From NCBI GenBank assembly GCA_003142575.1, contig PLMS01000078.1, positions 1 to 37,121 of the forward strand: DNA of 37,121 bases, read 5' to 3'. A model generated the notes under the pieces. The model ran no database searches, was not told the origin of the DNA, and worked only from the letters and a program-made list of their open reading frames with translations. Below are positions 1 to 37,121 of this stretch, piece after piece. The translations under genes were made by a program, and so were the position numbers. Each line of letters opens with the position of its first letter. The first letter of the stretch is position 1. This DNA is from Ignavibacteriota bacterium (GTDB taxonomy: Bacteria; Bacteroidota; Ignavibacteria; UBA10030).

Positions 1-123
1 GAGTTTACTTTGAGGTTCCGGCACAAGAACGACGACTTTTCCTTTCTCCACTAGTTCAGATGGATACAATTGCTTTGGTCTTAATTCAAAAATATCTAAT
101 GGCTTTAAATTCTGTCTTATCAA
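1..123 (-). CDS. Partial ORF leaving the left edge, possibly PqqD-like N-terminus
   Basis: An open frame of 41 codons runs from a possible TTG start (121-123) out of the window, with an in-frame TAG a few codons upstream. It reads as a soluble N-terminus containing ELRPKQLYPSEL and then GKVVVLVPEPQSKL. A short lead-in followed by a hydrophobic VVVLVP strand recalls the start of PqqD-family (peptide-binding chaperone) proteins, but only a fraction of the domain is visible. No ATG and no clear ribosome binding site is present, so it could also be a non-coding open frame. Bases 124-210, between it and the transporter stop, are AT-rich and hold nothing recognisable. Confidence 0.35.
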   Translation of the reverse strand, partial: MIRQNLKPLDIFELRPKQLYPSELVEKGKVVVLVPEPQSKL

Positions 124-210
124 TTTAAATCGCTAACTATTTTTTTTGAAAAATATTTTTTCGAATATAGAACGCTTTACACAATCTTTCAGTGCCATCG
201 CCTTCTCAGA

Positions 211-2301
211 TTACATCATCGCAGTCGGAGGTGCAGGTTCGTCTGCCCTTCCTGCTTTCGATAATGGAATATAGACTAAATATAAGGCGAGTATCGCAAA
301 AATCGGAATCGCCAGCCACGATGCAATTGATTCAAATCCTTCCAATGTCCAGAATTCCGGCTTACCGCTCATTCGATCCCGAACAAACACAACAGTAGCG
401 ATGAACAATCCCATCAACGCCTCTCCTGCAATTAATCCGGATGCAGACAATATTCCGGCGTTCTCGACTCTTGCCTTTTGGGCATCGTTATAACCTCGTT
501 GAGAAGCGCGTTTATCGACTAAACCGCGGATCAATCCGCCGATGAATATTGCAAATGTTGTTTCGAGCGGCAAATACATTCCAACAGAAAATAACATCGG
601 ACTTTTTACTTTGATTAATATCAGCGAAATGCCTAACGCAATTCCAACAAGCACAAGCGGCCATGCCATTTCGCCGCCGACAATTCCTTGTGACAATGCC
701 GCCATTAATCCTGCTTGCGGTGCAGGAAGTTTTGAACCGCCAAATCCGCCTGTCAATGGATTGCTCGCAAGATCAGAGTTGTGAAGAACATAGAGCGGGA
801 AAAACATCACTAATCCGGCAAGGATAACGCCGATAATATCTCCGACCTGCATCTTCGATGGTGTTCCGCCGAGAATGTGACCAACTTTGAGGTCTTGAAG
901 CATTTCTCCGGCAACTGCCGATGACACACACACCACCGCAGCAACACCAAGAACAGCGGCAACTCCTTGAATCCCTGTGACACCAATGATTACCATTGTC
1001 AGTGCAGCCACAACAGTGGTTGCAAGTGTCAGACCGGAAATTGGATTATTGGATGAACCGATCATACCGACAAGATTTCCTGAAACTGCCGCGAAGAAGA
1101 ATCCTGCAACCAGCATAACTACAGCGGCAAGGATTGCACCAAGCAGCATGTTTGTGAAGTAGAAATAAAGCCCGATCATCAATGCAAAGACAACGACGAT
1201 ACCGAGAATGACTGCTTTGAACGAAATATCTTTCTCGGTTCTTTCTGTTGCAGCTTTTGCAGTAGCCGATTTCTTCACATCAGCGATGCCGCGCTTGATG
1301 CCAAGAATTAAGTTCTTGCGCATTTTCCAAAGAGTGTAGCATGCGCCAACGAGCATTCCTCCGACAGCGATAGGCCGAACAATGTAGCGGTAGAGATGAC
1401 CCGTGAGTGCACTCCAAGCGCTCAGCGAATCACCATTGCTTGCAACAAGATATTTGTCGATCAATTGAGGTCCCAGGAAAAACACCAGCAGGGGAACAAA
1501 TAATCCCCACGCAAGAACGCCGCCTGCAAAGTTTAAGGCTCCGAGTTCCGGTCCGATGATATACCCGACACCAATGTATGCCGGTGTAGCAGCGGGTGCA
1601 GAAATTGTCGTGATACCACCGCCGAGAATTTTTTCCGAATCCGGTTTCAATCCAAGTTTCACAAATGATTCTTTTACACGTCCGACCATTACTTGAAAAT
1701 CGTTCGATGAGTGAAATATTCCCAATCCATCAATCAGTTTAATGAATGCACCGACTGCCATTGCTTTGAAGAGCATGATCGCTGCTCCTGCGCCGCGTTG
1801 ACCTGCCTTATGAATTTCTGCCGCCGCCACAGATTCTGGAAACGGCAAAGTCTGATCTTCTACCATCACTTTGCGGAGAATCGTGACAAACATAATTCCA
1901 AGAATACCGCCGAGAATCATGAGCGATGAGGAAATAAGATATTCTGTCAGCATATTTTCCGGTGTGAAATCCCAAATGTGAAGAATCACAAACGCAGGGA
2001 TCGTAAATATTGCACCTGCCGCAACAGACTCACCGATAGAACCGACCGTTCGTGCAAAATTCTCTTCGAGGATGGATCCTTTCATAATTTTGAGTAATGC
2101 CATACCAATAACCGCAGCAGGATATGTTGCTGCTATCGTCATTCCAGCTTTCAAACCGAGGTAAGCATTTGCCGCTCCGAGTACCACACACATCACCAAA
2201 CCGATGAGCAGCGCGCGGATTGTAAATTCTTTCATGTCGGTATGAACAGGAACATACGGGATAAATTTTTTCAGGCCGCCTCTGTTCGTTCCATCTGCCA
2301 T
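211..2301 (-). CDS. OPT-family oligopeptide/metal-chelate transporter
   Basis: A polytopic inner-membrane secondary transporter of the OPT superfamily, about 696 residues, the normal size for bacterial members. Family members take up small peptides or metal chelates with protons; the substrate here cannot be read. The sequence shows a cytoplasmic N-terminus (FIPYVPVHTDMKEFTIRAL), then many hydrophobic segments from about residue 30 to the C-terminus, including NAYLGLKAGMTIAATYPAAV and the conserved SGNLVGMIGSSNNPISG region. A hydrophilic loop rich in K/T/E near residues 330-360 separates the two halves. I choose the second in-frame ATG: AAGGAG abuts the first ATG but sits six bases before this one. 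It starts 33 bases after the proline dehydrogenase stop, so the two are probably co-transcribed. Confidence 0.9.
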   Translation of the reverse strand: MADGTNRGGLKKFIPYVPVHTDMKEFTIRALLIGLVMCVVLGAANAYLGLKAGMTIAATYPAAVIGMALLKIMKGSILEENFARTVGSIGESVAAGAIFTIPAFVILHIWDFTPENMLTEYLISSSLMILGGILGIMFVTILRKVMVEDQTLPFPESVAAAEIHKAGQRGAGAAIMLFKAMAVGAFIKLIDGLGIFHSSNDFQVMVGRVKESFVKLGLKPDSEKILGGGITTISAPAATPAYIGVGYIIGPELGALNFAGGVLAWGLFVPLLVFFLGPQLIDKYLVASNGDSLSAWSALTGHLYRYIVRPIAVGGMLVGACYTLWKMRKNLILGIKRGIADVKKSATAKAATERTEKDISFKAVILGIVVVFALMIGLYFYFTNMLLGAILAAVVMLVAGFFFAAVSGNLVGMIGSSNNPISGLTLATTVVAALTMVIIGVTGIQGVAAVLGVAAVVCVSSAVAGEMLQDLKVGHILGGTPSKMQVGDIIGVILAGLVMFFPLYVLHNSDLASNPLTGGFGGSKLPAPQAGLMAALSQGIVGGEMAWPLVLVGIALGISLILIKVKSPMLFSVGMYLPLETTFAIFIGGLIRGLVDKRASQRGYNDAQKARVENAGILSASGLIAGEALMGLFIATVVFVRDRMSGKPEFWTLEGFESIASWLAIPIFAILALYLVYIPLSKAGRADEPAPPTAMM

Positions 2302-2334
2302 AAACATCTCCTTACGTTTGAGTGTAGTATGAGA

Positions 2335-3234
2335 TCAACGAATAAAAATCGCTTTTGTAACATACCACGCCATATGCGGATTTTCTTTTAAACGGCGTGT
2401 TGAATAAGCATACCACTGCTCGCCAAACGGTATGTATACCCGTAAATGATGGCCATCGTTCACAATCGTGTCACGGCGCTTCTCGCGTACACCAAGAAGC
2501 ATTTGAAATTCATAATGCTCTTTTCCCAACCCGTACTTTTGTATCATCTCACATGCGCCATCGATCAAATAATCATCGTGCGTAGCAATACCAACATAAG
2601 AACCGGCTTCAAGAATAATTTTTAAAAGCGAGAGATAATTATTTCGGATTTCCTGCCGTTCTTTATATGCGATTGATGGTGACTCATTGTAAATGCCTTT
2701 GCACAACCGGATATTCGTTCCATCCTTCACAAGCGCACAAACATCGGATTCACTTCTGTGCATATATGCTTGAATGACAACACCGGTATTTTTAAAACCA
2801 TCCGCACGGAGTCGCCGGTACATTGTAAGCGTATCATCCGTCGTCGTTGCATCTTCCATATCGATCCGCACAAAGTTACCAAGCCGGTCTGCTTCTTTAA
2901 TAATTGTCTTAAGATTACGATACCCAAGTTCCTTGTCGATCTTCAATCCGAGTTGCGTCGGCTTGATGGAGACATTAGAATTTAGCTTATTCTCCTTGAC
3001 TGATTGGAGAATAGAAAGAATTCCTTTTTTTACTTGTTCGGTCTCGTTGGCATTTTTTACATCCTCGCCCAACAGATCCATTGTTGCCATCATTCCCTTT
3101 TCGTTGAGGTTCTTTGCAACACGAACACCATCGGACAAACGAACTCCGGCGATATACCGTTTTGCCACCTGACCAACTATTGTTTTCGGAATGAACGGAA
3201 GTACTGTCGTGATAAGCTGGTTCAGTATCGGCAT
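2335..3234 (-). CDS. Proline dehydrogenase, monofunctional
   Basis: FAD-dependent proline dehydrogenase, oxidising L-proline to 1-pyrroline-5-carboxylate, the first step of proline use as carbon and energy source. At 299 residues it is a stand-alone PRODH domain of the PutA/PRODH barrel fold, with no P5C dehydrogenase domain. Diagnostic motifs are VRIDMED (about 122-128), IQAYMHRSE (about 153), RLCKGIYNE (about 176), ATHDDYLI (about 217), EFQMLLGVR (about 242) and the substrate-binding tail YAYSTRRLKENP (about 275). AGGAAG lies just upstream of the ATG. No P5C dehydrogenase gene is visible nearby, so the second step must be encoded elsewhere. The downstream OPT transporter could supply peptides that feed this pathway; that link is inference. 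Confidence 0.93.
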   Translation of the reverse strand: MPILNQLITTVLPFIPKTIVGQVAKRYIAGVRLSDGVRVAKNLNEKGMMATMDLLGEDVKNANETEQVKKGILSILQSVKENKLNSNVSIKPTQLGLKIDKELGYRNLKTIIKEADRLGNFVRIDMEDATTTDDTLTMYRRLRADGFKNTGVVIQAYMHRSESDVCALVKDGTNIRLCKGIYNESPSIAYKERQEIRNNYLSLLKIILEAGSYVGIATHDDYLIDGACEMIQKYGLGKEHYEFQMLLGVREKRRDTIVNDGHHLRVYIPFGEQWYAYSTRRLKENPHMAWYVTKAIFIR

Positions 3235-3556
3235 AACTTCCTATTATTGCGGGTTGCTTTCCGTAGAAATATCAATTCAAATCCGAGTCAATATAGCCAC
3301 ACAGGCGCGGAAAAGCAATAAAAACCCTCTATATGAGAGGGCTTAAAACGTTTAATTATTAACTAAAACAGCCAGATTCTATTTAAAATCTAATAACTAG
3401 AAGTCACCTCAAAAAATACCTCAGGTCATTCCGAACTTATTTTGGAATCTTTATTTTTGCTTGAAATCTAAATGCTGAACCAAGTTCAGCAAGACAGAAC
3501 TCCTATTTTTGAGATAGCTTCTCATGAAAGCCTTGGAGAATGAGAAAAGGAATTTA
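3235..3556. other. Intergenic region between M13 peptidase and proline dehydrogenase
   Basis: About 320 bases without a gene. It carries the intrinsic terminator at 3319-3341 and a weaker imperfect hairpin (arms TTCTCAT and ATGAGAA, near 3521-3547) just after the M13 stop, which has no T-run. The proline dehydrogenase promoter must lie in the lower-coordinate part, but I cannot point to convincing -35/-10 boxes. Confidence 0.5.
3319..3341 (-). terminator. Intrinsic terminator after the M13 peptidase transcript
   Basis: A six-base-pair G+C-rich stem (CCCTCT at 3325-3330 with AGAGGG at 3336-3341, five-base loop) is followed on the minus strand by TTTTTATTGCTTTT. It lies about 215 bases after the M13 peptidase stop and upstream of proline dehydrogenase, so it probably separates the two transcription units. 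Confidence 0.65.
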
Positions 3557-5593
3557 TCACCAGATCACCACTCGCGCGCTGTCCGGACGCCACATGGCGT
3601 CGCCGTGTTGAATTCCAAATGCTGTATAAAACTCCGGCATGTTCGATAATGGACCGATAACACGGAATTTTGCAGGCGAGTGTTCATTGCTGCGCACCTG
3701 ATTGGCAATCGCTTCCGGCCGTTCGTTCACCATCCACGCAAATGCATAACCGAGGAAGAAGCGCCGGTCTGGTTGTAAACCCGCGATCATTTCGTTGCTC
3801 TTATACTGATAAGTCTTCTTAAATGCTTCATACGCCATCATTGTGCCTGCGAGGTCGGCAATGTTCTCGCCTTGCGTCAGTTCTCCATTAATATGGAGAC
3901 TGTCAACAGCAATATATTCGTTATATTGTTTTACGATCATTTTTGTTTTGGTGTAAAACTTGATGCTGTCATCGCTCGTCCACCAATTATTCAAGTTTCC
4001 ATTGTTATCGTACTTGCTTCCCTGATCGTCAAACCCGTGTGTGATCTCATGCCCGAACGTAGCACCAATGTTGGAATACAGCAATGCATCGTCAGCAAGC
4101 GTACGTTCATACCCCGGAATAATAATATTGCATCCCGGTACACAGATTTCATTATTGGATGGATTGTAATAGGCATTATAGGTTTGAGGTTCCATGTCCC
4201 ATTCAGTCCGGTCGACCGGTTTGCCATATTTAGAAATCATATAATCGAAACCCCACATATTGGCACTCATCACATTGCGGACATAGGAAGAACGATCGAT
4301 CTGCATCTTGCTGAGATCTTTCCATTTGTCAGGAAAACCGACTTTCATAATGATCGTACTGAGTTTCTTGAGTGCCTTCACTTTTGTGACTTCGCTCATC
4401 CAATCCAATTTCTTTATCCGTTCTGCATATACTTCTTTGATTGCATTTCCAATCTCCAGCAGTTTTTGTTTTGTGCCTTTGGGTAAATATTCAGACATAT
4501 ACACCTGCCCGATCAATTCACCAAGCGATCCATCGGTTCGCTCGACGACACGTTTCCATCTCGGCTTCGGTTCCTGCACTCCCCGAAGTGTCGTGGAATA
4601 AAAGCTGAATATCTCAAGATATGTTTTGTCATCAAGGTACGCTGCAAGGCCGCGCACAAGGTGGTACTTGAGATAATTTTTCCAGGTATCAATAGAAACT
4701 GTTTTGAGATACTCGTTCAGCGCAGTGAGAAATTCAGGCTGGCCGACGATAACGGTATCCACGGTACGCAAACCAACGCCTTTCGTAAAAATATACCAAT
4801 CGAGATTTGGAGTAGTTTTAGTCAATTGTTTGAAAGATATTTTATTGTAATTTTTCAGAGGGTCGCGCGTGTCCTCTCGGTTGCGTGAAGTTTTTGCAAG
4901 TGCGGTCTCCAGCGTCATCAGATTTTCGGCTGCTTGTTTTGCTTTTACGTCATCATAACCTAGAATTTTAAACATATTGCCTGCGTGCACAACAAATTTC
5001 TGACGGATCATCATGGCAGCGGAATCGGCATCGAAATAGAAGCGCTTGTCGGGCAGGCTCAATCCCCCTTGCCAGATAAAGACGGCATTCTTGCTGCTGA
5101 TTCTATCATCCTGTCCCACGCCAAAAGTAAACATCGGTGAACCGGCAACAGTATGAATATACGCCGCTGCATGTATAATCCCCCTTATATCATTTATCCC
5201 GTCGATCATATCAAAATCTTTTTTAAGATCGATTATTCCTTTCTTATTAAGGGTGAGGCTGTCCATGCCGGTAAAAAAGAAATCTCCGATCTTTTGTTTG
5301 TTGCTTCCCTTTTCGGTGTTGGTCAATGCAGCGGAGGATTCGCACATGATGCGGATTTGTGCATTAATCGTATCCTGAATCAACCGCCAGAGGCCATTGT
5401 TCGCTTCGCTGGCGGGAATAGGGTTTTCTTTAAACCACCTGCCGTTTGCATACTGGAAGAAATCATCGCCGGGTTTTACAGTCGTGTCGATGTGTACAAC
5501 AAGTGGGTCTTGCGTGATTTGAGGTTGGCCAAACGAGAAAGAAACAATGATTGCCGGAACAACAAGAAGCGAAACAACGAAGGGATTTTTCAT
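3557..5593 (-). CDS. M13-family (neprilysin/PepO-type) zinc endopeptidase, exported
   Basis: A zinc metallo-endopeptidase of family M13, about 678 residues, the usual full length, cleaving oligopeptides outside the cytoplasm. The N-terminus is a signal peptide (MKNPFVVSLLVVPAIIVSF) followed by the family start GDDFFQYANGRWFKENPIP. The catalytic region holds the substrate-binding motif NAYYNPSNNEI, the zinc motif HEITH in GATFGHEITHGFDDQG, and the third zinc ligand in GENIADLAG. The end keeps MWRPDSARVVIW, but the cysteine of the usual CxxW terminal motif is replaced. The ATG at 5593 is preferred over an upstream TTG because it starts the signal peptide directly, with GAAAG eight bases before it. 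The SdpI-like gene ends 44 bases upstream, suggesting one transcript. Confidence 0.94.
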   Translation of the reverse strand: MKNPFVVSLLVVPAIIVSFSFGQPQITQDPLVVHIDTTVKPGDDFFQYANGRWFKENPIPASEANNGLWRLIQDTINAQIRIMCESSAALTNTEKGSNKQKIGDFFFTGMDSLTLNKKGIIDLKKDFDMIDGINDIRGIIHAAAYIHTVAGSPMFTFGVGQDDRISSKNAVFIWQGGLSLPDKRFYFDADSAAMMIRQKFVVHAGNMFKILGYDDVKAKQAAENLMTLETALAKTSRNREDTRDPLKNYNKISFKQLTKTTPNLDWYIFTKGVGLRTVDTVIVGQPEFLTALNEYLKTVSIDTWKNYLKYHLVRGLAAYLDDKTYLEIFSFYSTTLRGVQEPKPRWKRVVERTDGSLGELIGQVYMSEYLPKGTKQKLLEIGNAIKEVYAERIKKLDWMSEVTKVKALKKLSTIIMKVGFPDKWKDLSKMQIDRSSYVRNVMSANMWGFDYMISKYGKPVDRTEWDMEPQTYNAYYNPSNNEICVPGCNIIIPGYERTLADDALLYSNIGATFGHEITHGFDDQGSKYDNNGNLNNWWTSDDSIKFYTKTKMIVKQYNEYIAVDSLHINGELTQGENIADLAGTMMAYEAFKKTYQYKSNEMIAGLQPDRRFFLGYAFAWMVNERPEAIANQVRSNEHSPAKFRVIGPLSNMPEFYTAFGIQHGDAMWRPDSARVVIW

Positions 5594-5637
5594 GATATGG
5601 TCTTTCAAAATAAATGATACTATATGGTATACACCTG

Positions 5638-5970
5638 CTATAATTTACGAAAATAGAAGAATGAAATAATAACAAGAACACCAACCGGCAGCACTACAAC
5701 TAACCCGCCGAGTTTATTGATGATGATTACTGAAACAACGTCAGGAATTAAAACAACGACGATGAGTACGACGAGAGAAAACAAGCTGGAAATGAGCATG
5801 CCACATCCAAAGAATTTGTTTGCCTTATACCATACAGCCTCGTCCGGCATTGTTTTACGTGTACGAACCCCATAGAAACAATTTGGGCGCACTTTTTGAA
5901 GTATCAGAGGAATTGATAATATTATGAAAACAAAACAAAGTATCATCGGAATGATAATTTGATTGATCAT
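5638..5970 (-). CDS. SdpI/YhfL-family small membrane protein
   Basis: A 110-residue membrane protein with three hydrophobic segments (about 3-22, 50-77 and 85-105). The conserved piece between the first two, NCFYGVRTRKTMPDEAVWYKAN, shown as FYGVRTRKTM then EAVWYKAN, is the hallmark of the SdpI/YhfL family. In Bacillus, SdpI gives immunity to the SdpC toxin and also acts in signalling; most short members have no assigned role, and there is no toxin gene here. It lies directly upstream of the M13 peptidase in the same orientation. The start at 5970 has no strong ribosome binding site, so it could be weakly translated. Confidence 0.75.
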   Translation of the reverse strand: MINQIIIPMILCFVFIILSIPLILQKVRPNCFYGVRTRKTMPDEAVWYKANKFFGCGMLISSLFSLVVLIVVVLIPDVVSVIIINKLGGLVVVLPVGVLVIISFFYFRKL

Positions 5971-5993
5971 GGTATATGTTTACTCGATTGTAA

Positions 5994-6329
5994 TTATATT
6001 TTACTATTTTTCGTCACCAAGGCAAAATCTACCACTGCCGTCGCGTGAATGAATGTCGTGTCAAAGATTGGAGTTTTACAATCATTTTGTTGAATGAGCA
6101 GCGGAATTTCAGTGCATGCGAATATGATTCCTTCTGCTCCTTGTCGGCTGAGGTTTTTCATAATTTGAAGGTAACGATTTTTTGCTTCTTGCGTGAAGAT
6201 TCCCCTGCCTAATTCGGTAAATATAGATGTATGAATGAAGTCCCGCTCGGTTTCATTCGGAATCATAGATGCAATATTGAATTTTGAAAGCCGATCGTGA
6301 AATCGCCAGGAATGTAGCACTACACAATA
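5994..6329 (-). pseudogene. 5'-truncated aspartate/glutamate racemase remnant
   Basis: The frame 5994-6320 (108 residues, GTG at its 5' end) matches the C-terminal half of aspartate/glutamate racemases of the YgeA type. It contains RLSKFNIASMIPNETERDFIH, seen as MIPNETERDFIH, then FTELGRGIF, and the second catalytic-cysteine region GIIFACTEIPLLI. A full racemase is about 230 residues with a first catalytic cysteine in the N-terminal half; that half is missing. Reading 6301-6330 one frame over gives LLCSATF, vaguely like the family GLLGTxFT segment, which hints at a frameshift before the break, but a TGA stops that frame immediately upstream. It is most likely a degraded gene and no longer makes racemase. 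Confidence 0.7.
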
Positions 6330-6351
6330 ACCTTCAAAAGGTCTCAGAATA

Positions 6352-6394
6352 AAGCTTCGAGAAGCTTCCTAAAGTACTAGAGACGACGAGTACT
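6352..6394 (-). terminator. Two small hairpins after the beta-barrel gene
   Basis: Two adjacent six-base-pair palindromes lie eight bases after the beta-barrel stop: AGTACT arms at 6373-6378 and 6389-6394, and AAGCTT arms at 6352-6357 and 6362-6367 around a four-base loop. Neither has a long T-run, so terminator function is uncertain; they may only mark the junction with the racemase relic. Confidence 0.3.
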
Positions 6395-6401
6395 AAAAAT
6401 C

Positions 6402-7709
6402 TTAGAAATCAAACACGAGATTCACTTTGGGTTCTATACGAATCTGCTTGATAAAAGAACCATCGGGACGTAAAGAGCCATCAGGATTTCTGTTCGAATA
6501 TGTTTGTTGATACAATGTTGAAACCAGTAAGTATCTAACCGGTTTATACCCGATCTCTGCGCTCAAGATGGAAAAATTATCCAAAATAAAGACACGGCCT
6601 ATTTTTGCTTTATCGAATGCACCGCGTATAACAATACCGGAAACTTCCGGTAATTGGAGTTCTGCATGTAATAGACCGTCGTTCTTTGTATCGTACGGTG
6701 CCTGATAGCCAGCAATAATATAGAATGAGTTCAGGATGCTGATAATAAATTCGCCATAGTAACCTCGGTTTGCACTAATAGTATCCAGCATATCGGATTT
6801 ACTCAATCTTCTCACAGGATCGAATCTATCGTGTTCATACAATGCATCGAAATATGCTGGCAGATAGTGAACACCATTGAACCGCAGTTCATATTTTCCT
6901 CGTATATCTACAAGACCAAGACCGGAAAAATTCATATTGATACCAACGGACGTACCATGTCCATAATGTACTATCTGCGCGTAATCAAAATACAACGAAG
7001 ACTTGAAAATTGTGTATGAAAGAATCGGCAAACCAAGGTCGAAGCCCACAATGGACAGGCCTCTACCGCTGGAATCTGTAGATGTTATGTCTGCGTCTTT
7101 ACTTAAATCTCTCGCATATGTCGCGCCAACCTCAAAATTATTAATCACCGGAACTTTCGCAAGACTCGTGAGTTTCAACGGCTTCACGTATCCTCGCATC
7201 CCCAACAGACCTCTGTCGGTAATGTCGCTATACATCGACTCAAATCCGAATTTATCAAAATTCAAATCTAATTCGACACCTGTCCTTCTCAAATCGTAGC
7301 TTGCACTGTTCTGGTAATTGTAGACAATCGATCCATGACCAAGGAGCGAGTAATCAAGTTGTCCGAGGCGTATGTAAAACGGCTCTCCTTTCTGCGCCCA
7401 GCGGATATAACGGATGATGCGAAGATAGTCCGCGAATTTTGAATAGTCACCAGCTCTGAGCTTGCCTTTTGTATTGAAGCGAAGGTTCAGATCGAGGCCC
7501 ACGCCAAGTTGTCCAAATGCAACTTCCGGCGTCATGCTGATCAAATAAAAAGCTTCGCCATCGATAAAGGTAGCACCAAACCCAACGGGGATCGAACCTC
7601 CACTTGTTCCCATCATTGCTGCTCTGGAATTACTCCATTGACCATTTCCTATCGCAATAAAGACTACAACCGCAAAGAGGATAATCAACGTAGTTCTCAG
7701 TGGTTTCAT
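6402..7709 (-). CDS. Predicted outer-membrane beta-barrel protein, function unknown
   Basis: A 435-residue exported protein that I cannot assign to a named family. The signal peptide MKPLRTTLIILFAVVVFIA is followed by alternating short strands rich in Y, F and R with turns of G, N and D, for example FYIRLGQLDYSLLGHGSIVYNY, read here as YIRLGQLDYSLLGHG. The protein ends in a strand terminating in aromatic F (PKVNLVFDF), the pattern recognised by the BAM insertion machinery. This suggests a porin-like or structural barrel in the outer membrane. The ATG at 7709 is chosen over an upstream ATG because it begins the signal peptide and has AGGAAG five bases before it. It follows spmB after about 30 bases, so it may share that transcript. 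Confidence 0.75.
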   Translation of the reverse strand: MKPLRTTLIILFAVVVFIAIGNGQWSNSRAAMMGTSGGSIPVGFGATFIDGEAFYLISMTPEVAFGQLGVGLDLNLRFNTKGKLRAGDYSKFADYLRIIRYIRWAQKGEPFYIRLGQLDYSLLGHGSIVYNYQNSASYDLRRTGVELDLNFDKFGFESMYSDITDRGLLGMRGYVKPLKLTSLAKVPVINNFEVGATYARDLSKDADITSTDSSGRGLSIVGFDLGLPILSYTIFKSSLYFDYAQIVHYGHGTSVGINMNFSGLGLVDIRGKYELRFNGVHYLPAYFDALYEHDRFDPVRRLSKSDMLDTISANRGYYGEFIISILNSFYIIAGYQAPYDTKNDGLLHAELQLPEVSGIVIRGAFDKAKIGRVFILDNFSILSAEIGYKPVRYLLVSTLYQQTYSNRNPDGSLRPDGSFIKQIRIEPKVNLVFDF

Positions 7710-7740
7710 TATTCTTCCTACGTGTTGTTTTCTTATTGAA

Positions 7741-8289
7741 CTATACTCCAAACAGGATCCGACAAATAAAGACCGCCGCTAACATGCCGGCAAGATCAGC
7801 AAGCAGCCCGACTGGTACAGCATGTCGTGTATTTTTAATATTCACAGATCCGAAATAGACAGCGAGAATATAAAATGTCGTTTCCGAACTGCCGTACAAC
7901 GTCGAGGCAAGCACACCGATAAACGAATCCGGTCCGTGCACCTTCATCAATTCCGTCATGATTCCTAACGAACCACTGCCTGAAAGCGGACGCATCAGTG
8001 CCATCGGTAAAGCATCCGGCGGCATACCGATAAGATTCGTGAGCGGTGTGATAATCGATATTAATACGTCCATTGCGCCGCTGGCACGGAAGATTCCGAT
8101 GGCGAACAACATTGCTACCAGATATGGGATAATACGAATGGCGGTATGAAATCCGTCCTTCGCTCCTTCAACAAAGACTTCATAGACACGAACTTTTTTG
8201 AAAAAACCCCAGCCTAAGAAGATTGCAATCATGAGCGGGATAGCAAGAATAGAAATAAAGTTGATGACAGTGCGAAAGAGATCAACCAT
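7741..8289 (-). CDS. spmB: Spore maturation protein B homologue (nucleoside-recognition Gate domain)
   Basis: A 182-residue integral membrane protein of the SpmB/nucleoside-recognition (Gate) family. Four to five hydrophobic stretches are visible. Conserved pieces include SGAMDVLISIITPLTNLIGMP, seen as GAMDVLISIITPLTN, then ALMRPLSGSGSLGIM and ASTLYGSSETTFYILAVYFGS. In Bacillus SpmA and SpmB influence spore-core dehydration, but homologues are common in non-spore-formers, where they are thought to be transporters of unknown substrate. The start codon lies inside the end of spmA (8-base overlap) with a perfect GGAGGAG seven bases before it, so the pair is translationally coupled and probably forms one complex. 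Confidence 0.9.
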   Translation of the reverse strand: MVDLFRTVINFISILAIPLMIAIFLGWGFFKKVRVYEVFVEGAKDGFHTAIRIIPYLVAMLFAIGIFRASGAMDVLISIITPLTNLIGMPPDALPMALMRPLSGSGSLGIMTELMKVHGPDSFIGVLASTLYGSSETTFYILAVYFGSVNIKNTRHAVPVGLLADLAGMLAAVFICRILFGV

Positions 8290-9289
8290 TGTTTATCTCC
8301 TCCAACTTTTTCGTATCGTCCATCAACTCACGTTTATATTTTGGCAGCCGCTGGAGAATTTTCGATGCGATGATTCCTGTGATTGTTGCACATCCTGCAG
8401 CAAAGATCGATGTGCCGATGATAATGCCTATATTCGTCGAGCCAACTGCCGCCCGTACTGCCATCGCTGTTGCCGGAATCAAAATGAGCCCACCGGTATT
8501 AATAGCGAGAAACGTCACCATTGCGTTTGTCGCTGTGCCGATTTTCGGATTGAGCTTGTTCAATTCTTCCATTGCCTTCAAGCCGATCGGTGTTGCCGCA
8601 TTGCTCAACCCGAGCATATTCGCTGCGGTGTTCATAATAATGGCACCGATTGCAGGATGATCGGGCGGTACATCAGGAAATATACGTTTCGTAATCGGTG
8701 CAAGCAATCGCGTGAGCACTTTCACTAATCCGGCTTCTTCCGCTACTTTGATGAGACCAAGCCAGAGCGACATGACACCGATAAGTCCGATGGCAATTTC
8801 TACCGCGATGTTTGCAAAATCAATTGCGGCTTGTGTAATTGCTTTCAATTTCACAAATCGAATGGATTCCATTACAATGGTTGCTTTTGCCCAGCCATGA
8901 TCATCTGAAAATTCGATTCTTTCGACTTTCCCTGTCAGCTTATCACTCCCCGACGCTGATTTAGCCATATCCTTCCATAGCACTGGTGTTACTTCTGTGC
9001 AGGCGAAAATAAAGTTACCGGTTTTGTTTTGCAGTAATGAAAGTACAGCCGGTTGTTTCACTTCTTCAAGCTGCGATGAGGTTCCATAGAAATCGTTAAA
9101 CTGTTTTGCCGTGAGATAGAATTGTCCCTCGCATCTTGTTGCCGTTCCTGACGGTACCTGTGAAGAAATGAACATGACTTCCAACGGTGTGCCATTCCGG
9201 TAGGTATTTCGGACTTCGTCATTGATATCTTTGCCAACACCAACAACAAGCGCGATGACGATAAGGGAAAGCCAGATGTAATTCAGCAT
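8282..9289 (-). CDS. spmA: Spore maturation protein A homologue with a large loop insertion
   Basis: A 335-residue SpmA-family membrane protein, much longer than the roughly 200 residues of Bacillus SpmA. The N-terminal hydrophobic helix (about 1-20) and C-terminal Gate domain (about 155-315, with GLIGVMSLWLGLIKVAEEAGL, read as GVMSLWLGLIKVAEEAG, and AANMLGLSNAATPIGLKAM) are typical. Between them sits a soluble block of about 100-120 residues (about 25-145) with no membrane segment. Fused SpmAB proteins with an extended loop occur in Bacteroidota-type genomes; here the two halves are separate genes. AGGA precedes the ATG by six bases. Confidence 0.88.
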   Translation of the reverse strand: MLNYIWLSLIVIALVVGVGKDINDEVRNTYRNGTPLEVMFISSQVPSGTATRCEGQFYLTAKQFNDFYGTSSQLEEVKQPAVLSLLQNKTGNFIFACTEVTPVLWKDMAKSASGSDKLTGKVERIEFSDDHGWAKATIVMESIRFVKLKAITQAAIDFANIAVEIAIGLIGVMSLWLGLIKVAEEAGLVKVLTRLLAPITKRIFPDVPPDHPAIGAIIMNTAANMLGLSNAATPIGLKAMEELNKLNPKIGTATNAMVTFLAINTGGLILIPATAMAVRAAVGSTNIGIIIGTSIFAAGCATITGIIASKILQRLPKYKRELMDDTKKLEEINNG

Positions 9290-9412
9290 TACAAGTCCTA
9301 TCGTAATTAAAAACTTCCAGCAGATGCAACAAACTTGCCGTCAAATTATTCTTTTATACTGAGAAAACCAAGCGGAATATTGGGGAAGGAGGCACGAGTC
9401 ACATAATAAACT

Positions 9413-9447
9413 GAACCATACCTGCAGAACAACTACGAGTATGGTTC
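9413..9447 (-). terminator. Candidate terminator after the RND permease
   Basis: A nine-base-pair perfect stem (GAACCATAC at 9413-9421 and GTATGGTTC at 9439-9447) with a 17-base loop lies 57 bases after the RND permease stop. On the minus strand it is followed by AGTTTATTATG, only moderately T-rich. It is the only strong palindrome between the efflux module and spmA, hence a likely transcript end, but the long loop and weak T-tract lower confidence. Confidence 0.45.
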
Positions 9448-9503
9448 TTGAAATAAAGGGTTGTTATTTGATTCTATTCTGACTGTTCTGTCGAAAAAGA
9501 GCC

Positions 9504-12500
9504 TTATGAGTTTCTGCGTTTTTGTTTTGATGGCGTCTTGCCAACGTGTGGTTGTTCCGTATTTGCTTTGATCTGATCGGTTATCAGTGAGCCTTCAGTC
9601 TGAACTTCATCATTGCTCCGAATCTCTCGCTTAAACCGTTCCTCAAATATGGTATAGAGAATGGGAACAAAGAAGAGCGTCAACACGGTAGAGAATGTCA
9701 ATCCGCCGATGACAGCAATCGCCAACGGTGCTTGAGTTGACTCGCCACCCAACCCAATTGCCATGGGAATCAATCCGAGCACGGTTGCGAGCGATGTCAT
9801 AAGAATGGGTTTCAACCGCGTTTTGCCGCCGCGTATGACGGCTTCGTGTAATTCAAGGCCGCTTATGCGTAGATGATTGGTATAATCTACCAGAAGAATG
9901 CCGTTACTCACAACAATACCCACCATTACGATCACTCCCTGGAACGACGTGACCGAAAGCGTCGTGTGCGTAAGGAACAACATCCACAAGACACCGGCAA
10001 TGCCGAGCGGAACGGTGAACATTATAATAAACGGATCGAGGAACGATTGAAACTGTGATGCCATAACAACATATACCAAAATAATAGCTAGCAAGAATGC
10101 CAGGCCGAGATCGCTAAATGTTTTTTTCTGCTGCTCAACATTGCCGGTCTGTTTTATTTCAAATCCTTGCGGCACCTTCAATTTATCGAGTTTATCCTGA
10201 ATATCTTTCGAAACGCTGCCCAGGTCCCTTCCCACAGCATTTGCGGTCACCTCGACAAGACGCTGCTGATATTTTCTATCGATCTGCACAGGGCCGCTGA
10301 GTTTTTCAATCGTTGCTATATTTCCCAGCAATACTTGCTGCCCGTTTGCCGCTGTGATTGTTAATTGTTTTAAGTCTTCGATCTGGTTTCGGAAATCTTG
10401 ATCGAGCCGTACAAGAATATTATATTGATTGCCGGAGACCGGATCGGTATACAGCGACGCAACAGTTCCATTCATGCACGTATTGATTGTATTGGAAATG
10501 CCTGCAACATCAATTCCTAGTACACCTGCTTTGTCGCGGTCGATATTGATATGTAGTTCAGGCAAGTTGTCGTCTCGCGTAACTTGTACATCTGCTGCAC
10601 CAGGAGTTGAGCGAACAATTTGTGCGATCTCCTTTGCCAGTGCACTTCCGGACGAAAGGTCAAAACCGCGTATTTCAACATCAAGAGGAGCTGTGGAACC
10701 AAAATTTAATAGGGTACGCAATATACCGCTGGGAGTCACGAATACTTGTACACCTGGAAGATTTGCTAATTTGCGTCGAACATCGGCAGCAATTTCAAAC
10801 ATTGAGCGACTGCGTTCTTCTGGAGACACAAGGCCGATTTGAATATTGCCCGCATGGCTTCCAGAATTGCCTCCGCCCCCTATGCCTGAAGCGGTTTTTG
10901 TATTTGTGGTAATACCAACATCCGTAATAAGAACCTGTGTTTCAGGGATAGCCGAAAAAAGTATTTTTTCCATTTGCCGCGCCACCGAATCCGTTTCTTC
11001 ATACCGCGAACCGACGGGCAACTTAAATGCTATCCTAAATTTGCTTTCATCCTGATCAGGAAAAAATTCTGTTCCGATGAACGCATAAAGACCCAACGAC
11101 AGTGCTGAGAAAAGAACAATGCTGACGACGATCGTTTTCCGGTGCTGCATCGTCCATCGAAGGCATTTTTCATAGAACGATTCAATACTCTCAATCCTAT
11201 CGTGAAAATATACTCTCGTACGATCCGAGAATTTATTCGATATCCTGTCCAATTCTTTTTCCGGTGGAAGATATTTCAAGCACATCAGTGGTGTAACCGT
11301 TCGCGAGACAAAGAACGATCCAAACAGCGCCACGGCAATCGTTATCGTAAGAGGAATGAAGAGAAGCTTTGCAATGCCGCTTAGGAATACGACAGGTAAG
11401 AAGACAATAACCGTTGTCAGTGTAGAAATAAAGATCGGCGCGGCAACTTCCTTTGCTGCGCCTAAGGTCGCATCAAGGCGCGATTCGCCTTTCTTGCGCA
11501 TGTTATAATGGCGCGAGATCGCTTCCAGCTCGACAATAGAATCATCCACAAGCCTTCCGACCGCAAGTGCAAGTCCACCAAAGGTCATAATATTGAGTGT
11601 AATGTTTCCGAAGCGGAATAAAATAAATGTGATGAGTATGGACAGCGGAATAGCGACAAGGATAATTAACGTGCCGCGGATATTACGCAGAAAGATAATA
11701 ATGATGATCATTGCGAGAATGCCGCCGAGCATCGCCTCTCTCTGCAATCCGGAAATTGTTTGCCGTATATAAACAGATTGATCGAACGTGGCCGTCATTT
11801 TTACAGAGGAGGGGATGCCTGTCAACTTCGGTATCCCGCGCGTCACATTATCAACAACCTCAACGGTATTTGCGCTCGAAAGCTTCAGAATACGCATGAC
11901 GACGCCGGCTTTGCCATTGACACGCACAATTTCTGTTTGTTCCTGATAACTATCGTCAACAGAACCGATGTCTTTCAGTCGTATAGGAACGCCATTGGCC
12001 GTTTTCACAACAATATTTTCCATCGGCTTAACGACATTAAAGAGGCTTTCGGTCTTCAAGGTGTAATCGAACGGGCCTGTTTTGAGGTCGCCCGATGGAA
12101 TGATGAGATTCGAATTTGCGACAGCGGTTAAAACGGATTGCACGGGAATGCCCATCGCCTGAATTCTATTGCGGTCGAGTGTTACATGAATTTCCCGAAT
12201 TCTTCCGCCTGAAACAATAGCCGAAGCAACACCGTTGATATGTTCGATCTGCGGCTCAATAATATTGTACGCCAGATCATAGAGATCGCGCTGATCCATA
12301 TCGCCCTCAACAGCAACGACGCACACCGGAAGGCTCGTAATGTCAAACCGCAATACCGAAGGCTGTGAAACGCCCGTCGGCAATTGGTTGATGATGCGAT
12401 TGACCCGCTGCACACAATCCACAAGCCCGACATCGGTGTTCGCATCCCAATTGAAATATACGCTTACTTGCGAAATTCCTTCGCGCGTTGAAGACTGAAC

Positions 12501-12737
12501 GTAATTAACATCGTTAATGGAACTGACGCTTCTCTCAATGAGGCGCGTTACGCTCTGCTCCATATCGAGAGGGCCTGCGCCGGTATAATACGTCACTACT
12601 GTAACGACTGGAATTGTTAGATTCGGCAGCATATCGATAGGAAGCTGTGAGAACGAGACAAATCCTAATAAAACAATTGTGAGTGCAAAGAGAAACGTTG
12701 AGATTGGATAACGAAGTGCAAGTCTAGTAAGCCACAT
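9504..12737 (-). CDS. RND-family efflux permease (AcrB/MexB-like)
   Basis: Inner-membrane proton-driven pump subunit of a tripartite RND efflux system, 1077 residues, the normal size. TM1 is near residues 10-30, the first periplasmic porter block about 35-330, and TM2-TM6 follow (ISGLQREAMLGGILAMII leading into the membrane). The proton-relay aspartates appear as DD398-399 in RLVDDSIVELE, as in AcrB TM4. The second half repeats the layout, with a second porter block about 560-870 and membrane helices to about 1040, then a charged tail. Two acidic relay residues argue for hydrophobic/amphiphilic substrates or drugs rather than a classical HME metal pump, but that is inference. It starts 15 bases after the membrane-fusion-protein stop; no outer-membrane channel gene follows. 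Confidence 0.95.
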   Translation of the reverse strand: MWLTRLALRYPISTFLFALTIVLLGFVSFSQLPIDMLPNLTIPVVTVVTYYTGAGPLDMEQSVTRLIERSVSSINDVNYVQSSTREGISQVSVYFNWDANTDVGLVDCVQRVNRIINQLPTGVSQPSVLRFDITSLPVCVVAVEGDMDQRDLYDLAYNIIEPQIEHINGVASAIVSGGRIREIHVTLDRNRIQAMGIPVQSVLTAVANSNLIIPSGDLKTGPFDYTLKTESLFNVVKPMENIVVKTANGVPIRLKDIGSVDDSYQEQTEIVRVNGKAGVVMRILKLSSANTVEVVDNVTRGIPKLTGIPSSVKMTATFDQSVYIRQTISGLQREAMLGGILAMIIIIIFLRNIRGTLIILVAIPLSILITFILFRFGNITLNIMTFGGLALAVGRLVDDSIVELEAISRHYNMRKKGESRLDATLGAAKEVAAPIFISTLTTVIVFLPVVFLSGIAKLLFIPLTITIAVALFGSFFVSRTVTPLMCLKYLPPEKELDRISNKFSDRTRVYFHDRIESIESFYEKCLRWTMQHRKTIVVSIVLFSALSLGLYAFIGTEFFPDQDESKFRIAFKLPVGSRYEETDSVARQMEKILFSAIPETQVLITDVGITTNTKTASGIGGGGNSGSHAGNIQIGLVSPEERSRSMFEIAADVRRKLANLPGVQVFVTPSGILRTLLNFGSTAPLDVEIRGFDLSSGSALAKEIAQIVRSTPGAADVQVTRDDNLPELHINIDRDKAGVLGIDVAGISNTINTCMNGTVASLYTDPVSGNQYNILVRLDQDFRNQIEDLKQLTITAANGQQVLLGNIATIEKLSGPVQIDRKYQQRLVEVTANAVGRDLGSVSKDIQDKLDKLKVPQGFEIKQTGNVEQQKKTFSDLGLAFLLAIILVYVVMASQFQSFLDPFIIMFTVPLGIAGVLWMLFLTHTTLSVTSFQGVIVMVGIVVSNGILLVDYTNHLRISGLELHEAVIRGGKTRLKPILMTSLATVLGLIPMAIGLGGESTQAPLAIAVIGGLTFSTVLTLFFVPILYTIFEERFKREIRSNDEVQTEGSLITDQIKANTEQPHVGKTPSKQKRRNS

Positions 12738-12752
12738 AAATTATAAACCGTT

Positions 12753-13808
12753 TTATTGTTGAGTAGTAAGAGCCGTGCCTTCTTTAACAAATTGCTGACC
12801 CGTTGTTATAATGTCTTCATCACCGCTCAAACCTGTGAGAATTTCGGTATGCGAATTAGTTTCGTTGCCGATAGTAATTCGAATCTGATGTGCTTTCTTT
12901 CCATCCGAAATAAAGACGAAATATCCATTATCATCCTTTAATAAATCATCCGACGATAGTGTAAGAGCATCAGGCCGTTCACTGACAATAAACGAGATGG
13001 TTGCAAACATACCAGGTTTGATGATGCGGGAATGATTGGGAATGTCCACTTCAATCGGCATTGTGCGTGTCGTCAGATCGACGGCTTCACTGAAACGACT
13101 GACATATCCGATAAATTCTTGGTTCGGTAATGCATCCAGAGTCACTTTTGCCGTTCGCACGTGATACATTTGCGATAAATCTTTTTCCGGTACATATACA
13201 ATAATCTTCACGCTATCGAGGTACATCATTGTAAAAAGTGTTGAGGTACTCGCGCTGACCAGCGCGCCCGCATCTAAAAATCTTCTCGTGACAAAGCCGT
13301 TGAACGGGGCAACAATGTGTGCATAACTGAGATGCGTTGCTGCGGCATCATAATTTGCTTTTGCAACTTTCATTACCGCTTCGGCGTTATCAATATCCTG
13401 TTTTGCCGTAAGATTTCTTTCAAAAAGCTGCTTCGCACGTTCGAACAACAAAGATGCATTTTGGAACGTTGCATTGGTCTGTTGATATTGCTGGAATAAT
13501 TCCGTCGTATCGATCAAGGCGAGCATTTGATTGCTGTGAACGTACGTTCCCATTTCGACATAGTTGCGTTCCAAATTTCCGCTTACTTTCGAATAGATAG
13601 TCGCTTGCTGCAGGGGAAGAATATCACCGGTATATGTAAAGATTGTTCTCATTGTTTCTTTAAACGGTTTCTGGACCTTCACAAGCGCTATACCCTGCCG
13701 CCGGTCCATTGCCGACGATGTCAAGGCAATTCGCAACACCACAACGAGAAGAATTACAGCAATTATTCCGCCGCCGATAAAATATTTCTTTTTTGTTCCC
13801 ATAATCAT
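12753..13808 (-). CDS. RND membrane-fusion protein (HlyD/AcrA type)
   Basis: Periplasmic adaptor, 351 residues, linking the RND permease to an outer-membrane channel. The N-terminus is a single membrane anchor (KKKYFIGGGIIAVILLVVVL). Then come the first lipoyl half with LQQATIYSKVSGNLERNYVEM, read as NLERNYVEMGTYVHSNQ (about 83-99), a coiled-coil hairpin (about 110-155, with FERAKQLFERNLTAKQDIDNA), the second lipoyl half AHIVAPFNGFVTRRFLDAGALV, read as APFNGFVTRRFLDAG, and a beta-barrel region ending in GDEDIITTGQQFVKEGTAL. No lipobox cysteine is present. The start has two nearby ATGs and only a distant AGGA, so it is uncertain by two codons. It is followed by the permease and preceded by a decayed copy of its own 5' region. 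Confidence 0.93.
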   Translation of the reverse strand: MIMGTKKKYFIGGGIIAVILLVVVLRIALTSSAMDRRQGIALVKVQKPFKETMRTIFTYTGDILPLQQATIYSKVSGNLERNYVEMGTYVHSNQMLALIDTTELFQQYQQTNATFQNASLLFERAKQLFERNLTAKQDIDNAEAVMKVAKANYDAAATHLSYAHIVAPFNGFVTRRFLDAGALVSASTSTLFTMMYLDSVKIIVYVPEKDLSQMYHVRTAKVTLDALPNQEFIGYVSRFSEAVDLTTRTMPIEVDIPNHSRIIKPGMFATISFIVSERPDALTLSSDDLLKDDNGYFVFISDGKKAHQIRITIGNETNSHTEILTGLSGDEDIITTGQQFVKEGTALTTQQ

Positions 13809-13851
13809 TGATTTTTTTTAATCCTTTATATTTCTGATACGTTAAAAACCG

Positions 13852-14024
13852 TTATTGTTTTAATTGCAAGGAATCCACAGCATGAGAAACACTGTCCCGC
13901 TCGAACGTATGTACCCATCTCTACATAAATCCGTTCCAAGTTTTCACTGATTTTTTGAATAAATATTGGCTTGTTGGATAATCAAGACATTTCCAAACTT
14001 TATCTTGCATTCCGTTTCGAGACC
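13852..14024 (-). pseudogene. Decayed, frameshifted copy of a membrane-fusion-protein N-terminus
   Basis: The stretch upstream of the intact adaptor gene is not empty. Read on the minus strand it gives, across three frames, KFGNVLIIQQANIYSK, then KISENLERIYVEMGTYVRAGQ, seen as LERIYVEMGTYVRAGQ, then VSHAVDSLQLKQ and a stop. These line up in order with the intact neighbour's TYTGDILPLQQATIYSK, LERNYVEMGTYVHSNQ and MLALIDTTELFQQ. In the 16-residue block 12 positions are identical. The first frameshift falls at a run of six T (plus strand 13951-13956), the second near 13892. This is the relic of a partial duplication or of a former second pump operon; it cannot encode a working protein. Confidence 0.8.
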
Positions 14025-14056
14025 AATGTTCTTATGATATAATTTCATAAATTTTC

Positions 14057-14422
14057 TTATTTCTTTGCAGCATCATGCTCCCGTTTCTTTGCTTCCCGTT
14101 CATTCATTTCCTGAATCACAGCATCAAATAATTTATTTTGATTGGCGTCGAGAAACTTGCGTATTTCCATCTGGGTTGTATCGCGCATCGCAAACATCTG
14201 TTTTCGATATACATCCATCTGTTGCCGACGGATTTCGAGAAGAGAATCCACTTGTGTGATTTGGTGCTCATCGAGGCGCAATCGCTCCGCTAACATCTTT
14301 TGGAAATCACCAGGCGTGTGTTCTGGTTTCATAGAGACATGATCCTCTATGAACCATCCGCAGAATATTCCAAGAATAAAGCTGAGAAGAATAAATAAAA
14401 TTGTTTTTGTTTTTGGTTGCAT
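14057..14422 (-). CDS. Small periplasmic Spy/CnrX-like helical protein
   Basis: A 121-residue protein with an N-terminal membrane anchor or signal (about 5-25, TILFILLSFILGIFCGWFI) and an all-helical charged remainder. The segment ERLRLDEHQITQVDSLLE resembles the LTxxQ-type helices of Spy/CpxP and of the CnrX/periplasmic heavy-metal-sensor family, with later helices of R, Q, M and E. Such proteins act as periplasmic chaperones or sense metals and envelope stress. It sits 20 bases after the anti-sigma gene with GAGG before its ATG, and lies upstream of the efflux genes, which supports a sensor or stress-accessory role. Family assignment rests on pattern only; histidine-rich metal sites are not obvious. 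Confidence 0.65.
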   Translation of the reverse strand: MQPKTKTILFILLSFILGIFCGWFIEDHVSMKPEHTPGDFQKMLAERLRLDEHQITQVDSLLEIRRQQMDVYRKQMFAMRDTTQMEIRKFLDANQNKLFDAVIQEMNEREAKKREHDAAKK

Positions 14423-14441
14423 AATATACCTCGTTCAAACA

Positions 14442-14897
14442 TTACTTCGTCATAACTGCATACAATAGATCACTCTTCGAGAGATGGTCTTGTTGTAACA
14501 ACACGCGTGTCGAAACAGTATCGGTAGAATATCCGCTTAATAATTGATCCCCAGTGAAAGCAGAAGAACTACCGACAGAACTTGTAAACATGAATATCAC
14601 AAGAACAACAATCGCAAGCACGAAGAATGTATTGCGTGCTAACGGTTCAACGCCAAGCCATTCCTTCACCCGTTCATCTCGTCTTTCTACCGAGTGTGCC
14701 AAATGTGTCGCAAAGGCGTACGGAAGATCTACTTCACCAAGTGCTCGGATTTCTTCTCTTATTTTGTTTGCATGCTGGACAAATTCATGGCACTCGGTGC
14801 AAACTTTAATATGAGAAAGAACCGTTTCCTTGTCGGTCTCACTCACTTCGTCATCCAAATAGGATGATACGAGCAATTGCAATTCCTTATGGTTCAT
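14442..14897 (-). CDS. Zinc-finger (ZAS) anti-sigma factor, membrane-bound
   Basis: A 151-residue anti-sigma factor for the ECF sigma factor encoded just upstream. The N-terminal zf-HC2/ZAS domain carries LVSSYLDDEVS and the zinc motif H29-x3-C33-x2-C36 in SHIKVCTECHEF. A single membrane helix follows at about 90-106 (TFFVLAIVVLVIFMF), with a short periplasmic tail of about 45 residues, so the sensor part is small. The start codon overlaps the sigma stop (ATGA), the usual stoichiometric coupling of such pairs, with GAGGAA upstream. Signal detection could be by the tail itself or through the downstream Spy/CnrX-like protein. Confidence 0.88.
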   Translation of the reverse strand: MNHKELQLLVSSYLDDEVSETDKETVLSHIKVCTECHEFVQHANKIREEIRALGEVDLPYAFATHLAHSVERRDERVKEWLGVEPLARNTFFVLAIVVLVIFMFTSSVGSSSAFTGDQLLSGYSTDTVSTRVLLQQDHLSKSDLLYAVMTK

Positions 14898-15472
14898 GTT
14901 CGTTCCTCGAAATAATCACTCAAGAAATTCTTGAGTTCCATCCGTGCACGAAAAATGCGCGATTTTACCGCTTCCAAACGCAAGCCTAATGTTTCAGCAA
15001 TTTCATTATAAGACAAATCTTGATATTCCCGCAACACAAGAACTTCTCGATGTTCCGGTGTGAGCCGCTGCAATGCAGATTGAATCACCTGCCGCTTTTC
15101 CTCTATCAATACCGAATCAGATGCCATTGTATAATCCTTACTCTTCCGGCTCTTTTCTAAGGTGCCTTCAGTCAAATAATCCAATGACAACACCCGCCTG
15201 ATTTTCCGCTTCCTAATTTCATCAATGCACAGGTTCATTGTAATCCTATAAAGCCATGAAAAGAACGATGCGTCGAACTTAAACTTCGGCAGCGAACGAT
15301 AAACTCGAATAAACACTTCCTGAGCTATATCTTCCACGTCATCTCGTCCGCCCATAGTCACAAAAATCAGGTTTGCGACCTGGCGTTGATAGCGGCGCAC
15401 AAGCGATTCAAATGCCTGATGATCACCAGCCTGTATTGATCGAATAAGTGTGAAATCGTCAGTCACCGTCAT
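14894..15472 (-). CDS. ECF sigma factor (RpoE-like)
   Basis: An extracytoplasmic-function sigma factor of 192 residues. Region 2 lies at about 22-92 (FESLVRRYQRQV, DVEDIAQEVFIRVYRSLPKF, read as DIAQEVFIRVYRSL, and FFSWLYRITMNLCIDEIRKR, read as SWLYRITMNLCIDE). A linker follows, and region 4 is at about 130-185 with the helix-turn-helix LSYNEIAETLGLRLEAVKSRI. It should direct RNA polymerase to its own operon and other genes when released by the anti-sigma factor. It is the first gene of a five-gene module ending in an RND pump, so the pump is likely among its targets. The ATG has GAAG upstream; the mnmA terminator and a candidate housekeeping promoter lie just before it. Confidence 0.93.
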   Translation of the reverse strand: MTVTDDFTLIRSIQAGDHQAFESLVRRYQRQVANLIFVTMGGRDDVEDIAQEVFIRVYRSLPKFKFDASFFSWLYRITMNLCIDEIRKRKIRRVLSLDYLTEGTLEKSRKSKDYTMASDSVLIEEKRQVIQSALQRLTPEHREVLVLREYQDLSYNEIAETLGLRLEAVKSRIFRARMELKNFLSDYFEERT

Positions 15473-15500
15473 ATCAGCTTCTGCATAATAAACGCTTGAG

Positions 15501-15529
15501 GCATTAAATTGTTTCTAAATATAAGTCAA
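15501..15529 (-). promoter_or_regulatory. Candidate promoter of the sigma/efflux module
   Basis: On the minus strand TTGACT (15524-15529) is separated by 17 bases from TAATGC (15501-15506). The -35 box is nearly consensus for the housekeeping sigma factor and the spacing is ideal, but the -10 box is weak. It would start transcription about 20 bases before the sigma-factor ATG, directly after the mnmA terminator. No ECF-type AAC box was convincingly seen. Confidence 0.35.
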
Positions 15530-15541
15530 ATTTTATTGAAA

Positions 15542-15582
15542 TTAAAAATAAAGCCCAATCTCCATGCAACTTAGATTGGGCT
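15542..15582 (-). terminator. Intrinsic terminator of mnmA
   Basis: A perfect ten-base-pair stem, AGCCCAATCT (15552-15561) with AGATTGGGCT (15573-15582), and an 11-base loop lies 24 bases after the mnmA stop. On the minus strand it is followed by TTATTTTTAATTT. This is the clearest terminator in the window and separates mnmA from the sigma-factor operon. Confidence 0.85.
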
Positions 15583-15605
15583 GACGACAGTTTGGTTTCT
15601 TACAC

Positions 15606-16715
15606 TCAATCCATAACTTGCTCAATGACACCCCCGCACAATAGATCATCGCCATCGTACACAACTACGGATTGTCCAGGTGTGATTGCCCGCTTGGGTT
15701 GATCAAATGTCACTCGAATTTTTCTCGATTCTTCAAGTGAGACGAGCGCATCTGTTCCTTCATCCTTGTATCTAACTTTCGCTTGCACACGCAAACTTCC
15801 CTCAAGTCCGGCTATACCGCTCCAGTTTACTTGATCGGCAATAAGCGTTCGGTGATGAAGTTCAGCATCCGGTCCAATCCTGATGGTATTGGTCTGGCTT
15901 TCGATAGCGGTAACGTACATTTTCTGTTTATGTGCACCGATGTTCCTGCGTTGACCAATAGTGTAGAATGGATAGCCGTTGTGCTTCCCTACGACCTTTC
16001 CATTCTGCACAATATCACCGCCAGAAACTCGTTCCCGCAAATTAGGAATTCGTTCGTTTAAAAAACGTTCATACCGGTCATCGGGTACAAAACAGATTTC
16101 AAAACTTTCTTGTTTCCGTGCATTGATCAATCCGTACTGTTCAGCAAGAACTCTCACTTCTGGCTTTGTCAACTCGCCAAGCGGAAACATCGTCTTGCTC
16201 AACGAGTCCTGTGTTACTGCCCAGAGTGCATATGATTGATCTTTCTCAGTATACTTACCGCGCGAAAGAATATAACGACTGCTCTTTTCATTATATCGAA
16301 TACGGGCATAGTGTCCTGTTGCGATATACTGCGCTCCAAGCTCCTCTGCTTTTTTCAACAATGCACCCCACTTAATTTCCCTATTACAGACAACACATGG
16401 ATTGGGAGTCCGTCCTTTCATGTATTCGTCAATGAAATTCTTAATAACGACCTCATTGAATTCTTCACGATAATTCACAACGAAATGCGGAAATCCCAAT
16501 TTGTCAGCGACTGTGTGTGCATCAATAACAGCACTCTGATCGCAGCAATTTCCTTCATTCCTGATATTGCCGCCGACCTCCATATAGTCGTACGTCTTCA
16601 TCGTAATACCGATAACATTGTACCCTTGCTTTACTAACAGCGCCGCCGCTACCGAGGAATCCACTCCGCCACTCATGCCTACTGCAACTGTTATTTCTTT
16701 TTTGTCTGCATTCAT
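15606..16715 (-). CDS. mnmA: tRNA-uridine 2-sulfurtransferase MnmA
   Basis: MnmA adenylates and thiolates uridine 34 of tRNA for Lys, Glu and Gln at the 2-position in the cytoplasm, using sulfur relayed from a desulfurase. At 369 residues it is full length. The PP-loop ATP motif is GMSGGVDSS (13-21). The catalytic cysteines are C107 in TPNPCVVCN and C208 in SFEICFVPDD. Other family marks are ATGHYAR (about 132), KDQSYALW (about 158) and GQRRNIGAHK in the tRNA-binding central domain; the C-terminal beta-barrel ends with PGQSVVVYDGDDLLCGGVI, seen as AITPGQSVVVYDGD. It appears to be a single-gene transcript with its own terminator. Confidence 0.97.
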   Translation of the reverse strand: MNADKKEITVAVGMSGGVDSSVAAALLVKQGYNVIGITMKTYDYMEVGGNIRNEGNCCDQSAVIDAHTVADKLGFPHFVVNYREEFNEVVIKNFIDEYMKGRTPNPCVVCNREIKWGALLKKAEELGAQYIATGHYARIRYNEKSSRYILSRGKYTEKDQSYALWAVTQDSLSKTMFPLGELTKPEVRVLAEQYGLINARKQESFEICFVPDDRYERFLNERIPNLRERVSGGDIVQNGKVVGKHNGYPFYTIGQRRNIGAHKQKMYVTAIESQTNTIRIGPDAELHHRTLIADQVNWSGIAGLEGSLRVQAKVRYKDEGTDALVSLEESRKIRVTFDQPKRAITPGQSVVVYDGDDLLCGGVIEQVMD

Positions 16716-16943
16716 TTCTTTTTTAAGATACTAAACTATTTCTCTGCGTTCAAAAACGACAAATGGGCTGCAGTGCAATTCTACATTCCATTTGTTCAAC
16801 ATCGTCTTAGGTATAAAAGGTTTCAGAGAAGAAGACCCCTCAGGTTGGAAGGGAGTTGTCCTGCCCGCCAGTTTTAATGGCAGAACTCCTTCACAACTTG
16901 GACTAGGCTCTACAATACTCTGATTTTCACACTCACCTGTAGC

Positions 16944-16962
16944 GTCCGACACTCTGTCGGAC
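16944..16962. repeat. Palindrome with 8-bp stem and 3-base loop
   Basis: GTCCGACA and TGTCGGAC flank the trinucleotide CTC. The stem is perfect and G+C-rich but is not followed by a T-run on either strand, so it is not a plain terminator. It resembles REP-type intergenic palindromes. Confidence 0.6.
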
Positions 16963-17006
16963 ATGTAAGTACAGCCCTTCCATTCATCCTGCCCTTGTTG
17001 AAGTCC

Positions 17007-17028
17007 CGTCAGAAATTTCTTCCTGACG
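17007..17028 (+). repeat. Terminator-like palindrome CGTCAG/CTGACG
   Basis: CGTCAG (17007-17012) pairs with CTGACG (17023-17028) across a ten-base loop and is followed on the plus strand by TTTTT. It looks like a plus-strand terminator, but no plus-strand gene lies nearby, so I treat it as part of the palindrome cluster. Confidence 0.45.
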
Positions 17029-17051
17029 TTTTTCCATTTCTTGGTTTATTG

Positions 17052-17073
17052 TGTCAGGACCGAAGTCCTGACA
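17052..17073 (-). repeat. Palindrome with 9-bp stem and UUCG tetraloop
   Basis: TGTCAGGAC (17052-17060) and GTCCTGACA (17065-17073) form a perfect stem. On the minus strand the loop reads TTCG closed by a C-G pair, the exceptionally stable cUUCGg tetraloop, suggesting that it matters as RNA from the minus strand. It shares the GTCAG/CTGAC core with the neighbouring palindrome at 17007-17028. Confidence 0.65.
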
Positions 17074-17292
17074 TCCCTGGGAAATGAGACCCTACTTTGA
17101 CTTTCTGTTCGGGAGAACACTTGTCGGCCGTGCTTTATCTCTGGGTTGATCTCCCTCCGAGCTTGGGTAATTTCTAACTAATTGAACATAAATAATAATA
17201 TGCCAATCGCATCGATTTATGCAATTACGAATAGAATGGTATGCATCTCTATTGCAAAATTATATCAAGTCTCCCATTCAAGTTCAACACTG

Positions 17293-18207
17293 TCAACGAG
17301 CCACACCGAGACTATCGAGATCTTTCAAAACTTGCTCTTTGTTTCCCCAGTCGCTCCAGAGAACTCCCTCCACACGCAGAACAAATAAACTTTCTGGAAT
17401 TACTTCAAGCACACATTTAGAAAAATTTTTCGATGGGATACTATCAAAGGCATCCGCAATAAATTGTTCTTCTTCATCTGTTCCGTATACAGATTTTGCT
17501 TTTTTAAAAGCTTCGTAAATAACCTCTAAGTGCTGACGGTACATTTTTACAAGCGTTTCGCATTTTGCAGCAAGCACTAATGAATTCCACAGACTTCCAG
17601 CATTGAAAAACTGCCGTGCCTCTTCCAGTTTCGGTTTTTCACAAAAGCGAACGACTTTGTAGAAACGATTCCCTTCGTGCAGCAAGAAATTTTTGCTCGG
17701 TTCAATCCAGCCATATTGCAAATTAGCATCAGTGGGTTTTATTCCTAGCAATACTACGAAGTCCGGATGTTTCCCTACAAACGATATTGCATGCTCCACA
17801 TAGCTCAGAAACCGGTCTTCTTCCCCGATAAAATGATCGGAAGGAAAAATTGCAACAACGGCTTCGGGGTCGCGGAAGTAAATATGCGACAGTGCAAGAT
17901 ACACGCTTGCCGCCGACTCTCGATTTTCCGGAGCAACAAGGACGGCTTTTCGTTCGCGTTCTTTAATCTCTTCCTGTACGTAGTTTCGATGCTTGCGATT
18001 AACAACGATCTGAAGTTGTTTTGCAGGAATGATTTTCTCTACACGATCCAGTGTATGACGCAGCATGGATCGCTTGCCGATGATGGCAGAATATTGCTTG
18101 GGACGCTCTACACCGTACCGCTTGCGGATAAAATCCTGCAGGCGCTTTCCTTCCCCTCCGGCAAGAACGATTCCCCAAAGATGATCTGTACTCGACATAT
18201 GGCGCAT
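17293..18207 (-). CDS. Mannose-1-phosphate guanylyltransferase-like nucleotidyltransferase
   Basis: A 304-residue sugar-phosphate nucleotidyltransferase. The nucleotide-binding loop LAGGEGKRL (about 15-23) and RPKQYSAIIGKRSML (about 35-49) are typical of ManC/GMP type enzymes, followed by PENRESAASVYLAL and the metal-binding stretch VAIFPSDHFI (about 118-127). WIEPSKNF and RFCEKPKLEEARQF match the substrate region. The expected reaction makes GDP-mannose (or a related NDP-sugar) for glycans. It is shorter than typical ManC (about 350) and lacks a phosphomannose isomerase domain, so the exact sugar is uncertain. No sugar-pathway neighbours are present. The start could be either of two near ATGs; neither has a strong ribosome binding site. 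Confidence 0.85.
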   Translation of the reverse strand: MRHMSSTDHLWGIVLAGGEGKRLQDFIRKRYGVERPKQYSAIIGKRSMLRHTLDRVEKIIPAKQLQIVVNRKHRNYVQEEIKERERKAVLVAPENRESAASVYLALSHIYFRDPEAVVAIFPSDHFIGEEDRFLSYVEHAISFVGKHPDFVVLLGIKPTDANLQYGWIEPSKNFLLHEGNRFYKVVRFCEKPKLEEARQFFNAGSLWNSLVLAAKCETLVKMYRQHLEVIYEAFKKAKSVYGTDEEEQFIADAFDSIPSKNFSKCVLEVIPESLFVLRVEGVLWSDWGNKEQVLKDLDSLGVAR

Positions 18208-18538
18208 CTGTTTTGTGGACTACACTCGCACACTGTTTTTTTTTGTTGAAGCACATTTTACAATGTATTCGCTTCACAAGAAATGTAGGAAAGAACTTAC
18301 ATTGACGCAAGAGTTGATTGAGTAAATATTTACAGATTATCGCAATTCGGCAAAAGTTTCCGTAAGAATTGTCTGATGCAAAGATTTAAGATGATTTGAA
18401 TGAAACAACACAAGGGTTACAACAAGAGGGATCATTCTTCACTTTCAACAATGCGATCTACGATTGAACTCACATTAAATACATCGGAGAAGTGGTGCGA
18501 CGATGACGCCATCCTCCACCTCTCCGAAAAAGGACCTG
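18208..18538. other. Intergenic region after the periplasmic binding protein
   Basis: About 330 bases. The end next to the binding-protein gene holds its terminator (18483-18525). The remainder must contain the promoter of the guanylyltransferase gene, but I see no convincing boxes, only AT-rich sequence. Confidence 0.5.
18483..18525 (-). terminator. Terminator after the periplasmic binding protein
   Basis: TCGGAGAAGTGG (18483-18494) pairs with CCACCTCTCCGA (18514-18525); the single mismatch becomes a G-U pair in minus-strand RNA, giving a 12-base-pair stem. It begins 13 bases after the gene stop and is followed by TGTATTTAAT. The T-tract is short, but position and stem strength support termination of the whole signalling cluster here. 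Confidence 0.6.
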
Positions 18539-19534
18539 CTATTTCAACACTTCCTTCAACAGCCATTTATTCCAATTGAGCAACCATTCATTTGCATTTT
18601 TTTCTGTGACCGATATTAGTGGACTATACATAAGAGATTCATTGGGTGTTTTATTTTTGACTATTTTATCAAGTAATATCTCGACCGATTTATAACCGAT
18701 TTCGAAACAATTTTCTCCAACAAGACTTTGCACATATCCATTTTTTACATACTCTATTTCCTGCTGGACTGCATTTCCAGCAACTATTTTTATTTCCCCC
18801 GGATTCCATGGGAAGGGATTTTTTGATTGAAATACCCAACTACCCAGAAATGCCCACCCTTTAATATTTGGATTTGCTTTTTGTTCTCTTCTGACCATTT
18901 CAGCAGAGGGGTCCGCAATTTCAATATTATGAAATATATTTCTTTCCGGAAGCATAATATTCGGATATTTCTTAAGTTCTTCTTTAATGCCCTGAAGACG
19001 ACGCTGTTGATTCAATGCATGCGCATTACCTGAAAGTACTGCAATCGTTCCTTTGCCATTGAGCTCCTTGGCAAGTTGCCTCATAATAGCTTTCCCGAAT
19101 TCCATATCGTCTGCACCAACATAAGCAAATCGCTTACTCTTTGGTGCATCGGAATCGAAGCACAAGACCGGTGTTCCCTTATCAACAGCTTCATCAATAA
19201 CAGGTGTCAGATATTTCGCGTCAGAGCATGAGATTGCAATCCCGCTCACACCTGAACGAGTAAGGCGCTCAATTGCAGCGGCTTGTTCCTGGACATTTTC
19301 CGTTTCAGGAGTTTCCCAATCGATAACTACTTCGACGTTATATTTTTCACCCAATTCTTTTGCAGCTAAATTTGCTCCTGAATGTGCCGCAATGAAAACA
19401 GGATTTGTACCGATTTTCCCTATGAGACCAATGGTTATTTTCTTCTGGCTGGAATTATTCCTATCTGTTTGGGCAAAAATTATTCCGAGATTCACAAACA
19501 CCAGACAGAAGAGAAGAACGAGTCTGTGTCTCAT
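18539..19534 (-). CDS. Periplasmic sugar-binding-type protein (RbsB/type-1 PBP family)
   Basis: A 331-residue type-1 periplasmic binding protein. The signal peptide MRHRLVLLFCLVFVNLGIIFA is followed by KKITIGLIGKIGTNPVF and AAHSGANLAAKELGEKYNVEV, then PVLCFDSDAPKSKRFAYVGAD, read as CFDSDAPKSKRFAYVG, and IAVLSGNAHALNQQRRLQG, motifs of ribose/galactose-type binders. It should bind a small sugar-like ligand in the periplasm. No ABC permease or ATPase gene is adjacent, and it lies 162 bases after a chemoreceptor gene, so it may present ligand to a receptor instead of a transporter (inference). The ATG at 19534 is chosen, rather than an upstream start, because it opens the signal peptide and has AAAGGA upstream. 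Confidence 0.88.
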   Translation of the reverse strand: MRHRLVLLFCLVFVNLGIIFAQTDRNNSSQKKITIGLIGKIGTNPVFIAAHSGANLAAKELGEKYNVEVVIDWETPETENVQEQAAAIERLTRSGVSGIAISCSDAKYLTPVIDEAVDKGTPVLCFDSDAPKSKRFAYVGADDMEFGKAIMRQLAKELNGKGTIAVLSGNAHALNQQRRLQGIKEELKKYPNIMLPERNIFHNIEIADPSAEMVRREQKANPNIKGWAFLGSWVFQSKNPFPWNPGEIKIVAGNAVQQEIEYVKNGYVQSLVGENCFEIGYKSVEILLDKIVKNKTPNESLMYSPLISVTEKNANEWLLNWNKWLLKEVLK

Positions 19535-19552
19535 AGTCTTCGCATCCTTTCG

Positions 19553-19568
19553 CTTATCTTGCGATAAG
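19553..19568 (-). promoter_or_regulatory. 5'-leader hairpin of the binding-protein gene
   Basis: CTTATC (19553-19558) and GATAAG (19563-19568) form a six-base-pair stem whose minus-strand loop is GCAA, a stable GNRA tetraloop. It lies immediately upstream of the AAAGGA ribosome binding site of the binding-protein gene. It could protect the mRNA 5' end or tune translation; alternatively the DNA palindrome could be an operator. Confidence 0.35.
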
Positions 19569-19695
19569 TCATTGTGTGCAAAAATCATAATGCCCCTTTG
19601 TGGAAACGATAGTACTTCCATAGTTCTAATTCTAACCATTGATATTTCTAAAGTATATGTCCTGAACAAACCAAATTTTCCATTTCAGTATATTG

Positions 19696-21327
19696 CTATA
19701 TATGGCGTAATAAGGCATTTTCCTTACCAGAATATTGAGACCGCATCTTTGCCTCAAGTGATTTTTGAAGTGTCTGTGAAAGTGCTCCATTTTCATTTTG
19801 AGCGTTCAACTTGAACTGATTAACAAGTGATTGAAGAGTTTCTGTCAATCGATTCAGATCTTCTGCAGCACGGGCAATCTGCTGAGTGCCAGAAGCTGTT
19901 TGCTGAGTTACACTGGCTATGGCTTCCATGTTCTTACTAATCTGTTCGCTGGTGCTCGATTGCTCTTCGTTCGCGACGGCAATCTGCGAGACCATGTGTG
20001 TCACTTTCTGCGATATCTCTACGATCTCTTGCAGTGATACACCGGCATGATCTGCCAATACAATTCCTGCATCCACTTGCTTCGTCGCATTTGCCATTGT
20101 GCGAACTGCACCATGACTATCTGATTGAATTTGCTGAATCATCCCCGCAATTTGTTTTGTCGCCTTTGTGGTCTGTTCTGCCAGCTTTCTCACTTCATCA
20201 GCCACTACTGCAAAACCGCGACCCTGCTCGCCTGCTCTCGCCGCTTCAATAGCAGCATTCAGAGCCAAGAGATTTGTTTGATCAGCAATATGTTCAATCA
20301 CTCCAATGATCTCGCCGATCTGATCGCTTGATTTTCCAAGATTTTGAATTGTTCCAGCCGATTCTCGCACAACATTAGCGATTTGTTTCATTTCATTTAC
20401 TGTATCCAATACGACTTTTCCACCTTGCTCTGCAGCACCTTTGGCTTTCTCTGCGGTGTGCGCTGCCTCTCCTGCATTCTCTGAATTCACAGCAATGCTT
20501 TTTGCCATTTGTTCAACAGCCCGTGCTATTTCTTCCGATTGGGTTGTTTGTTCCTGGGAACCTGCAGCCATTTCTTCGGTGCTAGAGCTAATTTGTGCGC
20601 TTGCACTCGCAACCGATGTTGCCGTTTCGGATACTCGAATCAATGTGTCACGTATGGAACCCACAAACCGATCAAAGGAATTTTGGAGTTGACCCATCTC
20701 ATCTTCTCGGGTTGTATTAAACTGTGTGTTCAGATCAGCATTATCGATACTCACTTGTACAGCTTTGATGTCTTTTACCAAAACCCGTGCATACATAATA
20801 ACCCATATAATCCCCAATACAAGGATGATTAAATTAATAATTGAAGACACAGCTACTTGTCTATAGACCGCAGCCATGACCGGCTCCATAGAGATGCCAA
20901 CAATCGTAGTTCCCAGTTTCTTTCCCTTATATTCAACCGGACGCGACTCCATGACAATATCCTTTGCATCATCAAATTCTACCTGGCGCAATAGTGTCGT
21001 TATGTCATATTTCAGTTGTCGCGGATTATGCTCAACAATGGTTTGGTTGGATTCATCCAGGATCAATATAAAAGCAACAGCAGGATCTTTCTTTGCCCAG
21101 TTGAAGGACGTTTGAATGAGATCGAAATTTCCGTCGTTCAATCCAGCTCCAACCGAGAAGGAAAGCGTTTCCGAAAGCAACCGGGCATTGTTGTCCGATG
21201 CATCACGCCCAGCCGACTTTTGATTGATCCAGTAGTAGATGATTCCAAAGAAAGTAATCACCAATAATGGAAGAAGAAATATTGCGATCAGTCTAGCTGT
21301 TAATGATTTTTTAATTATGTCCATCAT
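19696..21327 (-). CDS. Methyl-accepting chemotaxis protein
   Basis: Inner-membrane chemoreceptor of 543 residues. TM1 is at about 11-33, a periplasmic domain of about 125 residues at 35-158 (small single-Cache/four-helix size, ligand unknown), TM2 at about 160-180, HAMP at about 182-236 and the signalling domain at about 240-505. The hairpin tip is conserved: [20 protein letters not shown] then [21 protein letters not shown]. Methylation helices rich in E/Q and A flank it. There is no C-terminal NWETF-type tether. AAAGGAG precedes the ATG. It is the only receptor in the window and lies downstream of the chemotaxis genes, probably signalling through the CheA/CheW encoded upstream. Confidence 0.95.
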
Positions 21328-21597
21328 GGCTGTGCTCCTTTAATATCATAATGATTGTGCCATAAACAGCAAAATCTCTTTCCGCCTCAATATCTCTTTT
21401 TCAATAAAAATTATGCTCCGTTGCAATTTCATACGCTGCAAATATGCATTTTCACACAAACAATAGCTATCAGCAATTGAATGATTCTTCGTCGGACTAT
21501 TCCTATATAGAGAGTCGCACAGAATGGTTCGATCGAACAAGAGTCACCTTTTAGAATGAATAATATTAAAACCCTGTCTAGTGAAGTAAAAACAGCA

Positions 21598-22899
21598 TCA
21601 GTTGTGTTTCATTTGTTTATAGCGTTTCAGCTTTCCTTTGACTGTATCGATAAGCATATCACCTGAAAATGGCTTTGTCAGATAATCATCGGCTCCAAGC
21701 CCTTTCCCATATCGTATCATGCCCTCATCTGTCATCCCACTCAGAAAAATGAATGGCACAAGACTAAGATGATGTAACTGTCGGACTTTCTCATAGAACG
21801 AGAAACCTCCGATTGTCGAGGTTTCAAGATTTATATCAGAAATTATCAAGGATGGTATGTCAACTTTAAGTCCGGTGAGCGCTTCATCGGATGTATTGTA
21901 AGCCTGTACAGTGAACCCTCCACCTTCAAGCACCCGTACGATCATTCCCAGAGTATTTTCATCGTCATCTATAACATAGAGCATAGGTTTATCCTGATGC
22001 TCTCCAAACTCCACAAGGACCTTTGATTCTATTCTCGAATGTGCTTCCGGTGAAATCTGGTACTTATAGCGAAGTTCATTAATAACCGCTGAGCGTTCCT
22101 TTGCATTCATACCGGAAGTCCAAACAAGTGTAAATGCATGTGCATAGGATTCTTCTTTAGCCTCTAATTCGAGCTTTGTGTGCTCTTCCGTTGTAATGCG
22201 AAGAGTTGTTCGCAAATCTCGAAGCTGACTCTGTTCTTCCGGAGAGACTGCACCATCTGCCCATGCCAGCATCAACACTCGTTTGTACATATCGTGAGCT
22301 TGCTCGGTTGTTTTTTGTGTTTGCACGACATGAGGAGCAGTTTCCGGTACCTTTTGCAGTACTGGTGCCGTTGCATTTTGCTGCATTGGTGCTTGCGCAG
22401 GTTTTTGTGCATGGACAGTCTTGATCATCTGTTGCGTTTCCATAGGAACAGAATACGCCTTATCAGAACTCTTTGGAGAAGTAACAGGTTCTTGTATTGG
22501 ACGCGCAGCAGTACTCAGCGATTCATCTTCATGTCGTTTTTCTGCTTCGAGTTTTTTTTGTTGCCATTCCTCACGTTGCTTCTGCTGATCGGATTCTTTC
22601 TTTAACCGCTCCACTTCTGCACGTCGGCGATCCTCTTCAAGTCTTGCTCGTGCTGCATCCTCCATCGCTCCACGGTTCGATACCGCAGCATTCTTCTTCG
22701 TTGCTTCTTCTTTCAAGAAAGCGATCCGCTCTTGGAATGCATAGATATATGCATTCGTTGGATCGATAATCCGTGCTTTATCGAGATGTCCCTTCGCCTC
22801 TTCTAGAAGTCCTGCTTTGATGCATTGATCAACCACCTTCAGGATAAAATTTGCTTCCGTTCGGACTTCTTCGTGATTATTTTGATTTGAGGACGTCAC
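21598..22899 (-). CDS. Composite response regulator: TPR-like, coiled coil, tandem repeat, receiver
   Basis: A 433-residue cytoplasmic protein. Residues about 12-66 resemble a TPR unit (GLLEEAKGHLDKARIIDPTNA). Residues 70-125 form a highly charged coiled coil, then a Q/P/A-rich linker runs to about 200. Two related 45-residue repeats follow (about 205-248, LMLAWADGAVSPEEQSQL; about 252-297, TLVWTSGMNAKERSAVI), each with an EEH/EAH helix end, somewhat like TerB/DjlA-type helical repeats. The C-terminal receiver (306-425) has acidic DDDE at 311-314, phosphoacceptor D355 in IISDINLE, and K409. No DNA-binding output domain exists, so it probably acts by protein contacts. Start is GTG. It lies between the HerA-like ATPase and the chemoreceptor. 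Confidence 0.82.
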   Translation of the reverse strand: MTSSNQNNHEEVRTEANFILKVVDQCIKAGLLEEAKGHLDKARIIDPTNAYIYAFQERIAFLKEEATKKNAAVSNRGAMEDAARARLEEDRRRAEVERLKKESDQQKQREEWQQKKLEAEKRHEDESLSTAARPIQEPVTSPKSSDKAYSVPMETQQMIKTVHAQKPAQAPMQQNATAPVLQKVPETAPHVVQTQKTTEQAHDMYKRVLMLAWADGAVSPEEQSQLRDLRTTLRITTEEHTKLELEAKEESYAHAFTLVWTSGMNAKERSAVINELRYKYQISPEAHSRIESKVLVEFGEHQDKPMLYVIDDDENTLGMIVRVLEGGGFTVQAYNTSDEALTGLKVDIPSLIISDINLETSTIGGFSFYEKVRQLHHLSLVPFIFLSGMTDEGMIRYGKGLGADDYLTKPFSGDMLIDTVKGKLKRYKQMKHN

Positions 22900-23000
22900 T
22901 TGTTCTTCAGTTTCAAAATATTTATCTTTATTTTTACGACGACATTAAATTAATTTTGATTACACACTGTATCATTTCTTGGCATGTTCCATCTATGATG

Positions 23001-24596
23001 TTAGCACCGTTCTTGATACCACCATCGTCTGACAATGTCGCTCACGCTCGTCGACGTATTACTTATTTTCCATTTATCAAAAAACTTTATATCCGCGCTC
23101 GCAGGTTCTGGATTGGGAGGATCCATCTGTACTCGCAGCGGCATAGGAACCGCATCACCGACTATCAATGCCTCTCCTTGACGAAGTGAAGGAAGAAGAT
23201 TTTCCAGACCGGGAAACGTGTCCGCAACAAGCTGACGCACATAATTCTGATCAACCGGATTTGTAAGACGCATCACTACAAAATTGTTACATTGCGACAG
23301 AATCGTCTCAGAAATATCAGATGGCCTCTGACTAACGATCATACAGCTTACGCCATATTTTCTTCCTTCTTTCGCAATACGTTCGACTGTGCGTCTTGCA
23401 GATTGCGTGCCCCCGGCATTTGAAGATAGATAATTATGCGCTTCTTCAAAAACTAGGAGAATCGGACATTCGCGCCGATTAATATTCCAAAAATTAAAAT
23501 CAAATGCGAGTCTCGCCATAAGGGAAACAACGGTGTTGACGATGTCGAACGGAACACCGCTCATATCCATGATCGTTACCTTTGATTCACCATTCGGCCC
23601 AAACATTTTTGTCAGTAATTCTGAGAACGATTCAGAGTGGATATATAGTCTTGGTCGGAACATGAAATCATATCGTGGATCGTTCAGTTTTGTATCAAGC
23701 TGTACAAGAAACCGGGCAAACTTGCCATAAAAGGGTCCGCCCTTCTCTGTCTCGAGAGCTTCTAACTTCGAACGCACCTTCGCAAAATCATAGTACACAG
23801 GCGTATCAATGGTGAGAACATTTTTTAATTCCGGATTTTGAAGACGTTTTGCCTGAAATACCAACTCTTTTAAAATGGTGATGTGGGTCGCCGCGTGCTC
23901 ATCTGCAAGATCAACAAATACTTCCATCATTTCCTGAAACGTCATCAACCAAAACGGCAATTCGAGTTCGGTCAAATTTAAATATTGGCTGTTTTTCGGG
24001 AACGCACTGCGATATTCATTGTGAATATCCAAAATAACGACCTTCGTCGCAGGATTACCGATTACCTTTTGTAGGATTGAAGCAACACTGCATGATTTAC
24101 CGGAACCGCTTGCTCCTATAATTGCAAGATGCTTTCCAAAAAACCGATTTGGATCAAGATAAGCACGCTCATTTTCAAAGTGTGTCATCGTACCGGTTGA
24201 AAATCCAAACTTTTGGAACACCGAGAAAGCAATAGCAAGGTCTTTTTCTTCCAGCAGATACACAGGTGCTTCTGCCGTTGGAAAAGTAGAAACTCCTCGC
24301 TCGAAGATACCGTTTTTCACCGAACCGACGAGGGAGATGATCATCTCATAGTGAGCAGTGGTCTTTCCATTTTCACCATATTCCATTTTCCTGAATTCTG
24401 ACACCATCCCCAATAGCACCTGTCTGCCAACGGGCACAAGCACATACGAACCAATTTGTCCGATAGGATATATTTTTCCATTTAGTTGCAATGAGAGGCT
24501 TGATAGATGCGGATCAAGAGCAACGGTTGCGTTTGAAGTCGTAACCTTGCGAATAACACCGATCCGTTTTTGATCCCATATTGTTTTTACAGCCAT
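23001..24596 (-). CDS. HerA-like DUF87 ATPase/translocase
   Basis: A 531-residue ATPase of the HerA/FtsK superfamily. The N-terminal beta-barrel (HAS-like, about 10-115) precedes the P-loop GASGSGKS (161-168), then ILDIHNEYRSAF (about 188), the Walker B line CPILLVFEEAHNYLSS with E384/E385 (about 377-392) and the sensor region CMIVSQRPSDIS (about 418-429). HerA proteins form hexameric rings that move DNA and often partner with NurA nuclease in repair, or with SIR2 or other effectors in anti-phage systems. Neither NurA nor an effector is encoded next to it; it sits between a hybrid histidine kinase and a response regulator, which is unusual. AAGG precedes the ATG. Confidence 0.9.
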   Translation of the reverse strand: MAVKTIWDQKRIGVIRKVTTSNATVALDPHLSSLSLQLNGKIYPIGQIGSYVLVPVGRQVLLGMVSEFRKMEYGENGKTTAHYEMIISLVGSVKNGIFERGVSTFPTAEAPVYLLEEKDLAIAFSVFQKFGFSTGTMTHFENERAYLDPNRFFGKHLAIIGASGSGKSCSVASILQKVIGNPATKVVILDIHNEYRSAFPKNSQYLNLTELELPFWLMTFQEMMEVFVDLADEHAATHITILKELVFQAKRLQNPELKNVLTIDTPVYYDFAKVRSKLEALETEKGGPFYGKFARFLVQLDTKLNDPRYDFMFRPRLYIHSESFSELLTKMFGPNGESKVTIMDMSGVPFDIVNTVVSLMARLAFDFNFWNINRRECPILLVFEEAHNYLSSNAGGTQSARRTVERIAKEGRKYGVSCMIVSQRPSDISETILSQCNNFVVMRLTNPVDQNYVRQLVADTFPGLENLLPSLRQGEALIVGDAVPMPLRVQMDPPNPEPASADIKFFDKWKISNTSTSVSDIVRRWWYQERC

Positions 24597-24645
24597 AGTA
24601 ACACCTTATTTAACCGAAAATCTGACAGTATTCAACTATTTATTT

Positions 24646-26943
24646 TTAATCGTATACTGCCGCAATTTTGGGTACACCATAAATTTCGTTGTTCACCAAC
24701 ATCACCATATCCTCCGAATCAAACGGCTTCTGAAGAAATGGCAATTCTTGTACGAGAGTACTCATGTCACTCGGCAGATTTTCCAATAAGCTCCCGCTCA
24801 TACCGATGATTTTAATGTTTGGATTTATTCTCCTGAGGGCGAAAATTGTTGTAAGTCCATTCATATTGGGCATCAACATATCAAGCAGCACAACATCGAT
24901 CTGATTTTTATTTTTTTCATAGATCGAAATCGCTTCATGCCCGTCATACGCAGTCATCACTTTGAATTTTCTGCTTTCGAGCGTAGCCCGTACAAGATCC
25001 TGCAGACTTTTTTCATCATCGACAACAAGAACGGTTTCTCCATGTCCCATCGGGAGGGTGCTGCCTTTCGCAACATGCTCCTTCACTTTTTCTTCTTTGG
25101 CTGGGAGAAATACTTTAAACTCTGTTCCTTTGCCGAGTTCGCTATGGACATCTATGAAACCACCATGGCTCTTTACAATGGTTAATACTGATGAGAGGCC
25201 TAGGCCGGTTCCTTTGCCCGGTTCCTTTGTAGTAAAAAATGGATCGAATATTTGATTCATAATCTCTGGAGAAATTCCAGTGCCTGCATCTTTTACACTG
25301 AGGACAACATAGGGTCCCGGTACCGCTCTAAAATGCAAACCTGCTTCCTGTTCATTGAGTACAACATTTTGCAAATCGATGGCAAGCGTTCCGCCATTTG
25401 GCATAGCATCTCGGGCATTGATTGAAAGATTCATTAATACCTGATATAACTGCGTTGCATCTCCCTCAACATTCCAGATTCCTTTTGGACAATGCCTTCT
25501 TACTTTTACCATAGGTGGGAATGTTTCTGAAACGAAATTGAGCAATTCCCACAAGAGATGCTTAAGTTGAAGAGTCACATGTTCGCCCTGCACTCCTCGC
25601 ACAAATGACATCAGTTGTCTTACAACGCCTTCTCCACGCTTGACCGAACTTTCCAATGTTCGTAAAATATCTTGGCTCGTTTCATCCTTGAGCTTCTCCT
25701 TCATAAAGGGAACAGCCAGAATAATGGGTGTAAGAATATTATTAAGGTCATGCAAAAGTCCGCTTGCCATAGTGCCCACACTTTCCAACCGTTGAGCACG
25801 AAGGAACTGCTGCTCTATACTTTTCTTATCGGTGATGTCTGTATTGATGGTCAGGATTGATTTCGGCCGTCCATACTCATCCCGCACAAGACTCCACCGG
25901 CTTTCCATAACAAGGATCTTTTGCATCTTTGTGATTTGCTTCAATTCACCAAACCAAGAACCCTTATCTTTCACAGCGAGCAATGCATGTTGTATACTGT
26001 CCGCTTCCGTGTGGAGTAGTTGGGAGGCATTTTTCGCTATGGCTTCATCCCGCTTCCACCCATAAATTCTCTCTGCACTATTGTTCCAATAGATTATGTG
26101 ATCATCCAGGTCTCGAACAACAATCGCATCCTGTGCGATATCCAGCAAATTTGCTTGTTCTCTAATTTTTTCTTCTGCTTGTTTACGCTCAGTGACATCT
26201 TGCATATAGATCGCAAGGCCATCTTCTGCAGGATATGCCCGTACTTGCAGCCATGAATCTAATGCAGAATAGTACTCTTCAAATTCAGCAAATTTATGTT
26301 CTGACATCGCACGATGCAACGCTTTATATGCCACAGAATCTTTCGGAGCAGGAAATTCGTTCCACCAATTCTTGCCCCAGAGATCTTCACGTCGTTTGTT
26401 CACTTTTACCAAGAAGACATCAGATCGCGGATTCAGATACTTTACATCCCATGATTTATTCACTGCGAAAAATGCATCAGTAATACTATCAAAAATTGTG
26501 ATTATTTGTTTCTGAGACCGTTCGAGCTCTTCTTCCAATCGCTCGTTTTCCCACTCTGCTCTCCGCTTTTCAAGAGCATTCTGGATAGCACCGGGTAACC
26601 GGCGAAGACTCGATTTCAGAATGTAGTCATCGGCGCCTTCTTTGAGACATTCCACTGCTATTTCTTCATTCTTCATTCCAGTAACGAGAATAAATGGAAT
26701 CTTTGTCCCCCTTTCACGAACAATCTTCAGCGCCTCTAGACCACTGAACTGAGGCAATGAATAATCTGCAAGCACTACGTCCGGAGAAGATGCATCAAGC
26801 TCCTTTAAGAATTTACTCTTGGAAGCAACTCGGCGTGTGGTATGTTCGATGTTTGCGTTCCGAAGTTCTCGATCGATCATTTCAGCATCGATGGGAATGT
26901 CTTCCAGAATCAGAATATTTAGAATTTCAGCTTGTTGTGTCAT
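24646..26943 (-). CDS. Hybrid histidine kinase: receiver-PAS-PAS-HisKA-HATPase-receiver
   Basis: A 765-residue soluble hybrid sensor kinase. Receiver 1 (10-125) has E14/D15 and phosphoacceptor D60 in VVLADYSLPQ; PAS 1 is at about 145-255 and PAS 2 at about 263-375 (DAIVVRDLDDHIIYWNNSA, read as VVRDLDDHIIYWNNSAE). The H-box is H398 in ASGLLHDLNNILTPI. The ATP domain has N505-N509 in LMNLSINARDAM, KDAGTGISPE and GKGTGLGLSSV. Receiver 2 (637-755) has D688 in VLLDMLMP. No membrane segment is present, so PAS domains probably sense cytoplasmic signals or cofactors. It follows the smaller kinase after 33 bases, in the chemotaxis transcript, and may exchange phosphate with the CheY-like proteins. Confidence 0.93.
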   Translation of the reverse strand: MTQQAEILNILILEDIPIDAEMIDRELRNANIEHTTRRVASKSKFLKELDASSPDVVLADYSLPQFSGLEALKIVRERGTKIPFILVTGMKNEEIAVECLKEGADDYILKSSLRRLPGAIQNALEKRRAEWENERLEEELERSQKQIITIFDSITDAFFAVNKSWDVKYLNPRSDVFLVKVNKRREDLWGKNWWNEFPAPKDSVAYKALHRAMSEHKFAEFEEYYSALDSWLQVRAYPAEDGLAIYMQDVTERKQAEEKIREQANLLDIAQDAIVVRDLDDHIIYWNNSAERIYGWKRDEAIAKNASQLLHTEADSIQHALLAVKDKGSWFGELKQITKMQKILVMESRWSLVRDEYGRPKSILTINTDITDKKSIEQQFLRAQRLESVGTMASGLLHDLNNILTPIILAVPFMKEKLKDETSQDILRTLESSVKRGEGVVRQLMSFVRGVQGEHVTLQLKHLLWELLNFVSETFPPMVKVRRHCPKGIWNVEGDATQLYQVLMNLSINARDAMPNGGTLAIDLQNVVLNEQEAGLHFRAVPGPYVVLSVKDAGTGISPEIMNQIFDPFFTTKEPGKGTGLGLSSVLTIVKSHGGFIDVHSELGKGTEFKVFLPAKEEKVKEHVAKGSTLPMGHGETVLVVDDEKSLQDLVRATLESRKFKVMTAYDGHEAISIYEKNKNQIDVVLLDMLMPNMNGLTTIFALRRINPNIKIIGMSGSLLENLPSDMSTLVQELPFLQKPFDSEDMVMLVNNEIYGVPKIAAVYD

Positions 26944-26976
26944 AGCGTTTGACCTATTTTTTCGCTTATTGTTTTC

Positions 26977-27753
26977 CTATGTCTTTGGAAGTGTAAAATA
27001 AAACCGGGCACCATTATCCACTTTTCCTTCAGCCCACACACGTCCGCCATGTCTTTGGATAATCCGCTTGACAATGGCCAGACCAACTCCTGTTCCTTCA
27101 AATTCTTCTATCTCGTGCAATCGGTGAAATACGCCAAAAAGACGATCGACATATTTCATATCAAACCCAACTCCATTATCATGTACGCAATACACTATTT
27201 CTCCATCATACAAATATGAATCGATTTCCACTTCTCTCTTCTCTCGATAATGTGTATACTTGATTGCATTTGAAAGAAGATTGTACCATACTTGATGAAT
27301 GAACGTTGCATCTCCATATGCCGGAAGTAATGGGTGAAGTGTTATCGCGTAAGAGGATGGTGCAGTTTCACATTCCAGTAATTCGTCGATCACCTTTTGT
27401 GCTATCACTGTCATATCAACAAAAGAATGTTGGGGATCAGACTTAACCAATTTTGAAAATGCGAGCAACCCGTCAAGCAGTTTCTCCATTTGTTCGGAAC
27501 TTTCTGTAATCTGCTGTAACAGGGTAGACTCTTTCGTATCGAAATTCGCCGCATGTCGTTGACTGAGCCACTCACAATTGTTTCGGATTGCACGCAACGG
27601 TGCGCGCAAATCGTGAGATATAGAATACGACAGTGCTTCTAATTCATTAGAGACAGCCTCAACAGTCATGTCCGTAGTATTTTGATGAGATGCAAGTTGG
27701 TTTCGCATACTTTGGATGTCTTCTTTCCGACTTTCAGTAATTGTACATTCCAT
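26977..27753 (-). CDS. Soluble histidine kinase without sensor domain, coupled to cheB
   Basis: A 258-residue minimal histidine kinase. The dimerisation/phosphoacceptor helix has H47 in LSYSISHDLRAPLRAIR; the ATP domain has WYNLLSNAIKYTHY (N-box), VHDNGVGFDM (G1) and GTGVGLAIVKRIIQRHGG (G2). No PAS, membrane or receiver domain is present; only about 40 residues precede the H-box. I place the start at 27753, where ATG overlaps the cheB stop (TAATG) and has AGAGGAAG upstream, rather than 45 bases further inside cheB. This tight coupling suggests it works with the chemotaxis proteins, perhaps as a second phosphodonor for CheY or CheB (inference). Confidence 0.9.
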   Translation of the reverse strand: MECTITESRKEDIQSMRNQLASHQNTTDMTVEAVSNELEALSYSISHDLRAPLRAIRNNCEWLSQRHAANFDTKESTLLQQITESSEQMEKLLDGLLAFSKLVKSDPQHSFVDMTVIAQKVIDELLECETAPSSYAITLHPLLPAYGDATFIHQVWYNLLSNAIKYTHYREKREVEIDSYLYDGEIVYCVHDNGVGFDMKYVDRLFGVFHRLHEIEEFEGTGVGLAIVKRIIQRHGGRVWAEGKVDNGARFYFTLPKT

Positions 27754-28910
27754 TATAGAACTTCCTCTCTTCCAATAGGAATGCGTGCTTTTGACCATGC
27801 TTGTGACAATCGTTCGAGTGCTACTGCTATATTATCGAGCGATAGCATAGAATCCACAAGACCTTCTTCATGTGCTGCCCGAGGCATACCATACACTACA
27901 CAGCTCTCTTCATCTTGACCGATTACATATCCGCCTTTCGATCTGATGTGCTGCAGTCCTTCGATCCCATCTTTTCCCATGCCGGTCATAATAATACCAA
28001 GCAACGGACCTTGAAATGCCGCAGCAGCAGATGTCATCATGATATTTACTGAAGGCCGATATACGATGTCCGCTGGTCCGTCTGAGATTTCTATTGTTAC
28101 ACGAGAACCGTTATTACAAAACGCCATTTGTTTTCCACCGGGAGCAATCAGAACTTTTCCGGGCTCAAATGCTTCCCCATGCTCCGCTTCTTTTACATGA
28201 ACCTTACTGATACTATTCAACCTTTCTGCCAATGTTCTGGTAAAATGAGGTGGCATATGCTGAACAATACCGACACCTAAGGGAAAATGTTCGGGAAGTT
28301 GTGGAATAATATTAAGCAGCGCTTGCGGTCCACCGGTCGACACACCAAGTACTACAGCATTAAATTTCAATACCACACTTTCGAAACTAATATTCTTTGG
28401 TTTGGGTTTGTTTTGAACTGTTTTACTGTGTGAAGACTGTACCAGTCTCCTCATACGAAATCGTGTTTGCACTAAACGGCTCCGTGCAATTTGTTTTACT
28501 TTCTCGACGAGTTCGTCTTTGATATTTCTGATATTGATCGAGATATATGACAAATCTTTGGGAATAAAATCAACAGCTCCTAAGTCAAGTGCCTGCATGG
28601 TCGCTTGTGCACTCTCTGTCGTCAATGAACTCACCATAAGCACCGGCACCGGCATTTGGTCCATAATAATTTTGAGTGCAGTGAGTCCATCCATCCCGGG
28701 CATATCAATATCCAGTGTAACAATGTCCGGTTTCAAGGTGCTGATCTTTTCTATTCCTTCGTTCCCATCGCGGGCAGTCCCAATAACACGAATTTCAGGA
28801 TCTGATTCGAGCATGAGCGTCAGCGATTTCCGCATGAATGCGGAATCATCAATCACAATAACTTTCACCATATTTTCTTCTGACGGCATCAGAATACCTC
28901 CCTTACTCAT
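27753..28910 (-). CDS. cheB: CheB, receptor methylesterase/deamidase response regulator
   Basis: CheB removes methyl groups from chemoreceptor glutamates, giving adaptation. Residues about 15-130 form the receiver with DD21-22 and phosphoacceptor D67 in TLDIDMPGMDG. A linker rich in R and K follows (about 140-175). The esterase domain (about 183-375) has the catalytic triad S191 (GVSTGGP), H218 (VQHMPPHFT) and D314 (MTGMGKDGIEG). The length of 385 is slightly above usual because of an 11-residue N-terminal extension. Its ATG overlaps the cheA stop (ATGA) and its stop overlaps the next kinase start, so all three are co-translated. Confidence 0.97.
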   Translation of the reverse strand: MSKGGILMPSEENMVKVIVIDDSAFMRKSLTLMLESDPEIRVIGTARDGNEGIEKISTLKPDIVTLDIDMPGMDGLTALKIIMDQMPVPVLMVSSLTTESAQATMQALDLGAVDFIPKDLSYISINIRNIKDELVEKVKQIARSRLVQTRFRMRRLVQSSHSKTVQNKPKPKNISFESVVLKFNAVVLGVSTGGPQALLNIIPQLPEHFPLGVGIVQHMPPHFTRTLAERLNSISKVHVKEAEHGEAFEPGKVLIAPGGKQMAFCNNGSRVTIEISDGPADIVYRPSVNIMMTSAAAAFQGPLLGIIMTGMGKDGIEGLQHIRSKGGYVIGQDEESCVVYGMPRAAHEEGLVDSMLSLDNIAVALERLSQAWSKARIPIGREEVL

Positions 28911-30616
28911 GCTACCTTCCCAAAATGATGGGCAACCAATTCGATAAATCGACCTACATCGATAACTAAAATAACACTCCCGTCTCCAAGAATCGTAGAA
29001 CCCGCAATACCAGGAACATCACCGAGGTAATTGCCCAATGTCTTAATGACCACCTCTTTTTGTCCCTGGAGAGAATCGACGAGAAGTCCAATTCTTTTTT
29101 CTGCCCAACCGACTATCACAACATATGAAACAGCTGACTGTTGAACAGTTAGATTTTTTCCAATGATGTCGGACATTCTTGCGAGCGGCAGAATTGTATC
29201 ACGCACTCGTATAACTTCACGTCCTTGAATGCTGTAGATTTCTTCGGGAGTAATCCGAACGATTTCGAGTACTGCACTTAACGGAACAGCAAATATCTCG
29301 TCAACCACTTTCAAGAGGAGACCTTGGATGATCGCAAGTGTCAAAGGTACCTTCAAAGTGATGATTGTTCCTATTCCTAAATTGGAATCGATTTCGACGA
29401 TACCTTTTAATTTTGCGATGTTAGTTTTGACAACATCCATTCCAACCCCTCTCCCCGACACATTTGTAATTTCTTGCTTCATACTAAATCCTGGAATGAA
29501 AATTAAATTGAGAGCATCGGATTTTGACATTTCTGCAGCTTCAATTTCCGAAATTAACCCCTTTTCGATCGCTTTCCTTTTTGTTTTCTCAATGTCAATA
29601 CCTCGACCATCGTCTTCCATGGTGATCAGAATGTAATTTCCATCACGCTCTGCGTTGACGACAACTATTCCTTGCGCCGGCTTCCCTTTGCTCTTTCTTT
29701 CTTCAGGAGATTCGATACCATGATCGACAGCATTACGAATCATGTGAATGAGTGGATCTTTTAATTCCTCTATAATGGATTTATCCAGTTCAGTTTCTTT
29801 TCCATAGATTTGGAGGTCTACTTCTTTTCCTATCGTGCGCATAACCTCTCGGGCAACAAGCGGAAGTCCGCTAAACACTTTTTCTATAGGAACCATCCGT
29901 GTTTTCATGACCGCCATTTGAAGTTCTGTTGTCACAAAATCAATCTGACTACTGACGTCAGCAATCTGCTTCGACATATCTAAACGTTCATATTTTTCCG
30001 TCAAGGAATGTGCAGCCTGTGAAAGGCGATTGCGAGCAAGGACAAGCTCTCCGACAAGATTCATCAAATCGTCAAGTCTGCCAACATCAACACGGATGGT
30101 TGTATCAACTGCATGTTGAGGCTGAGCCTCAGCCAGTTCAGCGCCATGCACAATTGATTCTATGATTGATGGTGCTGCAGCTTGAACTTGAACCGGCGCA
30201 GACTGCTGTTGCATCCCTCTCCGTAATTTTTCTAGAATACCTTCCATTTCTATAGGATGCAGATTTCGACTTTCAATCCGCTGTAAGAGCACACCCGCGG
30301 TCTTATGAACGTCTATAAGCACATCAATTATTTCACTCGTGGCAGCACAGTCGCCTTTCCGAAGCTTATTCAACAGATCTTCACTGGTATGTGCCAATTC
30401 AGCAATTTGGCTGAATCCAAGAAACGACGATGTCCCTTTCAGTGTGTGCATTGCTCTAAAAATATTGTTCAGCACATTCACGTCCGATGGAGCTTTTTCC
30501 AGCGCAAGCAGATCCTGACTCAAGTGATCGAGAATTTCTCTTGCTTCAACAAGATAGCTTTCGAATATTTCCCGCATCTCTTCATCAAAACCAGGTGCAG
30601 TCTGTTCATTGTCCAT
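28907..30616 (-). CDS. cheA: CheA chemotaxis histidine kinase lacking a P2 domain
   Basis: The central chemotaxis kinase, 569 residues, shorter than typical CheA. P1 (about 10-120) has phosphoacceptor H57 in FRAMHTLKGTSSFLGF. Instead of a P2 CheY/CheB docking domain there is only a Q/A-rich linker (about 135-172). P3 dimerisation (173-240) includes LDDLMNLVGELVLARNRL, read as DLMNLVGELVLARN. P4 carries N295 and H299 in MIRNAVDHGIE, DDGRGID (335-341) and GRGVGMD (388-394). P5 (about 430-569) is the CheW-like regulatory domain. It should autophosphorylate under receptor control and pass phosphate to the two CheY and CheB. It lies 44 bases downstream of a CheZ-like gene. Confidence 0.96.
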   Translation of the reverse strand: MDNEQTAPGFDEEMREIFESYLVEAREILDHLSQDLLALEKAPSDVNVLNNIFRAMHTLKGTSSFLGFSQIAELAHTSEDLLNKLRKGDCAATSEIIDVLIDVHKTAGVLLQRIESRNLHPIEMEGILEKLRRGMQQQSAPVQVQAAAPSIIESIVHGAELAEAQPQHAVDTTIRVDVGRLDDLMNLVGELVLARNRLSQAAHSLTEKYERLDMSKQIADVSSQIDFVTTELQMAVMKTRMVPIEKVFSGLPLVAREVMRTIGKEVDLQIYGKETELDKSIIEELKDPLIHMIRNAVDHGIESPEERKSKGKPAQGIVVVNAERDGNYILITMEDDGRGIDIEKTKRKAIEKGLISEIEAAEMSKSDALNLIFIPGFSMKQEITNVSGRGVGMDVVKTNIAKLKGIVEIDSNLGIGTIITLKVPLTLAIIQGLLLKVVDEIFAVPLSAVLEIVRITPEEIYSIQGREVIRVRDTILPLARMSDIIGKNLTVQQSAVSYVVIVGWAEKRIGLLVDSLQGQKEVVIKTLGNYLGDVPGIAGSTILGDGSVILVIDVGRFIELVAHHFGKVA

Positions 30617-30660
30617 AGATCATCATTCCATTATTATAGCATACCGCCAATATACTTCCT

Positions 30661-31272
30661 TCAACTACTTTTTTCATTTTCTTTCCACGCTGTTACGACT
30701 TCGTCGATCTTTGTTTGATGTTCGGGCGTTTTCATGTACGAAGCATTCACATCGAATGATTTGGGACCGGCTTTCTCTTCCTCAACATGACGTCTCGCCT
30801 CGTCGGTCTTCAACTTCGCAGTTTCAAAAAAGTTCAACTCGTTCAGCAATTCTCTGCGAACAGACTCTATCAGATGGTTTGCTGCACCAATTTTTTGTGC
30901 TGTAATATCCTGCACCTGTAAAGCTACCGTGATGTTGCTGGTATTCTCCTTCAACTCTGATAGGGTTTGTCTGATACCTGTAAGCATTAATAGTTGACGT
31001 TCGGGAATTCCTTTTCCATCGAATTCTTTTAAGCCATTCTCAACCATATGAATCTTGGTTCCCATCTGATCGAGAACGTCGAGAATTTCCACCGTAGCAA
31101 GTTCCGTCGCTTCTGTTACAGTGTTCAATTGAACCGATGCATTAGGAATCTTGCTCGAGCTGTCTTCAATTGCATTCTTGATGCGGTCGAGCAACGTAAT
31201 AACCTTCTGGAGAGCAGTAATTACACTTTCTGTTGTCCCTGCATCCTCATTCACTTTATTTTCATCTAGCAT
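30661..31272 (-). CDS. CheZ-family CheY-P phosphatase, copy 1
   Basis: A 203-residue helical protein of the CheZ family, expected to dephosphorylate CheY-P. The long helical hairpin has IPNASVQLNTVTEATELAT (about 42-60, seen as QLNTVTEATELAT). The catalytic stretch LQVQDITAQKI carries D122 and Q126, in the same D-x3-Q spacing as the catalytic D143 and Q147 of E. coli CheZ. The C-terminal tail ends in KIDEVVTAWKENEKSS, an amphipathic segment recalling the CheY-binding tail helix of CheZ. It sits directly upstream of cheA; AAGG precedes the ATG. A tandem paralogue follows in the upstream position, so the pair is unusual. Confidence 0.83.
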   Translation of the reverse strand: MLDENKVNEDAGTTESVITALQKVITLLDRIKNAIEDSSSKIPNASVQLNTVTEATELATVEILDVLDQMGTKIHMVENGLKEFDGKGIPERQLLMLTGIRQTLSELKENTSNITVALQVQDITAQKIGAANHLIESVRRELLNELNFFETAKLKTDEARRHVEEEKAGPKSFDVNASYMKTPEHQTKIDEVVTAWKENEKSS

Positions 31273-31345
31273 ACTTTCACCTTTTGTTTTATACTACACC
31301 TTAATAATTTGTTTTTTTAACCGTTCAGATTCTCACATTCCACGT

Positions 31346-32083
31346 TTATAATTGTCCTGCACGTGCCTTACTTAACAAGGACTCAACCATCTTCTTCCGC
31401 TCTATCTCACCTACGACTTCCGGATCATTCGGAAGTGGGAGATTGATGGAGAGTGGCTGAACTGCTGGAACGCTGAAGAATCCGGTGGTAAGCTTTCGCA
31501 GCTCTTCAGCAATTGCCTGGATCGTACCCATGACAGTACCAATGTGCTGCTGAGTGATATCCTGCACTTGAAGTGCCATCATAATTTCTGTGCAATCATC
31601 CTGAAGGTCCTTCAGCAATCGTTCGAGGTTGCTTGTCGGACCGCTCATTTTCATACTGCGAAGGTGCGCTGCCCACGCTTCAGCAAGTTCTACAATGTCC
31701 GCATCCCAACCCGATTTCTCGACCAATGTCTTCACGATTCCTGCCATTTTATTTGTCGCAACACCAAGATCGGATGCTATCATGCCCGAAGACACAGAAG
31801 TGATCACTTGGTCAAGTGTTGTCACCATTTTATCCAACGTATTTAATATTTGGGTAGACGCTTGTTCCGTCGCTTCCGTCACACGTCCGAGTTGACCGGC
31901 AGCTTTGGGGATATTCGTCATCGCCACTTCCAACACTGCTTTGAGATCTTCAATAGCTGGACTAATTTCATTCAGAAAACCAGCGATTTCATCGAGAACC
32001 GGAATAGTGCGCTGACCGTATTCACAGAATACTTTCATTTCAGCGGCTTTTTGTAGAACTTTTTCAACTTCCTGTTGGTTCAT
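31346..32083 (-). CDS. CheZ-family protein, copy 2
   Basis: A 245-residue paralogue of the adjacent CheZ-like protein. It shares IPKAAGQLGRVTEATEQAS (about 58-76, seen as GRVTEATEQASTQIL) and the catalytic stretch LQVQDITQQHIG with D175 and Q179, so phosphatase chemistry appears intact. It is longer than copy 1, with about 50 extra residues between the two helices (about 95-150, including SGWDADIVELAEAWAAHLRS, read as DADIVELAEAW), and its C-terminus (KKMVESLLSKARAGQL) differs. It lies between cheY copy 1 and CheZ copy 1 and has GAGAGGA before its ATG. The differing tails suggest each copy may prefer a different CheY; this is inference. Confidence 0.78.
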   Translation of the reverse strand: MNQQEVEKVLQKAAEMKVFCEYGQRTIPVLDEIAGFLNEISPAIEDLKAVLEVAMTNIPKAAGQLGRVTEATEQASTQILNTLDKMVTTLDQVITSVSSGMIASDLGVATNKMAGIVKTLVEKSGWDADIVELAEAWAAHLRSMKMSGPTSNLERLLKDLQDDCTEIMMALQVQDITQQHIGTVMGTIQAIAEELRKLTTGFFSVPAVQPLSINLPLPNDPEVVGEIERKKMVESLLSKARAGQL

Positions 32084-32135
32084 AACTCTATCCTCTCAGG
32101 ATCATAGTATTGTAAGAACGATTTTTCATTCCGTT

Positions 32136-32528
32136 CTATTCCGTACTAACTTGAACGGTCTTGAGAATACCTTCGATCTTTTCTTTCAATTCCTGCGGCG
32201 TGAATGGTTTCATAATGTAACTATTAACTTTTGCCTGAAGTGCCTCTACGACATCATGCTCGGTTCCGCGGGTGGTGATCATGAGAATCGGCATGGATGA
32301 ATACAATGGATTCGATCGAACAATTTTGATAAAATCCAATCCGTTCATTTCGGGCATGTTCCAGTCGGTAATAATAAAATCCACTTTGCCGTTTGGAAGC
32401 TTTTCAAGTGCCTCTTTTCCATTTGAGGCTTCAATCGTATCTGTAAAACCCACAGTCTTTAACGCATTCGTGATAATGCGTCGTATGGTGATCGAATCAT
32501 CCACAATGAGAATCTTTATTGATGCCAT
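32136..32528 (-). CDS. cheY: CheY-like single-domain response regulator, copy 1
   Basis: A 130-residue stand-alone receiver. It has acidic D10/D11, phosphoacceptor D55 in IITDWNMPEMNG, T85/T86 in MITTRGTE and K107 in YIMKPFT, all canonical. The DWNMPEMNGLDF run and KPFT match motility CheY proteins closely. It should bind the output motor or machine when phosphorylated by CheA. It is immediately upstream of CheZ-like copy 2, with AGAGGA before its ATG. Confidence 0.93.
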   Translation of the reverse strand: MASIKILIVDDSITIRRIITNALKTVGFTDTIEASNGKEALEKLPNGKVDFIITDWNMPEMNGLDFIKIVRSNPLYSSMPILMITTRGTEHDVVEALQAKVNSYIMKPFTPQELKEKIEGILKTVQVSTE

Positions 32529-32672
32529 GGTACTATCCTCTTATAGTTTTATTGTTAATTTTTATTTTTCTTGTCTTCATGTCATTTATCTTTTTTCTGT
32601 ATCAAAGTGCAATTTTGCATGCACAATAAGTATCGGCAAAGGAACGATTTGCTAATAGGATATTTCCTATGC

Positions 32673-33059
32673 TCACCCTGTATGTGGAATTGTTTTATGG
32701 ACAAATCGAAAGACTTCTCGTTGTATGGCTTCCGTGCTGAGCGGTTTTTCTAAAAATGCTAGCGCTCCACTTTCCAATGCAAGGTCTTTATCCTTCAAAT
32801 CGGTCATCGAAGAGAGAACGATAATCGGGATATCCTGATACTCGGGCGTTTCTCGAAGTGTACGGATGAATTCATATCCGTCCATATCTGGCATATTGAG
32901 ATCGGTGATGATGAGATCGAATTTTTCTGACGGCATTCGCTCCAGCGCTTCTATCCCGTCTCCCGCCGTAACCACCCGAAATCCTTTCATATTCAACGAT
33001 GCGGCAACAAACTTCCTCACTGTCGCTGAATCGTCTACAACGAGAACTACTTTTTCCAT
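32673..33059 (-). CDS. CheY-like single-domain response regulator, copy 2
   Basis: A 128-residue receiver with D9/D10, phosphoacceptor D53 in LIITDLNMPDMDGYEF, S83/S84 in VLSSMTD instead of the usual T, and K105 in FLEKPLS. It is less like motor CheY than copy 1 and could serve as a phosphate sink or act on another target. AAGGAG precedes the ATG. It lies 7 bases after the cheR stop and 144 bases before cheY copy 1, so all are one transcript. Confidence 0.92.
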   Translation of the reverse strand: MEKVVLVVDDSATVRKFVAASLNMKGFRVVTAGDGIEALERMPSEKFDLIITDLNMPDMDGYEFIRTLRETPEYQDIPIIVLSSMTDLKDKDLALESGALAFLEKPLSTEAIQREVFRFVHKTIPHTG

Positions 33060-33065
33060 ACTCTA

Positions 33066-33941
33066 CTACTCCTTCTTGTAAGCGGTCGTCTTAGGAATGC
33101 TCACCAGTTTAAAAGCGGTTGAAATCCTGTGTAACATTTCCGAGAAACCTATAAAGAGATATCCGCCCCGATTGAGGCTGTTGAACAGATCTCCAACAAC
33201 CTGGATTTTTGCCTTCTCATCAAAGTAAATGAGAACATTTGCGCAAAAAATGAAATCGAAGTGCATCATGTGCCGCATCTTTTCCCGATCTATCAAATTA
33301 ATGTATTCGAAACGAACCAGTTCTTTCACTTCTTGCCGCAATCGATAGACGCCGTTGGATTGGTCAAAATATTTATTCAAATATAGTTTCGGCATACTGC
33401 GGATTGCATATTGATTGTATTCTGCTTTGTGTGCCATGTCGAGCACTGCTGTATTGATATCTGTGCCGATGATTTCGATACGTAACTCCGGATACCGAGG
33501 TTTGAGATGTTCGAGATACAACATAGCTAATGAATAAGGCTCTTCCCCGGAAGAACATGCTGCACTCCATATTCTCAGTGTTCGATTATTATATGCCTTC
33601 TTTGCTTCGATGACTTCCTCAGCAAATTTCTTTTGAAATGCATCGGTCTGCGCATCGTTCCGAAAGAAAGAGGTTTCGTTGATCGTAATGGTATTGCATA
33701 GGAACTCGAACTCGTTTTGTCTTAGTTGATCATATTTCAACAGTTGAAGATAATCCTCAAAATGTCCGAGCTTGAGTACTTGCAGGCGTTTTACAAGTCT
33801 TCCCTCGATCAAATACTTCTTCTTCTCAGGGAAAAAAATACCTGTTTTCGAATAAATGAAGTCCCTCAGCATAACGAAGGTTTCTTCAGAAAGCTTTGGA
33901 GCGAAGTCAACTCGGATTCTATCTTGGGCCTGTTCAAACAC
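33066..33941 (-). CDS. cheR: CheR, chemoreceptor methyltransferase
   Basis: CheR transfers methyl groups from S-adenosylmethionine to receptor glutamates. At 291 residues it is complete. The N-terminal helical domain (about 15-95) includes YLIEGRLVKRL and TITINETSFFRN; the SAM domain has LRIWSAACSSGEEPYSLAM (about 122-140, core ACSSGEEPYS), GTDINTAVLDMA (about 158) and FIFCANVLIYFD (about 228). Start is GTG at 33941, two bases after the HEAT-gene stop, with only a weak ribosome binding site. With cheB it forms the adaptation pair; no cheD was seen. Confidence 0.96.
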   Translation of the reverse strand: MFEQAQDRIRVDFAPKLSEETFVMLRDFIYSKTGIFFPEKKKYLIEGRLVKRLQVLKLGHFEDYLQLLKYDQLRQNEFEFLCNTITINETSFFRNDAQTDAFQKKFAEEVIEAKKAYNNRTLRIWSAACSSGEEPYSLAMLYLEHLKPRYPELRIEIIGTDINTAVLDMAHKAEYNQYAIRSMPKLYLNKYFDQSNGVYRLRQEVKELVRFEYINLIDREKMRHMMHFDFIFCANVLIYFDEKAKIQVVGDLFNSLNRGGYLFIGFSEMLHRISTAFKLVSIPKTTAYKKE

Positions 33942-33943
33942 GT

Positions 33944-34465
33944 TTAAGGTGTTCCACGATCAAGTGACTCATTTCTGTTGGTTGGTGTAATCGCTTCCAC
34001 TGGAATTCCAGCAGCTTGGAGCGCCATAAGAGCGGCTTCCCGCACCATCTCGTTTTCGTCTTCGACAAATCGAGCGATACATTCTAAAGCACGACGTGTT
34101 GGCATAGTGACAAGCTGTTCGATCATATGCACACGAGACCAAGGATCCATGTCAACCATAACGCTTTGAAGAAATACAGCAGCACGATCACAGTTGATTC
34201 GAAAGAGTGTGTCCGCAATAATTTCCCGATCTTCTTGATTCGCTTCGTACCAAGCTTCTGAGGTTATATCAAATGCCCGTTCCAATTCACTGTCATCAAT
34301 CCTGTATCCGCGAAAACCCTTAAGAGAACGTACAAATTCGCTTGCAAGTTCACCGAGCAGCATCATGATTTGTATTTTTCCACATGTTACTCCTGCTTCG
34401 AGGCACTCGACTGCTATTTGAAATACACGTGGTCGGACCGGCGCATCTGCGCTACAATGACACAA
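33944..34465 (-). CDS. HEAT-like protein, or the downstream part of a frameshifted HEAT gene
   Basis: A 173-residue open frame, probable TTG start, that overlaps the end of the next HEAT-repeat gene by 52 bases in another frame. Its C-terminal half shows HEAT-type helices: DMDPWSRVHMIEQLVTMPT, read as WSRVHMIEQLVTMP, and EDENEMVREAALMALQAAGIP, read as NEMVREAALMALQAAG. The first 33 residues (VFQIAVECLEAGVTCGKIQI) look like real protein although they precede the first ATG (34366), which suggests the two frames were or are one polypeptide. It may be a separate protein using the internal ATG, or the tail of a frameshifted gene. It ends just before cheR. Confidence 0.6.
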   Translation of the reverse strand: MCHCSADAPVRPRVFQIAVECLEAGVTCGKIQIMMLLGELASEFVRSLKGFRGYRIDDSELERAFDITSEAWYEANQEDREIIADTLFRINCDRAAVFLQSVMVDMDPWSRVHMIEQLVTMPTRRALECIARFVEDENEMVREAALMALQAAGIPVEAITPTNRNESLDRGTP

Positions 34466-35400
34466 TCCATCTCTTCGGAAATCCCAAGAGAAAGAAGCAG
34501 TTCTTTCGTTACAACAGGATCCTTAAATTGAATAAGTCCCTTTGCGGCACTCAGTTGAATTTGATGATTATCATTGTGCAAAGCATGCAGCAAGTCATTT
34601 CGCATTTTGTCATCTAATTGATATTCTAGATTACATCGTTCGATGATTAACACTGCTTCGTGCAGCAGTACATCCCGAAGTGGATCTTTGATCGCTTCAT
34701 AATTTGCTAGAAGTACTTCGAGTGTATCAGCATCTCCTACAATTCCTAAAGCGTCGAGCAACGCGAAGAGATATATTTCCTCCGCGTTGCCGGCGTTGAT
34801 TGCATCCCGATATTTGCTCTCGAGGTATTCACGGACAGAATCGCCGCCAATTTTTCCGAGCGCTTCGATTGCGATGATGCGGGTGAATGGATAATGCTCG
34901 AACGTATTGAAAATTGGTTTGACCGCTTCACGGCTACCGATATTACCGATGGCCTCAATGGTTGCAACAAGAACATTCTGATCTGGATCTCTCAAGAGCG
35001 GTAAGAGGTAATAAATTGGTTCCTTGCTCTTGATCTCGCCAAGAATATCCACTGCTAATTTGCGAATGTCCTTGTCAACATCTCTCAAATATGGAACAAG
35101 TGCGTGAACAGAAGCTTCTCGCAATTGGACGAGCAATTTTGCAGCGAGGTTTCGAGAGGTGATATTCTCATCCCCGATATGGTGGACAATCGCACGAGCA
35201 GTAGCCACTCCTCCGATGCTGAGAAGTGCACGCGAGACAGCATCCTCGACTCCTCTGTTTTCATCCTCCAAGGCTGTGGAAAGGACTGCAAGAGCATTCC
35301 GGTCATCACATCCGGATAGGTCTTCTGCAGCTCTACGTCGGACATCAGGGTCGGGATCTGTTAGCAGAAGACAGATAAGATTGTTCGTCTGTTCATTCAT
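34414..35400 (-). CDS. HEAT-repeat scaffold protein
   Basis: A 328-residue cytoplasmic protein built of about nine HEAT repeats of roughly 31 residues. Each shows the pattern of two short helices with conserved D-P-D and R-x-A: LTDPDPDVRRRAAEDLSG, DVDKDIRKLAVDILGEIKS, read as DIRKLAVDILGEI, and RDPDQNVLVATIEAIGNIGS, read as NVLVATIEAIGNIG. Such solenoids bind other proteins. It lies between cheW and cheR, so it may organise the chemotaxis array or tune the methylation enzymes (inference). The end of the frame (RRSDHVYFK) lacks a repeat-like finish, and HEAT sequence resumes in another frame just downstream. Confidence 0.85.
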   Translation of the reverse strand: MNEQTNNLICLLLTDPDPDVRRRAAEDLSGCDDRNALAVLSTALEDENRGVEDAVSRALLSIGGVATARAIVHHIGDENITSRNLAAKLLVQLREASVHALVPYLRDVDKDIRKLAVDILGEIKSKEPIYYLLPLLRDPDQNVLVATIEAIGNIGSREAVKPIFNTFEHYPFTRIIAIEALGKIGGDSVREYLESKYRDAINAGNAEEIYLFALLDALGIVGDADTLEVLLANYEAIKDPLRDVLLHEAVLIIERCNLEYQLDDKMRNDLLHALHNDNHQIQLSAAKGLIQFKDPVVTKELLLSLGISEEMDCVIVAQMRRSDHVYFK

Positions 35401-35477
35401 AGGACTTACTTTTTAAAAAAACCTTTCTCAATTTATTTATCATGAGTTGCCCACAAGTAATCTTTCAGCATCTCAAC

Positions 35478-35981
35478 TCATTTTGTCAACTCAAGCTGTT
35501 GTTTCTCCTTATCCCGAAGAAGTCGTTCGAGATCTAAAAGAATCAGCAAACGATTCTCCAGTTTTGCGACAGATACGATATACTCTGATCCGATACCAGC
35601 AATAATAGCAGGTGGTGGTTCTGTTATGTTTTTGGGAATCCGTATCACCTCACGTACTGTATCCACAACAAAGCCGACGACCATGTCGCCTAATTCGACG
35701 ACAATAATACGCGTATTTTTGTCGCTTTCTTTGGGGGGGAATCCAAAACGCTTTCGCAAATCAATGATAGGAATAACTTTTCCACGGAGATTAATAACAC
35801 CTGTGACAAAATCCGGCGAATTCGGCACTCTCGTAATCTCTACCATTCGATTGATTTCTTGAATGCTTTGGATATCCAATCCGAACTCCTCTTGCCCAAT
35901 CGTAAAACTCACAAGTTGAAGAAGCTCTTCCGTCTGAGCTTTCACTCCCTTCTGTGTCCTTACATCCATTGTAGTTGTCAT
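35478..35981 (-). CDS. cheW: CheW coupling protein
   Basis: CheW links chemoreceptors to CheA in the signalling array. The 167-residue protein has the usual twin beta-barrel layout: LVSFTIGQEEFGLDIQSIQEI, read as FTIGQEEFGLDIQSI (about 25), VEITRVPNSPDFVTGVINLR, seen as VPNSPDFVTGVINLRG (about 53), VIPIIDLRKRFGFP (about 70), and VGFVVDTVREVIRIP (about 105). A short charged N-terminal extension of about 20 residues precedes the domain and an LERLL/KQQLELTK tail follows. AGGAG lies close before the ATG. It is the first gene of the chemotaxis operon. The region upstream holds its promoter, although I cannot define the boxes. Confidence 0.95.
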   Translation of the reverse strand: MTTTMDVRTQKGVKAQTEELLQLVSFTIGQEEFGLDIQSIQEINRMVEITRVPNSPDFVTGVINLRGKVIPIIDLRKRFGFPPKESDKNTRIIVVELGDMVVGFVVDTVREVIRIPKNITEPPPAIIAGIGSEYIVSVAKLENRLLILLDLERLLRDKEKQQLELTK

Positions 35982-36610
35982 CGGTATGCTCCTTCTATTA
36001 TCATATGGTACTTCAAACCTCGTCGTTACTCTCGTGTGATACTAATCTATCATTGGTCTGTAAAACAACTTCCGTTTCTCGCTGACAAGAGAATACTATT
36101 GTGCTGTTGAAAAACAGAATCTTTAATGATTTTATTTATTTTCAACAAGATTCTCTTTTCCAACGTAATAATCTCCTAAGAACTATTCTTATCGCCATAT
36201 GCGTGTTTAATTTGCGCAATAGTAGCAAGCGATAACATCAGTAAAAATCTGATTCTTCTATAAGGTTTAACCTACCTCAGATGAATCCTACGAGTGAAAT
36301 CAGGTGTAATGGAAATCGCACCCAAAATTGCGATAAGTGCTAACTATTGAATATTAATATTCCTCTTTTTGGACAGAATTGACTAGCTCAAGATGAAGAA
36401 TCACGTAATGGTACAAATTTCTGACTACGGATAAAAGGAAGAGTAAAAAAACATTGATGTGGAAAGAAAAAAGATGGTAACGCCTCAACAAATAAATTGT
36501 CAGAATTTCCTACAAGAGAAGACGAACAATCTCACCTATGCAATCATATGCCCCACTGAATCGACGAAAGTATCTTCAGAATGCTGAAAAATTGTGATCT
36601 CCAGAAAGAG
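35982..36610. other. AT-rich intergenic region upstream of the chemotaxis operon
   Basis: About 630 bases without a credible gene, between the LuxR-type regulator and cheW. It contains an AT-rich hairpin (GTTGAAAA at 36106-36113 with TTTTCAAC at 36139-36146) and scattered A/T tracts. It must hold the cheW promoter; I see no clear sigma-70, sigma-54 or flagellar sigma site. The long non-coding length suggests control by the neighbouring regulator is possible but undemonstrated. Confidence 0.5.
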
Positions 36611-37121
36611 CTATGTCGTCAAACCATTTTGGAGAGCGTACGTTACAATTTGTGCATTGTTCTCCATGCCCATTTTCTGCAAAATATGAGTCCGATGCGT
36701 GCTCACTGTTTTGACACTCACCGAGAGTTCTACTCCGATGGCTTTCAAGGATTTACCTTTTGCGATCATCAACATGATTTGATATTCGCGATCGGAAAGA
36801 TGTTCATGCGGAAGTTTTGGCGATCCTCGACTTACACTTTGTGCGATTGATTCTGCAAGCAATTGTGAAATATAGACCTTTCCCGATGCTACACGCCGAA
36901 TTGCCTGAATAAGCTGTTCAAGCGCTATGTCTTTCGAAAGATATCCGGAGGCACCAAGGTTCAACGCACGAATCCCAAACACTTCTTCCGGATTCATGCT
37001 CAACACAAGAATGGCCATATCAGGTTTTTCAGACTTGATTCTTCTTATCGTCTCAAGCCCATCAAGCTTCGGCATCGAGAGATCAAGTACCAGAACATCA
37101 AAGTCTGCGTTTCGAATCTTC
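36611..37121 (-). CDS. LuxR/NarL-type response regulator, 5' end beyond the window
   Basis: A two-component DNA-binding regulator whose N-terminus lies past the right edge; the frame stays open to base 37121 (170 visible codons). The visible receiver part includes phosphoacceptor D in DFDVLVLDLSMPKLDGLET, seen as VLVLDLSMPKLDG, and the lysine in GYLSKDI. The C-terminal LuxR helix-turn-helix (about the last 65 residues) shows LSDREYQIMLMIAKGKSLKAI then VSVKTVSTHRTHILQKMG, seen as SVKTVSTHRTHIL. It probably regulates transcription by phosphorylation-dependent dimerisation. It is divergent in role from the chemotaxis genes but next to their upstream region. Confidence 0.93.
   Translation of the reverse strand, partial: KIRNADFDVLVLDLSMPKLDGLETIRRIKSEKPDMAILVLSMNPEEVFGIRALNLGASGYLSKDIALEQLIQAIRRVASGKVYISQLLAESIAQSVSRGSPKLPHEHLSDREYQIMLMIAKGKSLKAIGVELSVSVKTVSTHRTHILQKMGMENNAQIVTYALQNGLTT

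Follow-up and report, generated by a model that had tools for sequence, protein, structure and literature searches.

Two divergent CheZ-type genes in tandem in one chemotaxis operon of an uncultured, Ignavibacteria-like bacterium

Placement in the cell depends on particular parts of the CheZ proteins studied: E. coli CheZ is placed by the tip of its hairpin and, for Azorhizobium CheZ, the N-terminal helix is enough for placement (PMC7750401). Two CheZs in one genome are described for Laribacter hongkongensis, whose cheZ1 and cheZ2 lie in separate che clusters, each with a CheA (PMC3180692), and in the proteobacterial F6 and F7 systems a CheY/CheZ pair has moved to a new CheA with flagellar output kept (PMC7184735). 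Here we describe two cheZ genes that stand in tandem within a single operon. The pair is real and conserved, and is a variant that we did not meet in the literature searched, where no tandem cheZ in one operon was reported among open-access papers, a scope outside which most subscription papers fall.

The two cheZ genes and their operon

The window, which is the whole 37,121-nucleotide stretch of DNA analysed, is one contig (C7) of a 3.28-Mb assembly of 152 contigs (98.86% complete), hereafter the bacterium's own genome. Its che genes run in the order CheW, HEAT-repeat protein, CheR, CheYa, CheYb, CheZ-A, CheZ-B, CheA and CheB:

35478..35981, minus strand: CheW (profile search)
33944..35400, minus strand: HEAT-repeat protein, a conserved operon member (ORF list, profile search, relatives' loci)
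33066..33941, minus strand: CheR (profile search)
32673..33059, minus strand: CheYa, the second receiver protein (profile search, CheY alignment)
32136..32528, minus strand: CheYb, adjoining CheZ-A on its upstream side (profile search, CheY alignment)
31346..32083, minus strand: CheZ-A, 245 aa, first of the two cheZ genes (ORF list, Pfam)
31273..31345, minus strand: intergenic gap of 73 bp between CheZ-A and CheZ-B
30661..31272, minus strand: CheZ-B, 203 aa, downstream of CheZ-A (ORF list, Pfam)
28907..30616, minus strand: CheA (profile search)
27753..28910, minus strand: CheB (profile search)

A purine-rich stretch precedes the ATG of CheZ-A and of CheZ-B alike, and the che genes are presumably co-transcribed, judging by spacing alone. 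CheA was found as a single copy in the bacterium's own genome. The HEAT-repeat protein appears in the window as two overlapping frames (34414–35400 and 33944–34465) and, before CheR in four relatives' loci (L032–L035), as one ORF of 484–489 aa; the split frame may be either a frameshift or an assembly error. Elsewhere in the window, a HerA-like helicase (DUF87/HerA_C, 23001–24596) follows the che and kinase genes on their downstream side and reaches 399 bits with an anti-phage HerA model whose cut-off is 850, and a periplasmic sugar-binding-type protein adjoins a chemoreceptor (MCP) at 18539–21327, the two perhaps forming a ligand–receptor pair.

The preliminary description, made from the sequence, had placed two tandem cheZ genes at 30661–32083. 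Both open reading frames are there on the minus strand, and with 34.8 bits for CheZ-A and 32.5 bits for CheZ-B both exceed the gathering cut-off of the Pfam CheZ family (PF04344, 30.7 bits); they are the sole Pfam CheZ matches in the bacterium's own genome. Assignment to CheZ by profile thus stands at the level of Pfam and does not extend to the NCBIfam equivalogs, of which NF008368 gives 27.2 bits for CheZ-A and 20.5 bits for CheZ-B against a cut-off of 257, and NF041271 gives 16.4 bits for CheZ-A against a cut-off of 350 and does not list CheZ-B. Since these cut-offs are so far from reached, the two proteins are, by sequence, divergent and remote members of the CheZ family. The catalytic D-x3-Q pairs named earlier, D175/Q179 in CheZ-A and D122/Q126 in CheZ-B, are intact and correctly numbered, and neither the D nor the Q column varies across the 56 aligned CheZ rows; the VTEATE motif was likewise found in each protein, as claimed. 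Both are probably active CheZ-type phosphatases. They share 23% or 35% identity with each other, depending on the alignment. AlphaFold monomers, computed from shallow alignments of 6 rows, are all-helical with a mean pLDDT of 53.7 for CheZ-A and 61.6 for CheZ-B, and a Foldseek search with the low-confidence CheZ-B model returned generic helical bundles, with no CheZ among the 50 matches listed and none at E ≤ 0.001.

Distribution and history of the pair

Pfam PF04344 undercounts these proteins, scoring one CheZ each in two genomes (G240 and G014) that carry two, and for the window's order we therefore used a profile built from 16 local sequences. CheZ was found in 35 of its 98 genomes: 21 have a single CheZ, one has a fragment, and 13, the window included, have the tandem A–B arrangement that the preliminary description had proposed looking for elsewhere. 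The fragment, from a genome 55% complete (G332), was left out of the tree and the operon counts, and the loci examined are those of the other 34 genomes, window included; two other matches, both weak (G363, 20 bits, within a frame of 705 aa; G324, 28 bits, at a contig start), were set aside. Among named genome contigs, CheZ-A found two loci, in an 'Ignavibacteriae bacterium' (L032, 96% identity in A) and a 'Bacteroidetes bacterium' (L033, 92%), whose contigs we take to be those of tandem loci G322 and G324. The order HEAT-CheR-CheYa-CheYb-CheZ-CheA-CheB is common to the loci, except where contig ends cut it and in the broken G322 scaffold. On that same contig, what looks like an additional CheY and part of a receptor, lying between CheYa and CheZ-A (L032, approximately 4236–5945), was rejected as a scaffold artefact, CheYb being cut there by unknown bases. 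Within the genus, dN/dS is 0.03–0.16 for CheZ-A and 0.04–0.13 for CheZ-B, which indicates purifying selection on both; these values come from pairs with usable dS, with saturated-dS pairs, the broken G322 CheYb and a wrong G324 CheB match excluded. Given its presence in 13 loci of the order and these low ratios, the tandem arrangement is neither chance nor decay.

Across a sample of the phylum, 4 of 45 CheZ-bearing genomes have two Pfam CheZ matches, by a model that undercounts, and in two of these (G160 and G058) the matches lie on separate contigs. No second CheZ was found at any of 24 loci outside the order with a motif pattern applied within 1.5 kb (23 loci have one CheZ and L003 none), a pattern that could miss divergent CheZs and, inside the order, missed the A protein of L006 and L029. 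One CheZ of the phylum sample (G247, L003/L050) scores 183 bits, far above all others and unlike its relatives; it may be either a foreign gene or contamination.

In a tree of 56 CheZ rows, including 13 A, 31 B-type and nine outgroup rows from outside the order, the 13 A proteins group in a single clade (100/100), and a second clade (31 rows, 100/100) unites the 13 tandem B proteins with 18 single CheZs. Full-length single CheZs of two genomes (G243 and G363) fall outside both. The single CheZ of a further genome (G330; 81% complete, without FliM) sits on a long branch, and neither its joining to A (p-AU 0.54) nor to B (0.38) is rejected; it could be an A without a B. With that exception A is never seen without B, and B-type proteins stand alone in 18 genomes. 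As A has a clade of its own and B groups with 18 single-copy CheZs, A looks like an accessory copy and B like the core enzyme of the order. Content differs even within a genus: one member (G346) has A and B and another (G347) only B, with an 87-bp gap from CheYb to B and no remnant of A, which means that A can be dispensed with. In a quick tree of CheR, CheA and CheB, the window's family contributes nine tandem operons that group together (SH-aLRT 100), and the four from a second family lie apart from them, so that a minimum of four changes in the tandem state is required. Two histories would fit: an ancient duplication after which A was lost several times, and a transfer of A.

Anatomy of the two proteins and their probable CheY substrate

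CheZ-A has an N-terminal region, 'EYGQRTIPVLDEI', of a type ([FY]-x-x-[QEK]-[RK]-x2-P) that is present in 13 of 13 A rows and in none of the 31 B-type rows, as scored by eye on printed alignment columns. The hairpin, counted from a conserved P to the catalytic D, spans 116 residues in CheZ-A (P59 to D175) and 79 in CheZ-B. All 13 A proteins have long hairpins (103–116 residues), as do most B-type singles (111–117 in 15 of 18; the other three 77, 80 and 86), and the tandem B proteins have 77–81 residues in 12 of 13, making them 26–38 residues shorter than their partner A in 12 of 13 pairs. In the exceptional pair (G361, where B has 117) both hairpins are long, and the length split is not universal. 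A rank test of hairpin length between tandem B and single B-type proteins gives p = 0.0004, on rows that are related and not independent counts. Since the hairpin tip and the N-terminal helix place the CheZs that have been studied, the candidate placement regions lie on A in most tandem genomes, and B would be a stripped enzyme.

The C termini differ from those of other CheZs of the phylum. CheZ-B has a C-terminal motif FDxNAxY. A tail of the type SQ-x2-ID-x-LF closes nine of nine outgroup rows and the single CheZs of G243 and G363, and was found in none of the 13 A rows, none of the 31 B-type rows and not in G330 (CheZ alignment, with a wider pattern and by columns). The FliM N terminus of flagellated relatives reads LSQ-x-[ED]ID-x-LL in all 13 FliM ORFs printed for 14 loci, a count that the print filter could bias towards motif-bearing rows. 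The SQ-x2-ID-x-LF tail resembles the C-terminal CheY-docking peptide of E. coli CheZ; by this likeness and that to the FliM start, the tail is taken as a putative docking peptide. A docking peptide of this kind is common among CheZs but is not the part on which the Pfam model is based.

The two genes could also be redundant duplicates, kept for dose with no division of labour. The catalytic pair is kept in both and constraint on the two is similar, as this would predict, but the deep divergence of A and B in separate clades and the lack in B of regions present in A make it improbable.

As the preliminary description noted, two CheYs stand beside the pair, both directly upstream of CheZ-A. Residues are given here in E. 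coli CheY numbering. In the CheY alignment the phosphorylation site is intact in both. CheYb carries D57, W58, T87, Y106, K109, N23 and K26, and CheYa of the window lacks W58. Of the 35 CheYb rows, which include two pieces of the broken G322 scaffold, 32 have N23 and 33 have K26; of the 32 CheYa rows, none has N23 and none has K26. We take positions 23 and 26 to face CheZ, with substitutions there presumably giving CheZ resistance, and K92 to lie on the FliM/CheZ-binding face; the literature searched gave no confirmation of either assumption. An acidic residue of CheZ pairs with the active-site lysine of CheY (PMC3035606). That lysine is present in both CheYa and CheYb, and the substrate argument therefore rests on the 23/26 face. 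With N23 and K26 in CheYb and absent from CheYa, one CheY looks like a CheZ substrate: CheYb is the probable substrate of both CheZ-A and CheZ-B, and CheYa is probably no substrate of either.

It had been proposed that the two CheZs and two CheYs are matched phosphatase–regulator pairs, one CheZ for each CheY. That two CheYs adjoin two CheZs fits this proposal, but both CheYs were seen at every tandem and every single-CheZ locus except G378, which is cut by the contig start (33 of 34 loci), so single CheZs are also preceded by two CheYs, and the genome that has only B in the mixed genus (G347) still has both. Together with the lack of N23 and K26 in 32 of 32 CheYa rows and their presence on CheYb only, this speaks against the proposal, which we consider very unlikely.

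A stronger alternative is a CheZ-A/CheZ-B heterodimer, in which a long and a short hairpin would form one four-helix bundle, with A providing placement and B a second active site. In its working form CheZ is a dimer built of hairpins (PMC7750401), the 13-row A clade is always accompanied by B in the fixed order A–B, and a long and a short hairpin are combined in 12 of 13 pairs. Yet B-type proteins alone in 18 genomes argue that B can work without A, G330 may be A alone, and gene order and co-occurrence would equally fit two homodimers; a heterodimer is possible, if somewhat doubtful.

We favour, giving it about an even chance of being right, a division of labour, spatial or regulatory, in which CheZ-A and CheZ-B act on a single CheY and the system was rewired once the flagellum had been lost. 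CheZ-A and CheZ-B would be anciently diverged paralogues that both dephosphorylate the CheYb of the sole chemosensory system. B would be the core enzyme of the order, which in its tandem form has shed the N-terminal helix and hairpin-tip regions and would work in the cytoplasm, and the accessory A would keep these regions, which place studied CheZs in the cell, and be stationed at the pole or the receptor array, either by itself or with B recruited to it. Where A recruits B, this division of labour overlaps with the heterodimer. If it is true, the catalytic and placement parts of a CheZ are naturally separated into two genes, and close relatives with A and B or with B only allow a comparative test of what CheZ localisation is for.

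Output of the system and relation to described CheZs

No FliM was found in any of the nine tandem genomes of the window's family, the bacterium's own (98.86% complete) among them; another of the nine (G335) has a completeness of just 69%. A search of 10 genomes for FlhA gave matches in 3, and none in the own genome or the five family tandem genomes that it covered. The own genome thus showed neither the switch gene nor the export gene expected with a flagellar chemosensory system. All four tandem genomes in the second family have FliM, and the CheZ pair is therefore no consequence of flagellum loss. Of the genomes with CheZ, 24 of 35 in the order and 42 of 45 in the phylum sample have FliM; in that sample the three without it (G000, G078 and G240) are all tandem. 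Within the window's family 28 of 32 genomes lack FliM; CheA is clear in 10 of these 28 (nine tandem genomes and G330), weak in two and not found in 16. The bacterium apparently lost its flagella but kept its che operon. A che system with CheZ would thus have outlived the flagellum in this family, and 9 of the 10 FliM-less genomes that keep CheA have the tandem pair.

At position 92, CheYb has E at all nine tandem loci from the window's family, and the 25 rows that come from other loci have K. Two genomes without FliM (G330 and G308) nonetheless keep K92, so K92E marks the window's lineage and not flagellum loss generally.

If the flagellum was lost and the operon kept in the window's lineage, CheYb-P must have another output, for which type IV pili would be the leading candidate. 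PilB- and PilT-like ATPases are encoded in the own genome. They occur in flagellated relatives too, and the own PilT-like ATPase scores 317.2 bits, just under the model cut-off of 319.1, so the presence of the ATPase does not single out pili, which remain a possible output of the che system. The gliding marker GldL matched 0 of 20 genomes, a result without weight, as the controls were silent too. The most specific combination, a CheZ split into a long-hairpin, placed A and a stripped catalytic B that serve a single CheY as a heterodimer, the flagellum having been lost and the system redirected (CheYb K92E, no docking tail on A or B) to an output such as type IV pili, is one to which we attach only a low probability; the broader division of labour on one CheY remains the reading that we prefer.

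Compared with the CheZs of E. coli (1KMI) and Azorhizobium caulinodans, the window pair has the same Pfam CheZ domain and D-x3-Q motif. In place of their N-terminal helix CheZ-A has its N-terminal region, which CheZ-B lacks, and a phmmer search matched 1KMI by CheZ-A only (E = 0.06) and not by CheZ-B. The window differs from both in having two tandem copies, neither with a docking-peptide-like tail, and no flagellar switch in the genome. Many single-copy CheZs of other Bacteroidota lie in the same operon type (HEAT-CheR-CheY-CheY-CheZ-CheA-CheB) and have the catalytic motif in common with both window proteins, and their N-terminal region is matched by CheZ-A. The nine outgroup CheZs have the SQ-x2-ID-x-LF type tail, and FliM in all nine genomes, and the window pair has neither. 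Laribacter hongkongensis has two CheZs per genome, as the bacterium described here does, whereas the window pair shares one operon and one CheA. The F6/F7 systems keep flagellar output, unlike the window's system, which has apparently lost it, but their re-use of cheY and cheZ offers a parallel: in both, a CheY/CheZ module appears to have been reassigned, with two CheYs per cluster.
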